Shown here piece by piece: positions 1 through 64,000 of a stretch of DNA of 64,000 nt. This DNA comes from Mesorhizobium sp. M4B.F.Ca.ET.058.02.1.1 (GTDB lineage Bacteria; Pseudomonadota; Alphaproteobacteria; Rhizobiales; Rhizobiaceae). The notes beneath the pieces were generated by a model that was not told where the DNA came from, did no database searches, and was given only the letters and a program-made list of their open reading frames with translations. The stretch spans positions 1,116,001-1,180,000 of the forward strand of contig NZ_CP034450.1 in NCBI RefSeq assembly GCF_003952505.1, in the 5' to 3' direction. Every line of letters begins with the position of its first letter. Within the stretch, counting starts at the first letter, position 1. The position numbers were made by a program, and so were the translations under genes.

Positions 1-510
1 GGCGCCCGTCATTTGCGAGATCGGCACGGCCGCCGCGACGCGCACCTTCTCCAGCGCGCCATCGGCGTGGCGGATGTGGCTGCCTGCGCCTTTGGCGCCG
101 ATCAGCCAGTCCTTGCCGACGGGGTCGTGGATGATGCCGGCGACGGTCTCGCCCTTGACGACAACGCCCAGCATGACGCCGAACAGCGGCACGCCGGAGG
201 CGAAGTTGAAGGTGCCGTCGACCGGATCGATGACAAAGGCGAGCTCGGCATCGCCGAGACCGCCGAGCAGCGCCGGATTGTCGGAGCAGGCCTCCTCGCC
301 AACGATCATGGCCGAGGGATAGCGCTCGCGCAGCCTTGCCGTGATCACCCGCTCGGCATTGACGTCGGCCTCGGTCACCAGATCGGCGGCCGATGTCTTC
401 TGGCGGATGTCGCCTTCGCCCAGCCGGCGAAAGCGCGGCATGATCTCGGCAGTGGCCGCGTCGGAGAGGAGACCGGCAAGCCAGTCGATGGCGCTATCGT
501 CAATTGTCAT
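1..510 (-). CDS. Inositol monophosphatase family protein (3' end outside window)
   Basis: The first 170 residues of an Mg2+-dependent phosphatase of the inositol monophosphatase / histidinol-phosphatase superfamily are visible. The metal-binding motifs are GEE at residues 71-73 and DPVDGTFNF at 95-103. The family is usually about 260 residues, so roughly a third is missing beyond the left edge. The ATG at 510 lies 10 bp from the ttcA stop, so it probably follows ttcA in one operon. The exact substrate (inositol phosphate, histidinol phosphate or PAP) cannot be told from this part. Confidence 0.88.
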   Translation of the reverse strand, partial: MTIDDSAIDWLAGLLSDAATAEIMPRFRRLGEGDIRQKTSAADLVTEADVNAERVITARLRERYPSAMIVGEEACSDNPALLGGLGDAELAFVIDPVDGTFNFASGVPLFGVMLGVVVKGETVAGIIHDPVGKDWLIGAKGAGSHIRHADGALEKVRVAAAVPISQMTGA

Positions 511-520
511 AGGGATCGTC

Positions 521-1384
521 TTACCTGTCGTTGAGGGCGGCGAAGTCGAACAGCTTCCTGTCGAGCAGATGCGAGGGCCGCACATTCGTCATGGCGCGGA
601 TCATCGTGTCCTTGCGGCCGGGCATGCGCCTTTCGATGTCGTCCAGCATCGCCTTCATGGCATTGCGCTGCAGGCCTTCCTGGCTGCCGCAGAGATCGCA
701 GGGGATGATCGGGAACTTCATCGCGTCGGCGAATTTCTCGAGATCGGCCTCAGCGTTATAGGCGAGCGGCCGCAGCACCATGACGTCGCCCTCATCGTTG
801 AGGAGTTTCGGCGGCATGGCGGCAAGGCGACCGCCGTGGAACAGGTTCATGAAGAAGGTTTCGAGGATGTCCTCGCGGTGGTGACCCAGTACGAGAGCGG
901 CGCAGCCCTCCTCGCGCGCGATGCGGTAGAGGTGGCCGCGCCGCAGTCGCGAGCAGAGCGAGCAATAGGTGCTGCCTTCGGGCAGCTTGTCGGTGACCAC
1001 CGAATAAGTGTCCTGGTATTCGATACGATGCGCAATGCCGTTGGCATTGAGGTAGTCGGGCAGGACGTGCTTGGGAAAGTTCGGCTGGCCCTGGTCGAGA
1101 TTGCAGGCGAGCAGTTCGACCGGCAGCAGGCCGCGCCATTTTAGGTCGAGGAGCAGGGCGAGCAGGCCGTAGGAATCCTTGCCGCCGGACAGCGCCACCA
1201 GCCAGCGTTCGCCGGGCTTCACCATGGCGAAGTCCTCGATCGCCTGGCGCGTCAATCGCAGCAGTCGCTTGCGCAGCTTGTTGAACTCGACCGACGACGG
1301 CACGTCGGCAAACAGCGGATGGAAGCCGCCATCGGCATCGTCGCCGATGGGCTCGAGGGATTTGACGTCGGGCAGCATATTCAT
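521..1384 (-). CDS. ttcA: tRNA 2-thiocytidine(32) synthetase TtcA
   Basis: This 287-residue PP-loop ATPase thiolates cytidine 32 of certain tRNAs, using an Fe-S cluster and ATP in the cytosol. The PP-loop SGGKDS is at residues 66-71, and two CxxC pairs typical of TtcA are at C141/C144 and C229/C232. I chose the ATG at 1384 ([10 protein letters not shown]) because the longer reading frame upstream runs through the rpsD terminator and is low-quality sequence. The inositol monophosphatase-family gene follows within 10 bp. The role is assigned from family motifs. Confidence 0.92.
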
Positions 1385-1488
1385 GGCGCATCGGCCCCAG
1401 GGACAGGTGTCGGCGCCCGGATTAGCGCATCGGCCCGGAAATCGAAATCGATTTCTGCGGCGCGGCCGCACGGCGGATCCGCCAAAGC

Positions 1489-1513
1489 AAAAAAGGCCGC
1501 CCACTGGGCGGCC
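1489..1513 (-). terminator. Rho-independent terminator of rpsD
   Basis: A GC-rich stem GGCCGCCCA/TGGGCGGCC at 1495-1513 is followed on the minus strand by a run of six T. It sits 26 bp past the rpsD stop and separates rpsD from ttcA. Confidence 0.88.
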
Positions 1514-1538
1514 TTTCGATAGGTTGCTGAAGCAGCAA

Positions 1539-2156
1539 TCAGCGCGAATAGAATTCGACGACCAGGTTCGGTTCCATCTGCACGGCGAACGGAACATCCG
1601 ACAGGCCGGGGATGCGCGCGAAGGTGGCGGTCATCTTGTTGTGGTCGGCTTCGATATAGTCGGGCACGTCGCGCTCGGCGAGAGCGACCGATTCCAGCAC
1701 GATGACGAGCTGCTTCGACTTCTCGCGCACTTCGACAACGTCGCCCGGCTTGCAGCGATACGAGCCGATGTTGACGCGCTTGCCGTTGACGTTGACGTGG
1801 CCGTGGTTGACGAACTGGCGGGCGGCGAAAATGGTCGGCACGAACTTGGCGCGGTAGACGACCGCGTCGAGACGCGACTCGAGCAGGCCGATCAGGTTCT
1901 CCGAGGTGTCGCCCTTGCGGCGGTCCGCCTCTTCATAGACCTTGCGGAACTGCTTTTCCGAAACGTCGCCATAGTGGCCCTTCAGCTTCTGCTTGGCGCG
2001 CAGCTGCAGACCGAAGTCGGAAAGCTTGCCCTTGCGGCGCTGGCCGTGCTGGCCGGGGCCGTATTCACGCTTGTTGACCGGGGACTTCGGGCGGCCCCAG
2101 ATGTTTTCGCCGAGACGGCGGTCGATCTTGTATTTCGCGGATTCGCGCTTGCTCAT
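1539..2156 (-). CDS. rpsD: 30S ribosomal protein S4
   Basis: This is the primary 16S rRNA-binding assembly protein of the small subunit. The 205-residue product begins [20 protein letters not shown] and carries the [16 protein letters not shown] segment near residue 35 and an S4 RNA-binding domain in the second half ([15 protein letters not shown]). The ATG at 2156 matches the family start; an in-frame ATG at 2171 would add five residues. The gene stands alone, not in the alpha operon as in enterics, which is usual for alphaproteobacteria. It ends in a clear terminator and has a long leader containing an inverted repeat. Confidence 0.97.
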
Positions 2157-2241
2157 CGCATTCCCTTTCAAAACAATACACCCGGAACCTCATGCTCCGA
2201 GTGAAGGAAACGCGCCCTCCTCTGGCCTCCGTTTTCGAGAC

Positions 2242-2291
2242 CTGACAGGGTTTTCCACGCAACGCGACGGAAAACCCACGGGACACGTCAG
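2242..2291 (-). repeat. Inverted repeat in the rpsD leader
   Basis: Perfect 9-bp arms GGGTTTTCC (2248-2256) and GGAAAACCC (2269-2277) enclose a 12-nt loop. Outer arms CTGAC (2242-2246) and GTCAG (2287-2291) could extend the structure with an asymmetric bulge. It lies 85-135 bp upstream of the rpsD start. It may be an RNA structure or a protein site; which one is not decided by the sequence. Confidence 0.55.
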
Positions 2292-2340
2292 TTAACAAGG
2301 CCGGGGAAGAAACAATCGAACTTCCGTCTGCCTTGCGCAT

Positions 2341-2370
2341 AAAGAAAACCACCGGGCATTGCGGCCCGGT
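2341..2370 (-). terminator. Terminator-like hairpin after the DUF3008 gene
   Basis: The stem ACCGGGC/GCCCGGT (2351-2370) is followed on the minus strand by GGTTTTCTTT. It lies about 125 bp downstream of the DUF3008 stop and upstream of rpsD. The T tract is interrupted, so strength is uncertain. Confidence 0.6.
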
Positions 2371-2495
2371 GTTGGCGCGCTGATTAAACGGAGATTTAGG
2401 CGGTGTCAAGCTTGTGCGTGGCACTGCGGACCAATCACCGAGAGCCCGCGGCCCCGCAGGCGGGTTCTTGCTTTTCTTCCCCAAGTGCAGCGAGA

Positions 2496-2684
2496 TCAGC
2501 TCTTGGATTTCTTCTCGGGCAAGCCCTTGCGCCTGGTCTCGGCGAATTCCTCGAGCTGCTTTTCGCTCATCGATTCGTACATTCCCTTCGAGGCGCCCTT
2601 GAGCTCGCTCTTCTTGGTGTCGCCGCGTTTTGCCGACAGCGCCGCGCCAGCGGCCTTTTGCTGAGCTTTCGATGTGGCAGGCAT
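2496..2684 (-). CDS. DUF3008 family small basic protein
   Basis: A 62-residue, lysine-rich, hydrophilic protein beginning MPATSKAQQKAAGAALSAKR and ending in a basic tail. It matches my recollection of the DUF3008 family, small conserved proteins of Proteobacteria with no established function. The ATG at 2684 is the family start; an upstream ATG at 2699 adds five residues. It sits alone between murI and rpsD with its own downstream hairpin. No membrane segment or cysteine is present. Confidence 0.8.
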   Translation of the reverse strand: MPATSKAQQKAAGAALSAKRGDTKKSELKGASKGMYESMSEKQLEEFAETRRKGLPEKKSKS

Positions 2685-2744
2685 GGTCGTTTCTCCCAAT
2701 TGACTATGGGAGGGAACGCAGCCGCCCAGCCGATGTTCCTGCCG

Positions 2745-3530
2745 TCAAGGGATCGTCAGACCAAAACCCTGCATCAGCCGGCCGATGGCGAAATCAGACT
2801 TGCCGGAGGTGAAGACGGCAATGTCGGGCTCGCCTTGCGACGATCCGTTGACCGGCGGGAGCAAGGACATGGCGCGGCGGGCTATGGCTTCGGCCGGATC
2901 GATCCAGTCCACCGGCCAGGGCGCGGTCTTGCGCATGCGGTTGACCAGGAACGGATAGTGCGTGCAGGCAAGCACGACGATGTCGGTGCGCTGCCCGTCG
3001 CGTTCGAGGAAGCAGGGCGCGATCTCGCTGCGTACAGCCTCCTCGTCGACAAAGCCCTCGCGCATGTAGACTTCGGCCAGCCCCGCCAGATTGTTGCTGC
3101 CGACGAGGCGGACGTGGCATTTCTGCGCCCATTTGCTGATCAGGTCGCGCGTGTACTGCCGCTTCACCGTGCCCGGCGTCGCCAGCACCGAGACCAGGCC
3201 GGAGCGGGTGCGCTCCGCCGCCGGCTTGACCGCCGGCACGGTGCCGACAAAGGGATGACCGGGGAACCTGTCGCGCAGCGCTTCGATCACCAGCGTCGAT
3301 GCGGTGTTGCAGGCGATAACCGAGATCGCCGGCGAAAACCGGTCGAGCAGCCTGGCGAAGAGATCGAGTATGTGCGTGCGCAGCGCCGGCTCCTCCCAGG
3401 CGCCGAAGGGAAAGGCCGCGTCGTCGGCGACATAGACGAAGCGCCGGTCGGGCATCAGCACGCGCGCCTCGCGCAGCACCGTGAGGCCGCCAACACCAGA
3501 ATCGAACATCAGGATCGGCCGGTCAGTCAT
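2745..3530 (-). CDS. murI: Glutamate racemase
   Basis: It converts L- to D-glutamate for peptidoglycan. The 261-residue protein has the N-terminal [10 protein letters not shown] motif (10-19) and both catalytic cysteines, C74 in ACNTAS and C189 in LACTHYP. The ATG at 3530 is chosen because [15 protein letters not shown] matches the family start. The start overlaps the end of the upstream RNA methyltransferase gene by 8 bp, which suggests co-transcription and coupled translation. Confidence 0.95.
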
Positions 3531-4437
3531 TGTCGGTGCCCTTGCCGCCCAGCGGCGCGTCATTGTCGTCGCCATTGGTGCTGTGCGCCTGGCCCGCTTC
3601 CGCCTTGCGGGCGCGCGCGGCAGCGGCGGGCAGCCGTCTCGGATCGTCGCCGGGGGAACCGTCGCCGCGCGGCATCGCCGGCGAAAATCTGTCCAGCGAC
3701 GAGATGATGCCCCTTAGCACCTTCAGTTCCGGCTCGGCGAAACCGGCGCGCGTCAGCACGGCACGCAGATTGTCGACCATCTTCGGTTTCTTCCCTTCCG
3801 GGCGGAAATAGCCGCGCGCCTCCAGCGCGCCTTCAAGATAGGTGAACAGGCTCTGCAACTGTTCCTTGGTCGCCGGCACGAGTTCCGGTCCGGAGAAGTT
3901 GGTTTGGGTCTCGTCATCCAGCCCCGACTTCATCCATTCATAGGACATCAACAGCACCGCCTGGGCGATGTTGAGCGACGAAAAGCCAGGATCGACCGGA
4001 AAGGTGACGATCTCGTCGGCGAGCCCGACTTCCTCATTGTAGAGGCCGAAGCGTTCGCGGCCGAACAGAATGCCGGTGCGCTGCCCGGCACGCTGCCGCG
4101 TCCTCAGCGCCCTGCCCGCCTCGACCGGTCCGCGCACGGCCTTGAAGCCGTCGCGCTCGCGCGCCGTCGTGGCGAAGACGAAATTGAGATCGGCGATCGC
4201 CGAGGCGAGATCGTCGAAGACCCGCACCGCATCGATGACATGATCGGCGCGGCTTGCCGCGGCGCGCGCCTTCTCGCTCGGCCAGCCGTCGCGAGGATTG
4301 ACCAGCCTGAGCTCGGCAAGACCGAAATTGGCCATGGCGCGCGCGACCATGCCGATGTTCTCGCCAAGCTGCGGCTCGACCAGGATGATCGCCGGACCTG
4401 CTGCGGGGGTATCGTTAGGATCTTCGTTGGCTGGCAT
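3523..4437 (-). CDS. tRNA/rRNA methyltransferase, TrmH (SpoU) family, TrmJ-like
   Basis: A 304-residue SPOUT methyltransferase. Motif 1 ([22 protein letters not shown]) is near residues 18-39, motif 2 is [13 protein letters not shown], and motif 3 is [15 protein letters not shown]. This layout with a C-terminal helical extension fits TrmJ, which 2'-O-methylates position 32 of tRNAs. The C-terminal 50 residues are low-complexity and charged. The start at 4437 (MPANEDPND) places the motifs properly; the longer frame is promoter region. It overlaps murI by 8 bp. Confidence 0.87.
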
Positions 4438-4643
4438 GGGCGTCAATGAACTGCTGTTTGCGGCATTTCGGCGACCCCTGCCATATTCGGCCGTGAAAAT
4501 GAAGCTTTGGCAAAGAACGGCATGAAGTCGCGGGCGGATCGGCGTTTGCGCGCTCAAAAGGCCTTTGATATACGCTGCGCATCCCCGGCCGAAAGCCATG
4601 CGGGCAAGGCCGTTCCGATCCCCAGCAACGAGGCATTCTTTCC

Positions 4644-5855
4644 ATGGCGAAGATCAAGGTGGCGAACCCGGTCGTCGAACTCGACGGCGACGAGATGACC
4701 CGCATCATCTGGCAGTTCATCAAGGACAAGCTGATCCACCCCTATCTCGACCTCAAGCTCGACTATTACGATCTCGGCATCGAGCACCGCGACGCCACCA
4801 ACGACCAGGTGACGATCGACTCGGCCAACGCCATCAAGAAATACGGCGTCGGCGTGAAATGCGCGACGATCACTCCCGACGAGCAGCGCGTCGAGGAATT
4901 CAAGCTGAAGAAGATGTGGAAGTCGCCGAACGGCACGATCCGCAACATCCTCGGCGGCACCATCTTCCGCGAACCGATCATCATGAAGAACGTGCCGCGC
5001 CTGGTGCCGGGCTGGACCAAGCCGATCATCGTCGGCCGCCACGCTTTCGGCGACCAGTACCGCGCCACCGACTTCCGCTATCCCGGCAAGGGCAAGCTGA
5101 CGATCAAGTTCGTCGGCGAGGACGGCACCGTGATCGAGCACGACGTGTTCGACGCGCCGGCCGCCGGCGTCGCCATGGCCATGTACAATCTGGACGAATC
5201 GATCCGCGAGTTCGCCCGCGCCTCGCTGAACTACGGCCTGCTGCGCAACTATCCGGTCTATCTTTCGACCAAGAACACCATCCTCAAGGCCTATGACGGC
5301 CGCTTCAAGGACATCTTCCAGGAGGTCTACGAGCAGGAATTCGAGGCCGAGTTCAAGGCGAAGAAGCTCTGGTACGAGCACCGGCTGATCGACGACATGG
5401 TGGCCTCCAGCCTGAAATGGTCGGGCGGCTATGTCTGGGCCTGCAAGAACTACGACGGCGACGTGCAGTCCGATACGGTGGCGCAAGGCTTCGGCTCGCT
5501 CGGCCTGATGACCTCGGTGCTGATGACGCCAGACGGCAAGACCGTGGAAGCGGAGGCCGCGCACGGCACCGTCACCCGCCACTACCGCCAGCACCAGAAG
5601 GGCGAGGAGACCTCGACCAACTCGATCGCCTCGATCTTCGCCTGGACGCGCGGTCTCGCGCACCGCGCCAAGCTCGACGACAATGCCGAGCTGAAACGAT
5701 TCGCCGAGACCTTGGAAAAGGTCTGCATCCAGACGGTGGAGTCCGGCTTCATGACCAAGGACCTATCGCTGCTCATCGGCCCCGACCAGCCCTGGCTGTC
5801 GACCACCGGTTTCCTCGACAAGATCGACGAGAACCTGCAGAAGGCCATGGGGTAA
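4644..5855 (+). CDS. icd: Isocitrate dehydrogenase, NADP-dependent
   Basis: A TCA-cycle enzyme that oxidatively decarboxylates isocitrate to 2-oxoglutarate. The 403-residue protein, beginning [23 protein letters not shown], belongs to the eukaryote-like NADP-IDH type common in rhizobia. It shows the substrate region ([16 protein letters not shown]) and the [16 protein letters not shown] segment near residue 300. It is monocistronic, with about 200 bp of upstream region shared with the divergent methyltransferase and a strong terminator behind it. Confidence 0.96.
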
Positions 5856-5875
5856 GAACCCAAATTTCGACATGC

Positions 5876-5905
5876 CGAAGGCTCCGAAAGGAGCCTTCGC
5901 TTTTT
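5876..5905 (+). terminator. Rho-independent terminator of icd
   Basis: A perfect 10-bp stem CGAAGGCTCC/GGAGCCTTCG with a GAAA tetraloop, followed by CTTTTT. It begins 21 bp after the icd stop. Confidence 0.93.
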
Positions 5906-5939
5906 GGGCAGCAACACGAGCGGAAGCAAGGGGCTGACG

Positions 5940-6566
5940 ATGAGCAAGCCAATCCTGTACGGCGCCGACTACAGCGTCTATGTCCGCATCGCGCGGCTGG
6001 CGCTGGAAGAGAAAGGCATCGGCTACGACCTCGTGCCCGTCGATGTCTTTGCCCCGGAAGGTGTTGCGGCCTGGTATCTTGAACATCATCCGTTCGGCCG
6101 CATCCCGGCTTTCGAGCATGACGGCTTTCGCCTGTTCGAGGCGAGCGCGATCGCCCGCTATGCCGACGAGGCCTTCGACGGCCCGGCGCTGCAGCCAAAA
6201 GACGCGCGCAGCCGGGCAAGGATGAACCAGATCACCGGCCTGCTCGACGCCTATGGCTACCGCGCCATGGTCTGGGATGTCGCCGTCGAGCGGCTGGAGC
6301 AAAATCCGCCCGACGAGGCCCTGATCGCCAAGGGCCTGTTGCAAGCGGAAGCTGTGCTGCGGACACTGTCGGCGCTGAAGGCCGACGGGCCGTGGCTGCT
6401 GGGGTCGCAACTGACCCTTGCCGACCTGCACGCGGCACCGATCGTCGGCTATTTCGTCAAGGTCGCAGAAGGGCGTGAATTGCTTGCCCGATTTGCCGAC
6501 ATCAGCGACTGGTATGCGCGCTTCGCCGATCGCGCGAGCTTCGCCAGGACCGAACAGGCGGGCTGA
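5940..6566 (+). CDS. Glutathione S-transferase family protein
   Basis: A 208-residue cytosolic GST with an N-terminal thioredoxin-like half (SKPILYGADYSVYVRIARLALEEKGI, then FGRIPAFEHDGFRLFEASAIARYAD with the glutathione-binding ESxAI-like turn) and a C-terminal helical domain containing LTLADLHAAPIV. It probably conjugates or reduces an electrophile with glutathione; the substrate is unknown. The ATG at 5940 is chosen over an upstream one inside the icd terminator region. Its stop overlaps the next start by one base (TGATG), so the two genes are coupled. Confidence 0.88.
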   Translation: MSKPILYGADYSVYVRIARLALEEKGIGYDLVPVDVFAPEGVAAWYLEHHPFGRIPAFEHDGFRLFEASAIARYADEAFDGPALQPKDARSRARMNQITGLLDAYGYRAMVWDVAVERLEQNPPDEALIAKGLLQAEAVLRTLSALKADGPWLLGSQLTLADLHAAPIVGYFVKVAEGRELLARFADISDWYARFADRASFARTEQAG

Positions 6567-7351
6567 TGCGCGCCGTCCATGTCAGCTATGCGACGCCGAA
6601 CCTGTCGCAGGCCGGCAAGCTGCTGCTGAAGAGCGCGCGCCGCTTCGGCCTCGACAGTCATCTTTATACGCCGGACCACCCGGTGCTGGTCGACCTGGCG
6701 CGAAAATACCCATCGATCATGGCCGCGCCGCGCGGCGCCGGCTACTGGCTGTGGAAGCCGTTCATCACCCTGGACATGATGAACCGCGTGCCGGACGGCA
6801 CGCCGGTCCTCTACAGCGACGCCGCACTGACTTTCATTGCCGACCCGGCGCCTCTGATCGCGCTTTCCAGCCAGCACCCGGTATGCCTGTTCAAGATGGG
6901 CGGGCGGATGCTGCAGGGCGCCTGGACCAAGCGCGACTGCTTTGTCGAAATGGATGCTGACCGGGAGGAGTTCTGGTCGCTGCCGCAGCTATGGGCCGGC
7001 ATGCAGCTCTACCGCGCCGGGCCGGAAGCGAGGGCTTTCCTCAAGCTGCTGGCGACGGCCATGGCGAGCGAGGTTCGCCTGACCGACATGCCGAACATCC
7101 ACGGCATTCCCAACCTGCCCGGCTTCGTCGAGCATCGGCATGATCAATCGGTGCTGACGATCCTTGCCAGGCAGCAGGGCGCCGCCATTTTTCGCAGCCC
7201 GTCGCAGGAGTGGCACGATCCATCGGCGTCAGCGAGCGAGCAGCCGTTCGGCCAAACGGTGTTTGTGCACCGCAGGCGAAACCTCCCCTATTTCAGGTGG
7301 CTTTACAGGCGCCTGCGGCAGAAATACACGGCCGGCCAAGGCTTCCTTTGA
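6566..7351 (+). CDS. Hypothetical protein, possible glycosyltransferase
   Basis: A 261-residue soluble protein without signal peptide or membrane segment. The segment GAGYWLWKPFITLDMM near residue 60, followed by PVLYSDAALTF, resembles capsule- or GT32-type transferases in which W-x-WKP precedes an acidic metal site. No other diagnostic motif is seen, so the function is a guess. It is coupled to the GST gene by a one-base overlap, which suggests shared expression but no obvious joint role. The C-terminus is strongly basic (RRRNLPYFRWLYRRLRQK). Confidence 0.6.
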   Translation: MRAVHVSYATPNLSQAGKLLLKSARRFGLDSHLYTPDHPVLVDLARKYPSIMAAPRGAGYWLWKPFITLDMMNRVPDGTPVLYSDAALTFIADPAPLIALSSQHPVCLFKMGGRMLQGAWTKRDCFVEMDADREEFWSLPQLWAGMQLYRAGPEARAFLKLLATAMASEVRLTDMPNIHGIPNLPGFVEHRHDQSVLTILARQQGAAIFRSPSQEWHDPSASASEQPFGQTVFVHRRRNLPYFRWLYRRLRQKYTAGQGFL

Positions 7352-7417
7352 TCATGCCCGATCTCTCGCGAGAGCCCGGCGGCATTCAAGCTTCCGCACC
7401 ATAGTCTGAGGGCCCGT

Positions 7418-8212
7418 TCAGTCGGGCAGATAGATTTCCGCCTTCATGAAGGTCTTCGCGCGGCCTGTGATGCGCACACGGTCTCCGGCCAGCTCGCACA
7501 ATAAGTGACCGCCGCGCTGCGAGCACTGGAAAGCCGACAGCTCCGTCTTGCCGAGCTTTTCGGACCAATAGGGTATCAGCGTCGCGTGGATGGAGCCGGT
7601 CACCGGATCTTCGGGAATGCCCGCGCCGGGCGCGAAGTAGCGGGACACGAAATCATGGGTCTCGCCGCGCGCGGTGACGACCACGCCGAGAGGGTGGAAC
7701 GTCGCAATCCCGGACAGGTCCGGGACAAAGGAGCGCACGGCGGCTTCGTCGGCCAGCTCGACGAACAGGTTCTCGAAGTTGCGGAAGCTCGCAACCGGGC
7801 GCGCCGAAACGGTATCCTGAAGCGCGGACGCCAACTCGGCGTCGACGGGCTGCGGCGGAAAGCAGGGCAGATCGAGCTGGTAGGCGCCGTCGCGCCCGGA
7901 AACCCTCAGCTCGCCCACCCGCGTGGCGAAGGCCATGTCGCCGGCGATATCATGTTCCTGGGCTAGCACATGGGCGGTGGCCAGCGTGGCGTGGCCGCAG
8001 AAGTCGGCTTCATGGACCGGGGTGAACCAGCGCAGATCCCAGCCCTTGCCGTTCGGCCGCGCAAAGGCGGTCTCGGCAAGGTTGTTCTCGTTGGCGATGG
8101 CCTGCATGACATCTTCCGGCGGCCAGTCCTCCAGGATGAGGACGGCGGCCGGATTGCCGTGGAAGGCCCGGTCGGCGAAAGCGTCGACCTGGTACATGGT
8201 CAGTGTCGTCAC
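7418..8212 (-). CDS. PhzF family isomerase/epimerase-like protein
   Basis: A 264-residue member of the PhzF fold (diaminopimelate-epimerase-like). It shows the N-terminal YQVDAFADRAFHGNPAAVL, the catalytic-glutamate segment NNLAETAF near residue 45, FTPVHEADFCGHATLATAHVL, and the C-terminal GxxxDPVTGS loop (IPEDPVTGSIHA). Phenazine genes are absent around it, so a phenazine role is unlikely. The natural substrate is unknown, as for most family members. It lies 50 bp downstream of alaS on the same strand. Confidence 0.9.
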   Translation of the reverse strand: MTTLTMYQVDAFADRAFHGNPAAVLILEDWPPEDVMQAIANENNLAETAFARPNGKGWDLRWFTPVHEADFCGHATLATAHVLAQEHDIAGDMAFATRVGELRVSGRDGAYQLDLPCFPPQPVDAELASALQDTVSARPVASFRNFENLFVELADEAAVRSFVPDLSGIATFHPLGVVVTARGETHDFVSRYFAPGAGIPEDPVTGSIHATLIPYWSEKLGKTELSAFQCSQRGGHLLCELAGDRVRITGRAKTFMKAEIYLPD

Positions 8213-8262
8213 TTCGCGCTCCCGGGATGGCTAGCGTGACTGCGCGGCGACCTCAAGCGAGG

Positions 8263-10929
<2,667 letters not shown>

Positions 10930-11072
10930 GGATGCTTGCCTTTTCGAGAGAACCGCCGGGGGTGCCGGCGGCAAAATGGACATGGCCTTTTAGCGATCAC
11001 GCCGCAGCCTGTCCAGAAACACGGAACTGGAGGAAAGTCCGGTTGTTGCCGGCTTTAGCCGGGCATCGCCCG

Positions 11073-11103
11073 AAACGCAAACCGCCGGCACAAGGCCGGC
11101 GGT
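11073..11103 (-). terminator. Probable terminator of recA
   Basis: A 9-bp stem ACCGCCGGC/GCCGGCGGT (11081-11103) is followed on the minus strand by TTTGCGTTT. It lies 65 bp past the recA stop. Confidence 0.7.
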
Positions 11104-11167
11104 TCGGGACGCAGTACTAAAGAACTCAATTACATAAGCAGATATTAATAAACCGAGATTGTGGCAC

Positions 11168-12268
<1,101 letters not shown>

Positions 12269-12576
12269 GATACATCACCCCTTGGTCGTCAATGAAGGCC
12301 GGACAATCCGTGATCCCTGCCATTTTGTACCTTTTTTGTTCTCGTTTGGCAAGAGGCATCAAGTTGCTGAAAAACAATCAATATCTTGATCTGTTCTATT
12401 TATGTCCCACAACGCACGGCGGCGGCGTCGTCCAATCGGTCATGCAGGGTTCCATTGTCCGGCCGGCCCGAATCGCGGCGCTGATTGCGGGGCGGCGCGG
12501 AGAAACCTAGTGTGCGCGGCCGGACAATCAACAAAGGTATCGACGCCACGATGGTGAAGTCCCCAACATCCTTGCC
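12269..12576. other. Divergent recA/psuK intergenic region
   Basis: About 300 bp without a complete gene. It holds the recA promoter with its SOS box (12336-12352) and the start region of psuK, including an ATG at 12551 that is out of frame with the psuK body. Confidence 0.7.
12336..12352 (-). promoter_or_regulatory. SOS (LexA) box of recA
   Basis: TTGTTCTCGTTTGGCAA matches TTGN11CAA, the operator described for Rhizobium etli recA; the minus strand also contains GAAC within it. Its position 68 bp upstream of the recA ATG fits a promoter-overlapping operator. Confidence 0.85.
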
Positions 12577-13494
12577 GTGGGCGGCGCCCATATCGACCGG
12601 CGGGGCCAGGTGTCGGGCCCTTACGTGCCGGCTGCCTCGAATCCCGGCACCATGCGCGAGGATGTCGGCGGCGGCGTTTTCAACGCGTTGCGCAGTGTGG
12701 TCAGGCGCGGCGTCTCGGCCTCGCTGCTGTCGATGCGCGGCGGCGACACCGCGGCCGAGACTGTGTCGACGGCGATCGCGAGCGCCGGCATCGTCGACCT
12801 GTCGGCGGTGTTCCTCGACCGCACGACGCCGAGCTACACGGCGCTGATCGACCGCGACGGCGAGCTGATCGTCGGCTTTGCCGACATGGCGCTCTACGAC
12901 CTCGCCTTCCCCAAGCAGATCCGCCGCGCCAAGGTGCGCGAGGCGATCGCTTCCGCCGATGCCCTCCTATGCGACGCGAACCTGCCGTCCGCGGCGCTGG
13001 AACGGCTGGTGGCGCAAGCCGCCGGCAAGCCGGTCTTCGCCATCGCCATCTCGCCGGCCAAGGTGGTGCGGCTGATGCCGGTGCTGGGCAGCCTGGCCGT
13101 GCTGTTCATGAACCGGCGCGAGGCCGGCGCCCTTGCCGGCCTGGGCGACGATGCGAATGGCCGCGATCTGGTCGGCGGGCTGCGGCGCGCCGGGCTCACG
13201 AGCGGTGTGGTGACGGCCGGCGGCGAGCCGGTGCTCGGCTTCGACGGCGAGGGCCTGTTCTCCATCGCCCCGCCTGCCCCGCGTAGGATCGCCGACGTCA
13301 CCGGCGCCGGCGATGCGCTGACCGGCGCGACGGTCGCCGCTCTGCTCAATGGCCTGCCGCTGCGCGCGGCACTGCGCGAAGGCATTGCCGCCTCCATCCT
13401 GGCCATCGAAAGCACCGAGGCGGTACCCGCCTTCAGCGCCGCCAACTTCGCGCAAATGCTGGCCCTTGTGCCGGGGGCGCTGGAAGTGGCATGA
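12577..13494 (+). CDS. psuK: Pseudouridine kinase (PfkB family), 5' end apparently frameshifted
   Basis: Phosphorylates pseudouridine to pseudouridine 5'-phosphate, the step before PsuG. The PfkB fold shows VGGAHIDRRG, a substrate loop AASNPGTMREDVGGGVFN, and the anion-hole signature DVTGAGDALTGA near residue 235. The GTG at 12577 is the only usable start in frame, yet it cuts into the first beta strand: the codons just upstream read NILAVGG in the same frame back to a TAG at 12508. An ATG at 12551 with an AAGG 13 bp before it is one base out of frame; one extra C in the C4 run at 12561-12564 would join them. Adjacency to psuG supports the assignment. Confidence 0.85.
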   Translation: MGGAHIDRRGQVSGPYVPAASNPGTMREDVGGGVFNALRSVVRRGVSASLLSMRGGDTAAETVSTAIASAGIVDLSAVFLDRTTPSYTALIDRDGELIVGFADMALYDLAFPKQIRRAKVREAIASADALLCDANLPSAALERLVAQAAGKPVFAIAISPAKVVRLMPVLGSLAVLFMNRREAGALAGLGDDANGRDLVGGLRRAGLTSGVVTAGGEPVLGFDGEGLFSIAPPAPRRIADVTGAGDALTGATVAALLNGLPLRAALREGIAASILAIESTEAVPAFSAANFAQMLALVPGALEVA

Positions 13495-13534
13495 GGGCGG
13501 CCGGAGCGCCGCGCGCTCCGTATTGGAGACCATC

Positions 13535-14452
13535 ATGACGCCCGAAACCGCCCGCCCCTTCATCGATATCCATCCGCCGGTGGCGGAGGCGCTCGCCGCC
13601 GGACGGCCGGTGGTGGCGCTGGAAAGCACCATCATCACCCACGGCATGCCCTATCCGGACAACGGCGCCATGGCCGCCAATGTCGAGAAGATCATCCTGG
13701 ACAATGGCGCGGTACCGGCAACGATCGCGGTGGTCGCCGGCCGCATCAAGATCGGCCTCTCCGACGGCGAGCGCGAATCGCTGGCGATGACCGGCGACGC
13801 CATGAAACTGTCGCGCGCCGATCTCGGCTTTGCCGTCGCGCAAGCGCGCACCGGCGGCACCACCGTCGCCGCGACGATGATCGCCGCGCATATGGCCGGG
13901 ATAAAGGTGTTCGCCACTGGCGGCATCGGCGGCGTGCACAAGGGCGCTGAAAAGAGCTTCGACATCTCGGCCGACCTCGACGAGCTGGCGCGCACGCCAG
14001 TCATCGTGGTGTCGGCCGGCGCCAAGGCAATCCTCGACATCGAAAAGACGCTGGAAGTGCTGGAGACGCGCGGCGTGCCGGTCGTCGGCCATGGCTGCGA
14101 GACGATGCCTGCGTTCTGGTCCAGGCATTCGCCGTTCCGCGCCCCGCTCACCTTGCATGCGCCGGAGGACATTGCGCATTTCTACCGGACGCGTCAGGCG
14201 CTGGGCCTCGGCGGCGGCATACTGATCGCCAACCCGGTGCCGGAGAACGAGGAGATCCCGGCCAAGGAGATGGACGGCTACATCCAGGCTGCGCAGAAGG
14301 CGGCGGAGGCGCTCAACGTCAGCGGCAAGGCAGTGACGCCGTTCCTGCTGTCGAAAATCCTCGAGCTGACCGGCGGCCGCAGCCTCAAGACCAACATCGC
14401 GCTGGTCGAGAACAATGCGCGGCTGGCGGCGAGGATCGCCAAGGCGCTGTAG
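13535..14452 (+). CDS. psuG: Pseudouridine-5'-phosphate glycosidase
   Basis: Cleaves pseudouridine 5'-phosphate to uracil and ribose 5-phosphate. The 305-residue protein has the family motifs ALESTIITHGMPYP near residues 29-42, GGTTVAATM, FATGGIGGVHKGAE and NPVPENEEIP. The ATG at 13535 follows TTGGAG and matches the family N-terminus. It lies 40 bp after psuK, forming a two-gene catabolic operon for modified nucleosides from RNA turnover. Confidence 0.95.
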   Translation: MTPETARPFIDIHPPVAEALAAGRPVVALESTIITHGMPYPDNGAMAANVEKIILDNGAVPATIAVVAGRIKIGLSDGERESLAMTGDAMKLSRADLGFAVAQARTGGTTVAATMIAAHMAGIKVFATGGIGGVHKGAEKSFDISADLDELARTPVIVVSAGAKAILDIEKTLEVLETRGVPVVGHGCETMPAFWSRHSPFRAPLTLHAPEDIAHFYRTRQALGLGGGILIANPVPENEEIPAKEMDGYIQAAQKAAEALNVSGKAVTPFLLSKILELTGGRSLKTNIALVENNARLAARIAKAL

Positions 14453-14455
14453 CGT

Positions 14456-14779
14456 CTACTTGCCCGCCCGCAGCCCCGCCTCATAGGCGCGGCGCGCCCA
14501 GACCGCCATCTCGTCGGGGTCGTCGAACGCGCTGTCGGGAATACTCCAATAGGGCATGGCGACCAGCTTGCCATGCCTGGAGCCGGTGTAGGTCCACTGC
14601 TGGCAGCCGGCGGCCTCGAAATCGGGGGCGCTTTGCTCGTCGGCCTTCAGCTTCAGCTCGCCGCGCAGCACGATGGCGACGATGACGCCGTCGCAATAGA
14701 TGCCCTTGCCGCCGAACATCTTTCGGATGCTGATCGGCCCCAGGCTTTCGAACAGTTCTTCAAGGCGCGCATTGTCCAT
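14456..14779 (-). CDS. TfoX/Sxy N-terminal domain protein
   Basis: A 107-residue protein made only of the TfoX N-terminal domain (LFESLGPISIRKMFGGKGIYCDGVIVAIV... YWSIPDSAFDDPDEMAVWARRAY). In gammaproteobacteria TfoX regulates competence with CRP, but stand-alone N-domain proteins are common in rhizobia and have no assigned role. It is convergent with psuG, 3 bp apart. Confidence 0.88.
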   Translation of the reverse strand: MDNARLEELFESLGPISIRKMFGGKGIYCDGVIVAIVLRGELKLKADEQSAPDFEAAGCQQWTYTGSRHGKLVAMPYWSIPDSAFDDPDEMAVWARRAYEAGLRAGK

Positions 14780-14868
14780 GCCGCGATCATCTCATCCGGC
14801 GTGGGCCTTGTCATCGCCGCAACCAAAGGCATGCTGACAGATTGAGATACGAAAACGGAGCTCCCACC

Positions 14869-15366
14869 ATGCCTGTCCTGCTCAAAGGCTCCTGCCGGTG
14901 CAATGCTGTCCGCTTCGAAGTGGAAAGCCACACGCCGGTGCCGTTCATGCTCTGCTACTGCTCGATCTGCCGCAAGCAGCAGGGCGGCGGCGGTTTCGCC
15001 ATCAATCTCGGCGCCGACTACGAGACGCTCAAGATCACGGGCAAGCGCAGCCTCGGCGTCTACCGGGCCGAGATAGAGGATGACGAGCATCCGCATTGCG
15101 AGGTGTCGACCGGCGAGCGCAACTTCTGCCGCAAATGCGGTTCGGCCCTCTGGCTCTACGACCCGACCTGGCCGGACCTTGTCCATCCCTTCGCCTCGGC
15201 GATCGACAGCGAGTTGCCGGTACCGCCGGAAAAGGTGCATTTGATGCTGAAATACAAGGCGAGCTGGGTCGAGCCGGTGGTCGGCAAGAACGACAAGCTG
15301 TTCGACGTCTACCCGGAAGAATCGATCGCCGACTGGCACAAGCGCACCGGCATGTGGGTAGACTGA
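14869..15366 (+). CDS. GFA family (glutathione-dependent formaldehyde-activating-like) protein
   Basis: A 165-residue zinc-binding GFA/CENP-V fold protein. Cysteine motifs appear in order: GSCRCNAVRFEV near residue 7, CYCSICRKQQGG near 32, and FCRKCGSALW near 86. The family is named for Gfa, but most members have unknown substrates. MPVLLKGSCRCN at 14869 is the chosen start, since the upstream ATG at 14842 adds residues with no family match. Confidence 0.88.
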   Translation: MPVLLKGSCRCNAVRFEVESHTPVPFMLCYCSICRKQQGGGGFAINLGADYETLKITGKRSLGVYRAEIEDDEHPHCEVSTGERNFCRKCGSALWLYDPTWPDLVHPFASAIDSELPVPPEKVHLMLKYKASWVEPVVGKNDKLFDVYPEESIADWHKRTGMWVD

Positions 15367-15373
15367 GCTGAAC

Positions 15374-15892
15374 CTAAGGGCGATGCGTTAGCGCAACCCA
15401 GCGCTCGATCTGCTCCACATCCACCCCATCGCGCTGCGCGACGACCAAGGGATGATCTGCATCATGCAGAAACACCTTGGGGCGCATGTTGCCAGGCTGG
15501 AATACAACATTGGCATGTAGGTGCATCGAGCTTGGGTATTCGGGAATATCGTGCATCAGATACCCGAAGCAAAGTTCGTCCTCATATTGGCCACTGTCAT
15601 ATCCATCGCGATAGACATTCCAGCTCCTTTCCGAGACCGATATCCATACGCCGAAGCAGAACTCGTCGGTCAGCGCAGGAACGGGCAACGGCAGCAGGCA
15701 ACGAATAAATCGATCCGTTTGGCCCGTGGCGTAACTCACCAGGCAGAAATCGTCATTCTTGCGGAAGGTCGATCGAGCGACCTCATCGAGTGCGTCTGGA
15801 TCCACCGGCGCGTCGAACGCCAGGTCTGTCGGAAGCCCGACAAACTCCTTGCTGCAACAGGCACACCGCCAGCGATATGCCTCGGCACGCAT
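15374..15892 (-). CDS. DUF2199 family protein
   Basis: A 172-residue soluble protein. The N-terminal CACC motif (WRCACCSKEFVGLPTDLAFDAP), then DRFIRCLLPLPVPALTDEFCFGVWISVSERSWNVY and a C-terminal HPLVVAQRDGV segment match the DUF2199 pattern. The cysteines suggest a metal or redox site, but no function is established. The gene ends 7 bp from the end of the convergent GFA gene and starts 10 bp after sufA on the same strand. Confidence 0.82.
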   Translation of the reverse strand: MRAEAYRWRCACCSKEFVGLPTDLAFDAPVDPDALDEVARSTFRKNDDFCLVSYATGQTDRFIRCLLPLPVPALTDEFCFGVWISVSERSWNVYRDGYDSGQYEDELCFGYLMHDIPEYPSSMHLHANVVFQPGNMRPKVFLHDADHPLVVAQRDGVDVEQIERWVALTHRP

Positions 15893-15902
15893 GATGAAAA
15901 AG

Positions 15903-16289
15903 CTAAGCCGCGCTTGAAGCGCGCGCCTCGGCCAGCGCCTTGAGGTCGGCAGGCTTCAGCTCGACCGATTCGCCACAGCCGCAGGCCGAGCTCTGGTTCG
16001 GGTTCTTGAAGGTGAAGCCGGTGCGCAGCGTCGTCTGCTCGAAATCCATCTCGGTGCCGAACAGGAAGAGCGCTGCTTCCGGCGCGACATAGACATGCGC
16101 GCCGTCGCGCTCGATGTGGTCGTCCTTAGGGTTCGGCTCGGTCACGAGATCAACCGTGTATTCCATGCCGGCGCAGCCGCCCTTCTTGATGCCGAGGCGG
16201 ATGCCGTGCGCATTCTCGCGCGTGGCGACGATCTCGCGCACCCGGTCGGCGGCCTTTTCGGTCATCGTGATGACGGCGAAGCGTCCCAT
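15903..16289 (-). CDS. sufA: Fe-S cluster assembly A-type carrier SufA/ErpA-like
   Basis: A 128-residue A-type Fe-S scaffold or carrier that passes clusters from SufBCD to apoproteins. It has the three conserved cysteines, one in KKGGCAGMEY near residue 54 and two in SACGCGESV near residue 103. MGRFAVITMTEKAADRV at 16289 is the usual start. It closes the suf operon, though separated from sufT by a DMP19-family gene. Confidence 0.9.
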   Translation of the reverse strand: MGRFAVITMTEKAADRVREIVATRENAHGIRLGIKKGGCAGMEYTVDLVTEPNPKDDHIERDGAHVYVAPEAALFLFGTEMDFEQTTLRTGFTFKNPNQSSACGCGESVELKPADLKALAEARASSAA

Positions 16290-16385
16290 TCTCTTTCCTC
16301 TTCCATTCCATGCAGGTTCAAGGCCCGCCGAATGATTCATCACCTAAAATGGTGAAGTTTGTTGGCGGGTGCAACCCCGGCTCTG

Positions 16386-16874
16386 TTACTGAACCGTTGC
16401 AAGCAACTGACTGGCCTCCCGTTCCAAAACCTTATACATCGCCGTCGGATGACGCTCTTCAGCGGCATAGAACTGGTTGGAGGCCAGATCGAATGCAGTT
16501 TCCGGCAACTCATCCATCCTATCCATTCTTTGCAAGCGGTCCCGAGGAAAGTTCGGGCCGAACACCGCCAACGCACTTTCCGCTGCAGCCGCATGTTCCG
16601 ACAGGCCGAGCCGCCGCATCGCGCCAATGGCTCGCTCGATCGTTATTCCACACGAATTGTGGAAGTACTGATGAAAGGTGCCATTCAGGACATCACCGAG
16701 CAGAATATCCGCGCAAAGCACGTCGGCGACGCCTGCCGGCATTCCGTTCAGAAGCGCGTCAAATGCGGCCGGTTTGCCCATGCTGTTGAGAAAGTCGTCG
16801 CCGCCCCATTGCTGCATCAGCTTCATCGTCGAGGGCGGCACGAATTCGGGAAGATCGATCTCCCAATCTTCCAT
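16386..16874 (-). CDS. DMP19 (DUF4375) family protein within the suf cluster
   Basis: A 162-residue acidic soluble protein. The segment ADILLGDVLNGTFHQYFHNSCGITIERAIGAMRRLGL is the hallmark of the DMP19/DUF4375 family, recalled from a neisserial DNA mimic; the generic family role is unknown. It reads MEDWEIDLPEF from an ATG at 16874, 8 bp after sufT. It is positioned as part of the suf transcription unit but has no known link to Fe-S assembly. Confidence 0.78.
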   Translation of the reverse strand: MEDWEIDLPEFVPPSTMKLMQQWGGDDFLNSMGKPAAFDALLNGMPAGVADVLCADILLGDVLNGTFHQYFHNSCGITIERAIGAMRRLGLSEHAAAAESALAVFGPNFPRDRLQRMDRMDELPETAFDLASNQFYAAEERHPTAMYKVLEREASQLLATVQ

Positions 16875-16882
16875 TTGAGCCC

Positions 16883-17284
16883 TCAATACCAGCCGACCGC
16901 GACCTGCGCCTCTTCCGACATGCGGTCGGGCGTCCACGGCGGATCGAACACCATGCTGACCTCGACTCCGGAAACACCCTCGACCGCGCCGACGGCATTC
17001 TCGACCCAGCCCGGCATCTCGCCGGCCACCGGGCAGCCGGGCGCGGTCAGGGTCATGTCGATCTTGACCGAGCGGTCGTCCTCGATATCGATCTTGTAGA
17101 CGAGGCCGAGTTCGTAGATGTCGGCGGGGATTTCCGGGTCGTAGACCGTCTTCAGCGCCGAGACGATGTCGTCGGTCAGTCGCGCCAGCTCGTCGGCAGG
17201 AATGGCAGAAGCCGAAACCACGCCGTTCGCGGCCGTTTCCGGAGCTGTCTCTGCGGTGGTGCTCGCATCTTCCATGGTCGTCAC
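16883..17284 (-). CDS. sufT: SufT, MIP18/DUF59 family Fe-S maturation factor
   Basis: A 133-residue DUF59 protein: a variable alanine/threonine-rich N-terminus, then ALKTVYDPEIPADIYELGLVYKIDI with the conserved DPE, LTAPGCPVAGEMP with the conserved cysteine, and FDPPWTPDRMSEEA. It assists transfer or insertion of Fe-S clusters. The GTG at 17284 overlaps the sufS stop (GTGA); an in-frame ATG at 17275 is an alternative start. It is the usual gene after sufS in this order. Confidence 0.9.
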   Translation of the reverse strand: MTTMEDASTTAETAPETAANGVVSASAIPADELARLTDDIVSALKTVYDPEIPADIYELGLVYKIDIEDDRSVKIDMTLTAPGCPVAGEMPGWVENAVGAVEGVSGVEVSMVFDPPWTPDRMSEEAQVAVGWY

Positions 17285-18522
17285 CCGAAGAACTTTCGCG
17301 CCTTTTCCAGCGCATCGGCCAAAGCGTCGACTTCGGCCCTGGTATTATACATGCCGAACGATGCCCTGCATGTGGAGGTCACGCCGAAGCGTTTCAACAG
17401 CGGCTGGGCGCAATGGGTGCCGGCGCGCACTGCCACGCCCTGCCGGTCGATCACCATCGACACGTCATGGGCATGTATGCCCTGCAATTCGAACGAGATG
17501 ATGGCGCCCTTGCCCGGCGCGTCACCGAAGATGCGCAGCGAATTGATGGCGCGCAGCCGCTCATGGGCATAGTCCTTGAGATCCGCCTCGTGCGCGGCGA
17601 TGCGCTCGCGGCCGACCTTTTCCATATATTCGAGCGCGGCGCCGAGGCCGATCGCCTGCACGATCGGCGGTGTGCCGGCCTCGAAACGATGCGGCGGCTC
17701 GTTGTAGGTGACGATGTCCTCCGTCACTTCCTCGATCATCTCGCCGCCACCCATGAAGGGCCGCATCTCCTCCAGCATGTGCTTCTTGCCGTAGAGCACG
17801 CCGATGCCGGAGGGGCCGTAGACCTTGTGGCCGGTGAAGACGAAGAAATCGCAGTCGAGGTCCTGCACGTCGATCGGCATGTGCACGGCGCTCTGGCTGC
17901 CGTCGACCAGCACCGGGATGCCGCGGGCATGCGCGATGCGCACGATCTCCTTGATCGGCGTCACCGTGCCCAGCGCGTTCGACATCTGGGTGATGGCGAC
18001 GAGTCTTGTGCGCGCGGTCAGCCGCTTCTCGAATTCCTCGATGTGGAAGGCGCCGAGATCGTCGACCGGCACCCAGACCAGCTTGGCGCCCTGCCTCTCC
18101 CTGATGAAATGCCACGGCACGATGTTGGAGTGGTGCTCCATGATCGACAGCACGATCTCGTCGCCCTCGCCGATGTTGGGCATGCCGTAGCCATAGGCGA
18201 CCGTGTTGATCGCCGAGGTGGTGTTGGAGGTGAAGACGATGTTGTCGGTGCTCGGCGCATTGAGGAAGCGGCGCACCGTCTCCCGCGCCTTCTCATAAGC
18301 GTCGGTCGCGGCATTCGACAGGAAGTGCAGGCCACGATGGACGTTGGCGTATTGCTGGCTGTAGGCGTGCTGGATGGCGTCGAGCACGGCTTTGGGCTTC
18401 TGCGCCGAGGCGCCATTGTCGAGGTAGACCAGCGGCTTGCCATAGACTTCCCGCGACAGGATCGGGAAATCGCGGCGGATGGCCTCGACGTCGTAGGGGG
18501 TGGATTCGACTTTCTTGTCCAT
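17281..18522 (-). CDS. sufS: Cysteine desulfurase SufS
   Basis: A PLP enzyme that takes sulfur from cysteine for Fe-S assembly (type II, group SufS/CsdA). The 413-residue protein has the PLP lysine in FTGHKVYGPSG near residue 234 and the persulfide cysteine in RAGTHCAQPLL near residue 370. I chose the ATG at 18522 because GGAAGAG lies 6 nt upstream; a GTG at 18525 is also possible. A 95-bp gap with a palindromic repeat fragment separates it from sufD. Confidence 0.95.
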   Translation of the reverse strand: MDKKVESTPYDVEAIRRDFPILSREVYGKPLVYLDNGASAQKPKAVLDAIQHAYSQQYANVHRGLHFLSNAATDAYEKARETVRRFLNAPSTDNIVFTSNTTSAINTVAYGYGMPNIGEGDEIVLSIMEHHSNIVPWHFIRERQGAKLVWVPVDDLGAFHIEEFEKRLTARTRLVAITQMSNALGTVTPIKEIVRIAHARGIPVLVDGSQSAVHMPIDVQDLDCDFFVFTGHKVYGPSGIGVLYGKKHMLEEMRPFMGGGEMIEEVTEDIVTYNEPPHRFEAGTPPIVQAIGLGAALEYMEKVGRERIAAHEADLKDYAHERLRAINSLRIFGDAPGKGAIISFELQGIHAHDVSMVIDRQGVAVRAGTHCAQPLLKRFGVTSTCRASFGMYNTRAEVDALADALEKARKFFG

Positions 18523-18549
18523 CACAAGCTCTTCCGAGGCACCGCCTCA

Positions 18550-18610
18550 CTCCGTCCAGCACCCCGCTCGGCGCCGCGCGCCGATCCACCTTCTCCCGCG
18601 AGGGGAGAAG
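18550..18610 (-). repeat. Partial copy of an intergenic palindromic repeat
   Basis: Read on the minus strand, this starts CTTCTCCCCTCGCGGGAGAA and continues into GGTGGATCGGCG and GCGCCGAG. It closely matches the left half of the element at 47316-47468. It lies between sufD and sufS inside the operon and can form a short hairpin (CTTCTCCC/GGGAGAAG). Confidence 0.8.
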
Positions 18611-18618
18611 ACAGGCGC

Positions 18619-19893
18619 TTACCCGTGCGTCAAAAACCAATCGTCGAGCCGCGCTTCCAGCGCCTCGACGAGCGCCTCGTCTTCCAGTTCCTCGATCACT
18701 TCGGCGACGAAAGCCTTGACCAGCAGGCCGCGCGCGCTCTTCTCGTCGATGCCGCGCGCCATCAGGTAGAAGAGATGGTCGTGGTCGATCTCGGTGACGG
18801 TCGCGCCATGGCCGCAGACGACGTCGTCGGCGAAGATCTCCAATTCCGGCTTGGTTGAGAACTCGCCGTCATCCGACAGCAGCAGCGTGTTGCAGGCCAT
18901 CTTGGCGTTGGTCTTCTGCGCATGCTGATGCACGTTGATGCGGCCCTGGAAGACGCCGCGCGCCTTGCCGGTGACCACGTTGCGGATCACTTCGGTCGAG
19001 GTGGTGTGTGGCACGGCATGGTCGAGCACCATGGTGGTGTCGGTATGGGTGTCGCCGGCCAGAAGGTTGATGCCGCGCAATTTGAAATCGGCGCCCTCGC
19101 CGGTCGTGCGCACCACGACTTCCTGACGCACCAGCCTGCCGCCGGCGTTCATCACGAACAGCGTCAGCTTCGCATCCTTGCCGAGATGCGCCTTGAACTG
19201 AGCAAGATGCGTGGTGGTATCAGATTGCTCCTGCACGATCAGCCAGGTCACCTCTGCGCCGTCGCCGAGCACGAGTTGGCTGACGGAGCTGACAAGGCCG
19301 ACACCCTCGCCCGACTGGCGTTCGACGATGGTCGCCTTGGCGCCGGCGCCGACGCGCGTCAGAAGCCGCACATGCGCCTGGCCGCCGGACTGCAGGTTCT
19401 GCAGTTCGATCGGCTTCTCCAGTTCCGTGCCGTCGGCGATGTCGACGAAATAGCCGTCGGCGACAAAGGCGGTGTTCAGCGCGCCGATCGCGTCATCGGC
19501 GCCATAGGGATCGAGCCCCGGCGCCACGCTGCCGTCGGTGAGCTTTTCAGACAGGCGCTGCACGGTCACGCCCTCGACGGCAGGCAGCTTCGCGGTCGAG
19601 GCGCCGTTCAGCACCGGCAGCACGGCGGAGCCTTCCAGCACCGGCGCCATGGCCTTGGCCGTGGCAGCCGGCTCGAAGTCCGGCACCGGATTGAGGTTCA
19701 GCAGCCGGCGCAGGTCCGTATAGTGCCATGACTCGACGCGCCGCGACGGCAGGCCGCGCTTGATCGTCTCGATCGCGTCGTCGCGCTTCATCATCACCGC
19801 GCCATCGCCGGGCAGCAGCGAAAGCCGTTCGCCGAAGGCGTCGATCAGCGCCGTTTCGGCGGGGGTGCGCTGGGGCTGTGCGTGCATGTTCAT
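18619..19893 (-). CDS. sufD: Fe-S cluster assembly protein SufD
   Basis: A scaffold subunit that pairs with SufB in the SufBC2D complex. The 424-residue protein has a variable N-terminal helical part (ETIKRGLPSRRVESWHYTDLRRLL) and the C-terminal beta-helix UPF0051 domain (DTHTDTTMVLDHAVPHTTSTEVIRNVV, GRINVHQHAQKTNAKMACNTLLLSDDGEFSTKPELEIFADDVVCGHGATV). MNMHAQPQR at 19893 is preferred to a start at 19917. It begins 26 bp after sufC. Confidence 0.95.
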   Translation of the reverse strand: MNMHAQPQRTPAETALIDAFGERLSLLPGDGAVMMKRDDAIETIKRGLPSRRVESWHYTDLRRLLNLNPVPDFEPAATAKAMAPVLEGSAVLPVLNGASTAKLPAVEGVTVQRLSEKLTDGSVAPGLDPYGADDAIGALNTAFVADGYFVDIADGTELEKPIELQNLQSGGQAHVRLLTRVGAGAKATIVERQSGEGVGLVSSVSQLVLGDGAEVTWLIVQEQSDTTTHLAQFKAHLGKDAKLTLFVMNAGGRLVRQEVVVRTTGEGADFKLRGINLLAGDTHTDTTMVLDHAVPHTTSTEVIRNVVTGKARGVFQGRINVHQHAQKTNAKMACNTLLLSDDGEFSTKPELEIFADDVVCGHGATVTEIDHDHLFYLMARGIDEKSARGLLVKAFVAEVIEELEDEALVEALEARLDDWFLTHG

Positions 19894-19918
19894 TGCTCTC
19901 GCCTCGCCTGCTGGCATC

Positions 19919-20674
19919 TCACGCGGCTTCGCCGATCACGCCGGCGTAGCCATTGGCTTCGAGGTCGAGCGCCAGCGACTTGTCGCCCGACTTGATGACC
20001 TGGCCCTTGTAGAGCACGTGGACGCTGTCCGGCACGATGTGCTCCAGCAAGCGCTGGTAGTGGGTGATGACGACGATGGCGCGCTCCGGCGAACGCAGCG
20101 CGTTGACGCCGTCGGAGACGATCTTCAGCGCATCGATGTCGAGGCCGGAATCGGTCTCGTCGAGCACGCAGAGTTTTGGTTCGAGCAGCTTCATCTGCAG
20201 GATCTCGGCGCGCTTCTTCTCGCCGCCGGAGAAGCCGACATTGAGCGGCCGCTTCAGCATCGCCATGTCCATGTTGAGCGAGGCGGCGGCGTCCTTCACG
20301 CGCTTCAGAAATTCCGGGATCTTCAGCGGCTCCTCGCCGCGCGCCTTGCGCTGCTCGTTCATCGCCACCTTCAGGAATTCCATGGTCGCGACGCCCGGTA
20401 TCTCCATCGGATACTGGAAGGCCAAGAAGATGCCGGCGGTGGCGCGCTCTGCCGGGTCCATTTCGAGGATCGAATGGCCGTTGTAGAGGATGTCGCCCTC
20501 GGTCACCTCATAGTCCTCGCGGCCGGCGAGGATATAGGACAGCGTCGACTTGCCCGAGCCGTTCGGGCCCATGATGGCGGCGACCTCGCCGGCCTTCACC
20601 GTCAGGTTGAGGCCGCGGATGATCTCGGTGCCGTCATCGACGATGCGGGCGTGCAGGTTTCTGATTTCAAGCAT
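19919..20674 (-). CDS. sufC: Fe-S cluster assembly ATPase SufC
   Basis: The ABC-type ATPase of SufBC2D, 251 residues. Walker A is GPNGSGKSTLSYILAG near residues 36-51, the signature is NVGFSGGEKKRAEILQM, and Walker B is CVLDETDSGLDIDALKI, with the H-loop in VITHYQRLL. The ATG at 20674 begins MLEIRNLHARI. It lies 37 bp after the small membrane-protein gene. Confidence 0.97.
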   Translation of the reverse strand: MLEIRNLHARIVDDGTEIIRGLNLTVKAGEVAAIMGPNGSGKSTLSYILAGREDYEVTEGDILYNGHSILEMDPAERATAGIFLAFQYPMEIPGVATMEFLKVAMNEQRKARGEEPLKIPEFLKRVKDAAASLNMDMAMLKRPLNVGFSGGEKKRAEILQMKLLEPKLCVLDETDSGLDIDALKIVSDGVNALRSPERAIVVITHYQRLLEHIVPDSVHVLYKGQVIKSGDKSLALDLEANGYAGVIGEAA

Positions 20675-20711
20675 TTTCTTCCATTCGTCCTATGCGTAGC
20701 CGTCTGCGCGG

Positions 20712-20905
20712 CTAAACCCGATTTAACAACTGCTTCAAGGCTTCCAAAAGTGCGTGCCAAAAGCCATCCGGCGAATAAACCGCGACAAGCAACGCAGCGC
20801 CCGCTGCGCCCAAACACAACGCCAGTTGCAGCCTCGTTTCCCAGCTGTCCATTCGATCCCGCAGATAGACATGCTTTTCTGCGGATTCGCGTTTGGGCGC
20901 CTTCG

Positions 20906-20909
<4 letters not shown>
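20712..20909 (-). CDS. Small single-pass membrane protein between sufB and sufC
   Basis: A 65-residue protein: a charged N-terminus ([24 protein letters not shown]), one hydrophobic segment about residues 28-45 ([19 protein letters not shown]), and an amphipathic tail. Its GTG start overlaps the sufB stop (GTGA), so it is probably translated by coupling to sufB. No family is recognised. A small ORF in this slot is common in rhizobial suf operons as I recall, with no known function. Confidence 0.7.
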
Positions 20910-22423
<1,514 letters not shown>

Positions 22424-22606
22424 AAGCGTTCTCCATCCACGCCGGGGTCAAGGCCCGACAGTTTTCAAACTATGGCACCACCAGTGGCCACGCATGGGCG
22501 GCCGGGGCGGCGTAAGTTCCATATAGTGCGTTCCGACCGGGAATTCACCCGGCCATTTCAACGCACGGCTCTACCAGGCCCGGGAGGCCCGAATTCCTGT
22601 CGCCGC

Positions 22607-23767
22607 TCAGGCGGCCTTCTCCGCACCGGCACGACGCGCGGCGATGCCCGCGAGTGCTGCCCGGAACAGCTCGATATCCTCGGCGCCGGTCGCATGGCCG
22701 ATCGACACGCGCAAGGCACCCAGGCTGTCGCCAAATCCCATCGCCTTGAGCACATGGCTCGGCCCGACCTTGCCCGACGAACAGGCCGACCCCGCCGACA
22801 GCGCCACGCCGGCGAGATCGAAGGCAATCTGCGCCGTCTCGGCCTTCACGCCGGGAATAGCGAAGAATGTCGTGTTGGCAAGCCTTTGCGCGCCATTTCC
22901 GAAGATTTCCGCGTCCGGCGCCAGGGATTTTACCAGGACCTCGACCTCGTCGCGGCGTCGAGCCACCGCGTCGATGCCTTGAAGGCCGGCCAGCGAAGCG
23001 CGCGCGGCGGCGCTGAAACCGGCGATACCGGGAAGGTTCTCGGTGCCGGCGCGATGGCCCTTTTCCTGGCCGCCGCCATTGATCAGCGGCTTCGGAATCA
23101 TCAGATCGGCCGCCGCGACGATGGCGCCGACGCCCTTGGGGCCGCCGATCTTGTGCGAGGACAGGATCAGATAGTCGGCATAGCCGGCCGACATATCGAT
23201 CGGAATGCGGCCCGCCGCCTGTACGGCGTCGATCACGAGCACGCCACCCGCCGCCTTGGCGGTTTCAGCGATGCGATCGACGGGCTGGATGACGCCGGTC
23301 TCGTTGTTGGCGGCGTGGATGGCCACCAGCGGCAGGCCATCGCTCTTGTCGTGCGCGGCGAGAGCGGCAGCCAGCGCATTGAGATCGGCAATGCCGTTTC
23401 GATCGACGCCGATCCGGGTCACCTGTTCGGCAGGGAAGCGTCCGCCATTGAGGACGCAAGGATGGTCGGCCTCCGACACGTAGAGCCGACTCATGCGAAC
23501 CGCGCCGCGCCCCATCCGCCAGTCCGGCGTGAGCAGCGTGGCGGCGGCTTCCGTGGCTCCGGACGTGAACACGACATGCGCGGCCTTGGCATTCACCAAG
23601 GCGGCGACATCGCGCCTTGCATCCTCGACCAGTCGCCGCGCCGCGCGGCCCTCGGCGTGGACCGAGGACGGATTGGCGGCACCAAGCGCTGCAACAACCG
23701 CCGAACGCGCCTCTTCAAGCAGCGGCGCGCTGGCGTTGTAGTCGAGATAGGCGCGAGTTGCGGCCAT
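22607..23767 (-). CDS. Cysteine desulfurase, NifS/IscS group
   Basis: A second, group I cysteine desulfurase (386 residues) at the head of the suf cluster. It starts YLDYNASAPL, has the PLP lysine in LSSHKIGGPKGVGA near residue 200, and a mobile cysteine loop SAGSACSSGKVGPSHVL near residue 322. The ATG at 23767 is chosen because AGGGA precedes it; ATGs at 23797 and 23839 are possible. Having both this and SufS is typical of rhizobial suf loci. It is the first gene behind an ICE-like operator. Confidence 0.93.
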   Translation of the reverse strand: MAATRAYLDYNASAPLLEEARSAVVAALGAANPSSVHAEGRAARRLVEDARRDVAALVNAKAAHVVFTSGATEAAATLLTPDWRMGRGAVRMSRLYVSEADHPCVLNGGRFPAEQVTRIGVDRNGIADLNALAAALAAHDKSDGLPLVAIHAANNETGVIQPVDRIAETAKAAGGVLVIDAVQAAGRIPIDMSAGYADYLILSSHKIGGPKGVGAIVAAADLMIPKPLINGGGQEKGHRAGTENLPGIAGFSAAARASLAGLQGIDAVARRRDEVEVLVKSLAPDAEIFGNGAQRLANTTFFAIPGVKAETAQIAFDLAGVALSAGSACSSGKVGPSHVLKAMGFGDSLGALRVSIGHATGAEDIELFRAALAGIAARRAGAEKAA

Positions 23768-23899
23768 TTTCCCTGGATCGGTCCTTTCGAGAGCCATCCT
23801 GCGAGGATAGCGCGTTATTTCCTTGAAATCGCAAGGCAAGCCGTCCTATTTACGCGGCTTGCGGCAAGGGCGGTCGGGCCAGCGGGTTCGGCCACCCAG

Positions 23900-23916
23900 T
23901 TTTGAACAATTCTAAA
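23900..23916. promoter_or_regulatory. ICE-like motif, candidate Irr operator
   Basis: TTTTGAACAATTCTAAA matches the Rhizobiales iron-control-element consensus TTTAGAAnnnTTCTAAA at 13 of 14 defined positions. It lies 133 bp upstream of the cysteine desulfurase ATG and 100 bp upstream of the divergent hydrolase. A further palindrome CTTCTAAGAAG follows at 23921-23931. Confidence 0.7.
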
Positions 23917-24016
23917 CTAGCTTCTAAGAAGACGCTTGCCCGGCGTCAAGGCCACAGTGGGCCAGAGGAAGAGTTGTTCCGGGCTGAGCGCATTCGTACG
24001 CCACGTGGAGTTTTTT

Positions 24017-24691
24017 ATGCCTGAGGTCATTTTCGCCGGTCCGGCCGGTCGCCTGGAAGGTCGCTACCAGCCTTCCAAGGAAAAGAGCGCGCCGATCGCC
24101 ATCGTGCTGCATCCGCACCCCCAGTTCGGCGGCACGATGAACAACAAGATCGTCTACGACCTCTTCTATATGTTCCAAAAACGCGATTTCACCACGCTTC
24201 GCTTCAACTTCCGCGGCATCGGCCGCAGTCAGGGCGAGTTCGACCACGGCACCGGCGAACTGTCGGACGCCGCCGCCGCGCTCGACTGGGTGCAGTCGCT
24301 GCATCCGGATTCCAAGAGCTGCTGGGTCGCCGGCTATTCGTTCGGCTCATGGATCGGCATGCAGTTGCTGATGCGCCGGCCCGAGATCGAAGGTTTCATC
24401 TCGATTGCGCCGCAGCCCAACACCTACGACTTCTCGTTCCTGGCGCCCTGCCCGTCGTCGGGTCTGATCATCCACGGTGACGCCGACAAGGTCGCGCCGC
24501 CCAAGGATGTGCAGGCGCTGGTCGACAAGCTGCACACCCAGAAGGGCATCACCATCACGCAGAAGACCTTGCCCGGCGCCAACCATTTCTTCGCCAATGA
24601 CGCCGACCTTTTGCTGCAGGAATGCGCCGACTATCTCGACCGCAGGCTGGCGGGCGAACTCGCCGATCCCCGGCCGAAGCGGCTGAGGTAA
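24017..24691 (+). CDS. Alpha/beta hydrolase (dienelactone hydrolase-like)
   Basis: A 224-residue alpha/beta hydrolase. It shows LHPHPQFGGTMNNKIV near residue 33, the nucleophile elbow GYSFGSW near residue 105, a DGDADK-like acid loop (HGDADKVAPP) and the catalytic histidine in LPGANHFF. The reaction and substrate are unknown. The ATG at 24017 (MPEVIFAGPAGRLEGRY) matches the family length. It is divergent from the suf cluster and shares its promoter region, so it may respond to the same regulator. Confidence 0.88.
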   Translation: MPEVIFAGPAGRLEGRYQPSKEKSAPIAIVLHPHPQFGGTMNNKIVYDLFYMFQKRDFTTLRFNFRGIGRSQGEFDHGTGELSDAAAALDWVQSLHPDSKSCWVAGYSFGSWIGMQLLMRRPEIEGFISIAPQPNTYDFSFLAPCPSSGLIIHGDADKVAPPKDVQALVDKLHTQKGITITQKTLPGANHFFANDADLLLQECADYLDRRLAGELADPRPKRLR

Positions 24692-24697
24692 ATCGTC

Positions 24698-25552
24698 TTA
24701 TGGGTGGTCGGCGCTGAGCCGTCCGCTCTGCTTCGCCATCAATTCCCGGCGCTGGGCTGCGTTGGCCCATCCCAATCGGAATGTCCTCTTGCGTTCCGGC
24801 CGCTTCGACGACGGCCGGCCGAAGATGAAGCCCAGCCGGGCAAAGACCAGCCCCGATAGGATCGCGAAGGCCAGCCCCAGCCCGAAGCCGGCAACAGTGT
24901 CGCTAGGGTAATGGGCGCCAACGAAGACGCGCGTCGAGGCAATGCACGCCGTGAGCGCCAGGGCGATGTACCAGCGCCTCGGGAACAGCAGCAGCGCGAC
25001 GCCGAACACCGCGCCCATCGTGGTGGCATGGCCGGAAGGAAAGCCGGCAAAGCGCGCATCCATGGCCAAGGGGTGCAGCGACAAAACCCCGAAATCGTTG
25101 AAATAGAGCGGCCGCGCCCGGCCGATGCCGTATTTCAAGAGATTGACCGCCAGGCCGGACAAGCCGACAGCGCAAAGCACCAGGAAGGCGAAGCAGGTCC
25201 AGTTGTAGACGAAAAGCCGTGCTCGCCTGGACAGGCTTCGCCAGTCCGTCAGATTGGCGGCGACGAGGCAAAGCGCTGCCGGAATGAGGTACCAGCCGCC
25301 CAGGCCCAAATCGGTGAAGAAGTCGGTGAACTGGACGAAGCCGGGCGTCCACACCCCGCGCATTCTGCCGGCGGCGCCGTCGAGGCTGAAGAAGACTGCC
25401 GTCGCGAGCAACAGCCAGGCAAACACCCAGACCAGCCAAGGGATCTCGGGGTAACGCGCCGCCCGTACGGCAAAGCGCCTCCTCACGATGCGGATCGTGT
25501 CGAGGAAGTTGCCGAGCGAGCGGCGATAGAGGGTGGATGCGATGACGAGCAT
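24698..25552 (-). CDS. PAP2 family membrane phosphatase
   Basis: A 284-residue integral membrane phosphatase with about five or six hydrophobic segments. The three PAP2 motifs are all present: KYGIGRARP, FPSGHATTMG and TRVFVGAHYPSD. The family dephosphorylates lipid phosphates such as undecaprenyl pyrophosphate or phosphatidate at the periplasmic face. The next upstream gene is a GT39 lipid-linked sugar transferase, so a role in envelope lipid modification is plausible. It is convergent with the hydrolase gene. Confidence 0.92.
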   Translation of the reverse strand: MLVIASTLYRRSLGNFLDTIRIVRRRFAVRAARYPEIPWLVWVFAWLLLATAVFFSLDGAAGRMRGVWTPGFVQFTDFFTDLGLGGWYLIPAALCLVAANLTDWRSLSRRARLFVYNWTCFAFLVLCAVGLSGLAVNLLKYGIGRARPLYFNDFGVLSLHPLAMDARFAGFPSGHATTMGAVFGVALLLFPRRWYIALALTACIASTRVFVGAHYPSDTVAGFGLGLAFAILSGLVFARLGFIFGRPSSKRPERKRTFRLGWANAAQRRELMAKQSGRLSADHP

Positions 25553-25595
25553 GATTGGGCGCGAGCTTATAAGGGCAATCGAGGCCCGATGCTAT

Positions 25596-27239
25596 TCACT
25601 CTGCCACCCGATAAAGCCGGAGCGCCAGTTTGTCTCCTGACGAATAGTTGAGCCCGTCGATCTCGGTCAGGCGCTTTGCCGACTTGCCCTGCCCCGAAAG
25701 CAGTTCGTTGAGCTTCTGCTCGTCCTTGACCGATGCCAGTCCCAGCGCGCAAGCCGGATCGGCCAGCAGGTGCTTTGCGACACCGTCGACATCGGTGAGC
25801 ACGGTGCTGGTTCCGACAAGGAAGACGAGGCTCGGCTCATGGTACGGGGCGGAGGCGAGCACTGTGGTGTCGCATGGTCGGTTGGCGTCGACCGCGACCT
25901 TGATCGCCGGGGTCAGCCAGATCGGCTTCAGCGACGGCGCGATGGTACCGAACAGCAGGGAAAAGGTGATGCCGGCGCAAATGGCAATCGCACCGACGCG
26001 TCCGAGCGGCACCTGCAATTGGCGCGGGAAGGCCATGTAGCCGGCGGCGAGCGCAGCAAGCGCGGCGGGAATGCTCCACCACGAAAATGCCTTGGCGAGA
26101 TAGATCGGCGCGCCAATGCAGACCACCGCCAGGCCGATGGAAACGACGACAAGGCCGAAGGCGGTCGCCCACCACAGCCAGGTCTGCCAACGTTTGAGCG
26201 GTGCGTTGGCCTCCTCGGGCTTCAACGTCAGCAACCAGCCGATCAGCAGCGCCATCCCCGGATAGGCCGGCATGACATAGTGCGGCAGCTTGGTCGGGAT
26301 CGCCTCGAACACCAGCCAGAACGGGATATACCAGGCGAGGCAGAAGCGCAGGCGCGGATCATCCCAAAAGCGGTTGATGGCCTGCAGCCCGGCGCCGACA
26401 GCGATCAGGCCGAACGGCCACATGAACAGTGAATAGGTCAGCATGTAGAAGCCGGGCGGCAGGCCATGCGATTCCTCGCCCTGCGCCACCTTGGTCAGCA
26501 TGTCCTTGCCGACCGCCTCCTGGAAAAAAGCGCCGCCGCTCTTCCAGCTGATGAGAAATATCCAGGGCAGCACGATGAACAGCACGATGGCGACGCCGCG
26601 CACCAGCTTCAGCTTGAGGAGCCAGCGCCAGTCGCGATCGAAGGCAACCAGCGCCGCCGCCGTCAGCAGCGACAAGAGCGGCGCCACCGGTCCCTTGATG
26701 AGGATGCCAAGTCCTTGCGCGATCCAGAAGATCCAGGGCAGATGGCCAGCGACCGGCTCGTTGCGGCGCGCGGCGAGATAGGCCTGCGCCAGCGCGCCCT
26801 GGGCCGTCACGCAGCAGGCCAGAAGCATGGCGTCGGTCTTGGCGTCGCGGCCCTCGAAGGCGGTGGCAAAGATCGCCGCCATCATCAGACCGGCGGCGAG
26901 GCCGGCATTGGCGCCGAAGAGCCTCGTGCCGGTCCAGCCGATGCCGACGACGGCGAGCGCGATGCCCAGCATGGAGACCAGGCGATAGACCCAGATCGGC
27001 GCGGCGGCGCCCTCGCCGCTCAGCGCCACCGCCGCCGATTGCAGCCAGTAGATGCCGATCGGCTTCTTGTAGCGCGTGACATCCTGCAGGCGGATATCGA
27101 CATAGTCGCCGGTCTCGACCATCTGCTTGGTCGCCTGGACGAAGCGGGACTCGTCACGGTCGATCGGAGGAAGGCTGGCGAGACCGCCGAAGGTCATCAG
27201 CAGGCTGAACAGAAAGAGGATGACGTAGTTCCTGTTCAT
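25596..27239 (-). CDS. Glycosyltransferase family 39 / ArnT-like membrane protein
   Basis: A 547-residue polytopic inner-membrane transferase. The N-terminal loop LPPIDRDESRFVQATKQMVETGDYV carries the acidic catalytic site after the first membrane helix, and many hydrophobic segments follow up to residue 430. The C-terminal 120 residues form a soluble domain. ArnT-type enzymes move a sugar from an undecaprenyl carrier to lipid A or protein; the acceptor here is unknown. MNRNYVILFLF at 27239 is the sensible start, since upstream residues are not membrane-like. The PAP2 gene follows. Confidence 0.88.
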   Translation of the reverse strand: MNRNYVILFLFSLLMTFGGLASLPPIDRDESRFVQATKQMVETGDYVDIRLQDVTRYKKPIGIYWLQSAAVALSGEGAAAPIWVYRLVSMLGIALAVVGIGWTGTRLFGANAGLAAGLMMAAIFATAFEGRDAKTDAMLLACCVTAQGALAQAYLAARRNEPVAGHLPWIFWIAQGLGILIKGPVAPLLSLLTAAALVAFDRDWRWLLKLKLVRGVAIVLFIVLPWIFLISWKSGGAFFQEAVGKDMLTKVAQGEESHGLPPGFYMLTYSLFMWPFGLIAVGAGLQAINRFWDDPRLRFCLAWYIPFWLVFEAIPTKLPHYVMPAYPGMALLIGWLLTLKPEEANAPLKRWQTWLWWATAFGLVVVSIGLAVVCIGAPIYLAKAFSWWSIPAALAALAAGYMAFPRQLQVPLGRVGAIAICAGITFSLLFGTIAPSLKPIWLTPAIKVAVDANRPCDTTVLASAPYHEPSLVFLVGTSTVLTDVDGVAKHLLADPACALGLASVKDEQKLNELLSGQGKSAKRLTEIDGLNYSSGDKLALRLYRVAE

Positions 27240-27472
27240 CGCGGGAGCTTCCGGATCTCGATTTGCGGGATGGTGCCCCGTCGCGGCGCCTGGGCACTGC
27301 CCTTTGCGCGGCGCCTCATTACGCCAGCCGCAACCACGAGGCAAGGATACGCAATGTCATCCGCGCGGGACGCAAAACCGGAAACCACTTTTGCTGATCG
27401 CCCACTGGTGCTAAACGCCCGCCTTCATGTCATGCTTGGCCCGGCGGTCGGGCGATCTTCGGGAAAGAAAAA

Positions 27473-28726
27473 ATGTCCGCCTACAAATCCGATTTCCTGC
27501 GCGTCATGAGCGAGCGCGGCTTCATCCACCAGATCTCGGACGAAACCGGCCTCGACCAGCTTTTCGCCAAGGAAATCGTCACCGCCTATATCGGCTTCGA
27601 TGCGACGGCGAAGAGCCTGCATGCGGGATCTCTGATCCAAATCATGATGCTGCATTGGCTGCAGCGGACCGGCCACCGACCGATCGCGCTGATGGGCGGC
27701 GGCACCTCGATGATCGGCGATCCCTCGTTCAAGGACGAGGCGCGCAAGCTTTTGACGCCGCAGGACATCGCGGACAATCTGGCTGGCATTCGCCGCAACT
27801 TCGCGCCCTACCTCAAATTCGGCAGCGGCGTCGGCGACGCCGTCATGATCAACAACGCCGACTGGCTGATGGAGATCAACTACGTCAACTTCCTGCGTGA
27901 TGTCGGCCGGCATTTTTCGGTCAATCGGATGCTCGCCTTCGATTCCGTCAAGCTGCGCCTCGACCGCGAGCAGTCGCTGTCGTTCCTCGAATTCAACTAC
28001 ATGATCCTGCAGGCCTACGACTTCGTCGAGCTCTACAAGCGGCTCGGCTGTCGGCTGCAGATGGGCGGCTCCGACCAGTGGGGCAACATCGTCAACGGCA
28101 TCGATCTCGGCCACCGCATGGAGGGCGCGCAGCTCTACGCGATGACCACGCCGCTGCTCACCACCTCGTCAGGGGCCAAGATGGGCAAATCGGCCTCCGG
28201 CGCGGTCTGGCTCGATGCGGAAATGCTTTCGCCTTACGAGTTCTGGCAATATTGGCGCAACACCGAGGACGCAGATGTCGGCCGTTTCCTCAAGCTCTAC
28301 ACGACGCTGTCGCTCGACGAGGTGGCACGGCTCGAAAAGCTCGGCGGCGCCGAGATCAACGAGGCGAAGAAGGTCCTCGCCACCGAGATCACCGCCATGC
28401 TGCATGGCCGGGAAGCCGCGGAGACGGCGGGCGAAACCGCGCGCAAGACCTTCGAGGAAGGCGCGCTGGCCGACACGCTGCCCAGCGTCGAGGTCGGGAG
28501 GGCCACGCTTGAAGCCGGCGTCGGCATCCTCTCGCTGTTGGTCACCGCTGGGCTCGCCGCCTCCAACGGTGAGGCGCGGCGGCACGTGCAGGGCGGTGCC
28601 GTGCGTCTCAACGATCTGCCGGTCGCGGACGACCGCCGCACGGTGACGCTTCAGGATTTGGGTCCGGAAAACGTCGTAAAGCTCTCAGTCGGCAAGAAAA
28701 AGCACGTCCTGGCGCGGCCGGTGTGA
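27473..28726 (+). CDS. tyrS: Tyrosyl-tRNA synthetase
   Basis: Charges tRNA-Tyr. A 417-residue class I synthetase with the HIGH-equivalent [17 protein letters not shown] near residue 46, the tyrosine-binding [11 protein letters not shown] near 197, the KMSKS loop [11 protein letters not shown] near 235 and an S4 RNA-binding domain in the last 65 residues ([17 protein letters not shown]). The gene is monocistronic and ends 9 bp from the convergent AsmA-like gene. Confidence 0.97.
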
Positions 28727-28735
28727 CGCGCCGCC

Positions 28736-31700
28736 TCACCGGTACTCGAAGATCGACCTGAAGATTCCGGGCGCGATCACCGACAGCGGGTTGATGTCGA
28801 GGCTCGGCTTGTTGGCATTGCCTCTTAGTCGGAAGGTGACGCCGATCAGCCCGCGATCCCGGCCGTTTCCGAGCAGCGGGCCGAACAGCGGCAGTTCGCC
28901 GAAGATGCGGTTCAGCCCATAGACCGGCATGAAGGTGCCGGTCATGTCCATGTTGTTGTTCTGGTCGTAGAGCGTGCCTTGGAAAGTGGTGCCGATGCGC
29001 TCGCCGCGCAGCACCCCGTTGGCCAGCTTCAGATAGCCGGCGCCCTTGTCGATCTCGGCGTAGCCGCGCTCGAACTTGACCCTGGACGTATCGATATCGG
29101 CCTTGACCGCCTGGTTCAGGCTGCGCGTGTCGCCGGCCGGCGTGGTCGACACGATCGAGGCGAGCTTCGGCTCGTTGACGACGAAGAAGTTGGTGGCATC
29201 GACCTGACCTTTCATCGGCCCGTCGCTGGCGCCCGCCATCGACAGCGTGATCGAGCCACCCTCCATATGCTCGTAGACATTGAGGAAGCGCAGTATGGCG
29301 CCGGCGTCGGCCGACTTCATGCTGAGCGCCCGCCTGCCGTCGGCGGTCGTGTTGCGGATGGTAATGGCCGCGCCGGAGCTCGCGGTGGCGCTGACCTCGA
29401 GGCCGTTCACGCGGGAGCCGGCGGCGCTGTAGTTCAGCTTCAGGTTGGACAGCATCTCGTCATGGAAGCCGGTAAGCGAACCGACATCGGCGTTGACGGA
29501 AATCGCATCGCTGCCGGTGGTCTTGGTGGCGGTGTCGACATCGGAGGTGAACTGCTTGATCAGCGAGCGGGCGTCGAGCGCCTCGCCGCTGACATCGACC
29601 GCATAGCCCTTGCCGGACCGCTTCACGGATACGGCGACATCGTCGCCCCGGTTCAAGGCGACCTTGCTGAAGCGCGCCGACGACAGCGCCCCGTTCACGA
29701 GCGTCACATCGCCGTCGACGGAAAAGCTTTTTCCGTCGAGATCGAAGTCGGCGAGCGTCGTGGTGGCACCGGCCTTCTTCATCGCGAACGTGACCTTGGC
29801 GGCAACGCCCGCGCCCTTGCTCCACCCCGCCCAGGGAATGTCGAGCCTGGCGTTGGTGAGGTCGGCCGACACGTTCTGTTCGTCGCCTTCGCTCTTGTCG
29901 ATCGCAACCTTGACGGTTCCCGAAAGCAGCGGCGACAGGCCCGGCATGGCGGCCGCGCGCGTCTTGTCGTCGAGCACGAGCGCGACCTTGCGGCTGCGCG
30001 GCGGGCCGTCATCGACGAGCGGCTCGACGATATCGAGCTCGGCCGGGATGCCATTGAGCCGCGCCTTGGCCGAGATCACCGCCTGGTCGGGCTCGACGGT
30101 GATAGAGCCGTCGGCCTCCGTCACCGTCTGGTCCTCGAACGGCTTGGCGAGCGACAGGTCCTTGTAGTCCAGCGCCACCAGCCAGTTGAGCTTCGAGGTG
30201 TCGACTCCCGACGTCAGCGGTATGTCGGCCTTGACGTGGCCTGTCACCGTGCCGGTGAGATCCTCCGGCAAGAGGCCGACATGGCGCATGGCGTTGATCG
30301 GCTCATACGAGGCTAGTTCGGCGATGGCCGGCGCCTCACCGGCAACATCGATGTCGAGCGTGCCGATAACCGGCGCGTGGTTGGCCTGCTTGACCGTCAG
30401 CGTGCCGTTGCTGGCCGCCACCGTGCGGCCGCTGGCCATGTAGACGCTGCCGGAGGACAGCGCGATGTCGACATCGTTGCCATGGAAGGATACCTCGCCC
30501 ACCGCATCGCGGATCGGCGGGATACGGCCGGCGGTGTCGAAGCGCGAACCCTCGATCTGAAAGCGGCCGAATACCTCGTCGGCCGAAAGCGGGACGCCGT
30601 TGCCAAGTCGTCCCGGCACGACCTGGAACTGCAGATTGGCGTCGACGACACGGCCGCCGAACAGATTGTCCAGCACCCACAGACGAGCGTTCCGGGCGGA
30701 GAACCAGGGCCATAATTGCTTGACATGCGAGACCGGCATGTCGTGCACGTTGAGCGAAAGCGATATGCCCGGCGGACCGTTGTCGATGAAAGCGATCGAG
30801 GCCGAGCCGAGCACTTCGCTTGGCCCACCGGAACGGATGCCTATCTGCTCGGCGACGAGCTTGCGGCTCTTGGTCTGGTAAACACCGGCGATGCGGGCGA
30901 AGAAGTTGAGCCCCGGCTCTGGCGATTCTGACGGCGCAAGCGTGGAGCCGTCGCTGGTTAGGTCGTAGCGGTAGGACGGCTCCTCCCCCGCTGCGGCCGG
31001 CTTCGGCCCGATCGAACCGGCAAAGTCGAAGGTCGAGCGACCGGTCTTGAGGAGCAACCGGCTGACATCGATCTTGTTGGCGCCGGCCAGGAGTGTCGCA
31101 TCGGCTTCGACATCGGCTGGCAGCAGCCCGCGCGAACCGAGGTCGAGCACGGAGCCGGCAAGCGACAGCGAGGCGGTCAGCCGCGACTTCGTCTCGCCCG
31201 CGCCTTCCGACCCGGTCAGCTTCAAGGCGATTGTGCCCAGCCTGCCACCGGTCGCCGCAGCGGCGCCAGCCGTGCCGGCGTCGGCGAGATTGACGCTGGC
31301 ATCGAGCGTCGTGATGCGTCCGGTCGCGGTGTCGCGGGCGGCCGAGGCGGTTATGGCGAGCGCACGGCCATCGACAGCCACGTCGTAGGAGGCCTGCATG
31401 CTGCCAGGGCCGGTCTGCAGAACGGTGGCATCGGCCACCGTGACCCGCTTGACCGGACTGGTGTCGGACAGCACGAATTCGACATTGCGCAAATCGACCT
31501 GGCGAATCGAATCCTCGCGCACGGCATCGAGGGCGTGGCTGACATTGGCGAAGACCGCGGCAACCACCTTGTCCGAATCGATCAGGCCATCCGCGTTGCG
31601 AAGCGACGCCGTCCAGTCGCCGCCAGTGGATGGCATCGCCGCCAGCATGAAATGCGCGTCGGAAATCCGGGCGCTGGTCAGGCGCACCTCGCCCGAAAGC

Positions 31701-32173
31701 AGCGGGATGAGCCGGATGCCGAAGCGGACACGGCCGGCATCGGCGATCGGCTTACCGCCGGCGGTCTTCAGGCTGACGTCGTTCACCTGCAAGGCAATGA
31801 AGCTCGACCCGTCGAGCGTCAGCCGCGCCGGGCCGACCGCGACATCGACATCGAAGCCGGCCATTTTTTCGATGGCTGCTTCCGCCTCCGCTCGCAGACG
31901 CTCGGTGCCGATGCCGGATGTGCCGAGCACGTAGACCGCGCCGGCCGCCAGCAACACCAGCGCGCAAAAACTGGCGACCACCCGCGCAAGGACGCGAAAG
32001 CCTCGGCCTATCCTGGCGCGGCCGAGCGGCGGCACCTTGCAGGCGGAGGGAAAAGCCCCCAGGTCGGTGATCTCGTCACGCCTGAACCGGATCTTCTCGT
32101 GCTGCGGTTCTTCCTGATCCACGCAATCTTCCGTTGTAGCGAACTCGATCGTGGACGAATCCCCGTCTGACAC
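28736..32173 (-). CDS. AsmA-like/DUF3971 (YhdP-type) envelope protein
   Basis: A very large protein of 1145 residues: a cytosolic N-terminus of about 60 residues, one hydrophobic segment (VLARVVASFCALVLLAAGAVYVL, about 61-83), then a long periplasmic region of beta-rich AsmA/DUF3971 type ending in an AsmA_2-like domain (GTTFQGTLYDQNNNMDMTGTFMPVYGLNRIFGELPLFGPLLG). YhdP and TamB relatives form bridge-like structures for phospholipid transport to the outer membrane; I infer a similar role. It is monocistronic, divergent from bcp. Confidence 0.88.
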   Translation of the reverse strand: MSDGDSSTIEFATTEDCVDQEEPQHEKIRFRRDEITDLGAFPSACKVPPLGRARIGRGFRVLARVVASFCALVLLAAGAVYVLGTSGIGTERLRAEAEAAIEKMAGFDVDVAVGPARLTLDGSSFIALQVNDVSLKTAGGKPIADAGRVRFGIRLIPLLSGEVRLTSARISDAHFMLAAMPSTGGDWTASLRNADGLIDSDKVVAAVFANVSHALDAVREDSIRQVDLRNVEFVLSDTSPVKRVTVADATVLQTGPGSMQASYDVAVDGRALAITASAARDTATGRITTLDASVNLADAGTAGAAAATGGRLGTIALKLTGSEGAGETKSRLTASLSLAGSVLDLGSRGLLPADVEADATLLAGANKIDVSRLLLKTGRSTFDFAGSIGPKPAAAGEEPSYRYDLTSDGSTLAPSESPEPGLNFFARIAGVYQTKSRKLVAEQIGIRSGGPSEVLGSASIAFIDNGPPGISLSLNVHDMPVSHVKQLWPWFSARNARLWVLDNLFGGRVVDANLQFQVVPGRLGNGVPLSADEVFGRFQIEGSRFDTAGRIPPIRDAVGEVSFHGNDVDIALSSGSVYMASGRTVAASNGTLTVKQANHAPVIGTLDIDVAGEAPAIAELASYEPINAMRHVGLLPEDLTGTVTGHVKADIPLTSGVDTSKLNWLVALDYKDLSLAKPFEDQTVTEADGSITVEPDQAVISAKARLNGIPAELDIVEPLVDDGPPRSRKVALVLDDKTRAAAMPGLSPLLSGTVKVAIDKSEGDEQNVSADLTNARLDIPWAGWSKGAGVAAKVTFAMKKAGATTTLADFDLDGKSFSVDGDVTLVNGALSSARFSKVALNRGDDVAVSVKRSGKGYAVDVSGEALDARSLIKQFTSDVDTATKTTGSDAISVNADVGSLTGFHDEMLSNLKLNYSAAGSRVNGLEVSATASSGAAITIRNTTADGRRALSMKSADAGAILRFLNVYEHMEGGSITLSMAGASDGPMKGQVDATNFFVVNEPKLASIVSTTPAGDTRSLNQAVKADIDTSRVKFERGYAEIDKGAGYLKLANGVLRGERIGTTFQGTLYDQNNNMDMTGTFMPVYGLNRIFGELPLFGPLLGNGRDRGLIGVTFRLRGNANKPSLDINPLSVIAPGIFRSIFEYR

Positions 32174-32218
32174 TATATCGATGCGGCTTCGCGCGTAACC
32201 TCAAACCGGGGCACCGAC

Positions 32219-32686
32219 ATGGCCGATCTCGACGTAGGCGATCTTGCGCCGCAATTCGATCTTCCGCGCGACGGTGGCGGGTCGCTCAACCTCGCCGCAC
32301 TGCTTGGAAAGCCCGTTGTACTTTATTTCTATCCGCAGGACGACACCACGAGCTGCACCAATGAGGCGATCAGCTTTTCGCAGTTGAAGCCGGACTTCGA
32401 AAAGGCCGGCGCCGTGGTGATAGGGCTGTCCCCGGACAGCATCAAGAAGCACGACAAATTCAAGCAGAAATATGACCTTACCGTCGACCTGGTCGCCGAC
32501 GAGGAGCGCAAGGTCATCGAGGCCTACCGTGTGTGGGTCGAAAAGACGATGTACGGCCGCAAATATATGGGCGTCGAACGGGCGACATTCCTGATCGGCA
32601 AGGACGGGCGAATCGCCAGGATCTGGCGGCAGGTCCGCGTCAAGGGCCACGCCGAAGAGGTGCTGGAGGCGGTGCGCGCACTGTGA
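32219..32686 (+). CDS. bcp: Thioredoxin-dependent peroxiredoxin Bcp/PrxQ
   Basis: Reduces hydrogen peroxide and alkyl peroxides. The 155-residue protein has the peroxidatic cysteine in YPQDDTTSCTNEAISF near residue 46, where most relatives read TPGCT; a resolving cysteine five residues later, found in some BCPs, is absent, so it would act as a one-cysteine type or use a partner thiol. The fold otherwise matches (VVIGLSPDSIKKHDKF; RATFLIGKDGRIARIW). It is divergent from the AsmA-like gene, about 45 bp apart. Confidence 0.92.
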   Translation: MADLDVGDLAPQFDLPRDGGGSLNLAALLGKPVVLYFYPQDDTTSCTNEAISFSQLKPDFEKAGAVVIGLSPDSIKKHDKFKQKYDLTVDLVADEERKVIEAYRVWVEKTMYGRKYMGVERATFLIGKDGRIARIWRQVRVKGHAEEVLEAVRAL

Positions 32687-32827
32687 GGCAGATTTGGCGG
32701 TCTTCGCCGCAACCTGACACCCGTCCGGCGGGCATTGGTTACCGGCGCTATCGGCCCGGCAAAGCTTTGTTAACCCTAATAATATGTAATCAGGCTCTTC
32801 GTGGTGTCGTAACGAAAGCTTGGTCCC

Positions 32828-34105
32828 GTGAACCCAACCGGTCAGTCTGCGGTCTTCGGCAAACGCAAGGAACCCCATACGGTCATCATCGCCCGGGGTA
32901 ACGAAATCAGGCATTTCACCATCCGGCCCTGGCTTGCCGCCTTCCTCGGCTCGGCGCTGGCGGCGATTGTCATCGGCTACCTGCTCGCCACCTCCTATCT
33001 GGTGCTTCGAGACGACCTGATCGGGGCGACGACCGCCAGACAGGCGCGCATGCAGCAGGCCTATGAAGACCGCATCTCGGCGCTTCGCGCCCAGGTCGAC
33101 CGCATCACCAGCAGACAGCTTCTCGACCAGCAGCTGATGGAGACCAAGGTGAGCGAACTTCTGGAACGGCAGACACAGCTCAGCCAACGCCACGGCCGCC
33201 TTGGCCCGATCCTCGAGCGCGCCGAAAGCGAAGTTGGGGCCGCACCCGCCGCCGACGGTGCCGCAACCGCCAAGCCGGACGATCGCGCCGCGCTGATTGG
33301 CGAGCAGCCGACCTATTCCGTCGCCAGCCTGGGCGCCGGCGACACGAGACCGTTCTCGCTGTGGTCGACGCGCTCCGATCCGCTGCCCAGCGATTCGGCC
33401 GCCGATCGTGCCGACAGGCTGTTCGTGTCGATCAACCAGTCGCTCAAGGCAATCGAAAGCGAGCAGCTCAGCCGCGTTACCACGCTTGCCGACAATGCAT
33501 ACAAGAATGCCGACGCCATCACCCAGGCGCTGGCGGCCGCCGGCCTGCCGGTCGACAGCGATTTCGGCAAGGATAGCGATGTCGGCGGCCCGCTGATCCC
33601 GCTCAACGCATCGACGATATTCGACAGCAAGGTCAAGGAACTGGACGAGGCGCTGGATGCGCTCGATCACCTGAAGAAGGAAGCGCGGCGGCTGCCGCTC
33701 GCCAACCCCGCCCCCGGTCATTCGGTCACCAGCCCGTTTGGCGTGCGCACCGACCCGATCCTCGGCACCGCGGCCTTGCATTCGGGCATGGATTTCAGGG
33801 CGCCAATGGGCATGCCCGCCAAGGTCACAGCGGCCGGCGTCGTCACCAAGGCCGGCTGGAACGGCGGCTATGGCCGCATGGTCGAGGTCGACCATGGCAA
33901 TGGCTTCGCTACGCGCTACGGGCACTTGAGCGAGATCGACGTGACGGTCGGCCAGAAGCTCGCGGCCGGCGATATTATCGGCAAGACCGGCAGCAGCGGC
34001 CGTTCGACCGGCCCGCATCTCCATTACGAAGTGCGCCACAATGGCGAGGCGGTCGACCCGCTGCGCTTCCTGACGGTCGGCAAGAAGGTCGCGCAGTATC
34101 TTTAG
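32828..34105 (+). CDS. M23 family metallopeptidase (LytM domain) with coiled coil
   Basis: A 425-residue membrane-anchored cell-wall endopeptidase or activator. After a basic N-terminus comes one membrane helix (about 35-58), then a coiled coil (about 70-125) and a C-terminal LytM domain with HSGMDFRAP, YGHLSEI and TGPHLHYEV, which carry the zinc ligands. All metal residues appear intact, so it may be an active DD-endopeptidase. The start is a GTG at 32828; no ATG is available nearby in frame. It stands alone behind bcp with a 140-bp upstream region. Confidence 0.92.
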   Translation: MNPTGQSAVFGKRKEPHTVIIARGNEIRHFTIRPWLAAFLGSALAAIVIGYLLATSYLVLRDDLIGATTARQARMQQAYEDRISALRAQVDRITSRQLLDQQLMETKVSELLERQTQLSQRHGRLGPILERAESEVGAAPAADGAATAKPDDRAALIGEQPTYSVASLGAGDTRPFSLWSTRSDPLPSDSAADRADRLFVSINQSLKAIESEQLSRVTTLADNAYKNADAITQALAAAGLPVDSDFGKDSDVGGPLIPLNASTIFDSKVKELDEALDALDHLKKEARRLPLANPAPGHSVTSPFGVRTDPILGTAALHSGMDFRAPMGMPAKVTAAGVVTKAGWNGGYGRMVEVDHGNGFATRYGHLSEIDVTVGQKLAAGDIIGKTGSSGRSTGPHLHYEVRHNGEAVDPLRFLTVGKKVAQYL

Positions 34106-34540
34106 CCGCCCGCCGATCCCCGCTGCGCCGTCAGAAACATGGTTGCTGCCGAAATCAGTGTGAGCGCCACGATCTCCCGCGACACGATCTTCTGCAGCTC
34201 GGTGACCATCGAGCACGCCACGGCGATCGCATCGACACCCTCATACGGCCTTGCCGCATGCGCGGCGGAGCCGGTGACGCGGACATCGAACGTATCGCAG
34301 CCAGAGTGTAAGGACCGGGACGGACAGCGACCTTGCCGGACTGTGTGTACGGATCGACGTGAACGCGGCGTCGATATCGCCGAGCAGCCCCTCTTCCACC
34401 ACCCGTCTTCCGCCCGACGGCTCGTCTTCCTCGGCCGGCTGGAAGACGGCGCTGACGGTGCCGCCAAACTTTCCCTCGACTGGCGGAGCTGCGCGGCCAC
34501 GGCGTGTCGTCCACAATACCGAAATATTTTTGAATTCCAT
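34106..34540 (-). pseudogene. Remnant of an M20 amidohydrolase (hippurate hydrolase-like)
   Basis: Three minus-strand frames each carry a consecutive part of an M20 peptidase. First is GGTVSAVFQPAEEDEPSGG...EEGLLGDIDAAF (to about 34361), next SGKVAVRPGPYTLAA in another frame, then CDTFDVRVTGSAAHAARPYEGVDAIAVACSMVTELQKIVSRE (about 34305-34170) in a third. At least two frameshifts separate them. The N-terminal metal-binding half and the C-terminus are missing, so it is a decayed fragment. Confidence 0.85.
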
Positions 34541-34593
34541 TTGACTGAATAAATCTTCGGTGCGAAGCTCTCGTCACTTCAGGAGCGCAAGGC

Positions 34594-35757
34594 ATGGCAT
34601 TGCGGGGGACCAATCAGGAGTTCGGGCGGCCCTACAACCGGCGCATCGTTCTGGAGTCCATCCGCCTCAATGGGCCGATCGCCCGCGGCGATATCGCCAG
34701 GGGCGTCGGCCTCACCGTGCAGACCGTGTCGACCATCGTGCGCGAACTGGAGGAACAGGGCTACATCCTGTCGCTGCGCGAAGAGCCGAAAGGCCGCGGA
34801 CTGCCGCCGGCGACGCTCAGGATCAATCCCGAAGGCGGCTTTGCCGTCGGTATCCACCTCACCCCGCTCGGCATCGACGCGGCGCTGATCAACCTCAGCG
34901 GCGATGTCATCGAGAGCATGCACAGCGAGGCGCCGAACGTCACGCCCGATCACGCTTTCGACCAGATCGGCGCCATGGTCCGCGACCTGGCGGGACGGCG
35001 CGCCGGCGGACGCGTGCTTGGCGTCGGCATGGCGCTGCCCGGCCCGTTCGGCGTCGAATCGATGAGCTTCATCGGCCCGACGACCATGACCGGCTGGAAG
35101 GATGTGGCGCTGCGCGAGCGGCTGACGGCAGCCACGGGTTTGCCGGCCTTCTTCGAGACCGACATGGCGGCCGCGGCCATGGGCGAGCGGCTCTACGGCC
35201 TCGGCACCGGATATTCCGACTACTACTACCTCTATTTCGGCGTCGGCCTCGGCGGCGCCATGGTGCATGATGGCAGCGTGCTGCGCGGCGCCTGGGGCAA
35301 TGCCGGCGAGATCGGCCACATCCCGGTCGTGTTCGGCGGCGAGCCTTGCCCCTGCGGCAACCGGGGTTGTCTCGAACGCTATCTCTCGCTCGATGCGCGC
35401 GGACGCTGGCGCGGCAGCGACGACGACTGGGTAATCGAGATCGGTCCGGTTTTCCGCAACGCCATCACCATCATCGAGAACCTGTTCGACCCCGAGACGG
35501 TGGTCCTCGGCGGGCTGGCGCCGCCGGCGCTGCTCGAACGGTTGGCGGGAGCGGCGGAGCTGCCCAATTCGGTCTCGGCCCGCAAGGACCGCGCCACGCC
35601 GCGCATCGTCGTGGCGCGCGGCGGCCAGCATGCGGTGCTGCGCGGCGCGGCCGCACTTGCCGTTTCCGGGGTGCTGTCGCCGCGCTTCGGCCAGATCTTC
35701 ACCGCCAAGCGGCAGCGCGGCGGCGACCTCCTGAAAGGCGGAGACATCGCGGCATGA
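34594..35757 (+). CDS. ROK family transcriptional regulator
   Basis: A 387-residue repressor-type regulator: an N-terminal winged helix (RRIVLESIRLNGPIARGDIARGVGLTVQTVSTIVRELEEQGYI, about 16-60) followed by a ROK sugar-kinase-like domain with the zinc motif GGEPCPCGNRGCLERYLS near residue 250. It probably senses the sugar imported by the following ABC genes. Its stop overlaps the ATPase start (ATGA), so it is the first gene of the operon, as FrcR-like regulators are in rhizobia. Confidence 0.92.
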   Translation: MALRGTNQEFGRPYNRRIVLESIRLNGPIARGDIARGVGLTVQTVSTIVRELEEQGYILSLREEPKGRGLPPATLRINPEGGFAVGIHLTPLGIDAALINLSGDVIESMHSEAPNVTPDHAFDQIGAMVRDLAGRRAGGRVLGVGMALPGPFGVESMSFIGPTTMTGWKDVALRERLTAATGLPAFFETDMAAAAMGERLYGLGTGYSDYYYLYFGVGLGGAMVHDGSVLRGAWGNAGEIGHIPVVFGGEPCPCGNRGCLERYLSLDARGRWRGSDDDWVIEIGPVFRNAITIIENLFDPETVVLGGLAPPALLERLAGAAELPNSVSARKDRATPRIVVARGGQHAVLRGAAALAVSGVLSPRFGQIFTAKRQRGGDLLKGGDIAA

Positions 35758-36518
35758 GCGAACCCCTGCTGGTCCTCGACAACGTCACCAAGAACTACGG
35801 CGCGATCCAGGCGCTGAAAGGCATCAGCTTTTCGATCGGGCGCGGCGAGGTGGTGGCGCTTCTGGGTGACAACGGCGCCGGCAAGTCGACGCTGGTCAAG
35901 ATCATCGCCGGCGGGCTGGAGCCGACCTCCGGCCGCATGCTGTTCGAAGGCAAGGACTTCCTTGCCAAATCTCCGGCCGAGGCCAAGGCGGCGGGCATCG
36001 AGACGGTGTACCAGGACCTGTCGCTCTGCACCAATGTCGACGTGGTGGCGAATTTCTTCATGGGCCGCGAGATCACCCGCAAGGTGCTCGGCGTCCCCGT
36101 CCTCGACGAGCGCGCCATGGAGGCCGTGGTCGCCAAGGCGCTCGCCAATGCCGGCACCCGCATCCCGTCGCTGCGCACCAATGTCGAGCACCTTTCGGGT
36201 GGGCAGCGGCAAGCGATCGAACTCAACCGCTTCGTGCACTGGGGCGGCAAGCTGGTGCTGCTCGACGAGCCGTTCGCGGCGCTCGGCGTCGAGCAGACAC
36301 GACGCGGTCTCGACATGATCCGCCAGGTGGCGAACCAGGGCATCGGCGTCGTCATCATCACTCATATCATGCAGCAGGCCTTCCAGGTCGCCGACCGGAT
36401 CGTGGTGATCCGGCAAGGCGTCGTGGCGGGCGATGTCGCACGCAACAAGACAAGTCCCGACGCGGTGATCAACATGATCACCGGAGAGACGCTGGCCGGT
36501 GCCGGACCGGCGAGCTGA
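35754..36518 (+). CDS. Sugar ABC transporter ATP-binding protein, single-domain Frc type
   Basis: A 254-residue ATPase with Walker A GDNGAGKSTL near 38-47, Q-loop YQDLSL, signature LSGGQRQ, Walker B LVLLDEPFAALG and H-loop ITHIM. Carbohydrate importers of the RbsA group usually have two fused domains of about 500 residues; this single-domain form is the one seen in the rhizobial fructose transporter FrcA. It energises uptake with the permease and binding protein that follow. Confidence 0.93.
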   Translation: MSEPLLVLDNVTKNYGAIQALKGISFSIGRGEVVALLGDNGAGKSTLVKIIAGGLEPTSGRMLFEGKDFLAKSPAEAKAAGIETVYQDLSLCTNVDVVANFFMGREITRKVLGVPVLDERAMEAVVAKALANAGTRIPSLRTNVEHLSGGQRQAIELNRFVHWGGKLVLLDEPFAALGVEQTRRGLDMIRQVANQGIGVVIITHIMQQAFQVADRIVVIRQGVVAGDVARNKTSPDAVINMITGETLAGAGPAS

Positions 36519-36557
36519 GGGACAAATGAGGGGTCCGGCGCAAGAGGAGCGAACGAC

Positions 36558-37598
36558 ATGAAGAGAATACTTCTTTCCGTCTTCGGTTTCCTGGCACTGG
36601 CCATTGCCACGCTCACGCCGGCATTCGCCCAGTCCAAGGGCACCGTCTATTATCTGGTGCCGACATTGCTCGATGAGTTCCAGACCGGTTCGGTGACCGC
36701 GCTGGAACTGTTCCTCAAGCAGGTCGGCTACGACTTCAAATCGCTGAACGCCGACAACAAGACCGACGCCCAGCAATCGCAGATGAATGACGTCATCGCG
36801 CTGAAGCCCGCCGCGATCGTCCTTGCGGCGGTTGACTTCAACGCGCTGAAGCCGTCCGTCGAAGCGGCCCGCGCCGCCGGCATTCCGGTGGTCGAATTCG
36901 ACCGCCAGATCACCTCCACGCCGTCCGACTTCACCTCGGTCGCCGGCACGGTCGAGATCGGCTACGTCGCCGCCGACCAGGCCGAGAAGCTCCTGAAAGC
37001 GAAGAACGGCGCGGTGAAGGGCAAGATCCTGCAGGTGCTCGGCGATCCCGGCGATCCCTACACGCTCGACATCCAGAAGGGGTTCGAGGAGAAGATGAAG
37101 GCGTTCCCGGACGTCAAGATCATCTCGCTTCCGGCCATGCAGTGGGAAGCCAGCAACGCCGGCACCATCGTCGCCGACCAGATGCTCGCCAATCCCGATA
37201 TCGACCTGATCTTCAGCCATGCCGCGCATCTCTCGGTCGCCGGCGTCGCCTCGCTCGAGGCTGCCGGCAAGAAGCCCGGCGACGTCATGATGATGAGCTC
37301 GAACGGCGCACCGGTCGGTCTTGACCTGATCCGCAAGGGCTGGCTCAACGTCGAAGTCGAACAGCCGCTCTACGCCCAGGCCGCGGCTATCGCCGTGTTC
37401 ATGGACAAGATCGTCAAGAAGGAAGAGATCAAGCCCGGCGAATATGAGGTGCTTGGCCTGAAGTCGACGGTGACCAAGGAAGCCTGGGGCCCGAACATCA
37501 AGATCCCTGGCGCCGCCATCACCAAGGAGAACGTCGACAATCCGGCCTTCTGGGGCAACCAGAAGCCGCCGACCGAAACCGTAAAACCGGTCGAGTAA
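36558..37598 (+). CDS. Sugar ABC transporter periplasmic binding protein
   Basis: A 346-residue periplasmic binding protein of the ribose/fructose type (Peripla_BP_4). A signal peptide covers about residues 1-24 ([24 protein letters not shown]). Mature sequence shows VVEFDRQI, the paired QxGD-like NADQ... [21 protein letters not shown] and [22 protein letters not shown]. The ligand is probably a monosaccharide, but is not readable from sequence. It is followed by a strong hairpin before the permease gene. Confidence 0.93.
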
Positions 37599-37608
37599 CC
37601 ACCAGGAC

Positions 37609-37634
37609 CGCTCCGGGCTACCCGGCCCGGAGCG
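37609..37634 (+). terminator. Hairpin after the binding-protein gene
   Basis: A perfect 10-bp stem CGCTCCGGGC/GCCCGGAGCG with a 6-nt loop, 10 bp after the stop and without a T run. Such hairpins between binding protein and permease usually protect the 3' end of the upstream mRNA and raise binding-protein levels. Confidence 0.7.
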
Positions 37635-37712
37635 CCCCCTCAAAAGCGCCGCGCGCGTCGAAACGCGCGAAGCCGCAACACTGTCAAACACGCGCGCCAA
37701 CCGGATCAGCTC

Positions 37713-38708
37713 ATGAACCCCCGCACCCGCCATGCTCTCGAGCTCATTCTCGACAATCTCGTCTGGTTCATGCTGGTCTTCGTGCTGGTGGTGTTTTCCC
37801 TGCTCATTCCGAACTACTTCCAGCTCGGCATCTTCGCCAACATCATCGAGGCCTCCAGCGTGCTGGGCGTGATGTCGATCGGCCTGGCGCTGGTCATCAT
37901 CGCCGGCCACATGGACCTATCGGTCGAATCGGTCGCCGCGCTCAGCGCCATGGCGGTCGGCATCTTGTTCTGCTCGTCGGGCATCGGCCTCGGCGTGCAA
38001 CTGCACCCGCAATGGCTGATGGTCCCGGTTTCGCTGCTGCTCGCCGTCCTCGTCGGCGGCATCATCGGCGTCTTCAACGGCTTCCTGATCGTCAGGCTGA
38101 AGATGAGCGCCTTCATCATCACGCTGGCCTCCTACATCTGGGTGCGCGGCCTGGTGCTCGTCGTTTCCGGTGGCCGCTCGGCACAGGACCTGGCGCCGGC
38201 GATCCGCTGGTTCGGCATCCAGCGCCTGATCGGCCTGCCGCTCACCGCCTGGATCGCCATCGCCTGTTTCGTCGTCTTCTCGCTGATCATGGCCAAGACG
38301 CCGTTCGGCCGGCACCTGGTGATGATCGGCGGCAACGAGACGGCCACCTTCCGCGCCGGCATCCGCGTCAACCGCAATTTGATCATCGCCTTCGTGCTTG
38401 CCGGCGCCATCGCCGGTCTCGCCGGCTGGCTGCTGGCCATCCGCACCTCCGGCGCCACCGCCAATCTCGGCGTCGGGCTTTTGTTCAACGCCTTCGCCGC
38501 CGTCGTCATCGGCGGCGTCAGCCTGAAGGGCGGCGTCGGCACCCTGCCCGGCGTCTATGCCGGCGTGCTCTTGCTCTCGGCCATCAACACGGCGATCAAC
38601 CTGATGGGCCTGCCGGCCAATTTCACCCAGGTGATCCACGGCCTGCTGGTGCTGGCGGCGGTGCTGCTCGACGCCTTCAAGCAGACCATCCGGCAGAGGC
38701 TGGCATGA
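37713..38708 (+). CDS. Sugar ABC transporter permease, RbsC type
   Basis: A 331-residue polytopic membrane protein with about eight to ten hydrophobic helices (first at about 11-30, VLVFVLVVFSLLIP). It includes the family segments AGHMDLSVESVAALSAM and NETATFRAGIRVNRN, LFNAFAAVVIGGVSLKGGVGTLPG. It forms the channel of the importer. Its stop overlaps the SDR start (ATGA). Confidence 0.94.
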   Translation: MNPRTRHALELILDNLVWFMLVFVLVVFSLLIPNYFQLGIFANIIEASSVLGVMSIGLALVIIAGHMDLSVESVAALSAMAVGILFCSSGIGLGVQLHPQWLMVPVSLLLAVLVGGIIGVFNGFLIVRLKMSAFIITLASYIWVRGLVLVVSGGRSAQDLAPAIRWFGIQRLIGLPLTAWIAIACFVVFSLIMAKTPFGRHLVMIGGNETATFRAGIRVNRNLIIAFVLAGAIAGLAGWLLAIRTSGATANLGVGLLFNAFAAVVIGGVSLKGGVGTLPGVYAGVLLLSAINTAINLMGLPANFTQVIHGLLVLAAVLLDAFKQTIRQRLA

Positions 38709-39475
38709 CCGGCCGGCTGCAGGACAGGGTCGCGCTGATCGTCGGCAGCGCGCGCGGCATCGGCAAGGGCATCGCGCAGCGTTTCGCCGAAGAGGGCGCG
38801 AAGCTCGTGCTGGCCGATACCGAGGCCGAGGCCGGACAAGCCACCGCAAGCGAGTTCGGCGCCGCCTTCATCCGCACCGATATCTCGCAAATGGCCGAGG
38901 CCGAGGCCGCCGTGGCGCTGGCGCTCGAGCAGCATGGCCGACTCGACATCCTGGTCCAGAATGCCGGGATTTATCCCTGGCAGCTGATCGAGAACACCAG
39001 CCCGGAGGACTGGGATAGAGTGATGGCGGTCAACCTGCGCGGCTCCTTTAATGCCACACGGGCTGCGCTCGTGCCGATGAAGGCGCAGCGGCATGGCCGT
39101 ATGCTGTTCACCTCGTCGATCACCGGGCCGCATGTCACTAGCCCCGGCCACGGCCATTATTCGGCGACCAAGGCCGGAATCAACGGGCTGATCCGTGCCG
39201 CCGCGCTCGAATTCGCCGGCTACGGCATCACCGTCAACGGCGTCGAGCCCGGCAACATCCTCACCGAGGCGATCGAGCTGCATCGCGGTGCTGCCTATAT
39301 CCAGAACATGCAGGACTCCATACCGCTCGGACGGCTGGGCAGCCCGCGCGACGTCGCCAACGCCTTCCTGTTCCTCGCCTCTGACGACGCCAGCTACATC
39401 ACCGGCACGACCATCGTCGTCGACGGCGGACAGCTGCTGCCCGAAGGCAAGGATTTTCGCCTGCTGCCGCCGTGA
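38705..39475 (+). CDS. SDR family oxidoreductase
   Basis: A 256-residue short-chain dehydrogenase with the TGxxxGIG-like cofactor motif GSARGIGKGIA near residues 14-24, NAGIYPW near 89, and the catalytic Ser..Tyr-x-x-x-Lys (SSITGP, HYSATKAG). It has an acidic residue after strand 2 (ADTEAEAG), which favours NAD. It probably oxidises the imported sugar or polyol; translational coupling to the permease links it to the transporter. Confidence 0.9.
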   Translation: MTGRLQDRVALIVGSARGIGKGIAQRFAEEGAKLVLADTEAEAGQATASEFGAAFIRTDISQMAEAEAAVALALEQHGRLDILVQNAGIYPWQLIENTSPEDWDRVMAVNLRGSFNATRAALVPMKAQRHGRMLFTSSITGPHVTSPGHGHYSATKAGINGLIRAAALEFAGYGITVNGVEPGNILTEAIELHRGAAYIQNMQDSIPLGRLGSPRDVANAFLFLASDDASYITGTTIVVDGGQLLPEGKDFRLLPP

Positions 39476-39538
39476 TCGTTGGCGGGCGTGGCCGAACGGC
39501 GAGATTCGCGTCAGGTGACTGCTTGAAGATGGCTGGGA

Positions 39539-39614
<76 letters not shown>

Positions 39615-39761
39615 GCTCCGGGCCGGACCTTTAAGCAGTTAGGGCAGGCTTCGCAAGGCCAAATGAACAGGCGCCGCGTTGGCCGCGTGGCGGTTTTCCA
39701 GCGGAAAGAGGCGGTTGTCAAAAAACCTTCTCCAGTTTGCTGATAAGGTGCTTTGCCGCGC

Positions 39762-39790
39762 TTGACACCCGGTGGCGAACCCCTTATCCA
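39762..39790 (+). promoter_or_regulatory. Promoter of tRNA-Asp
   Basis: A -35 box TTGACA (39762-39767) and -10-like TATCCA (39785-39790) are separated by 17 bp and lie 43 bp before the tRNA 5' end. Confidence 0.65.
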
Positions 39791-39832
39791 GCGGCCCAAC
39801 GACGAACACGGCTGACACGTGCTCGTCAGTGC

Positions 39833-39909
39833 GCGGGTGTAGCTCAGTCGGTTAGAGTGCCGGCCTGTCACGCCGGAGGTCGCGGGTTCGAGCCCCGTCA
39901 CTCGCGCCA
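39833..39909 (+). tRNA. tRNA-Asp(GTC)
   Basis: The acceptor GCGGGTG pairs with CACTCGC, the D-arm reads TAGCTCAGTCGGTTAGAGT, and the anticodon arm CCGGC-CTGTCAC-GCCGG gives anticodon GTC. The T-arm is CGCGGGTTCGAGCCCCG-like, and the discriminator G is followed by an encoded CCA. Confidence 0.97.
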
Positions 39910-40043
39910 TTTCTTTCAAGGGCTTAGGCCCGGCCCCTCCGAAAAAAGTTTGACCTTTCCGGCGGCGGAGGGTTGCAGCTTTTCAATATGATCCCGTCCG
40001 GGAGCCCTGCGCCGGCTACGCTGCAAGCCTGATCGCCCGCGCT

Positions 40044-40271
40044 TCACGCCGGGGGCGTGTAATTTGTCGATACCCGGGCCAGTTCAGTGCCTTCCGATGG
40101 CCGCTTGTAGATCAGGCGCACGACCAGACCGACATATCCAATCTGAAGAATGACCATCGCAAGAATGGCCCAACCGAGCGCTGTCCAGACAGAGCCGGTT
40201 TCGATTCCAACCCAGATAGCCGTGACGAACGACGTCGCGAGCATGCCCACTAGAAACTGAGGAAAATACAT
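40044..40271 (-). CDS. Small membrane protein, SyrA/ExoX-like exopolysaccharide repressor family
   Basis: A 75-residue protein with two hydrophobic segments (about residues 5-24 and 31-52: FLVGMLATSFVTAIWVGI and WTALGWAILAMVILQIGYVGLVV) and a polar C-terminus. Size and layout match the small rhizobial exopolysaccharide-production repressor family (SyrA, ExoX), which act at the inner membrane to lower exopolysaccharide. Similarity is judged by eye, so the role is tentative. MYFPQFLVGM at 40271 is the preferred start. Confidence 0.6.
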   Translation of the reverse strand: MYFPQFLVGMLATSFVTAIWVGIETGSVWTALGWAILAMVILQIGYVGLVVRLIYKRPSEGTELARVSTNYTPPA

Positions 40272-40743
40272 GGCTGGAGCACCCAAGGTTTGGCGATTCA
40301 GGCGGCCTTCTCAGTTGTCAAAGAGCCCGCCGCTCCATTGGCGGAGCGGCGGGGCCCCCAAATTTGCCCCCCGGCTGTCGGGGTACGATCGACCCCGAGC
40401 ATTGCTGACATTGCAATCGCGATGCCAGAAATGATGACCCATTACGGGACACCCAAGCCAAAGGCGCAAGACGTGATCACCGATAAACATTATCTGTGGC
40501 TAATATGTCACCAGAGGCCAAGGCGGAGAGGCCTTTTGGGCAGGCTTGCCGGTATGCCGGTCCAACGACAGCAATAAGCAGATCTCCGAAACCGCCTTGA
40601 GAACGTTCGGCCCCAGATGGTATTCGGGCATCCTGGCGACCGGGAATGTCAGGATGGAGGACGCCACCCGATCGGCCGCCTTGATGCCTAGTGGCCCGAC
40701 GACAATCCGGACAGGTGGGGGCTGCACGCGACTCGGTCGGGAA
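40272..40743. other. Gene-poor region upstream of the SyrA-like gene
   Basis: About 470 bp with no convincing gene. A 75-codon minus frame (40500-40727) has no recognised motif. It holds a very stable hairpin at 40326-40353 and, in its right half, sequence of no obvious kind. It could contain a small RNA, promoters for the SyrA-like gene, or debris after the tRNA pair. Confidence 0.5.
40326..40353. repeat. Strong hairpin with perfect 11-bp stem
   Basis: CCCGCCGCTCC (40326-40336) and GGAGCGGCGGG (40343-40353) enclose the loop ATTGGC. On the minus strand CTCTTTGACAACTG follows directly. No T run follows on either strand, so it is not a typical terminator. Confidence 0.7.
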
Positions 40744-41670
40744 TTAACCCCGCGCCAGCAGCGCCTCGACTTCCTGCAATGTCGGCATCGACGGAGCCGT
40801 GCCAGGACGGGTCACCGAAATGCCGGCGACGGCGCAGGCGAATCTCACCGCCTGCAGCGGCTCGACGCCTTTCGCCAGTGCCGCCGCGAGACCGCCGTTG
40901 AAGGCGTCGCCGGCGCCCGTTGTTTCCACAACCGGACCTGCACTGACGGCGCCGACGTGGTCGGAGCCGCTCTTCGTGTGCAGCAGCGCGCCCTTCTCGC
41001 CGAGCGTGATGATGACAGAACCGACACCCCTCGCCAGAAAACTGTCGGCGGCGCGGCGGGCATCGTCGATGGACGACACCTTGATGCCGGTCAGTTCCTC
41101 GGCCTCGGTCTCGTTGGGGGTGACGTAGTCGCAAAGCGCATAGATGCGGTCAGGCAGCCTCGCCGCCGGGGCCGGATTGAGGATGGTCGTCACCCCTGCC
41201 TCGCGCGCGATCTCCAGCGCCTTCAGCGCTGCCTCGATCGGCTGTTCGAGCTGGGTGATGAAGACGCCGGCCGAACGGATCAGGCCGGCATGGGCCTCGA
41301 TGTCGGCGGGCGAGATGAGCATCGCCGCGCCAGGGCTGACGATGATGGCATTGTTGCCGCTGGTCTCCTCGACGAAGATGTAGGCGGCACCCGTATAGCT
41401 CTCCGGCGTATCAATCACCGCCGCCTTCACGCCAGCCGCCTGCCAGGTGTGCTTGGCCATGTCGGCAAAGGCGTCGACGCCGAGCCGGGTCAGGAAGGTG
41501 GTGTCGGCGCCCAGTTTGCCGGCCGCGACCGCCTGGTTCGAGCCCTTGCCGCCCGGCCCCAGCTTGAAAGAGTTGCCGAGGATGGTCTCACCCATGCGCG
41601 GCTGGCGATCGGCGCGATAGGCGGTGTCGGCAACAAAGACGCCGAGGATGACGACAGGCTTCCCGGGCAT
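40744..41670 (-). CDS. Ribokinase-like PfkB sugar kinase
   Basis: A 308-residue PfkB-family kinase that phosphorylates ribose or a related sugar. It shows the N-terminal GGKGSNQAVAAGKLGA motif near residue 38, the TRLGVDAFADM segment, and the C-terminal anion hole TTGAGDAFNGG near residue 255. MPGKPVVILGVFV at 41670 is chosen. It follows the FucU/RbsD gene by 4 bp, so they act on the same sugar. Ribokinase is the closest label, but the substrate may differ. Confidence 0.9.
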   Translation of the reverse strand: MPGKPVVILGVFVADTAYRADRQPRMGETILGNSFKLGPGGKGSNQAVAAGKLGADTTFLTRLGVDAFADMAKHTWQAAGVKAAVIDTPESYTGAAYIFVEETSGNNAIIVSPGAAMLISPADIEAHAGLIRSAGVFITQLEQPIEAALKALEIAREAGVTTILNPAPAARLPDRIYALCDYVTPNETEAEELTGIKVSSIDDARRAADSFLARGVGSVIITLGEKGALLHTKSGSDHVGAVSAGPVVETTGAGDAFNGGLAAALAKGVEPLQAVRFACAVAGISVTRPGTAPSMPTLQEVEALLARG

Positions 41671-41674
41671 CGCC

Positions 41675-42127
41675 CTACTCCGCATCCGGCGGAATGACGC
41701 CCTTGCGGAAGGCGAAACAGCCATAGAAGCGGCGCTCGCCGGTCTGGATGACGCAATAGGCCTTCTTGGCGCGCTCGTAGAAGGCGTAGCGCTCGATCGA
41801 GATCATCGGCCAGGCCTTGCCCTCGGCCTTGTCGATCTCCTTCTGCACCTCCTTCTGCACCGGCGGGATCTCGTCAGGATTGCCGACGATCTCCATGCGG
41901 GCGGCGGCGTCGTCGACGAAGCTGTCCAGCGGATAGAGCGACAGCACCGCCTTCACCACCTCCGCCGCCGGCGCGTCGATGCGCAGCAGATAGCCGAGCT
42001 CCGTCTGGCGGGCGACCGAATCGGCCGGGAAATTGGTGTCGCAGATGATCAGGTCGTCGCCGTGGCCCATCGCCCGCAGTGCCTGGAGCACGTCGGCGTT
42101 GAGCAGCGGATTGATCCCTTTGAGCAT
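41675..42127 (-). CDS. RbsD/FucU family sugar mutarotase
   Basis: A 150-residue mutarotase or pyranase that interconverts anomers or ring forms of a sugar. MLKGINPLLNADVLQALRAMGHGDDLIICDTNFPADS carries the family's catalytic histidine (GHGD). This start is closer to FucU (L-fucose mutarotase) than to RbsD. It lies between the ATPase and kinase genes in one operon. Confidence 0.9.
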   Translation of the reverse strand: MLKGINPLLNADVLQALRAMGHGDDLIICDTNFPADSVARQTELGYLLRIDAPAAEVVKAVLSLYPLDSFVDDAAARMEIVGNPDEIPPVQKEVQKEIDKAEGKAWPMISIERYAFYERAKKAYCVIQTGERRFYGCFAFRKGVIPPDAE

Positions 42128-42157
42128 GGCAGTCCTCGCGAAAAATCTGTTGGGAAA

Positions 42158-43216
<1,059 letters not shown>

Positions 43217-43300
43217 CATCTCCCCTATCGTTTTCGGTGAAGCTAGCCATTGCCAACGGCAAGGGCAAGTCAGTATATTATAGATAAAAAGCCATTCCTG

Positions 43301-43329
43301 TTGACAAGGTAATCGATTACGCGAATAGT
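43301..43329 (+). promoter_or_regulatory. Promoter with LacI-type operator upstream of the CUT1 binding protein
   Basis: A perfect 12-bp palindrome GTAATCGATTAC (43309-43320) lies between a -35 box TTGACA (43301-43306) and a -10-like AATAGT (43324-43329). Its TAATCGATTA core matches LacI/GalR sites. A repressor here would block both divergent operons. Confidence 0.7.
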
Positions 43330-43493
43330 GGCGAGCGCAAAATCCGATGATCGGTGCTTTGCCGGAAATCGGATCTCCAAGCGACGCAGGGTGGGGTCCC
43401 ACGTCCCCGTATGGTATAGGAGAAACGCAGACGTTTCGGCGTCCGGTAGGTTGGCACGTCAAATTCACGGCTTTTGTTCTGGGAGGAATGTAG

Positions 43494-45158
43494 ATGAGAG
43501 TCGGTCTTTACGAAAAACTGGTCCGCGCGGGTGCCACCCGGCGTGACATTCTCAAGGGCGCGGCCAGCATGGCCGCGATTGCCGCGGCTTCAGGCGCCGG
43601 CCTCGGCGCACTGACCCGGCCGGCCGCCGCGGCCGACGATCTGCGCGCGCAGATCCTGCAGATTCCAGGTGTCGGCAAGGGTCAGCCGACGGACGCCGAT
43701 TTCCAGAAGGTGGGCGAGCTCTGCCTCGAAGCGACCAAGGCCAATGTCAAGGAAGGCGAGTTCGCCGGCGTCGAGCTCACCTTCATGGGCCTCAACAACC
43801 AGAACCTGCACAACGTTCTGTTCCGCGGCTTCCTGAAGCCGTGGGAGGCCTATACGGGCGCCAAGATCAGCTGGATCGACCTGGCGCAGGCCGACTACAA
43901 CGCCCGCCTGCAGCAGTCGATCGCCACCGGCACCGTCGACTTCGACATCATCGAGATGGGCGCGCCCTTCGAAGGCGATGTATGCGGCAAGGGCCTGACC
44001 TCCGAAATGCCGGACTGGGTCAAGAAGCAGATCGACTTCGACGACCTGGTCAACTACCTGAAGCCGCCGGTCGGCACCTGGAACGGCAAGCAGTACCGCG
44101 TCACCATCGACGGCGACGCGCACAACTTCAACTACCGCACCGACGTGTTCGCCGATGCCGATCTCGCCAAGGCCTGGAAAGAGAGCGGGGCGACGACCGA
44201 ATGGGGCGTGCCGAAGACCTGGCAGGAAGTGCAAGCCGTCACCAAGTTCCTCAAGGGCAAGCAGTTCAAGGGCCAGGATGTGTATGGCTATCTCGACGCG
44301 CCCAAGCCCTGGGGCGGCTTCGGCTTCTACTTCCTCGGCAGCCGCGCCAGCGCCTATGCCAAGCATCCCGACGACAAGGCCTGGCTATTCGATGCCGACA
44401 CGATGAAGCCGCGCATCAACAATCCGGCCTGGGTGCGGGCGATCCAGGACGTCATCGACGCCCTGCCCTCGGAGCCGCCAGACCAGATCAACGCCGATCC
44501 GAACACCACCGGCTTCCAGCAGTTCCTGGCCGGCACCGGGTCGATGATCCCGTGGTGGGGCGACATCGGCTCCAACGTCAAGACCAACGACTCGTCGGTC
44601 ATCGGCGACGTCACCGGCTTCTCGATCCTGCCCGGCTCGGACGACGTCTACAATTCGAAGACCGGCCAATGGGACAAGCTCGCCAGCGGCCCGAACTACT
44701 CGCCCAACTGCGCCTATCTCGGCTGGGGCGTCTATGTCATGGCCCGCGTCGACAGTGATGCGAAGAAGCAGAAGGCGGCATGGTCGGCGGCGGCACATCT
44801 CGGCGGCAAGGACCTGTCGCTCTGGTGCGCGGCCTATCCGTCGGGCTTCCAGCCCTACCGCAACAGCCATTTCAACATTCCAGAATGGGTGGCGGCCGGC
44901 TACGACGAGGCGTTCATCAGCTCCTACCTCAAGTCCGAGGGTGACAGCTACAATCATCCGAACGCGGCGATCGAGCCGCGTATCCCCGGCATCTTCCAGT
45001 ACTACAGCGCCGCCGAGGACATCCTGGCCAACACCTTCGCCGGCAAGATGAAGGCGCAGGAAGGCGCCGATGCCATCGCCGCCGCCTGGGAGAAGCTGAC
45101 CGACCAGATCGGCCGCGAAAACCAGATCAAGCTCTACAAAGCCTCGCTCGGCGTGTAG
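43494..45158 (+). CDS. Extracellular solute-binding protein with Tat signal
   Basis: A 554-residue family 1 (CUT1) binding protein. A twin-arginine-type leader is present (TRRDILKGAASMAAIAAASG, n-region with RR at about 14-15), so it is probably exported folded; cleavage follows the AAAAD region near residue 44. The mature protein shows the general SBP_bac_1 pattern (WISWIDLAQADYNARLQQSIATG, FNYRTDVFADADL, WYWAWWGD-like MIPWWGDIGSN). The ligand is probably a sugar or polyol. A hairpin follows before the permease genes. Confidence 0.92.
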   Translation: MRVGLYEKLVRAGATRRDILKGAASMAAIAAASGAGLGALTRPAAAADDLRAQILQIPGVGKGQPTDADFQKVGELCLEATKANVKEGEFAGVELTFMGLNNQNLHNVLFRGFLKPWEAYTGAKISWIDLAQADYNARLQQSIATGTVDFDIIEMGAPFEGDVCGKGLTSEMPDWVKKQIDFDDLVNYLKPPVGTWNGKQYRVTIDGDAHNFNYRTDVFADADLAKAWKESGATTEWGVPKTWQEVQAVTKFLKGKQFKGQDVYGYLDAPKPWGGFGFYFLGSRASAYAKHPDDKAWLFDADTMKPRINNPAWVRAIQDVIDALPSEPPDQINADPNTTGFQQFLAGTGSMIPWWGDIGSNVKTNDSSVIGDVTGFSILPGSDDVYNSKTGQWDKLASGPNYSPNCAYLGWGVYVMARVDSDAKKQKAAWSAAAHLGGKDLSLWCAAYPSGFQPYRNSHFNIPEWVAAGYDEAFISSYLKSEGDSYNHPNAAIEPRIPGIFQYYSAAEDILANTFAGKMKAQEGADAIAAAWEKLTDQIGRENQIKLYKASLGV

Positions 45159-45178
45159 CCTGATCGTATGATGAACCG

Positions 45179-45212
45179 GGGTCCGGCGACGCAAAGCCGC
45201 CGGACCCTGTTT
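45179..45212 (+). terminator. Hairpin/attenuator after the binding-protein gene
   Basis: A perfect 10-bp stem GGGTCCGGCG/CGCCGGACCC with a 9-nt loop is followed by TGTTTT. It is 20 bp past the binding-protein stop and may partly terminate transcription or protect the upstream mRNA. Confidence 0.8.
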
Positions 45213-45259
45213 TGACCGGACGGGCCGGTCGTAAGCTTTTGTATCGACGGACGGGACGC

Positions 45260-46381
45260 GTGGCTGACCAGACCTTGCCAACCAATGCATGGCCGGCAAA
45301 CGGCGTTCCAGCCGATCTGATCGCACCCGGCCGCAAGCGGCTCGGTTTCGCCCTGATGGCCGCGGCGACGCTCGGCCTGCTCGCCGTCATCGCGCTGCAG
45401 ATCCTCTACAAGACGGAAGTCACCACGCTCGGCTTCGATACCTGGCGGCCGATCGTCTATGCCTATGTGCTGTGGGGCGTGGCGCTGGGCATTGGGCAGG
45501 TGCTGACGCGCGGCGAGGACGGCCAGCGCGCGCTGTTCCTGCTTCCCGCATTGCTGTTCACCATTGCCATGGTGGTCTTCCCGACCCTGTTCGGCTTCTA
45601 CATCGCGCTGACCGACTGGAACCTCAGTTCCTTCTCCGGCCGCAAGTTCAACGGGCTCGACAATTTCTGGCAGATGCTGGCCGACCCCTACTACCGCAAC
45701 GCGCTGTTCAACATGGTACTGTATGTGCTCGCGGTGTTCGTCGAATATGTCATCGCCTTCGGCCTGGCGCTGCTCCTCAACGCGCAGATCCGCGCCCGCA
45801 AATTCTTCCGCGTCGTCTTCCTGATGCCGCTGATGTTGTCGCCGGTCGCGGTGTCGTGGATGATCGGCAAGTCGCTGATGGAGTATCGCTTCGGCCCGGC
45901 GGCGACGCTGGCGCGATACCTCGGCTGGGACAATCCCGCCTTCTTCTCCAACCCGATCACCGCCCGCATCTCGATCATGGTGCTGGATGCCTGGACCTTC
46001 ATCCCGTTCATGATGATCATGCTGCTTGCCGGCCTGCAGGCGATGTCGCGCGAGGTGCTTGAGGCGGCGCGCGTCGACGGCGCCACCGCCTGGCAGACCT
46101 TCTGGCAGGTCACTTTCCCACTGATGCTGCCGGTGTCGGTGACAGCGGTGATCCTGCGCATCATCTTCAAGCTGAAGCTGGCCGACATCATCATCACGGT
46201 GACGTCGGGCGGGCCCGGCGGCGCCACGGATTCGGTGTCGAGCTTCATCTACCGCGAGTACCGCGACCGCTCGAATGTCGGCTACGGCACGATGCTGGCC
46301 ATGGCCTATCTCGTCATCATCATCGTGTTCGTGACCTGGCTGCTGAAATTCGCCAGCCGCTTCGTGCGCAACGTCAACTGA
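45260..46381 (+). CDS. Sugar ABC transporter permease, MalF type
   Basis: A 373-residue inner-membrane permease with eight hydrophobic segments and a soluble N-terminus. The EAA loop EAARVDGATAWQTFWQVTFPLMLP contacts the ATPase. A TTG at 45212 would add 16 residues, but the GTG at 45260, preceded by GGACGGGAC, is the better start and avoids the preceding hairpin. It pairs with the MalG-type gene 12 bp on. Confidence 0.9.
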   Translation: MADQTLPTNAWPANGVPADLIAPGRKRLGFALMAAATLGLLAVIALQILYKTEVTTLGFDTWRPIVYAYVLWGVALGIGQVLTRGEDGQRALFLLPALLFTIAMVVFPTLFGFYIALTDWNLSSFSGRKFNGLDNFWQMLADPYYRNALFNMVLYVLAVFVEYVIAFGLALLLNAQIRARKFFRVVFLMPLMLSPVAVSWMIGKSLMEYRFGPAATLARYLGWDNPAFFSNPITARISIMVLDAWTFIPFMMIMLLAGLQAMSREVLEAARVDGATAWQTFWQVTFPLMLPVSVTAVILRIIFKLKLADIIITVTSGGPGGATDSVSSFIYREYRDRSNVGYGTMLAMAYLVIIIVFVTWLLKFASRFVRNVN

Positions 46382-46393
46382 GCGGCCGGCAAC

Positions 46394-47311
46394 ATGAGCG
46401 TCCAGACCACCGACTATTCCGTCTCCGAAATCAGCTCGCCGGCGAGCTTCCTGACCAGCCGCGTCTTCATCTATGGCGCGCTGGTGTTCTGGTCCTTCAT
46501 CTGCCTTTTCCCGATCTACTGGACGATCACGACGTCATTCAAATCGGCGGTCGACGTCACCCAGGGCCATCTGATCCCGTTCGTCGACTTCCAGCCTGAC
46601 TGGAAGGGCTGGCGCTCGCTCGGCCTGTCGCCGGACTCGATCACGCAGACCTCGACCGTGCGCGACGAGTTCTTCAAGCGCTTCATGAATTCGGTCATCG
46701 CCTCGGTCGGCGCATCCGGCCTCGCCATCATCATCGGCAGCCTCGCCGCCTACGGCCTGACCCGCTACCGCTACCACTTCGCCTGGTTCAAGAACGAGGA
46801 CATCTCCTTCTTCTTCCTGTCGCAGCTGATCCTGCCGCCGGTGGTGCTGGCGCTGCCCTTCCTGGTGCTCTACCGCGAGGTCGGCCTGCTCGATACGCGC
46901 GTCGGGCTGATCCTGCTCTACACGCTGATGGTGCTGCCGATCGTCATCTGGATCATGCGCGACCAGTTCAATTCGATCCCGGTCGAGCTCGAGGAGGCAG
47001 CGCTCGTCGACGGCCTGTCGATCTGGGGCGCCTTCTTCCGCATCGTCATGCCGATCGCGCTTCCCGGCATGGTCGCCGCCTTCATCCTGGCGATGGTGCT
47101 GTGCTGGAACGAGTATTTCTTCGCCGCGCTTTTGACCTCGACCGACGCCAAGACCATTCCCGTCATGGTGGCGAGCCAGACCGGGTCGCAAGGCATCAAC
47201 TGGTGGTCGATGGCCGCACTCGCCACCGCCGCCATCACGCCGCTTGCCGTCATCGGCATCCTTCTGGAACGCTACCTGATCATGGGCATGACGGCCGGCG
47301 CGGTGAAGTAG
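46394..47311 (+). CDS. Sugar ABC transporter permease, MalG type
   Basis: A 305-residue inner-membrane permease with six hydrophobic segments and the EAA loop EEAALVDGLSIWGAFFRIVMPIALPG near residue 200. It completes the importer with the MalF-type permease and the CUT1 binding protein. It ends at the edge of the palindromic element. Confidence 0.94.
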   Translation: MSVQTTDYSVSEISSPASFLTSRVFIYGALVFWSFICLFPIYWTITTSFKSAVDVTQGHLIPFVDFQPDWKGWRSLGLSPDSITQTSTVRDEFFKRFMNSVIASVGASGLAIIIGSLAAYGLTRYRYHFAWFKNEDISFFFLSQLILPPVVLALPFLVLYREVGLLDTRVGLILLYTLMVLPIVIWIMRDQFNSIPVELEEAALVDGLSIWGAFFRIVMPIALPGMVAAFILAMVLCWNEYFFAALLTSTDAKTIPVMVASQTGSQGINWWSMAALATAAITPLAVIGILLERYLIMGMTAGAVK

Positions 47312-47315
47312 CCGC

Positions 47316-47468
47316 CTCCCCTTCTCCCCTTGTGGGAGAAGGTGGATCGGCGTGTCAGCGCCGAGACGGATGAGGGGTGTTCCAGCGGAGTGAGACGTCG
47401 GCATTCCCTGGAGCACCCCTCATCCGTCGCCTTCGGCGACACCTTCTCCCACAAGGGGAGAAGGGGAG
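47316..47468. repeat. Long palindromic intergenic element
   Basis: Perfect 29-bp inverted arms (47316-47344 and 47440-47468) begin CTCCCCTTCTCCCCTTG. Nested arms at 47365-47384 and 47409-47428 pair 19 of 20 bp (GACGGATGAGGGG...). It fills the gap between convergent genes and resembles rhizobial intergenic mosaic or palindromic elements. The RNA would fold into a long hairpin able to terminate on both strands. Confidence 0.9.
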
Positions 47469-48212
47469 CTAGGCCCGCAGGATCGACCTTAAATGCTCGA
47501 GGATCATGGCGACGCCCTTCCTGCCCAGCTCGGCCGAAGCTTCCGGCGCGCTCGCCGTGTACCAGCTTGTATTGTCGGCGAGGCGGCCGGCGTCGACCGC
47601 TTCGGGGCACAGCGCCAGCATCAGCGAGGTTTCGCCGATGCCGGCATGGTCGAACGGGTACCGGCCGTTCATGGCGGCCGACATCAGCGGATGCACCTGG
47701 ACCCAATTGAAGAAGTTCTCGCCCTTGGCATGGCCTGCATAGTAGTCCGCCATCGCCTCTGAACCCCACCAGCCCTCGCCGCGCTCTTTTTCCAGAAAGC
47801 GGAAGATCGCTTGCCGGCCGGCGGCCTTGAAAGCGAGATCGGTCGGCATGCCGGCGGCGAAATTCTCGGTCTGGTGGTGGATGATGGCGTGGATGTTGCG
47901 AAAGCCGATGCGCAGCAGGCTGAAGAACAGCTCCTCGGCGAACGGCGCCAGCTGATTGCCGCCGACCTGCACCGAGCCGCTGCCTTCCGGCGGCGCCACC
48001 GCATAGCTCGCGGCGCCGTAGTAGAAGGGCGGCAGGATGACGATGTCGGCCTCCTTCTCGAACAGCTCGAGCGTCTTGACGACGGCCAGCGTGTCCATGC
48101 CGACGGCCATGTGCTCGCCATGGTACTCGAGCACGCCGAGCGGCAGAGCGACCGGCCAGTTCTCCGTGATCGCCTTGCGGATCTGGTGCGGCAGCATCAA
48201 TTCGTAACGCAT
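47469..48212 (-). CDS. Creatininase family protein
   Basis: A 247-residue metal-dependent amidohydrolase fold. The metal-binding segment LPLGVLEYHGEHMAVGMDT near residues 22-40 supplies Glu, His and Asp ligands, and FRNIHAIIHHQTENFAAG and HAGIGETSLMLALCP complete the pattern. True creatininase is only one member; others open cyclic amides or process formamides. It lies 4 bp after the SIS gene in a two-gene minus operon by the sugar importer. The substrate is unknown. Confidence 0.9.
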   Translation of the reverse strand: MRYELMLPHQIRKAITENWPVALPLGVLEYHGEHMAVGMDTLAVVKTLELFEKEADIVILPPFYYGAASYAVAPPEGSGSVQVGGNQLAPFAEELFFSLLRIGFRNIHAIIHHQTENFAAGMPTDLAFKAAGRQAIFRFLEKERGEGWWGSEAMADYYAGHAKGENFFNWVQVHPLMSAAMNGRYPFDHAGIGETSLMLALCPEAVDAGRLADNTSWYTASAPEASAELGRKGVAMILEHLRSILRA

Positions 48213-48216
48213 CGCC

Positions 48217-48783
48217 CTACTCCATATTGGTGTGGCGGGCGCGCATGGCCTCCGGCGAGGCACCGGTCAGCGCCTTGAGCTTCAGCACCATCACCTCGAA
48301 GAGCAGGAACAGCGCGCCCTCGAACAGCGACCCCATCGGCAAGACGGAGGTCTTTGCCGTGCCCTGGTCGCTGGCCATGGTCTGCGCCGGAATGAGCAAG
48401 GTGAAATCGGCGCGCTTCGTGGCGCTGCCCTCGGCCTCGGCGGTGAGCAGCAGCACCTTTGCGCCTGCGGCCCGGGCAACCTGCATCAGGGTCAGCACCG
48501 TGGTGGTCTCGCCCGGTCCGGAGCTGACCAGGAAGACACCGCCCTTGCCGAGCGGCGGTGTGGTCATGTCGCCGACCACCGATACCGACAGGCCGAGATG
48601 GTAGAGCCGCATGGCGAAGCCCTTGATCTGCAGCGCCTCGCGGCCGCAGCCATAGACGGCGATCTTGCCGGCGCCGGCGAGCAGGTCGCAGGCGGCGTCG
48701 ATGCGCGCCTCGTCCACCTTCGCCAACACGTCGCCGAGCTCGTTCAGCGCGATCGCGAACAGATCCGTGCCGGCGCCAGTCAT
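48217..48783 (-). CDS. SIS domain sugar isomerase (6-phospho-3-hexuloisomerase-like)
   Basis: A 188-residue single SIS-domain protein whose size and motifs (VYGCGREALQIKGFAMRLYHLG, SSGPGETTTVLTLMQVAR, ADFTLLIPA) match HxlB-type hexuloisomerases that convert a ketose phosphate. The partner HxlA is absent, so its substrate is probably another sugar phosphate. It precedes the creatininase-family gene and is divergent from the aldo/keto reductase. Confidence 0.85.
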   Translation of the reverse strand: MTGAGTDLFAIALNELGDVLAKVDEARIDAACDLLAGAGKIAVYGCGREALQIKGFAMRLYHLGLSVSVVGDMTTPPLGKGGVFLVSSGPGETTTVLTLMQVARAAGAKVLLLTAEAEGSATKRADFTLLIPAQTMASDQGTAKTSVLPMGSLFEGALFLLFEVMVLKLKALTGASPEAMRARHTNME

Positions 48784-48971
48784 GCGCTTTCCACCTTTGT
48801 GCGCGCCTCGAAACGCAGTGGCGATCCTTGCTTCACGCTTTCCCCGAACAGCTTGTTTTTGTTCATGCTATCACCGCGAAAATGCGCGTCCAACGGTCGT
48901 CAACGCTTTTGCTGTGCCACGGGCGTGATAGTGTCATGTCAGACAAATCAGCCCCAGGAAAACTCCACGAC

Positions 48972-49994
48972 ATGAAGACACGGCATTTCGACCGCATCGG
49001 CAATGGCGGCATCGACTTTACCGAGCTCGGCTTCGGCACGGCGCCGCTCGGCAATCTCTACCGCGCCGTCTCCGACGAGGACGCCCATGCCACGCTGGAA
49101 GCGGCCTGGAACACCGGCTGCCGCTACTTCGACACCGCGCCGCTCTATGGTCTCGGCCTGTCGGAAACCCGGCTCAACCCGTTCCTGCGCGGCAAGAAGC
49201 GCGACGACTATGTGCTGTCGAGCAAGGTCGGGCGCCTGATGCGCGCCTGCCCGCCGGATCAGCGCACCGGCATCGGCAAGTTCTTCGACACGCCGTCGCG
49301 CCAAGAGGTCTACGACTATAGCTATGACGGCGTCATGCGCTCCTTCGAGGCTTCGCTGGAACGCCTCGGCGTCGACCGCATCGACATCCTGTTCGTCCAC
49401 GACGTCGATATCTTCACCCATGGCAGCAAGGAGGCGTCCGACCGTCGCATCGAGGAGTTCATGTCCTCCGGCTATTACGGGCTGCTTTCGCTGCGCGACC
49501 AGGGCGTGATCAAGGCCTTCGGCGGCGGCATCAATGAATGGCAGGTCTGTGAGGCGCTGGCCGAGCGCGGCGATTTCGACCTTTTCCTGCTGGCCGGGCG
49601 CTACACGCTGCTGGAGCAGGAGGCTTTGCAATCCTTCCTGCCGCTCTGCCAAAAGCGCGGCATCGGCATCGTGCTCGGCGGCCCCTACAATTCCGGCATC
49701 CTGGCGACGGGGCCGAAGCCGGGAGCCTTCTATGATTATTCGGAGGCGCCGAAGGAGGTGCTCGATCGCGTGGCGCGCATCGAGGCGGTCTGCAAGCGCC
49801 ACAGGGTGCGCCTGATCGAGGCGGCGCTGCAGTTCCCGCTGCAGCATCCGTCCGTCGTGTCGGTAATCCCCGGCGGTCAACGGCCGGCCGAGGTCGAAAG
49901 CAACCGCGCGCTGCTCGACGTCAAGCTGCCCGCCGCCCTGTGGGTCGACCTGAAGCAGGAAGGGCTGCTGCGCGCGGACGCGCCGACGGGCTGA
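48972..49994 (+). CDS. Aldo/keto reductase, aldose 1-dehydrogenase type
   Basis: A 340-residue NAD(P)-dependent oxidoreductase of the (alpha/beta)8 AKR fold. The catalytic tetrad is FDTAPLYG (Asp, Tyr near 60), SSKVGRL (Lys) and LFVHDVD (His). It is closest to D-threo-aldose/L-fucose 1-dehydrogenases. The ATG at 48972 follows AGGAAA; an ATG at 48936 is less likely. With the mutarotase and kinase it suggests oxidation of an imported aldose. Confidence 0.9.
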   Translation: MKTRHFDRIGNGGIDFTELGFGTAPLGNLYRAVSDEDAHATLEAAWNTGCRYFDTAPLYGLGLSETRLNPFLRGKKRDDYVLSSKVGRLMRACPPDQRTGIGKFFDTPSRQEVYDYSYDGVMRSFEASLERLGVDRIDILFVHDVDIFTHGSKEASDRRIEEFMSSGYYGLLSLRDQGVIKAFGGGINEWQVCEALAERGDFDLFLLAGRYTLLEQEALQSFLPLCQKRGIGIVLGGPYNSGILATGPKPGAFYDYSEAPKEVLDRVARIEAVCKRHRVRLIEAALQFPLQHPSVVSVIPGGQRPAEVESNRALLDVKLPAALWVDLKQEGLLRADAPTG

Positions 49995-50016
49995 TCCGCC
50001 CTGCTGGCGATGGGCA

Positions 50017-50045
50017 AAAGAAAAGCCGGGCAAGCCCGGCTTTTC
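50017..50045. terminator. Bidirectional terminator between aldo/keto reductase and hupB
   Basis: AAAAGCCGGGC/GCCCGGCTTTT (50021-50044) with A and T runs on either side serves the plus-strand reductase and the minus-strand hupB. Confidence 0.88.
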
Positions 50046-50066
50046 TGATCTTTAAAGAAAAAGGTC

Positions 50067-50339
50067 TTAGTTGACCGCGTCCTTGAGGCCCTTCCCGGCC
50101 GAGAATTTCGGCACGGTGCGCGCCGGAATCTTCACTTCGGCGCCGGTCTGCGGGTTGCGGCCGGTCGAAGCAGCGCGTTTTGACACGGTGAAATTTCCGA
50201 AGCCCACAAGCCGGACATCGCCGCCCTTCTTCAGTTCGCCAGTGATCACGGAAAACACCGCATCGACGGCTGACTGGGCGTCACCCTTCGAAATGCTCGC
50301 GGCATCGGCGACAGCGGACACCAGTTCGTTCTTGTTCAT
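50067..50339 (-). CDS. hupB: HU family DNA-binding protein
   Basis: A 90-residue nucleoid protein starting MNKNELVSAVADAASISKGDAQSAV, with the DNA-binding arm GRNPQTGAEVKIPARTVPKFSAGKGLKDAV. It bends and packages DNA as a dimer. Upstream residues in the same frame (to 50423) are not family-like. It lies behind lon with a terminator between, as usual in Rhizobiales. Confidence 0.96.
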   Translation of the reverse strand: MNKNELVSAVADAASISKGDAQSAVDAVFSVITGELKKGGDVRLVGFGNFTVSKRAASTGRNPQTGAEVKIPARTVPKFSAGKGLKDAVN

Positions 50340-50481
50340 CAAAATTCCCTTCCATGAGAAAACCGGAACTTTCGACTCATCCGGCAGGAAACGGACTTTA
50401 GAAAGAAGCGTTCCTGCAACCAAGTCGAAAAAGCGGAAAAAATCCGAAAAAAGCCCGGAATTCCGGGGTTTTTCACATTAA

Positions 50482-50506
50482 AAAGCCGGGCGCGAGACCC
50501 GGCTTT
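50482..50506 (-). terminator. Terminator of lon
   Basis: AAAGCCGGG (50482-50490) pairs with CCCGGCTTT (50498-50506); on the minus strand the stem is followed by TTAATG, after a T-rich shoulder. It lies 30 bp past the lon stop. Confidence 0.8.
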
Positions 50507-50535
50507 CGTTTTGTGCGCTGCAACTTTAGCTAAAA

Positions 50536-52947
<2,412 letters not shown>

Positions 52948-53168
52948 TGTCCAACCTTTCATGTCGCGGCCGCTAATTGAGCCAACCGCGAATCTCATAT
53001 TAACGACCGAGGATCGTTCCGCCTACCACCGTTTGTGACGGGAGTTTTACAGCACAGAATTCGGCACCACGGCCTTCTGCTGTTAGTTGGATGTGTAAGC
53101 GGCAAAGATCAAGGGCAAACACGGTCCGTTCATCCTACTCCATCGGCCAGGCAAGGCGCCCTCTCAGC

Positions 53169-53193
53169 AAAACGGCGCCTCGCGGCGCCGTTT
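53169..53193 (-). terminator. Terminator of clpX
   Basis: A perfect 10-bp stem AAACGGCGCC/GGCGCCGTTT (53170-53193) with loop TCGC, 28 bp past the clpX stop. Confidence 0.8.
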
Positions 53194-53220
53194 CAAGAGA
53201 ATTCAAATGCCGGACCCCGA

Positions 53221-54495
<1,275 letters not shown>

Positions 54496-54789
54496 TTTCC
54501 TGTCCTTTCACCGCCCGCCCGCCGATGGTCTGGCCAAGGGCGTCTCATCAATCTATCGCGAGAATGCGCTACCGCCAGTGTCCCAGCTCACACAGCGTAT
54601 TCCGTACGAAACACAAATCAGAAGACGCGGCAACGATTCGCAGCAACCCCACACAAAGCTAAGCCGTCGAAAATCAACATAGCCTTAACGTAGGCAATCC
54701 CACCCGTCGAGGGAACAGCCAATTGTGGCCGAAATGCCGCAAGCCACGCCAAAAGCGTGTTTTCCCGCCACCAGGCTGCCAACCGGGGC

Positions 54790-55419
54790 CTATGCGGCGG
54801 CGACTTCGGCGGCCTCGCGCGACGAAATGACCTTGTCGATCAGACCAAAGTCCTTGGCCTCGTCGGCGGTCATGAAATGGTCACGGTCGAGCGTCTTTTC
54901 GATCTCGTCATAGCTCTTGCCGGTGTGCTTGACGTAGACCTCGTTGAGGCGGCGCTTCAGCTTGATGATGTCCTGGGCATGACGTTCGATGTCTGAGGCC
55001 TGACCCTGGAAGCCGCCGGACGGCTGGTGGACCATGATGCGGGCGTTCGGCGTGGCGAAGCGCATGTCCTTGTGGCCGGCGCAAAGCAGCAGCGAGCCCA
55101 TCGAGGCGGCCTGGCCGATGCAGAGCGTCGACACCGCCGGCTTGATGAACTGCATGGTGTCGTAGATCGCCATGCCCGAAGTGACGACACCGCCCGGCGA
55201 ATTGATGTAGAGGTTGATTTCCTTCTTCGGGTTCTCCGCCTCGAGGAACAAAAGCTGTGCACAAACCAGCGTCGCCATGCCGTCCTCGACCGGACCGGTG
55301 ATGAAGATGATGCGCTCCTTCAGCAGGCGCGAGAAAATGTCGTAGGCCCGCTCGCCGCGATTGGTCTGTTCGACCACCATCGGAACGAGGTTCATGTAGG
55401 TTTCGACGGGGTTCTTCAT
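54790..55419 (-). CDS. clpP: ClpP protease proteolytic subunit
   Basis: The peptidase subunit of ClpXP/ClpAP. The 209-residue protein has the catalytic serine in [14 protein letters not shown] near residue 104, the histidine in [12 protein letters not shown] near 129 and the aspartate in [13 protein letters not shown] near 178. Its start at 55419 reads [19 protein letters not shown] gap of about 290 bp leads to clpX and contains the clpX promoter region. Confidence 0.97.
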
Positions 55420-55752
55420 GGACTATCCCTTTTTGAAGATGGGATTCCGGCGCCGGGGAGTATGAGCAATCGGGCAGAATCGGTTCTGGATCGTTAGGAT
55501 GTAAATAGGATGCCGGCTCACCCTAACGCAAGGCCGCCCCTCCTAGCCATCTGGTTAAGCCGAATCAAGCGCTACCACCACGAAAGGCGGGAGCGAAGCG
55601 TCTTTCGACGAACCGGCTCCCGGGGCACTCCGAAACGGTAGCACTTTCTTAACCGCGCCCCTTAACGAAAAGCCGCAAAACCGCTTTCCGGGCACGGAGC
55701 TTCCGCTACAACTTCCGCGTTGAACTGGCGTTCTTTTCCATGGGGGAATGTC
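55420..55752. other. Divergent clpP/secreted-protein intergenic region
   Basis: About 330 bp. It must hold the clpP promoter and that of the secreted repeat-motif protein. The longer minus frame across it also runs antisense into the next gene and is a shadow. I see no convincing operator or RNA. Confidence 0.6.
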
Positions 55753-56346
55753 ATGATCCGCAAAAGCCCTGCATCCCTGGCCGTGGCGGGCCTCGCCATC
55801 CTTGCCACGATATCGCAAACGGCTGCCGGCGCCCGCGCGCTCGAATGCTACGAGCCGATCCGCAGGCCGGCGGTCTACGATACCGTTTACGAGGACTTGA
55901 TGGTCAGCCCCGGCGGCCAACTCGTCGACTACGATGCGCCGATCTACGGCACGCGCGAGAGCGTCGAGCAGATCGCGCCAGCCCGCGTCAGCTACGAGGT
56001 GGTGCCGGCCGTCAGCCGCACCGTCTACCACACGGTCAAGGTTGACGATGGCGGCTATGCCTGGGAATGGCGCATCATCCACGGCCGCAAGGTACTGTGC
56101 AAGGTGTGGCGCAAGGCCCGCTATGCGCGGGTCGCCGAAACCGTGGTCATCGAACCCGAGCGTGTGCGGCGCGTGGTCCTTCCGGCCGAATATGAGAGCG
56201 TCGCCCGGGAGGTGCTGGTACGGCCGGAGCGGCGGCGCATCACCGAGATCGCGCCCTCATACCAGAGGGTGGCGCGTCGGGTTCTGGTCAGGGAAGGCTC
56301 CACGCACTGGCGGCGCGTGCATATCGAGCGCCATTGCCGGGATTAG
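55753..56346 (+). CDS. Secreted protein with repeated valine-rich motifs
   Basis: A 197-residue protein with a signal peptide over about residues 1-30 (AVAGLAILATISQTAAGARA). The mature part repeats a motif of the form (P/A)xYxxVx(R/E)xVLVxP: YDTVYEDLMVSPGG, YEVVPAVSRTVYHTV, YESVAREVLVRPERRR and YQRVARRVLVREGS. No known catalytic motif is seen. Similar motifs occur in rhizobial OmpA-type and peptidoglycan-associated proteins, so an envelope role is a guess. Confidence 0.65.
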   Translation: MIRKSPASLAVAGLAILATISQTAAGARALECYEPIRRPAVYDTVYEDLMVSPGGQLVDYDAPIYGTRESVEQIAPARVSYEVVPAVSRTVYHTVKVDDGGYAWEWRIIHGRKVLCKVWRKARYARVAETVVIEPERVRRVVLPAEYESVAREVLVRPERRRITEIAPSYQRVARRVLVREGSTHWRRVHIERHCRD

Positions 56347-57446
56347 GCCACCTCTGCCCGCAGCCACTTCTTGAGGCCGCCGACATCACCGTCGCCAACG
56401 GCTTTGGCGACACGCCTGCCGACCGCCGCGCCGAACTTGTAGCCATGACCGGAGCAGGCCGAGACGACCAGGCATTTGCCCCTTTCGTGCGCCAAGAACT
56501 TCTCGTCGGCGGTGAAGGTGTAGGCGCAGGTCACGACCTCGGTCACCCTGTATTCAGCGATGCGGGCGATCGGCGGCGAGAACAGGTTGCGGATCACCTC
56601 CCCCTCGCCCGGCACCGGCGCCCGGTTCCGATCGGCGTCGCTGGTCGGCACCTTGTGCAGGCCCGAACCGAATTTCATGCCGGCGCCGCGCGTCAGCGGG
56701 ATCATGTAGCCGTCGGTGACGCCGCCGACATCGAGGATGACGGGCGCCGTTTCCCAGGCCACCCTAAGATCGGCTGGCGGTTCGACATAAGCAAGCGCGG
56801 TGCGATAGGTCTTCAATTCACCGCCGAGCTCCGGGAACAGCTTCAGCACCCACGCGCCGGCAGTGACCACGATGCGGTCGGCCTGCATCGTCTCGCCGCC
56901 GGCCAGCGTGATCCGACCGGCCTCGGCATCGACCTCGACCACCTTGCTGTGTTCGTAGACATTGGCGCCGTTGGCGCGCAGCCATGCAGAGAGGCCGGAG
57001 GCGATCCTGCGGCAATGCAGAGCGCCACCCTCGGTCGAAAAATAGGCATAGCGGAATGAGCCCGGCTCCAGGAAAGGCCAGCGCTCGACCGCGGCGGCCG
57101 GGTCGAGCAACTCGAAGGGAAAGTTCCCCTCCTCCAGGCCTTCGCGGTATTCCTCGGCCTCGTCGCCGGGCTCACGCGAGATGCAGAGGAAACCCCTGGC
57201 ATCGAGATGGCTCTCGCCGAGATCGGCCCACATCTCGTCCCAGGCGTCATACGCCTCCGTGATCAGCCTGCCATAGCCGGTGCCGGCGCGGTAGGCGCGA
57301 CGGATGATGCGGTGATGGTCCCCCGATGCGGCAAGCGGGTTGGGGATCGGCCCCTGCTCGACGATCGAAACGCTGTGCCCGGCCTTGACAAGCGACCACG
57401 CCGTCGAAAGTCCGGCGATGCCGGCGCCGACCACGATCACATTCAT
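56343..57446 (-). CDS. FAD-dependent oxidoreductase (DadA/sarcosine oxidase-like)
   Basis: A 367-residue flavoprotein with the N-terminal dinucleotide motif VVGAGIAGLSTAWSLVKAG (about 4-22). It continues with LSEHGALHCRRI-type and VTAGAW segments of the DAO family, and a C-terminal CSGHGYKFGAAVGR typical of sarcosine/N-methyl amino acid oxidases. The substrate is not known. MNVIVVGAGIAG at 57446 is the chosen start. It is divergent from the P450 gene, about 100 bp apart. Confidence 0.88.
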   Translation of the reverse strand: MNVIVVGAGIAGLSTAWSLVKAGHSVSIVEQGPIPNPLAASGDHHRIIRRAYRAGTGYGRLITEAYDAWDEMWADLGESHLDARGFLCISREPGDEAEEYREGLEEGNFPFELLDPAAAVERWPFLEPGSFRYAYFSTEGGALHCRRIASGLSAWLRANGANVYEHSKVVEVDAEAGRITLAGGETMQADRIVVTAGAWVLKLFPELGGELKTYRTALAYVEPPADLRVAWETAPVILDVGGVTDGYMIPLTRGAGMKFGSGLHKVPTSDADRNRAPVPGEGEVIRNLFSPPIARIAEYRVTEVVTCAYTFTADEKFLAHERGKCLVVSACSGHGYKFGAAVGRRVAKAVGDGDVGGLKKWLRAEVA

Positions 57447-57551
57447 CGAAACCATCCTTCCACAGCGGTCCCCGCTGGCTCAATTCATCGGGTTGCCGGG
57501 CGCCAAGATACGGTCTGGCACCGGGCTGGCAAGGCGCGCTAATGATCCAGC

Positions 57552-58805
57552 ATGACCGATTTGATGCCGCCACCCGCCTACCTTGCCTTCGATCCCGCCG
57601 GCCGTCGCCTGCGGCTCGACCCGCACGAACCGGCCTTCTTCCTGAACCCGTACGACGCCTATGCCTTCCTGCAGGGCGCCGCGGACGCCTTCTTCTGGGA
57701 GGACTACGGTTTCTGGTGCTTTGGCGGCTTCGACGACGTCAACCGGCTCTTGCGCGACCGCCGCTTCGGCCGCCAGAACCCGGCCGGCATTCCCGACAGC
57801 CGCGGCGTCGGCCAGGACCGTTCGCATCTCGCCGCCTTCGACGGCATCGAGGCCAATTCGATGCTGGAACTGGAGCCGCCGGTCCACACCAGACTGCGGA
57901 CGCTGGTCAACCGCGCCTTCGTCTCGCGCCAGGTCGAGCGGCTGCGGCCACGCGTCGAGGCGTTGGCCAACGAACTGATCGACAGCTTCGAGCCCGCCGG
58001 GGTCGACCTTCTGCCTGCCTTTGCGTCGCCCTTGCCGATCACCATCATCGCCGAAATGCTCGGCGTGCCGGTGGCGATGGCGCCGCAACTGCTCGACTGG
58101 TCGCACCAGATCGTCGCCATGTACATGCATGGCCGCACGCGCGAGACCGAGGAGACCGCCAACCGCGCCGCGCGCGACTTTTCCGATTTCCTGCGCGGGT
58201 ACGTCGCCGAGCGGCGCAAGCAGCCGGGCGACGACCTGCTTTCGCTTCTGATTTCTGCGCAGGAGGACGGCCAGAAACTGTCCGAGGACGAACTGGTGTC
58301 ATCGACCATTCTGCTGCTCAATGCCGGCCACGAAGCGACCGTGCACCAGACCGGCAATGCGGTGCGCGCGATCCTGGCGCAGGGCGGCGACCCCAGCCGC
58401 TTCTTCACCACGCCGGAGGCGACCGCGGCCACGGTCGAGGAATGCCTGCGCTTCGACGCGCCGCTGCACATGTTCCTGCGCTATGCCTATGAGGAGATCG
58501 AAGTCCAGCCAGGCATCGTGCTCAAGCCTGGCGACAAGATTGCGCTGCTGCTCGGCATGGCCAACCGCGACCCCTCCGCCTTCGCTGCGCCGCAGGCCTT
58601 CAATCCCGGCCGGGCCGACCAGAAGAACGTCTCCTTCGGCGCCGGCATCCATTTCTGCATCGGCGCGCCGCTGGCGCGGCTCGAACTGCAGGTCTCGCTG
58701 AAGACCCTGTTCGAGCGGCGGCCAAAGCTCCACCTCGCCGAGGAGCCGCGCTTCCGCGACAGCTATCATTTCCATGGGCTGGAACGGCTCGCGGTGGCCT
58801 TCTGA
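57552..58805 (+). CDS. Cytochrome P450
   Basis: A 417-residue soluble class I P450. The I-helix oxygen motif is AGHEAT at 258-263, the ExxR pair is E297-R300 (VEECLRFDAP), and the heme-ligand loop is FGAGIHFCIGAPLARLEL with Cys369. The substrate is unknown. No ferredoxin or reductase gene lies beside it, so redox partners come from elsewhere. The solute-binding-like gene follows 25 bp later. Confidence 0.94.
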   Translation: MTDLMPPPAYLAFDPAGRRLRLDPHEPAFFLNPYDAYAFLQGAADAFFWEDYGFWCFGGFDDVNRLLRDRRFGRQNPAGIPDSRGVGQDRSHLAAFDGIEANSMLELEPPVHTRLRTLVNRAFVSRQVERLRPRVEALANELIDSFEPAGVDLLPAFASPLPITIIAEMLGVPVAMAPQLLDWSHQIVAMYMHGRTRETEETANRAARDFSDFLRGYVAERRKQPGDDLLSLLISAQEDGQKLSEDELVSSTILLLNAGHEATVHQTGNAVRAILAQGGDPSRFFTTPEATAATVEECLRFDAPLHMFLRYAYEEIEVQPGIVLKPGDKIALLLGMANRDPSAFAAPQAFNPGRADQKNVSFGAGIHFCIGAPLARLELQVSLKTLFERRPKLHLAEEPRFRDSYHFHGLERLAVAF

Positions 58806-58830
58806 CAGGCGACGGACGGATATCGGGACC

Positions 58831-59538
58831 ATGAGATTCGCCTTCCTGCAGGAACCGCCATTCTGCTTCACCGATTCCTCGGGCGCCTTGCACGGCTGCG
58901 ACGCGGTGCTGGCGGAGAAAGTCTGCCAGACATTGGGGCTGGAAGGCTTTTCGGCCGTCGAAGCGGAGTTCGCGGAACTGCTGCCGGGACTGGTCGAGGA
59001 CCGGTGGGACATGACCACGGGGCTGTTCGTTTCCGACGAACGCGCGAAGCTGGTCGATTTCACCCGGCCGATTTGGTCCCTGCCGGACGGCCTTTTGGTC
59101 GCCAAGGGCAATCCGCGCGGTTTCGTAGGCTATCGCTCGGTCGCCATGGATCAGACCGGCATGATCGGTGTCATATCAGGCCAGATCCAGCACCAGACGG
59201 CGCTGCGTAACGGCATTCCGGCCAAGCGGATCAGGACCTTCGGCACCCAGGCCGAGGCGGCCGAGGCCGTCGCCGCCGGCGTGGTGCATGCCTATGCCAG
59301 CGTCGCCATGGCGCATCGCGGCTACCTGGCCGGACGGCCCGACGCGCCGCTCGCCGTCATCGATGTTACGGCCGAGGAAAAGCAGCCGGCGGCCGGCGCT
59401 TTCGCGCTCGCCAAAGGCAATGCGCCCCTGCGCCAGCGCATCGATTCCTGCCTGGGCGAGCTGCTCGGCGGCCCCTGGCACCGGCAGATGATGAGCGAAT
59501 ACGGATTCTCCGGCAGCGAAATCGACCGCCTTCTCTGA
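58831..59538 (+). CDS. Family 3 solute-binding-like protein without evident signal peptide
   Basis: A 235-residue protein of the amino-acid binding (SBP_bac_3) fold: MRFAFLQEPPFCFTDSSGALHGCDAVLAEKVCQTLG, VEDRWDMTTGLFVSDERAKLVDFTRPIWSLPDGLLV, and the C-terminal LLGGPWHRQMMSEYGFSG. The protein begins directly at the first beta strand, so no leader is visible. It could be cytosolic or have lost its signal. It lies 25 bp behind the P450 gene with no transporter permease nearby. Confidence 0.8.
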   Translation: MRFAFLQEPPFCFTDSSGALHGCDAVLAEKVCQTLGLEGFSAVEAEFAELLPGLVEDRWDMTTGLFVSDERAKLVDFTRPIWSLPDGLLVAKGNPRGFVGYRSVAMDQTGMIGVISGQIQHQTALRNGIPAKRIRTFGTQAEAAEAVAAGVVHAYASVAMAHRGYLAGRPDAPLAVIDVTAEEKQPAAGAFALAKGNAPLRQRIDSCLGELLGGPWHRQMMSEYGFSGSEIDRLL

Positions 59539-59554
59539 TCCGGTTGGCAGGCGG

Positions 59555-59905
59555 TCAGAGCTTGATCACATATTCCTTGCGGGTGGTTTCAAGCACTTCC
59601 CAACTGCCCTTGAAGCCCGGCCGCAGCACGAAGCTGTCGCCGGCCCTGACGGTGCGCGCCTCGCCGCCGTCCTCGGAAATGACTGAGACGCCGGACAGGA
59701 TGTGGCAGAACTCCCACTCGTCATAGACGATGCGCCACTTGCCGGGCGTCGATTCCCAGATGCCGGCATAGAGGCCACCGTCCCGCTCCTCGACATTCCA
59801 GGTGCGAAACTTCGGATCGCCCGAAATCAGCCGGTCCGGAGCAGGCGCGCCGGCCTCCGGCTCGGCGCTTGCGACATCGACGGAGAGAAAGTTCGGCGCC
59901 GCCAT
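59555..59905 (-). CDS. Cupin domain-containing protein
   Basis: A 116-residue single-cupin protein (DUF861-like). The barrel reads GIWESTPGKWRIVYDEWEFCHILSGVSVISEDGGEARTVRAGDSFVLRPGFKGSWEV, with the EFCHILSG site lacking a full set of histidines. Its ATG shares one base with the metY-type gene's stop (TGATG), so it is translationally coupled to it. No specific role is known. Confidence 0.85.
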   Translation of the reverse strand: MAAPNFLSVDVASAEPEAGAPAPDRLISGDPKFRTWNVEERDGGLYAGIWESTPGKWRIVYDEWEFCHILSGVSVISEDGGEARTVRAGDSFVLRPGFKGSWEVLETTRKEYVIKL

Positions 59906-61185
59906 CAGACCTTGTCCAGCGCCTGTTCGAGGTCGGCGACGATGTCGTTGACGTCCTCGATGCCGACCGAAAGACGGACCGTGTCCGGCCCGGCGCCGGC
60001 CTTGATCTTCTGCTCGTCGGAAAGCTGGCGGTGCGTGGTCGAGGCCGGATGGATGACCAGCGACTTGGTGTCGCCGACATTGGCAAGATGCGAGAAAAGC
60101 TCCAGCGCCTCGACGAACTTGACGCCCGCCGCGTAGCCGCCTTTGAGACCGAAGGTGAACACCGCGCCCGCGCCCTGCGGCGAATATTTCTTCTGCAGGG
60201 CGTTGTTCTTGTCGCCCGGCAGGCTGGGATAGCTCACCCACGCGACCTTGGGATGGTTCGAAAGCCAGCCGGCGACGCTCGCCGCATTGTCGCAGTGGCG
60301 CTGCATGCGCAGCGGCAGCGTCTCCAGTCCGGTCAGGATCAGGAAGGCGTTGAAGGGCGAGATCGCCGGGCCGATGTCGCGCAGGCCGAGTACGCGCGCG
60401 GCAATCGCAAAGGCGAAATTGCCGAAGGTCTCGTGCAGCACGATGCCGCCATATTCGGGGCGCGGTTCTGACAGCATCGGATATTTGCCCGACTTCGACC
60501 AGTCGAAGGTGCCGCCGTCGACGATGGCGCCGCCGATCGAATTGCCGTGGCCGCCGATGAACTTGGTCAGCGAATGGACGACGATGTCGGCGCCGTGCTC
60601 GATCGGCCGCACCAGATAGGGCGAGGCCAGCGTGTTGTCGACGATCAGCGGCAGGCCGTGCTTGCGGGCGATGTCGCCGATCTTCTCGATGTCGACGAAG
60701 ATGCCGCCCGGATTGGCAAGGCTCTCGATGAAGATCGCCTTGGTCCTGTCGTCGATCTGGCTTTCGAAGGTTGAGACATCGTTGGTGTCGGCCCAGCGAA
60801 CCTCCCAGCCATAATTCTTGAAGGCGTGGCCAAACTGGTTGATCGAGCCGCCGTAAAGCCTTGTCGCGGCGACGAAATTGTCGCCCGGCTGCATCAGATT
60901 GTGGAACACCAGTATCTGCGCGGCGTGGCCGGATGCGACCGCCAGCGCCGCGGTGCCGCCCTCGAGCGCCGCGACGCGCTCCTCGAGCACCGCCTGGGTG
61001 GGGTTCATGATGCGGGTGTAGATGTTGCCGAAGGCCTTCAAGCCGAACAGCGAAGCGGCATGGTCGGCGTCATCGAAAACATAGGAGGTGGTCTGGTAGA
61101 TCGGCGTCGCCCGGGCGCCCGTCGCCGGATCGGGCTTGGCGCCGGCATGAATGGCGAGCGTGTTGAAACCGGGCGTACGCGTCAT
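59905..61185 (-). CDS. metY: O-acetylhomoserine aminocarboxypropyltransferase/sulfhydrylase
   Basis: A 426-residue PLP enzyme of the Cys/Met metabolism family that makes homocysteine (or methionine) from O-acetylhomoserine and sulfide. It starts MTRTPGFNTLAIHAGAKPDPATGARATPIYQTTSYVF, has the PLP lysine in HSLTKFIGGHGNSIGG near residue 207, and the family length of about 430. MTRTPGF at 61185 is the right start. It is coupled to the cupin gene. Confidence 0.92.
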   Translation of the reverse strand: MTRTPGFNTLAIHAGAKPDPATGARATPIYQTTSYVFDDADHAASLFGLKAFGNIYTRIMNPTQAVLEERVAALEGGTAALAVASGHAAQILVFHNLMQPGDNFVAATRLYGGSINQFGHAFKNYGWEVRWADTNDVSTFESQIDDRTKAIFIESLANPGGIFVDIEKIGDIARKHGLPLIVDNTLASPYLVRPIEHGADIVVHSLTKFIGGHGNSIGGAIVDGGTFDWSKSGKYPMLSEPRPEYGGIVLHETFGNFAFAIAARVLGLRDIGPAISPFNAFLILTGLETLPLRMQRHCDNAASVAGWLSNHPKVAWVSYPSLPGDKNNALQKKYSPQGAGAVFTFGLKGGYAAGVKFVEALELFSHLANVGDTKSLVIHPASTTHRQLSDEQKIKAGAGPDTVRLSVGIEDVNDIVADLEQALDKV

Positions 61186-61307
61186 CGAAAACTCCCTCAG
61201 GAACCTGCGCAAGAAATCGCCGGGCATTCTTGGCGAAGGCCGGCCATGAATGCAAAGAAGAAAATACCTTTCGGCGAGGGATCCGCGACGAACGCCCGAG
61301 AAAATCC

Positions 61308-61323
61308 TATTCTTCCCGGAATA
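61308..61323 (-). promoter_or_regulatory. Inverted repeat upstream of metY
   Basis: TATTC (61308-61312) and GAATA (61319-61323) flank a 6-bp spacer in the 160-bp gap between metY and the CoA-binding gene. It sits about 125 bp before the metY ATG. The arms are short, so it is a weak candidate operator. Confidence 0.3.
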
Positions 61324-61345
61324 ATTTTGCGCCGCGGCAGCCGGG

Positions 61346-61867
61346 CTATTTTTGCCTTACGCCGAAGCTCTGGAAGCCCTGCCGCATCAGCGGCTTCTTG
61401 GACGACAGCACGCCGGAATTGACGCCGGTCCAGCCGATCTCGCCCGACAGCTTGCCGTATTCGATCTTCGGGCAGCGGTTCATCACCACCTTCATGCCGG
61501 CGGCCTCGGCGCGGACAGCCGCCTCGTCATTGCGCACGCCAAGCTGCATCCAGACCACTTTCGGCAAGGGATCGAGCCGCAGAATCTGATCTAGGATGCC
61601 CGGCACCGCGACCGAGCCACGAAAGATGTCGACCATGTCGACCGGCTGCGGCACGTCGGCGAGGCTTGCGTAGACGGTACGGCCGAGAATTTCCTTGCCG
61701 GCATGGCCAGGATTGATCGGGAACACCGAGAACCCCTTGGCCAGCAGGTATTTCAGCACGAAAAAACTCGGCCGAACGTCGTTGGGCGACGCGCCGACCA
61801 TGGCGACGGTCTTCACCGAATTGAGGATGCCGGCGATATAGGTGTTGTCGTAGCTGTCGTGGTTCAT
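61346..61867 (-). CDS. CoA-binding domain protein (YccU-like)
   Basis: A 173-residue Rossmann-type CoA-binding domain as in succinyl-CoA synthetase alpha: KTVAMVGASPNDVRPSFFVLKYLLAKGFSVFPINPGHAG and VDMVDIFRG, PKVVWMQLGVRNDEAA. The generic role of the family is unclear. Its start overlaps the AAA ATPase stop (ATGA), so the two are one translational unit. Confidence 0.9.
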   Translation of the reverse strand: MNHDSYDNTYIAGILNSVKTVAMVGASPNDVRPSFFVLKYLLAKGFSVFPINPGHAGKEILGRTVYASLADVPQPVDMVDIFRGSVAVPGILDQILRLDPLPKVVWMQLGVRNDEAAVRAEAAGMKVVMNRCPKIEYGKLSGEIGWTGVNSGVLSSKKPLMRQGFQSFGVRQK

Positions 61868-62640
61868 GCCTCGTCCTCATACAGCGCTTCAGCGAGAAAA
61901 CCATCCGGATCGCCGCAGAAATCGCGCATCATGCGAAAGTGGTCGGTGTCGCGAAAATCGACCAGGTCGAGCCCGAAGCGGCTGATGCGGAACAGGCGCG
62001 CGCCGGGACAGGCCATCAGCAGCGGCGAGTGCGTCGCCATGATCACCTGCGCGGTGCCGGACTGGTCCATCCGCCCGAGCAGCTTGAGCAGTTCGATCTG
62101 GCGCGTCGGCGAAAGCGCGCTTTCCGGCTCGTCCAAGATGTAGATGCCTTGCCGACGGCAGCGCTCCTCGAAGAAGCGGATGAAGCCCTCGCCATGCGAC
62201 CAGGAGAGGAAATCGGGCGGCGCACCACCAGAGTCCAGCGCCGCCTGATCGAGGTAACGAGCGACGGAGTAGAAGGACTCGGCCCGGAAGAACCAGCCGG
62301 CCGTGACCTTCGGCAGCCAGTGGCCGCGCAAGGCGTTGGCCAGTGCGGTCCCGCTCTTGTCGATGGCAGCCGAATGATCGACCGGCCTGTAACCCTTGCC
62401 CCCGCCGGCCTCGTCATAGCCGGCCAGCGCGCCGATGGCTTCGAGCAGCGTCGATTTGCCGGTGCCGTTCTCGCCGACGATAATGGTGATCGGCGTGGTG
62501 AATTCGAACTCGAACGCGCGGCTGGCGAAGATCGGCAGGTTCCAGGGATATTGTTCCCAGTCCTCGACGCGCACCGGCTCGAGCAGGATGCGCTTGAGGT
62601 AGGGCGCCTTCAGCCGCGTCAGTTGCTTGCGAGGCGCCAC
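61864..62640 (-). CDS. AAA family ATPase (ABC/SMC-like fold)
   Basis: A 258-residue ATPase of the AAA_21/OLD-like ABC group. Walker A is GENGTGKSTLLEAIG near residue 56, a signature-like LSWSHGEGF, Walker B GIYILDEPESALSP and the H-loop MATHSPLL. It has no membrane-spanning partner gene. Such proteins often have a regulatory or repair function, not transport. The start is a GTG at 62640. It is coupled to the CoA-binding protein. Confidence 0.88.
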   Translation of the reverse strand: MAPRKQLTRLKAPYLKRILLEPVRVEDWEQYPWNLPIFASRAFEFEFTTPITIIVGENGTGKSTLLEAIGALAGYDEAGGGKGYRPVDHSAAIDKSGTALANALRGHWLPKVTAGWFFRAESFYSVARYLDQAALDSGGAPPDFLSWSHGEGFIRFFEERCRRQGIYILDEPESALSPTRQIELLKLLGRMDQSGTAQVIMATHSPLLMACPGARLFRISRFGLDLVDFRDTDHFRMMRDFCGDPDGFLAEALYEDEA

Positions 62641-62648
62641 GGGCAGCG

Positions 62649-63071
62649 TCAGCCTGGCAGCGAGATCGAGCCGTCTTCCGCGATCGGAAAGGCCGGATTG
62701 TGGGCGACTTCCCAGACATGGCCGTCGGCATCGGCGAAATAGCCATACCAGCCGCCCCAGAAGGCGCGGCCGGCCGGTTTCACGATCCTGCCGCCAGCTT
62801 TCTCGGCCATGGCAAGGACTTCATCGACTTCGGCGTCGGAGCGGGTGTTGTAGGCGAGGTAGACGGCCGACGGCGCCTTTGCAAAGCTGATGCCGGAATC
62901 CTCCTCGGCGCTCTGGCGCGGGAACAGGCCGAGGATGGCGCCACCCATCTGGAAGAAGGCGACGCCCTCTGTGATCCCTTGATGGCGGGCCAGGCCCATG
63001 CCCTCATAGAAGCGCGTCGCGCGATCGAGATCGTCGGTGGCGATGGTGATGATGGAGATACGCGGTTCCAT
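62649..63071 (-). CDS. VOC family protein (glyoxalase-like)
   Basis: A 140-residue vicinal-oxygen-chelate protein with two beta-alpha-beta repeats: RISIITIATDDLDRATRFYEGMGL and, in the second half, WGGWYGYFADADGHVWEVAHN. Metal ligands are not complete enough to name a reaction. It lies 8 bp upstream of the AAA ATPase gene and 25 bp after the enoyl-CoA hydratase. Confidence 0.9.
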   Translation of the reverse strand: MEPRISIITIATDDLDRATRFYEGMGLARHQGITEGVAFFQMGGAILGLFPRQSAEEDSGISFAKAPSAVYLAYNTRSDAEVDEVLAMAEKAGGRIVKPAGRAFWGGWYGYFADADGHVWEVAHNPAFPIAEDGSISLPG

Positions 63072-63096
63072 TCGGATCTTCCTGTTTCCGGGCGCC

Positions 63097-63918
63097 CTAC
63101 TCGTCCTTCCATTCCGGCTTGCGCTTGCCGACGAAAGCGCCGATGCCTTCCTCGGCGTCGCGCGCCAACATGTTCTCGACCATCACGCGGCCGGTGTAGG
63201 CATAAGCGTCGGCCAGCGCCATCTCGGCCTGGGCGTAGAACGCCTCCTTGCCGGTCTTGATCACCAAAGATGATTTTGAAGCAATGGTTTGCGCGTATTT
63301 GCTGACAACCTGATTCAGGTATTCGCGCGGCACGATGCGGTTGATGAGGCCGAATTCCCTGGCTGTGGCCGCGTCGATCGTCTCACCGGTCAACAGCATT
63401 TCCATGGCCTGCTTGCGCGAGACATTGCGCGACAGCGCCACCATCGGCGTCGAGCAGAACAGGCCGATGTTGACGCCCGGCGTGCAGAACGTCGCCTCGT
63501 GCGAGGCAATCGCAAGATCGCAGCTCGCGACCAATTGCAGCCCGGCGGCGGTGGCGAGGCCGTCGACCTCGGCGATGACGGGCCTGGGGTGGCGCACGAT
63601 CGCCTGCATCAACTCGGCGCAAGCGGCAAAGGTCTCTTCGAAGAAACCCCGGCCGCGATCGGCATCGCTGCGATGGGCGCTCAGTTCCTTGAGATCGTGG
63701 CCGGCGCAGAACACCTTACCGGACGCCGCGAGGATAATGACGCGGACGGATCTGTCGGATTTCGCGCGATCGAACTCGGCCATCAGCGCCGCCATCACCG
63801 CCAGCGACAAGGCATTGGCCGGCGGGCTGGCGAGCGTCAGGCGAAGAATGCCTTTGTCCAGGCTGGCGACAACAGGCCCCTCGGCGATTGCCGGCTTGAT
63901 GGCAACGACTTCAGCCAT
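63097..63918 (-). CDS. Enoyl-CoA hydratase/isomerase family protein
   Basis: A 273-residue crotonase-fold enzyme. The first oxyanion-hole segment is VFCAGHDLKEL, and the second is DGLATAAGLQLVASCDLAIAS, where GLATAAG replaces the usual GxAxGGG. The acid pair is partly altered (FCTPGVNIGLFCST), so hydratase activity is not certain. MAEVVAIKPAIAEG at 63918 is the start. It heads a minus-strand run with the VOC, AAA ATPase and CoA-binding genes. Confidence 0.9.
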   Translation of the reverse strand: MAEVVAIKPAIAEGPVVASLDKGILRLTLASPPANALSLAVMAALMAEFDRAKSDRSVRVIILAASGKVFCAGHDLKELSAHRSDADRGRGFFEETFAACAELMQAIVRHPRPVIAEVDGLATAAGLQLVASCDLAIASHEATFCTPGVNIGLFCSTPMVALSRNVSRKQAMEMLLTGETIDAATAREFGLINRIVPREYLNQVVSKYAQTIASKSSLVIKTGKEAFYAQAEMALADAYAYTGRVMVENMLARDAEEGIGAFVGKRKPEWKDE

Positions 63919-64000
63919 GTTCCAAACCTCTCCGCCCAATCCTTTTCGCCCTGCTGTGGCGAACTTCACAGACCATGGAACAAAAGAACTAGCACGCTGC

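Follow-up and report, generated by a model that had tools for sequence, protein, structure and literature searches.

A putative sugar import and catabolic locus with a creatininase-family hydrolase in Mesorhizobium, probably reduced from a larger ancestral set

Described sugar loci and the gene content of the cluster

Sugar loci without a known substrate are common in rhizobia, which limits the surprise of one more. The sgc operon of E. coli (sgcXBCQAER) has in common with larger relatives of the locus studied here the BtpA/SgcQ and M42 families, SgcX being an M42 protein. It is a PTS system, whereas the present cluster has an ABC importer, accompanied in the larger form by an FGGY kinase, and its gene list includes no creatininase, SIS or aldo-keto reductase (AKR) gene. 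The combination of BtpA/SgcQ and M42 that marks an sgc-type locus is present in the fuller relatives but absent from the genome of the window, the 64,000-nucleotide stretch of Mesorhizobium DNA analysed here. The sugar of the sgc operon is called unknown in PMC5797941. The L-fucose locus of S. meliloti (SMc02772-SMc02775) likewise places a sugar ABC importer next to a putative sugar dehydrogenase, and the likeness, drawn by description, extends to the L-fucose configuration that is suggested here too. Its binding protein SMc02774 is of the CUT2 type, with a Kd of 3.6 nM for L-fucose (PMC3454389), while the cluster has a CUT1 importer and an AKR as dehydrogenase candidate. A further comparison is with six annotated plasmid regions of Rhizobium, Agrobacterium, Allorhizobium and Phyllobacterium, from 144 records matched, which carry the same CUT1 importer, with a substrate-binding protein (SBP) 76-78% identical to that of the cluster. 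In all six, FucU is accompanied by a sugar isomerase of the TIM-barrel type and by an importer of the CUT2 type, and ribokinase is listed in five; creatininase, SIS and AKR are unlisted, with no creatininase within 8-10 kb, in PLSDB gene tables that are incomplete.

The cluster occupies positions 40744-49994 and consists of nine genes, encoding a CUT1 importer, a FucU-type mutarotase, a ribokinase, a creatininase-family hydrolase, a SIS protein and an AKR. Profile searches and a check of start codons recovered every gene named in the first-pass annotation at its coordinates. Gene calls and a Pfam search returned no regulator gene among the nine and, within the cluster, neither an aldonate dehydratase nor any other enzyme for later steps. 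The cluster is separate from the adjacent CUT2-type operon at 34594-39475, because tRNA-Val and tRNA-Asp stand between them. An anti-phage role was rejected, PADLOC returning no match for the creatininase-family or SIS proteins.

On the minus strand, rbsK (40744-41670, ATG at 41670) encodes a ribokinase of the PfkB family (PF00294) that exceeds the equivalog cut-off of TIGR02152 (310.3 vs 299.65 bits) and falls below that of a second ribokinase model, NF008353 (280.8 vs 341 bits). The adjacent FucU-type gene (41675-42127, minus strand, PF05025) reaches 91.3 bits with the L-fucose mutarotase model NF011949 (cut-off 141) and 40.9 bits with the D-ribose pyranase model (cut-off 93), and thus scores nearer the former than the latter; the nearest solved chain is 2ob5 (Atu2016, 205 bits). 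The importer is assigned to CUT1 on its MalK/UgpC-type ATPase, two permeases and a binding protein, the last named via relatives. The ATPase gene ugpC lies at 42158-43216 on the minus strand (NF008653, 507.5 bits, cut-off 432). The SBP of 554 aa, encoded at 43494-45158 on the plus strand, has relatives annotated as sugar ABC transporter substrate-binding proteins and, judged by eye, a twin-arginine-like leader (ATRRDILKG); it has no Pfam or NCBIfam match at E 0.001 and no match in a sequence search of the PDB, and its predicted structure has a pLDDT of 41.0. Permease A (45212-46381, PF00528, 62.6 bits, start codon uncertain) and permease B (46394-47311, PF00528, 55.8 bits) follow on the same strand.

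Between the divergent ugpC and SBP genes lies a promoter-like TTGACA-17-AATAGT on the plus strand (43301-43329), in a consensus scan that returned four sites vs 1.8 in shuffles. A palindrome scan placed a perfect palindrome, GTAATCGATTAC, inside its spacer (43309-43320). This palindrome is carried by 25 of the 80 named Mesorhizobium loci (the best 80 of 197 found) and its core is missing in the other 55, four of which end before the site; those that reach it have a different spacer sequence. A genome-wide search with the 13-base pattern GGTAATCGATTAC returned a single occurrence, in the cluster locus, and so identified no regulator or regulon.

Beyond the permeases, the creatininase-family gene (47469-48212, minus strand, 247 aa) starts with an ATG 4 bases past the SIS stop codon, and its family assignment in the first-pass annotation was borne out (PF02633, 91.7 bits, cut-off 31.3). 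The gene called there a SIS isomerase (48217-48783, minus strand) is indeed SIS, its type now being specified as 6-phospho-3-hexuloisomerase: it scores 156.4 bits with the HxlB model TIGR03127, 3.6 bits under the curated cut-off of 160, and aligns over almost its whole length with its nearest solved chain, YckF (1m3s). At 48972-49994 on the plus strand, the gene described as an aldose dehydrogenase is corrected to an AKR (PF00248, 159.8 bits); among solved structures its five closest relatives are all L-galactose dehydrogenases, headed by 9w6y at 110.8 bits. The protein is a candidate L-galactose dehydrogenase-like aldose 1-dehydrogenase, and the FucU score and the nearest AKR relatives, as two independent and weak pointers, suggest the same sugar configuration.

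Conservation in Mesorhizobium and relatives with more genes

The first-pass annotation had proposed comparing the gene neighbourhood across rhizobia, and the genes do co-occur elsewhere. The complete order lon-hupB-AKR-SIS-creatininase-permB-permA-SBP-ugpC-fucU-rbsK is found in 70 of the 80 named loci (best 80 of 197), and the genes recur together, wholly or in large part, in other lineages. The remaining ten comprise one locus without lon only, five without SIS only and four short records (5370-11512 bases) that end before the far side of the cluster. The cluster adjoins hupB-lon in most Mesorhizobium examined, an arrangement beyond chance, and its nine genes are under purifying selection (median dN/dS against the window, 0.10-0.22). 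SIS has the highest dN/dS of the nine, above that of the creatininase gene in 74 of 74 loci, and is not intact in six of the 80; it is probably on its way to loss in Mesorhizobium.

These figures bear on a sugar-phosphate route in which ribokinase and SIS would take a hexose through a 3-ketose phosphate to fructose 6-phosphate, like the second half of the RuMP pathway (HxlA-HxlB). The near-threshold HxlB score and the long alignment with YckF speak for such a route, and the cluster shares an HxlB-type SIS protein with the RuMP pathway. The RuMP route itself was rejected because the genome contains no HxlA above cut-off (best 25.6 vs 200 bits), and this absence, together with the decay and higher dN/dS of SIS, makes the sugar-phosphate route very unlikely.

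Outside Mesorhizobium, two loci of other lineages, L059 and L168, the latter from outside the window's order, have a run of creatininase-SIS-FGGY kinase-M42-BtpA/SgcQ followed by a divergent reductase. FGGY, M42 and BtpA have no match in any of the 80 named Mesorhizobium loci; BtpA and M42 are absent from the window's whole genome, where the best FGGY matches are 26-29% identical. L061 keeps importer, FucU, RbsK, creatininase and reductase, with no match for SIS, FGGY, M42 or BtpA, and the same core persists in the five loci missing SIS alone. Creatininase and reductase are not strictly tied, since the former occurs without a cluster-type reductase in L062, L163, L165 and L167; in L164 it stands alone, all other cluster genes being missing. 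On a midpoint-rooted tree of 22 creatininase-family proteins, which leaves 10 of its 19 inner branches open and gives L168 a long branch, the presence of FGGY/M42/BtpA takes four changes. We infer that these are losses, and that the difference between Mesorhizobium and the larger loci is one of loss and not of gain. That the cluster has the anatomy described above and was reduced from a larger ancestral locus is very probable.

The plasmid comparison raises the alternative that two adjoining modules are involved, importer-FucU-RbsK serving one sugar and creatininase-SIS-reductase being unrelated to it. The plasmid regions carry importer and FucU with no creatininase listed within 8-10 kb, which speaks for this arrangement, and the creatininase-family protein matches just six plasmid records, all at 25-29% identity, on which ground a plasmid origin was also rejected. 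FGGY relatives on Vibrio (44%) and Deinococcus (42%) plasmids belong to gene sets without creatininase, and no creatininase relative was found near SIS relatives on four other plasmids in the stretch examined (tblastn, and annotation in which two tables were empty). However, Mesorhizobium, L059 and L061 have both sets in one locus, as L060 and L168 largely do, and importer genes adjoin creatininase without FucU in L162, L163, L165 and L167, so that two unrelated modules are unlikely.

Candidate chemistry of the creatininase-family enzyme

The predicted model of the creatininase-family protein (pLDDT 90.1) has creatininases as best fold matches (TMq ~0.70, probability 1.00, rmsd ~5). It nonetheless misses the equivalog cut-offs for true creatininase (TIGR04448, 65.2 vs 235 bits), for the 3-dehydro-scyllo-inosose hydrolase IolN (NF041098, 41.6 vs 245 bits) and for MftE (TIGR03964, 36.6 vs 172 bits). 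The metal ligands of creatininase are Glu34, His36, Asp45, His120 and Glu122. E29, H31 and D40 align with residues 34, 36 and 45 (3a6j numbering), H31 and D40 being invariant and E29 conserved in at least 90% of a 40-row alignment. The second motif is HHQTENF where creatininase has GHYEN, and its register in the His120/Glu122 region differs between two alignments, leaving the Glu122 counterpart ambiguous.

The first-pass annotation's view of an unassigned carbohydrate pathway holds, in that a narrow search of open-licence literature, itself weak evidence, found no described pathway with this gene set. Our preferred but tentative proposal, which as a whole chain we consider somewhat improbable, is a reduced sugar import and catabolic locus in which C1 oxidation precedes ring opening. 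An aldose or aldose derivative would enter through the CUT1 importer, the FucU-type mutarotase would provide the right anomer, and the AKR, of the L-galactose dehydrogenase (D-threo-aldose) kind, would oxidise C1 to a lactone; an AKR of this kind would imply a sugar of L-galacto/L-fuco or D-arabino configuration. The creatininase-family metallohydrolase would then act as a lactonase opening the ring, by analogy with the opening of cyclic creatinine. Ribokinase may phosphorylate a sugar in a reaction that branches off the route or follows it, later steps lying outside the cluster; it fits no clear place in the oxidative route and counts against the chain, as do the absence of downstream enzymes from the cluster and the loci in which creatininase occurs without a cluster-type reductase. 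We know of no creatininase-family lactonase, and the same narrow search returned no paper on one acting on a sugar.

Instead, in line with the aminated or N-glycosylated sugar suggested in the first-pass annotation, the enzyme might cut a C-N bond, the imported compound being an N-substituted sugar or sugar lactam and the ancestral M42 metallopeptidase-type protein a would-be second amide-cleaving step. Creatininase gives the precedent for C-N cleavage within the family, M42 neighbours occur in 8 of the 12 loci, the query included, that were compared across other GTDB genera, and in most loci the creatininase gene adjoins genes of the importer, as would fit an enzyme acting on what is taken up. 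Two tested M42 proteins are, moreover, aminopeptidases and not cellulases, according to PMC3511314. Against this, the creatininase cut-off is missed, the nine genes include no amidotransferase, deaminase or amino-acid enzyme, and the Mesorhizobium loci keep creatininase without M42. The creatininase family is the sole pointer to an N-substituted sugar among the cluster genes, and C-N cleavage appears distinctly unlikely.

IolN of Thermotoga hydrolyses a C-C bond in a cyclic keto intermediate, and the cluster protein could do likewise on a cyclitol-like substrate. The weak match to the IolN model is consistent with this, as is a neighbouring dehydrogenase in L062 that matches the scyllo-inosose dehydrogenase IolM (144.9 vs 450 bits), although L-idonate 5-dehydrogenase is the model it matches best (176.7 vs 469 bits). 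With the IolN cut-off missed, the nine genes lacking an inositol dehydrogenase, and FucU and the aldose-type reductase indicating reducing sugars, this reading is highly improbable. The literature search on IolN and BtpA found nothing relevant.

A possible path from a larger ancestral locus to the Mesorhizobium set

The oxidative proposal may be set within a wider and doubtful scenario, in which an ancestral route joined an aldose isomerase-like TIM barrel, FGGY, SIS, BtpA/SgcQ, M42 and the creatininase-family protein, and Mesorhizobium swapped the kinase-BtpA-M42 branch for AKR and creatininase and is now discarding SIS. To our knowledge, no sugar role is known for BtpA/SgcQ, for sugar-linked M42 proteins or for the creatininase subgroup of the cluster. 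If the ancestral locus was one pathway, these three would be linked to a single importer, the Mesorhizobium strains could be used to identify the substrate, and solving the route would assign a metabolic function to the BtpA and M42 proteins linked to sugars, among them SgcQ and SgcX of E. coli. The cluster would also stand as an example of a catabolic operon pared stepwise inside one genus.

Gene content and conservation of the cluster

Nine genes fill positions 40744-49994 of the window, in a genome of 6.46 Mb assembled as a single contig, which confirms the gene set claimed in the first-pass annotation. The genes rbsK, fucU and ugpC (ribokinase, FucU-type mutarotase and UgpC/MalK-type ATPase) read leftwards, the binding-protein gene and the permease genes permA and permB rightwards, the genes for the creatininase-family hydrolase and the SIS protein (6-phospho-3-hexuloisomerase type) leftwards, and the aldo-keto reductase (AKR) gene rightwards; no regulator gene is among them. 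Because only 4 bases separate the SIS stop from the creatininase start codon, and the fucU stop from the ribokinase start, each pair is probably co-translated. The cluster is bordered by tRNA-Val and tRNA-Asp (39539-39909) on one side and by hupB and lon, named by eye, on the other. The two tRNA genes stand between it and a distinct CUT2-type sugar operon (34594-39475), composed of a ROK-like regulator, an ATPase, a binding protein (36558-37598), a permease and then a short-chain dehydrogenase, named by eye.

Comparison of gene neighbourhoods, as proposed earlier, shows that the genes co-occur elsewhere: among 80 named loci (the top 80 from 197 hits), 70 keep the full order, and the other ten comprise one without lon only, five without SIS only and four short records. 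Against the window, eight genes have a median dN/dS of 0.10-0.15 and SIS one of 0.22; the neighbouring hupB and lon give 0.03 and 0.06. The spacer of the putative binding-protein promoter holds a perfect palindrome, GTAATCGATTAC (43309-43320), which is present in 25 of the 80 named loci, 4 of the 80 ending short of the site. Loci that reach the site but lack it have a very different spacer between unchanged promoter boxes, possibly an operator change between lineages.

A close relative of the creatininase is found in 20 of 25 same-genus genomes, the window's own included (86-100% identity), and in none of 16 genomes from other families (weak match in 3). In overlapping wider samples, close relatives occur in 7 of 151 genomes of the family (71-100%), spanning six genera, with weak matches alone in 19 others; at E 1e-40, the order yields 13 matching genomes out of 397 (seven of the same genus and six from one genus of another family) and the phylum 8 out of 398, namely those seven and G841, which belongs to the same class but to a different order. 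In one genus of another family, a large conserved protein, sulfoacetaldehyde acetyltransferase-like by eye, lies near the creatininase locus (L163, L165, L166 and L167; 591 aa in three). Rhizobium/Agrobacterium loci L170, L179 and L182 show an importer form with two FucU/RbsD-type genes around one transporter. The window's own genome carries another creatininase-family gene (within L001, 234965-238690; 226 bits to PF02633).

Enzymes and a putative route

The creatininase-family protein passes PF02633 and reaches the cut-off of none of the three curated models that it matches. Searching at E 0.001 with its predicted model (pLDDT 90.1) retrieved 26 solved structures, all creatininase-family (TMq 0.60-0.71, 15-21% identity, rmsd 4.7-9.2). 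E29, H31 and D40 align to creatininase residues 34, 36 and 45, while H189 and E194, invariant across 40 rows, lie in a second aligned stretch. A subgroup motif, HHQTENF, takes the place of GHYEN, with E116 invariant in the 40 rows; two HMMER alignments disagree on its register. By eye, the AKR alignment retains the usual Asp, Tyr, Lys, His tetrad. FucU gets a higher score from the fucose model than from the ribose model, staying below both cut-offs. The binding protein has no Pfam or NCBIfam family match and no PDB sequence match.

FucU together with an L-galactose-dehydrogenase-like AKR suggests oxidation at C1 of an L-galacto/L-fuco or D-arabino type aldose. Such a sugar would be imported and oxidised at C1 by the AKR, and the lactone so formed would be the substrate that the creatininase-family enzyme hydrolyses, all chemical steps being putative. 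Against this lactone route, the creatininase occurs without such an AKR in L062, L163, L165 and L167. The creatininase adjoins importer genes in most loci, whichever other genes are gone, which would fit a role early in the conversion of the imported compound and is compatible with an N-sugar substrate as an alternative. According to PMC3454389, the Sinorhizobium meliloti L-fucose importer is of the CUT2 type, whereas that of the window is CUT1. The earlier interpretation is supported in part: the unassigned pathway is upheld, and the N-sugar is a candidate substrate. No literature linking creatininase to hexuloisomerase, Mesorhizobium, lactonase or sugar importers was found in a narrow search of open-licence journals.

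Probable SIS loss and a larger form of the locus

SIS is probably undergoing loss in Mesorhizobium. Six of the 80 named loci lack an intact copy: by eye, L130, L132 and L137 keep its ends around a deleted middle, L104 keeps scraps of both ends, and L126 and L128 hardly more than the first codons. Among SIS-bearing loci, whose relatedness makes the p-values of these contrasts too strong, its dN/dS exceeds that of the creatininase in 74/74, of AKR in 73/74 and, the weakest contrast, of fucU in 56/71. SIS is therefore best not viewed as central to the Mesorhizobium pathway, and the core set, judged by persistence, is probably the importer, FucU, RbsK, creatininase and AKR.

Twelve loci from other GTDB genera were compared (L058-L062 and L162-L168), of which L062 and L166 begin near a contig end and L060 stops at one. 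At ≥55% identity, they carry an FGGY kinase (8/12), an M42 protein (8/12) and BtpA/SgcQ (6/12), counts that include the query L059 by construction, as well as SIS (4/12), AKR (3/12) and the binding protein (7/12). A xylose-isomerase-like TIM barrel (≥44%; best model xylose isomerase, 93.4 of 447 bits) occurs in 6/12, a count that includes L168, from which the query came. In both L059 and L168 the genes run creatininase-SIS-FGGY-M42-BtpA, followed by AKR on the opposite strand; L058 retains creatininase-FGGY-M42-BtpA and L060 creatininase-SIS-M42-BtpA. L164 has the creatininase and none of the other genes, which disfavours a fixed creatininase partnership. SgcX of E. coli is an M42 protein. According to a study of the M42 family (PMC3511314), three members occur in E. 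coli, and two proteins once regarded as cellulases are aminopeptidases. The larger form shares its BtpA/SgcQ-type genes with E. coli sgcXBCQAER, a PTS described in PMC5797941 as serving an unknown sugar.

None of the 80 named loci (best 80 of 197) matches FGGY, M42 or BtpA at E 1e-5; in the window's own genome, BtpA and M42 are absent and FGGY matches are 26-29% identical. Some Mesorhizobium carry a BtpA at another place in the genome: at E 0.001 a match occurs in 64 of 119 genomes, of which 62 pass the family cut-off. Among 18 such places inspected, the BtpA is distant in 12 (27-33% identity to the L059 protein), closer in five (59-74%) and absent at the threshold used in one. Three (L206, L207 and L212) have the complete BtpA-M42-FGGY set (59-74%), accompanied by a DeoR/GlpR-like regulator; L207 also holds a DhaK-like gene and one for a RhaS-like binding protein, and L212 a DhaL-like gene, all under cut-offs. 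Among nine genomes examined, G005, G432 and G967, with the complete set, lack a close creatininase, and G944, with a close creatininase, shows BtpA (73%) alone.

On a creatininase tree of 22 rows, presence of FGGY/M42/BtpA needs four changes with many forks open, so independent losses in Mesorhizobium and L061 are likely, though not proven; the difference may also reflect gain by transfer. A new point is that the Mesorhizobium set resembles a reduced version of a larger locus that contains sgc-type components.
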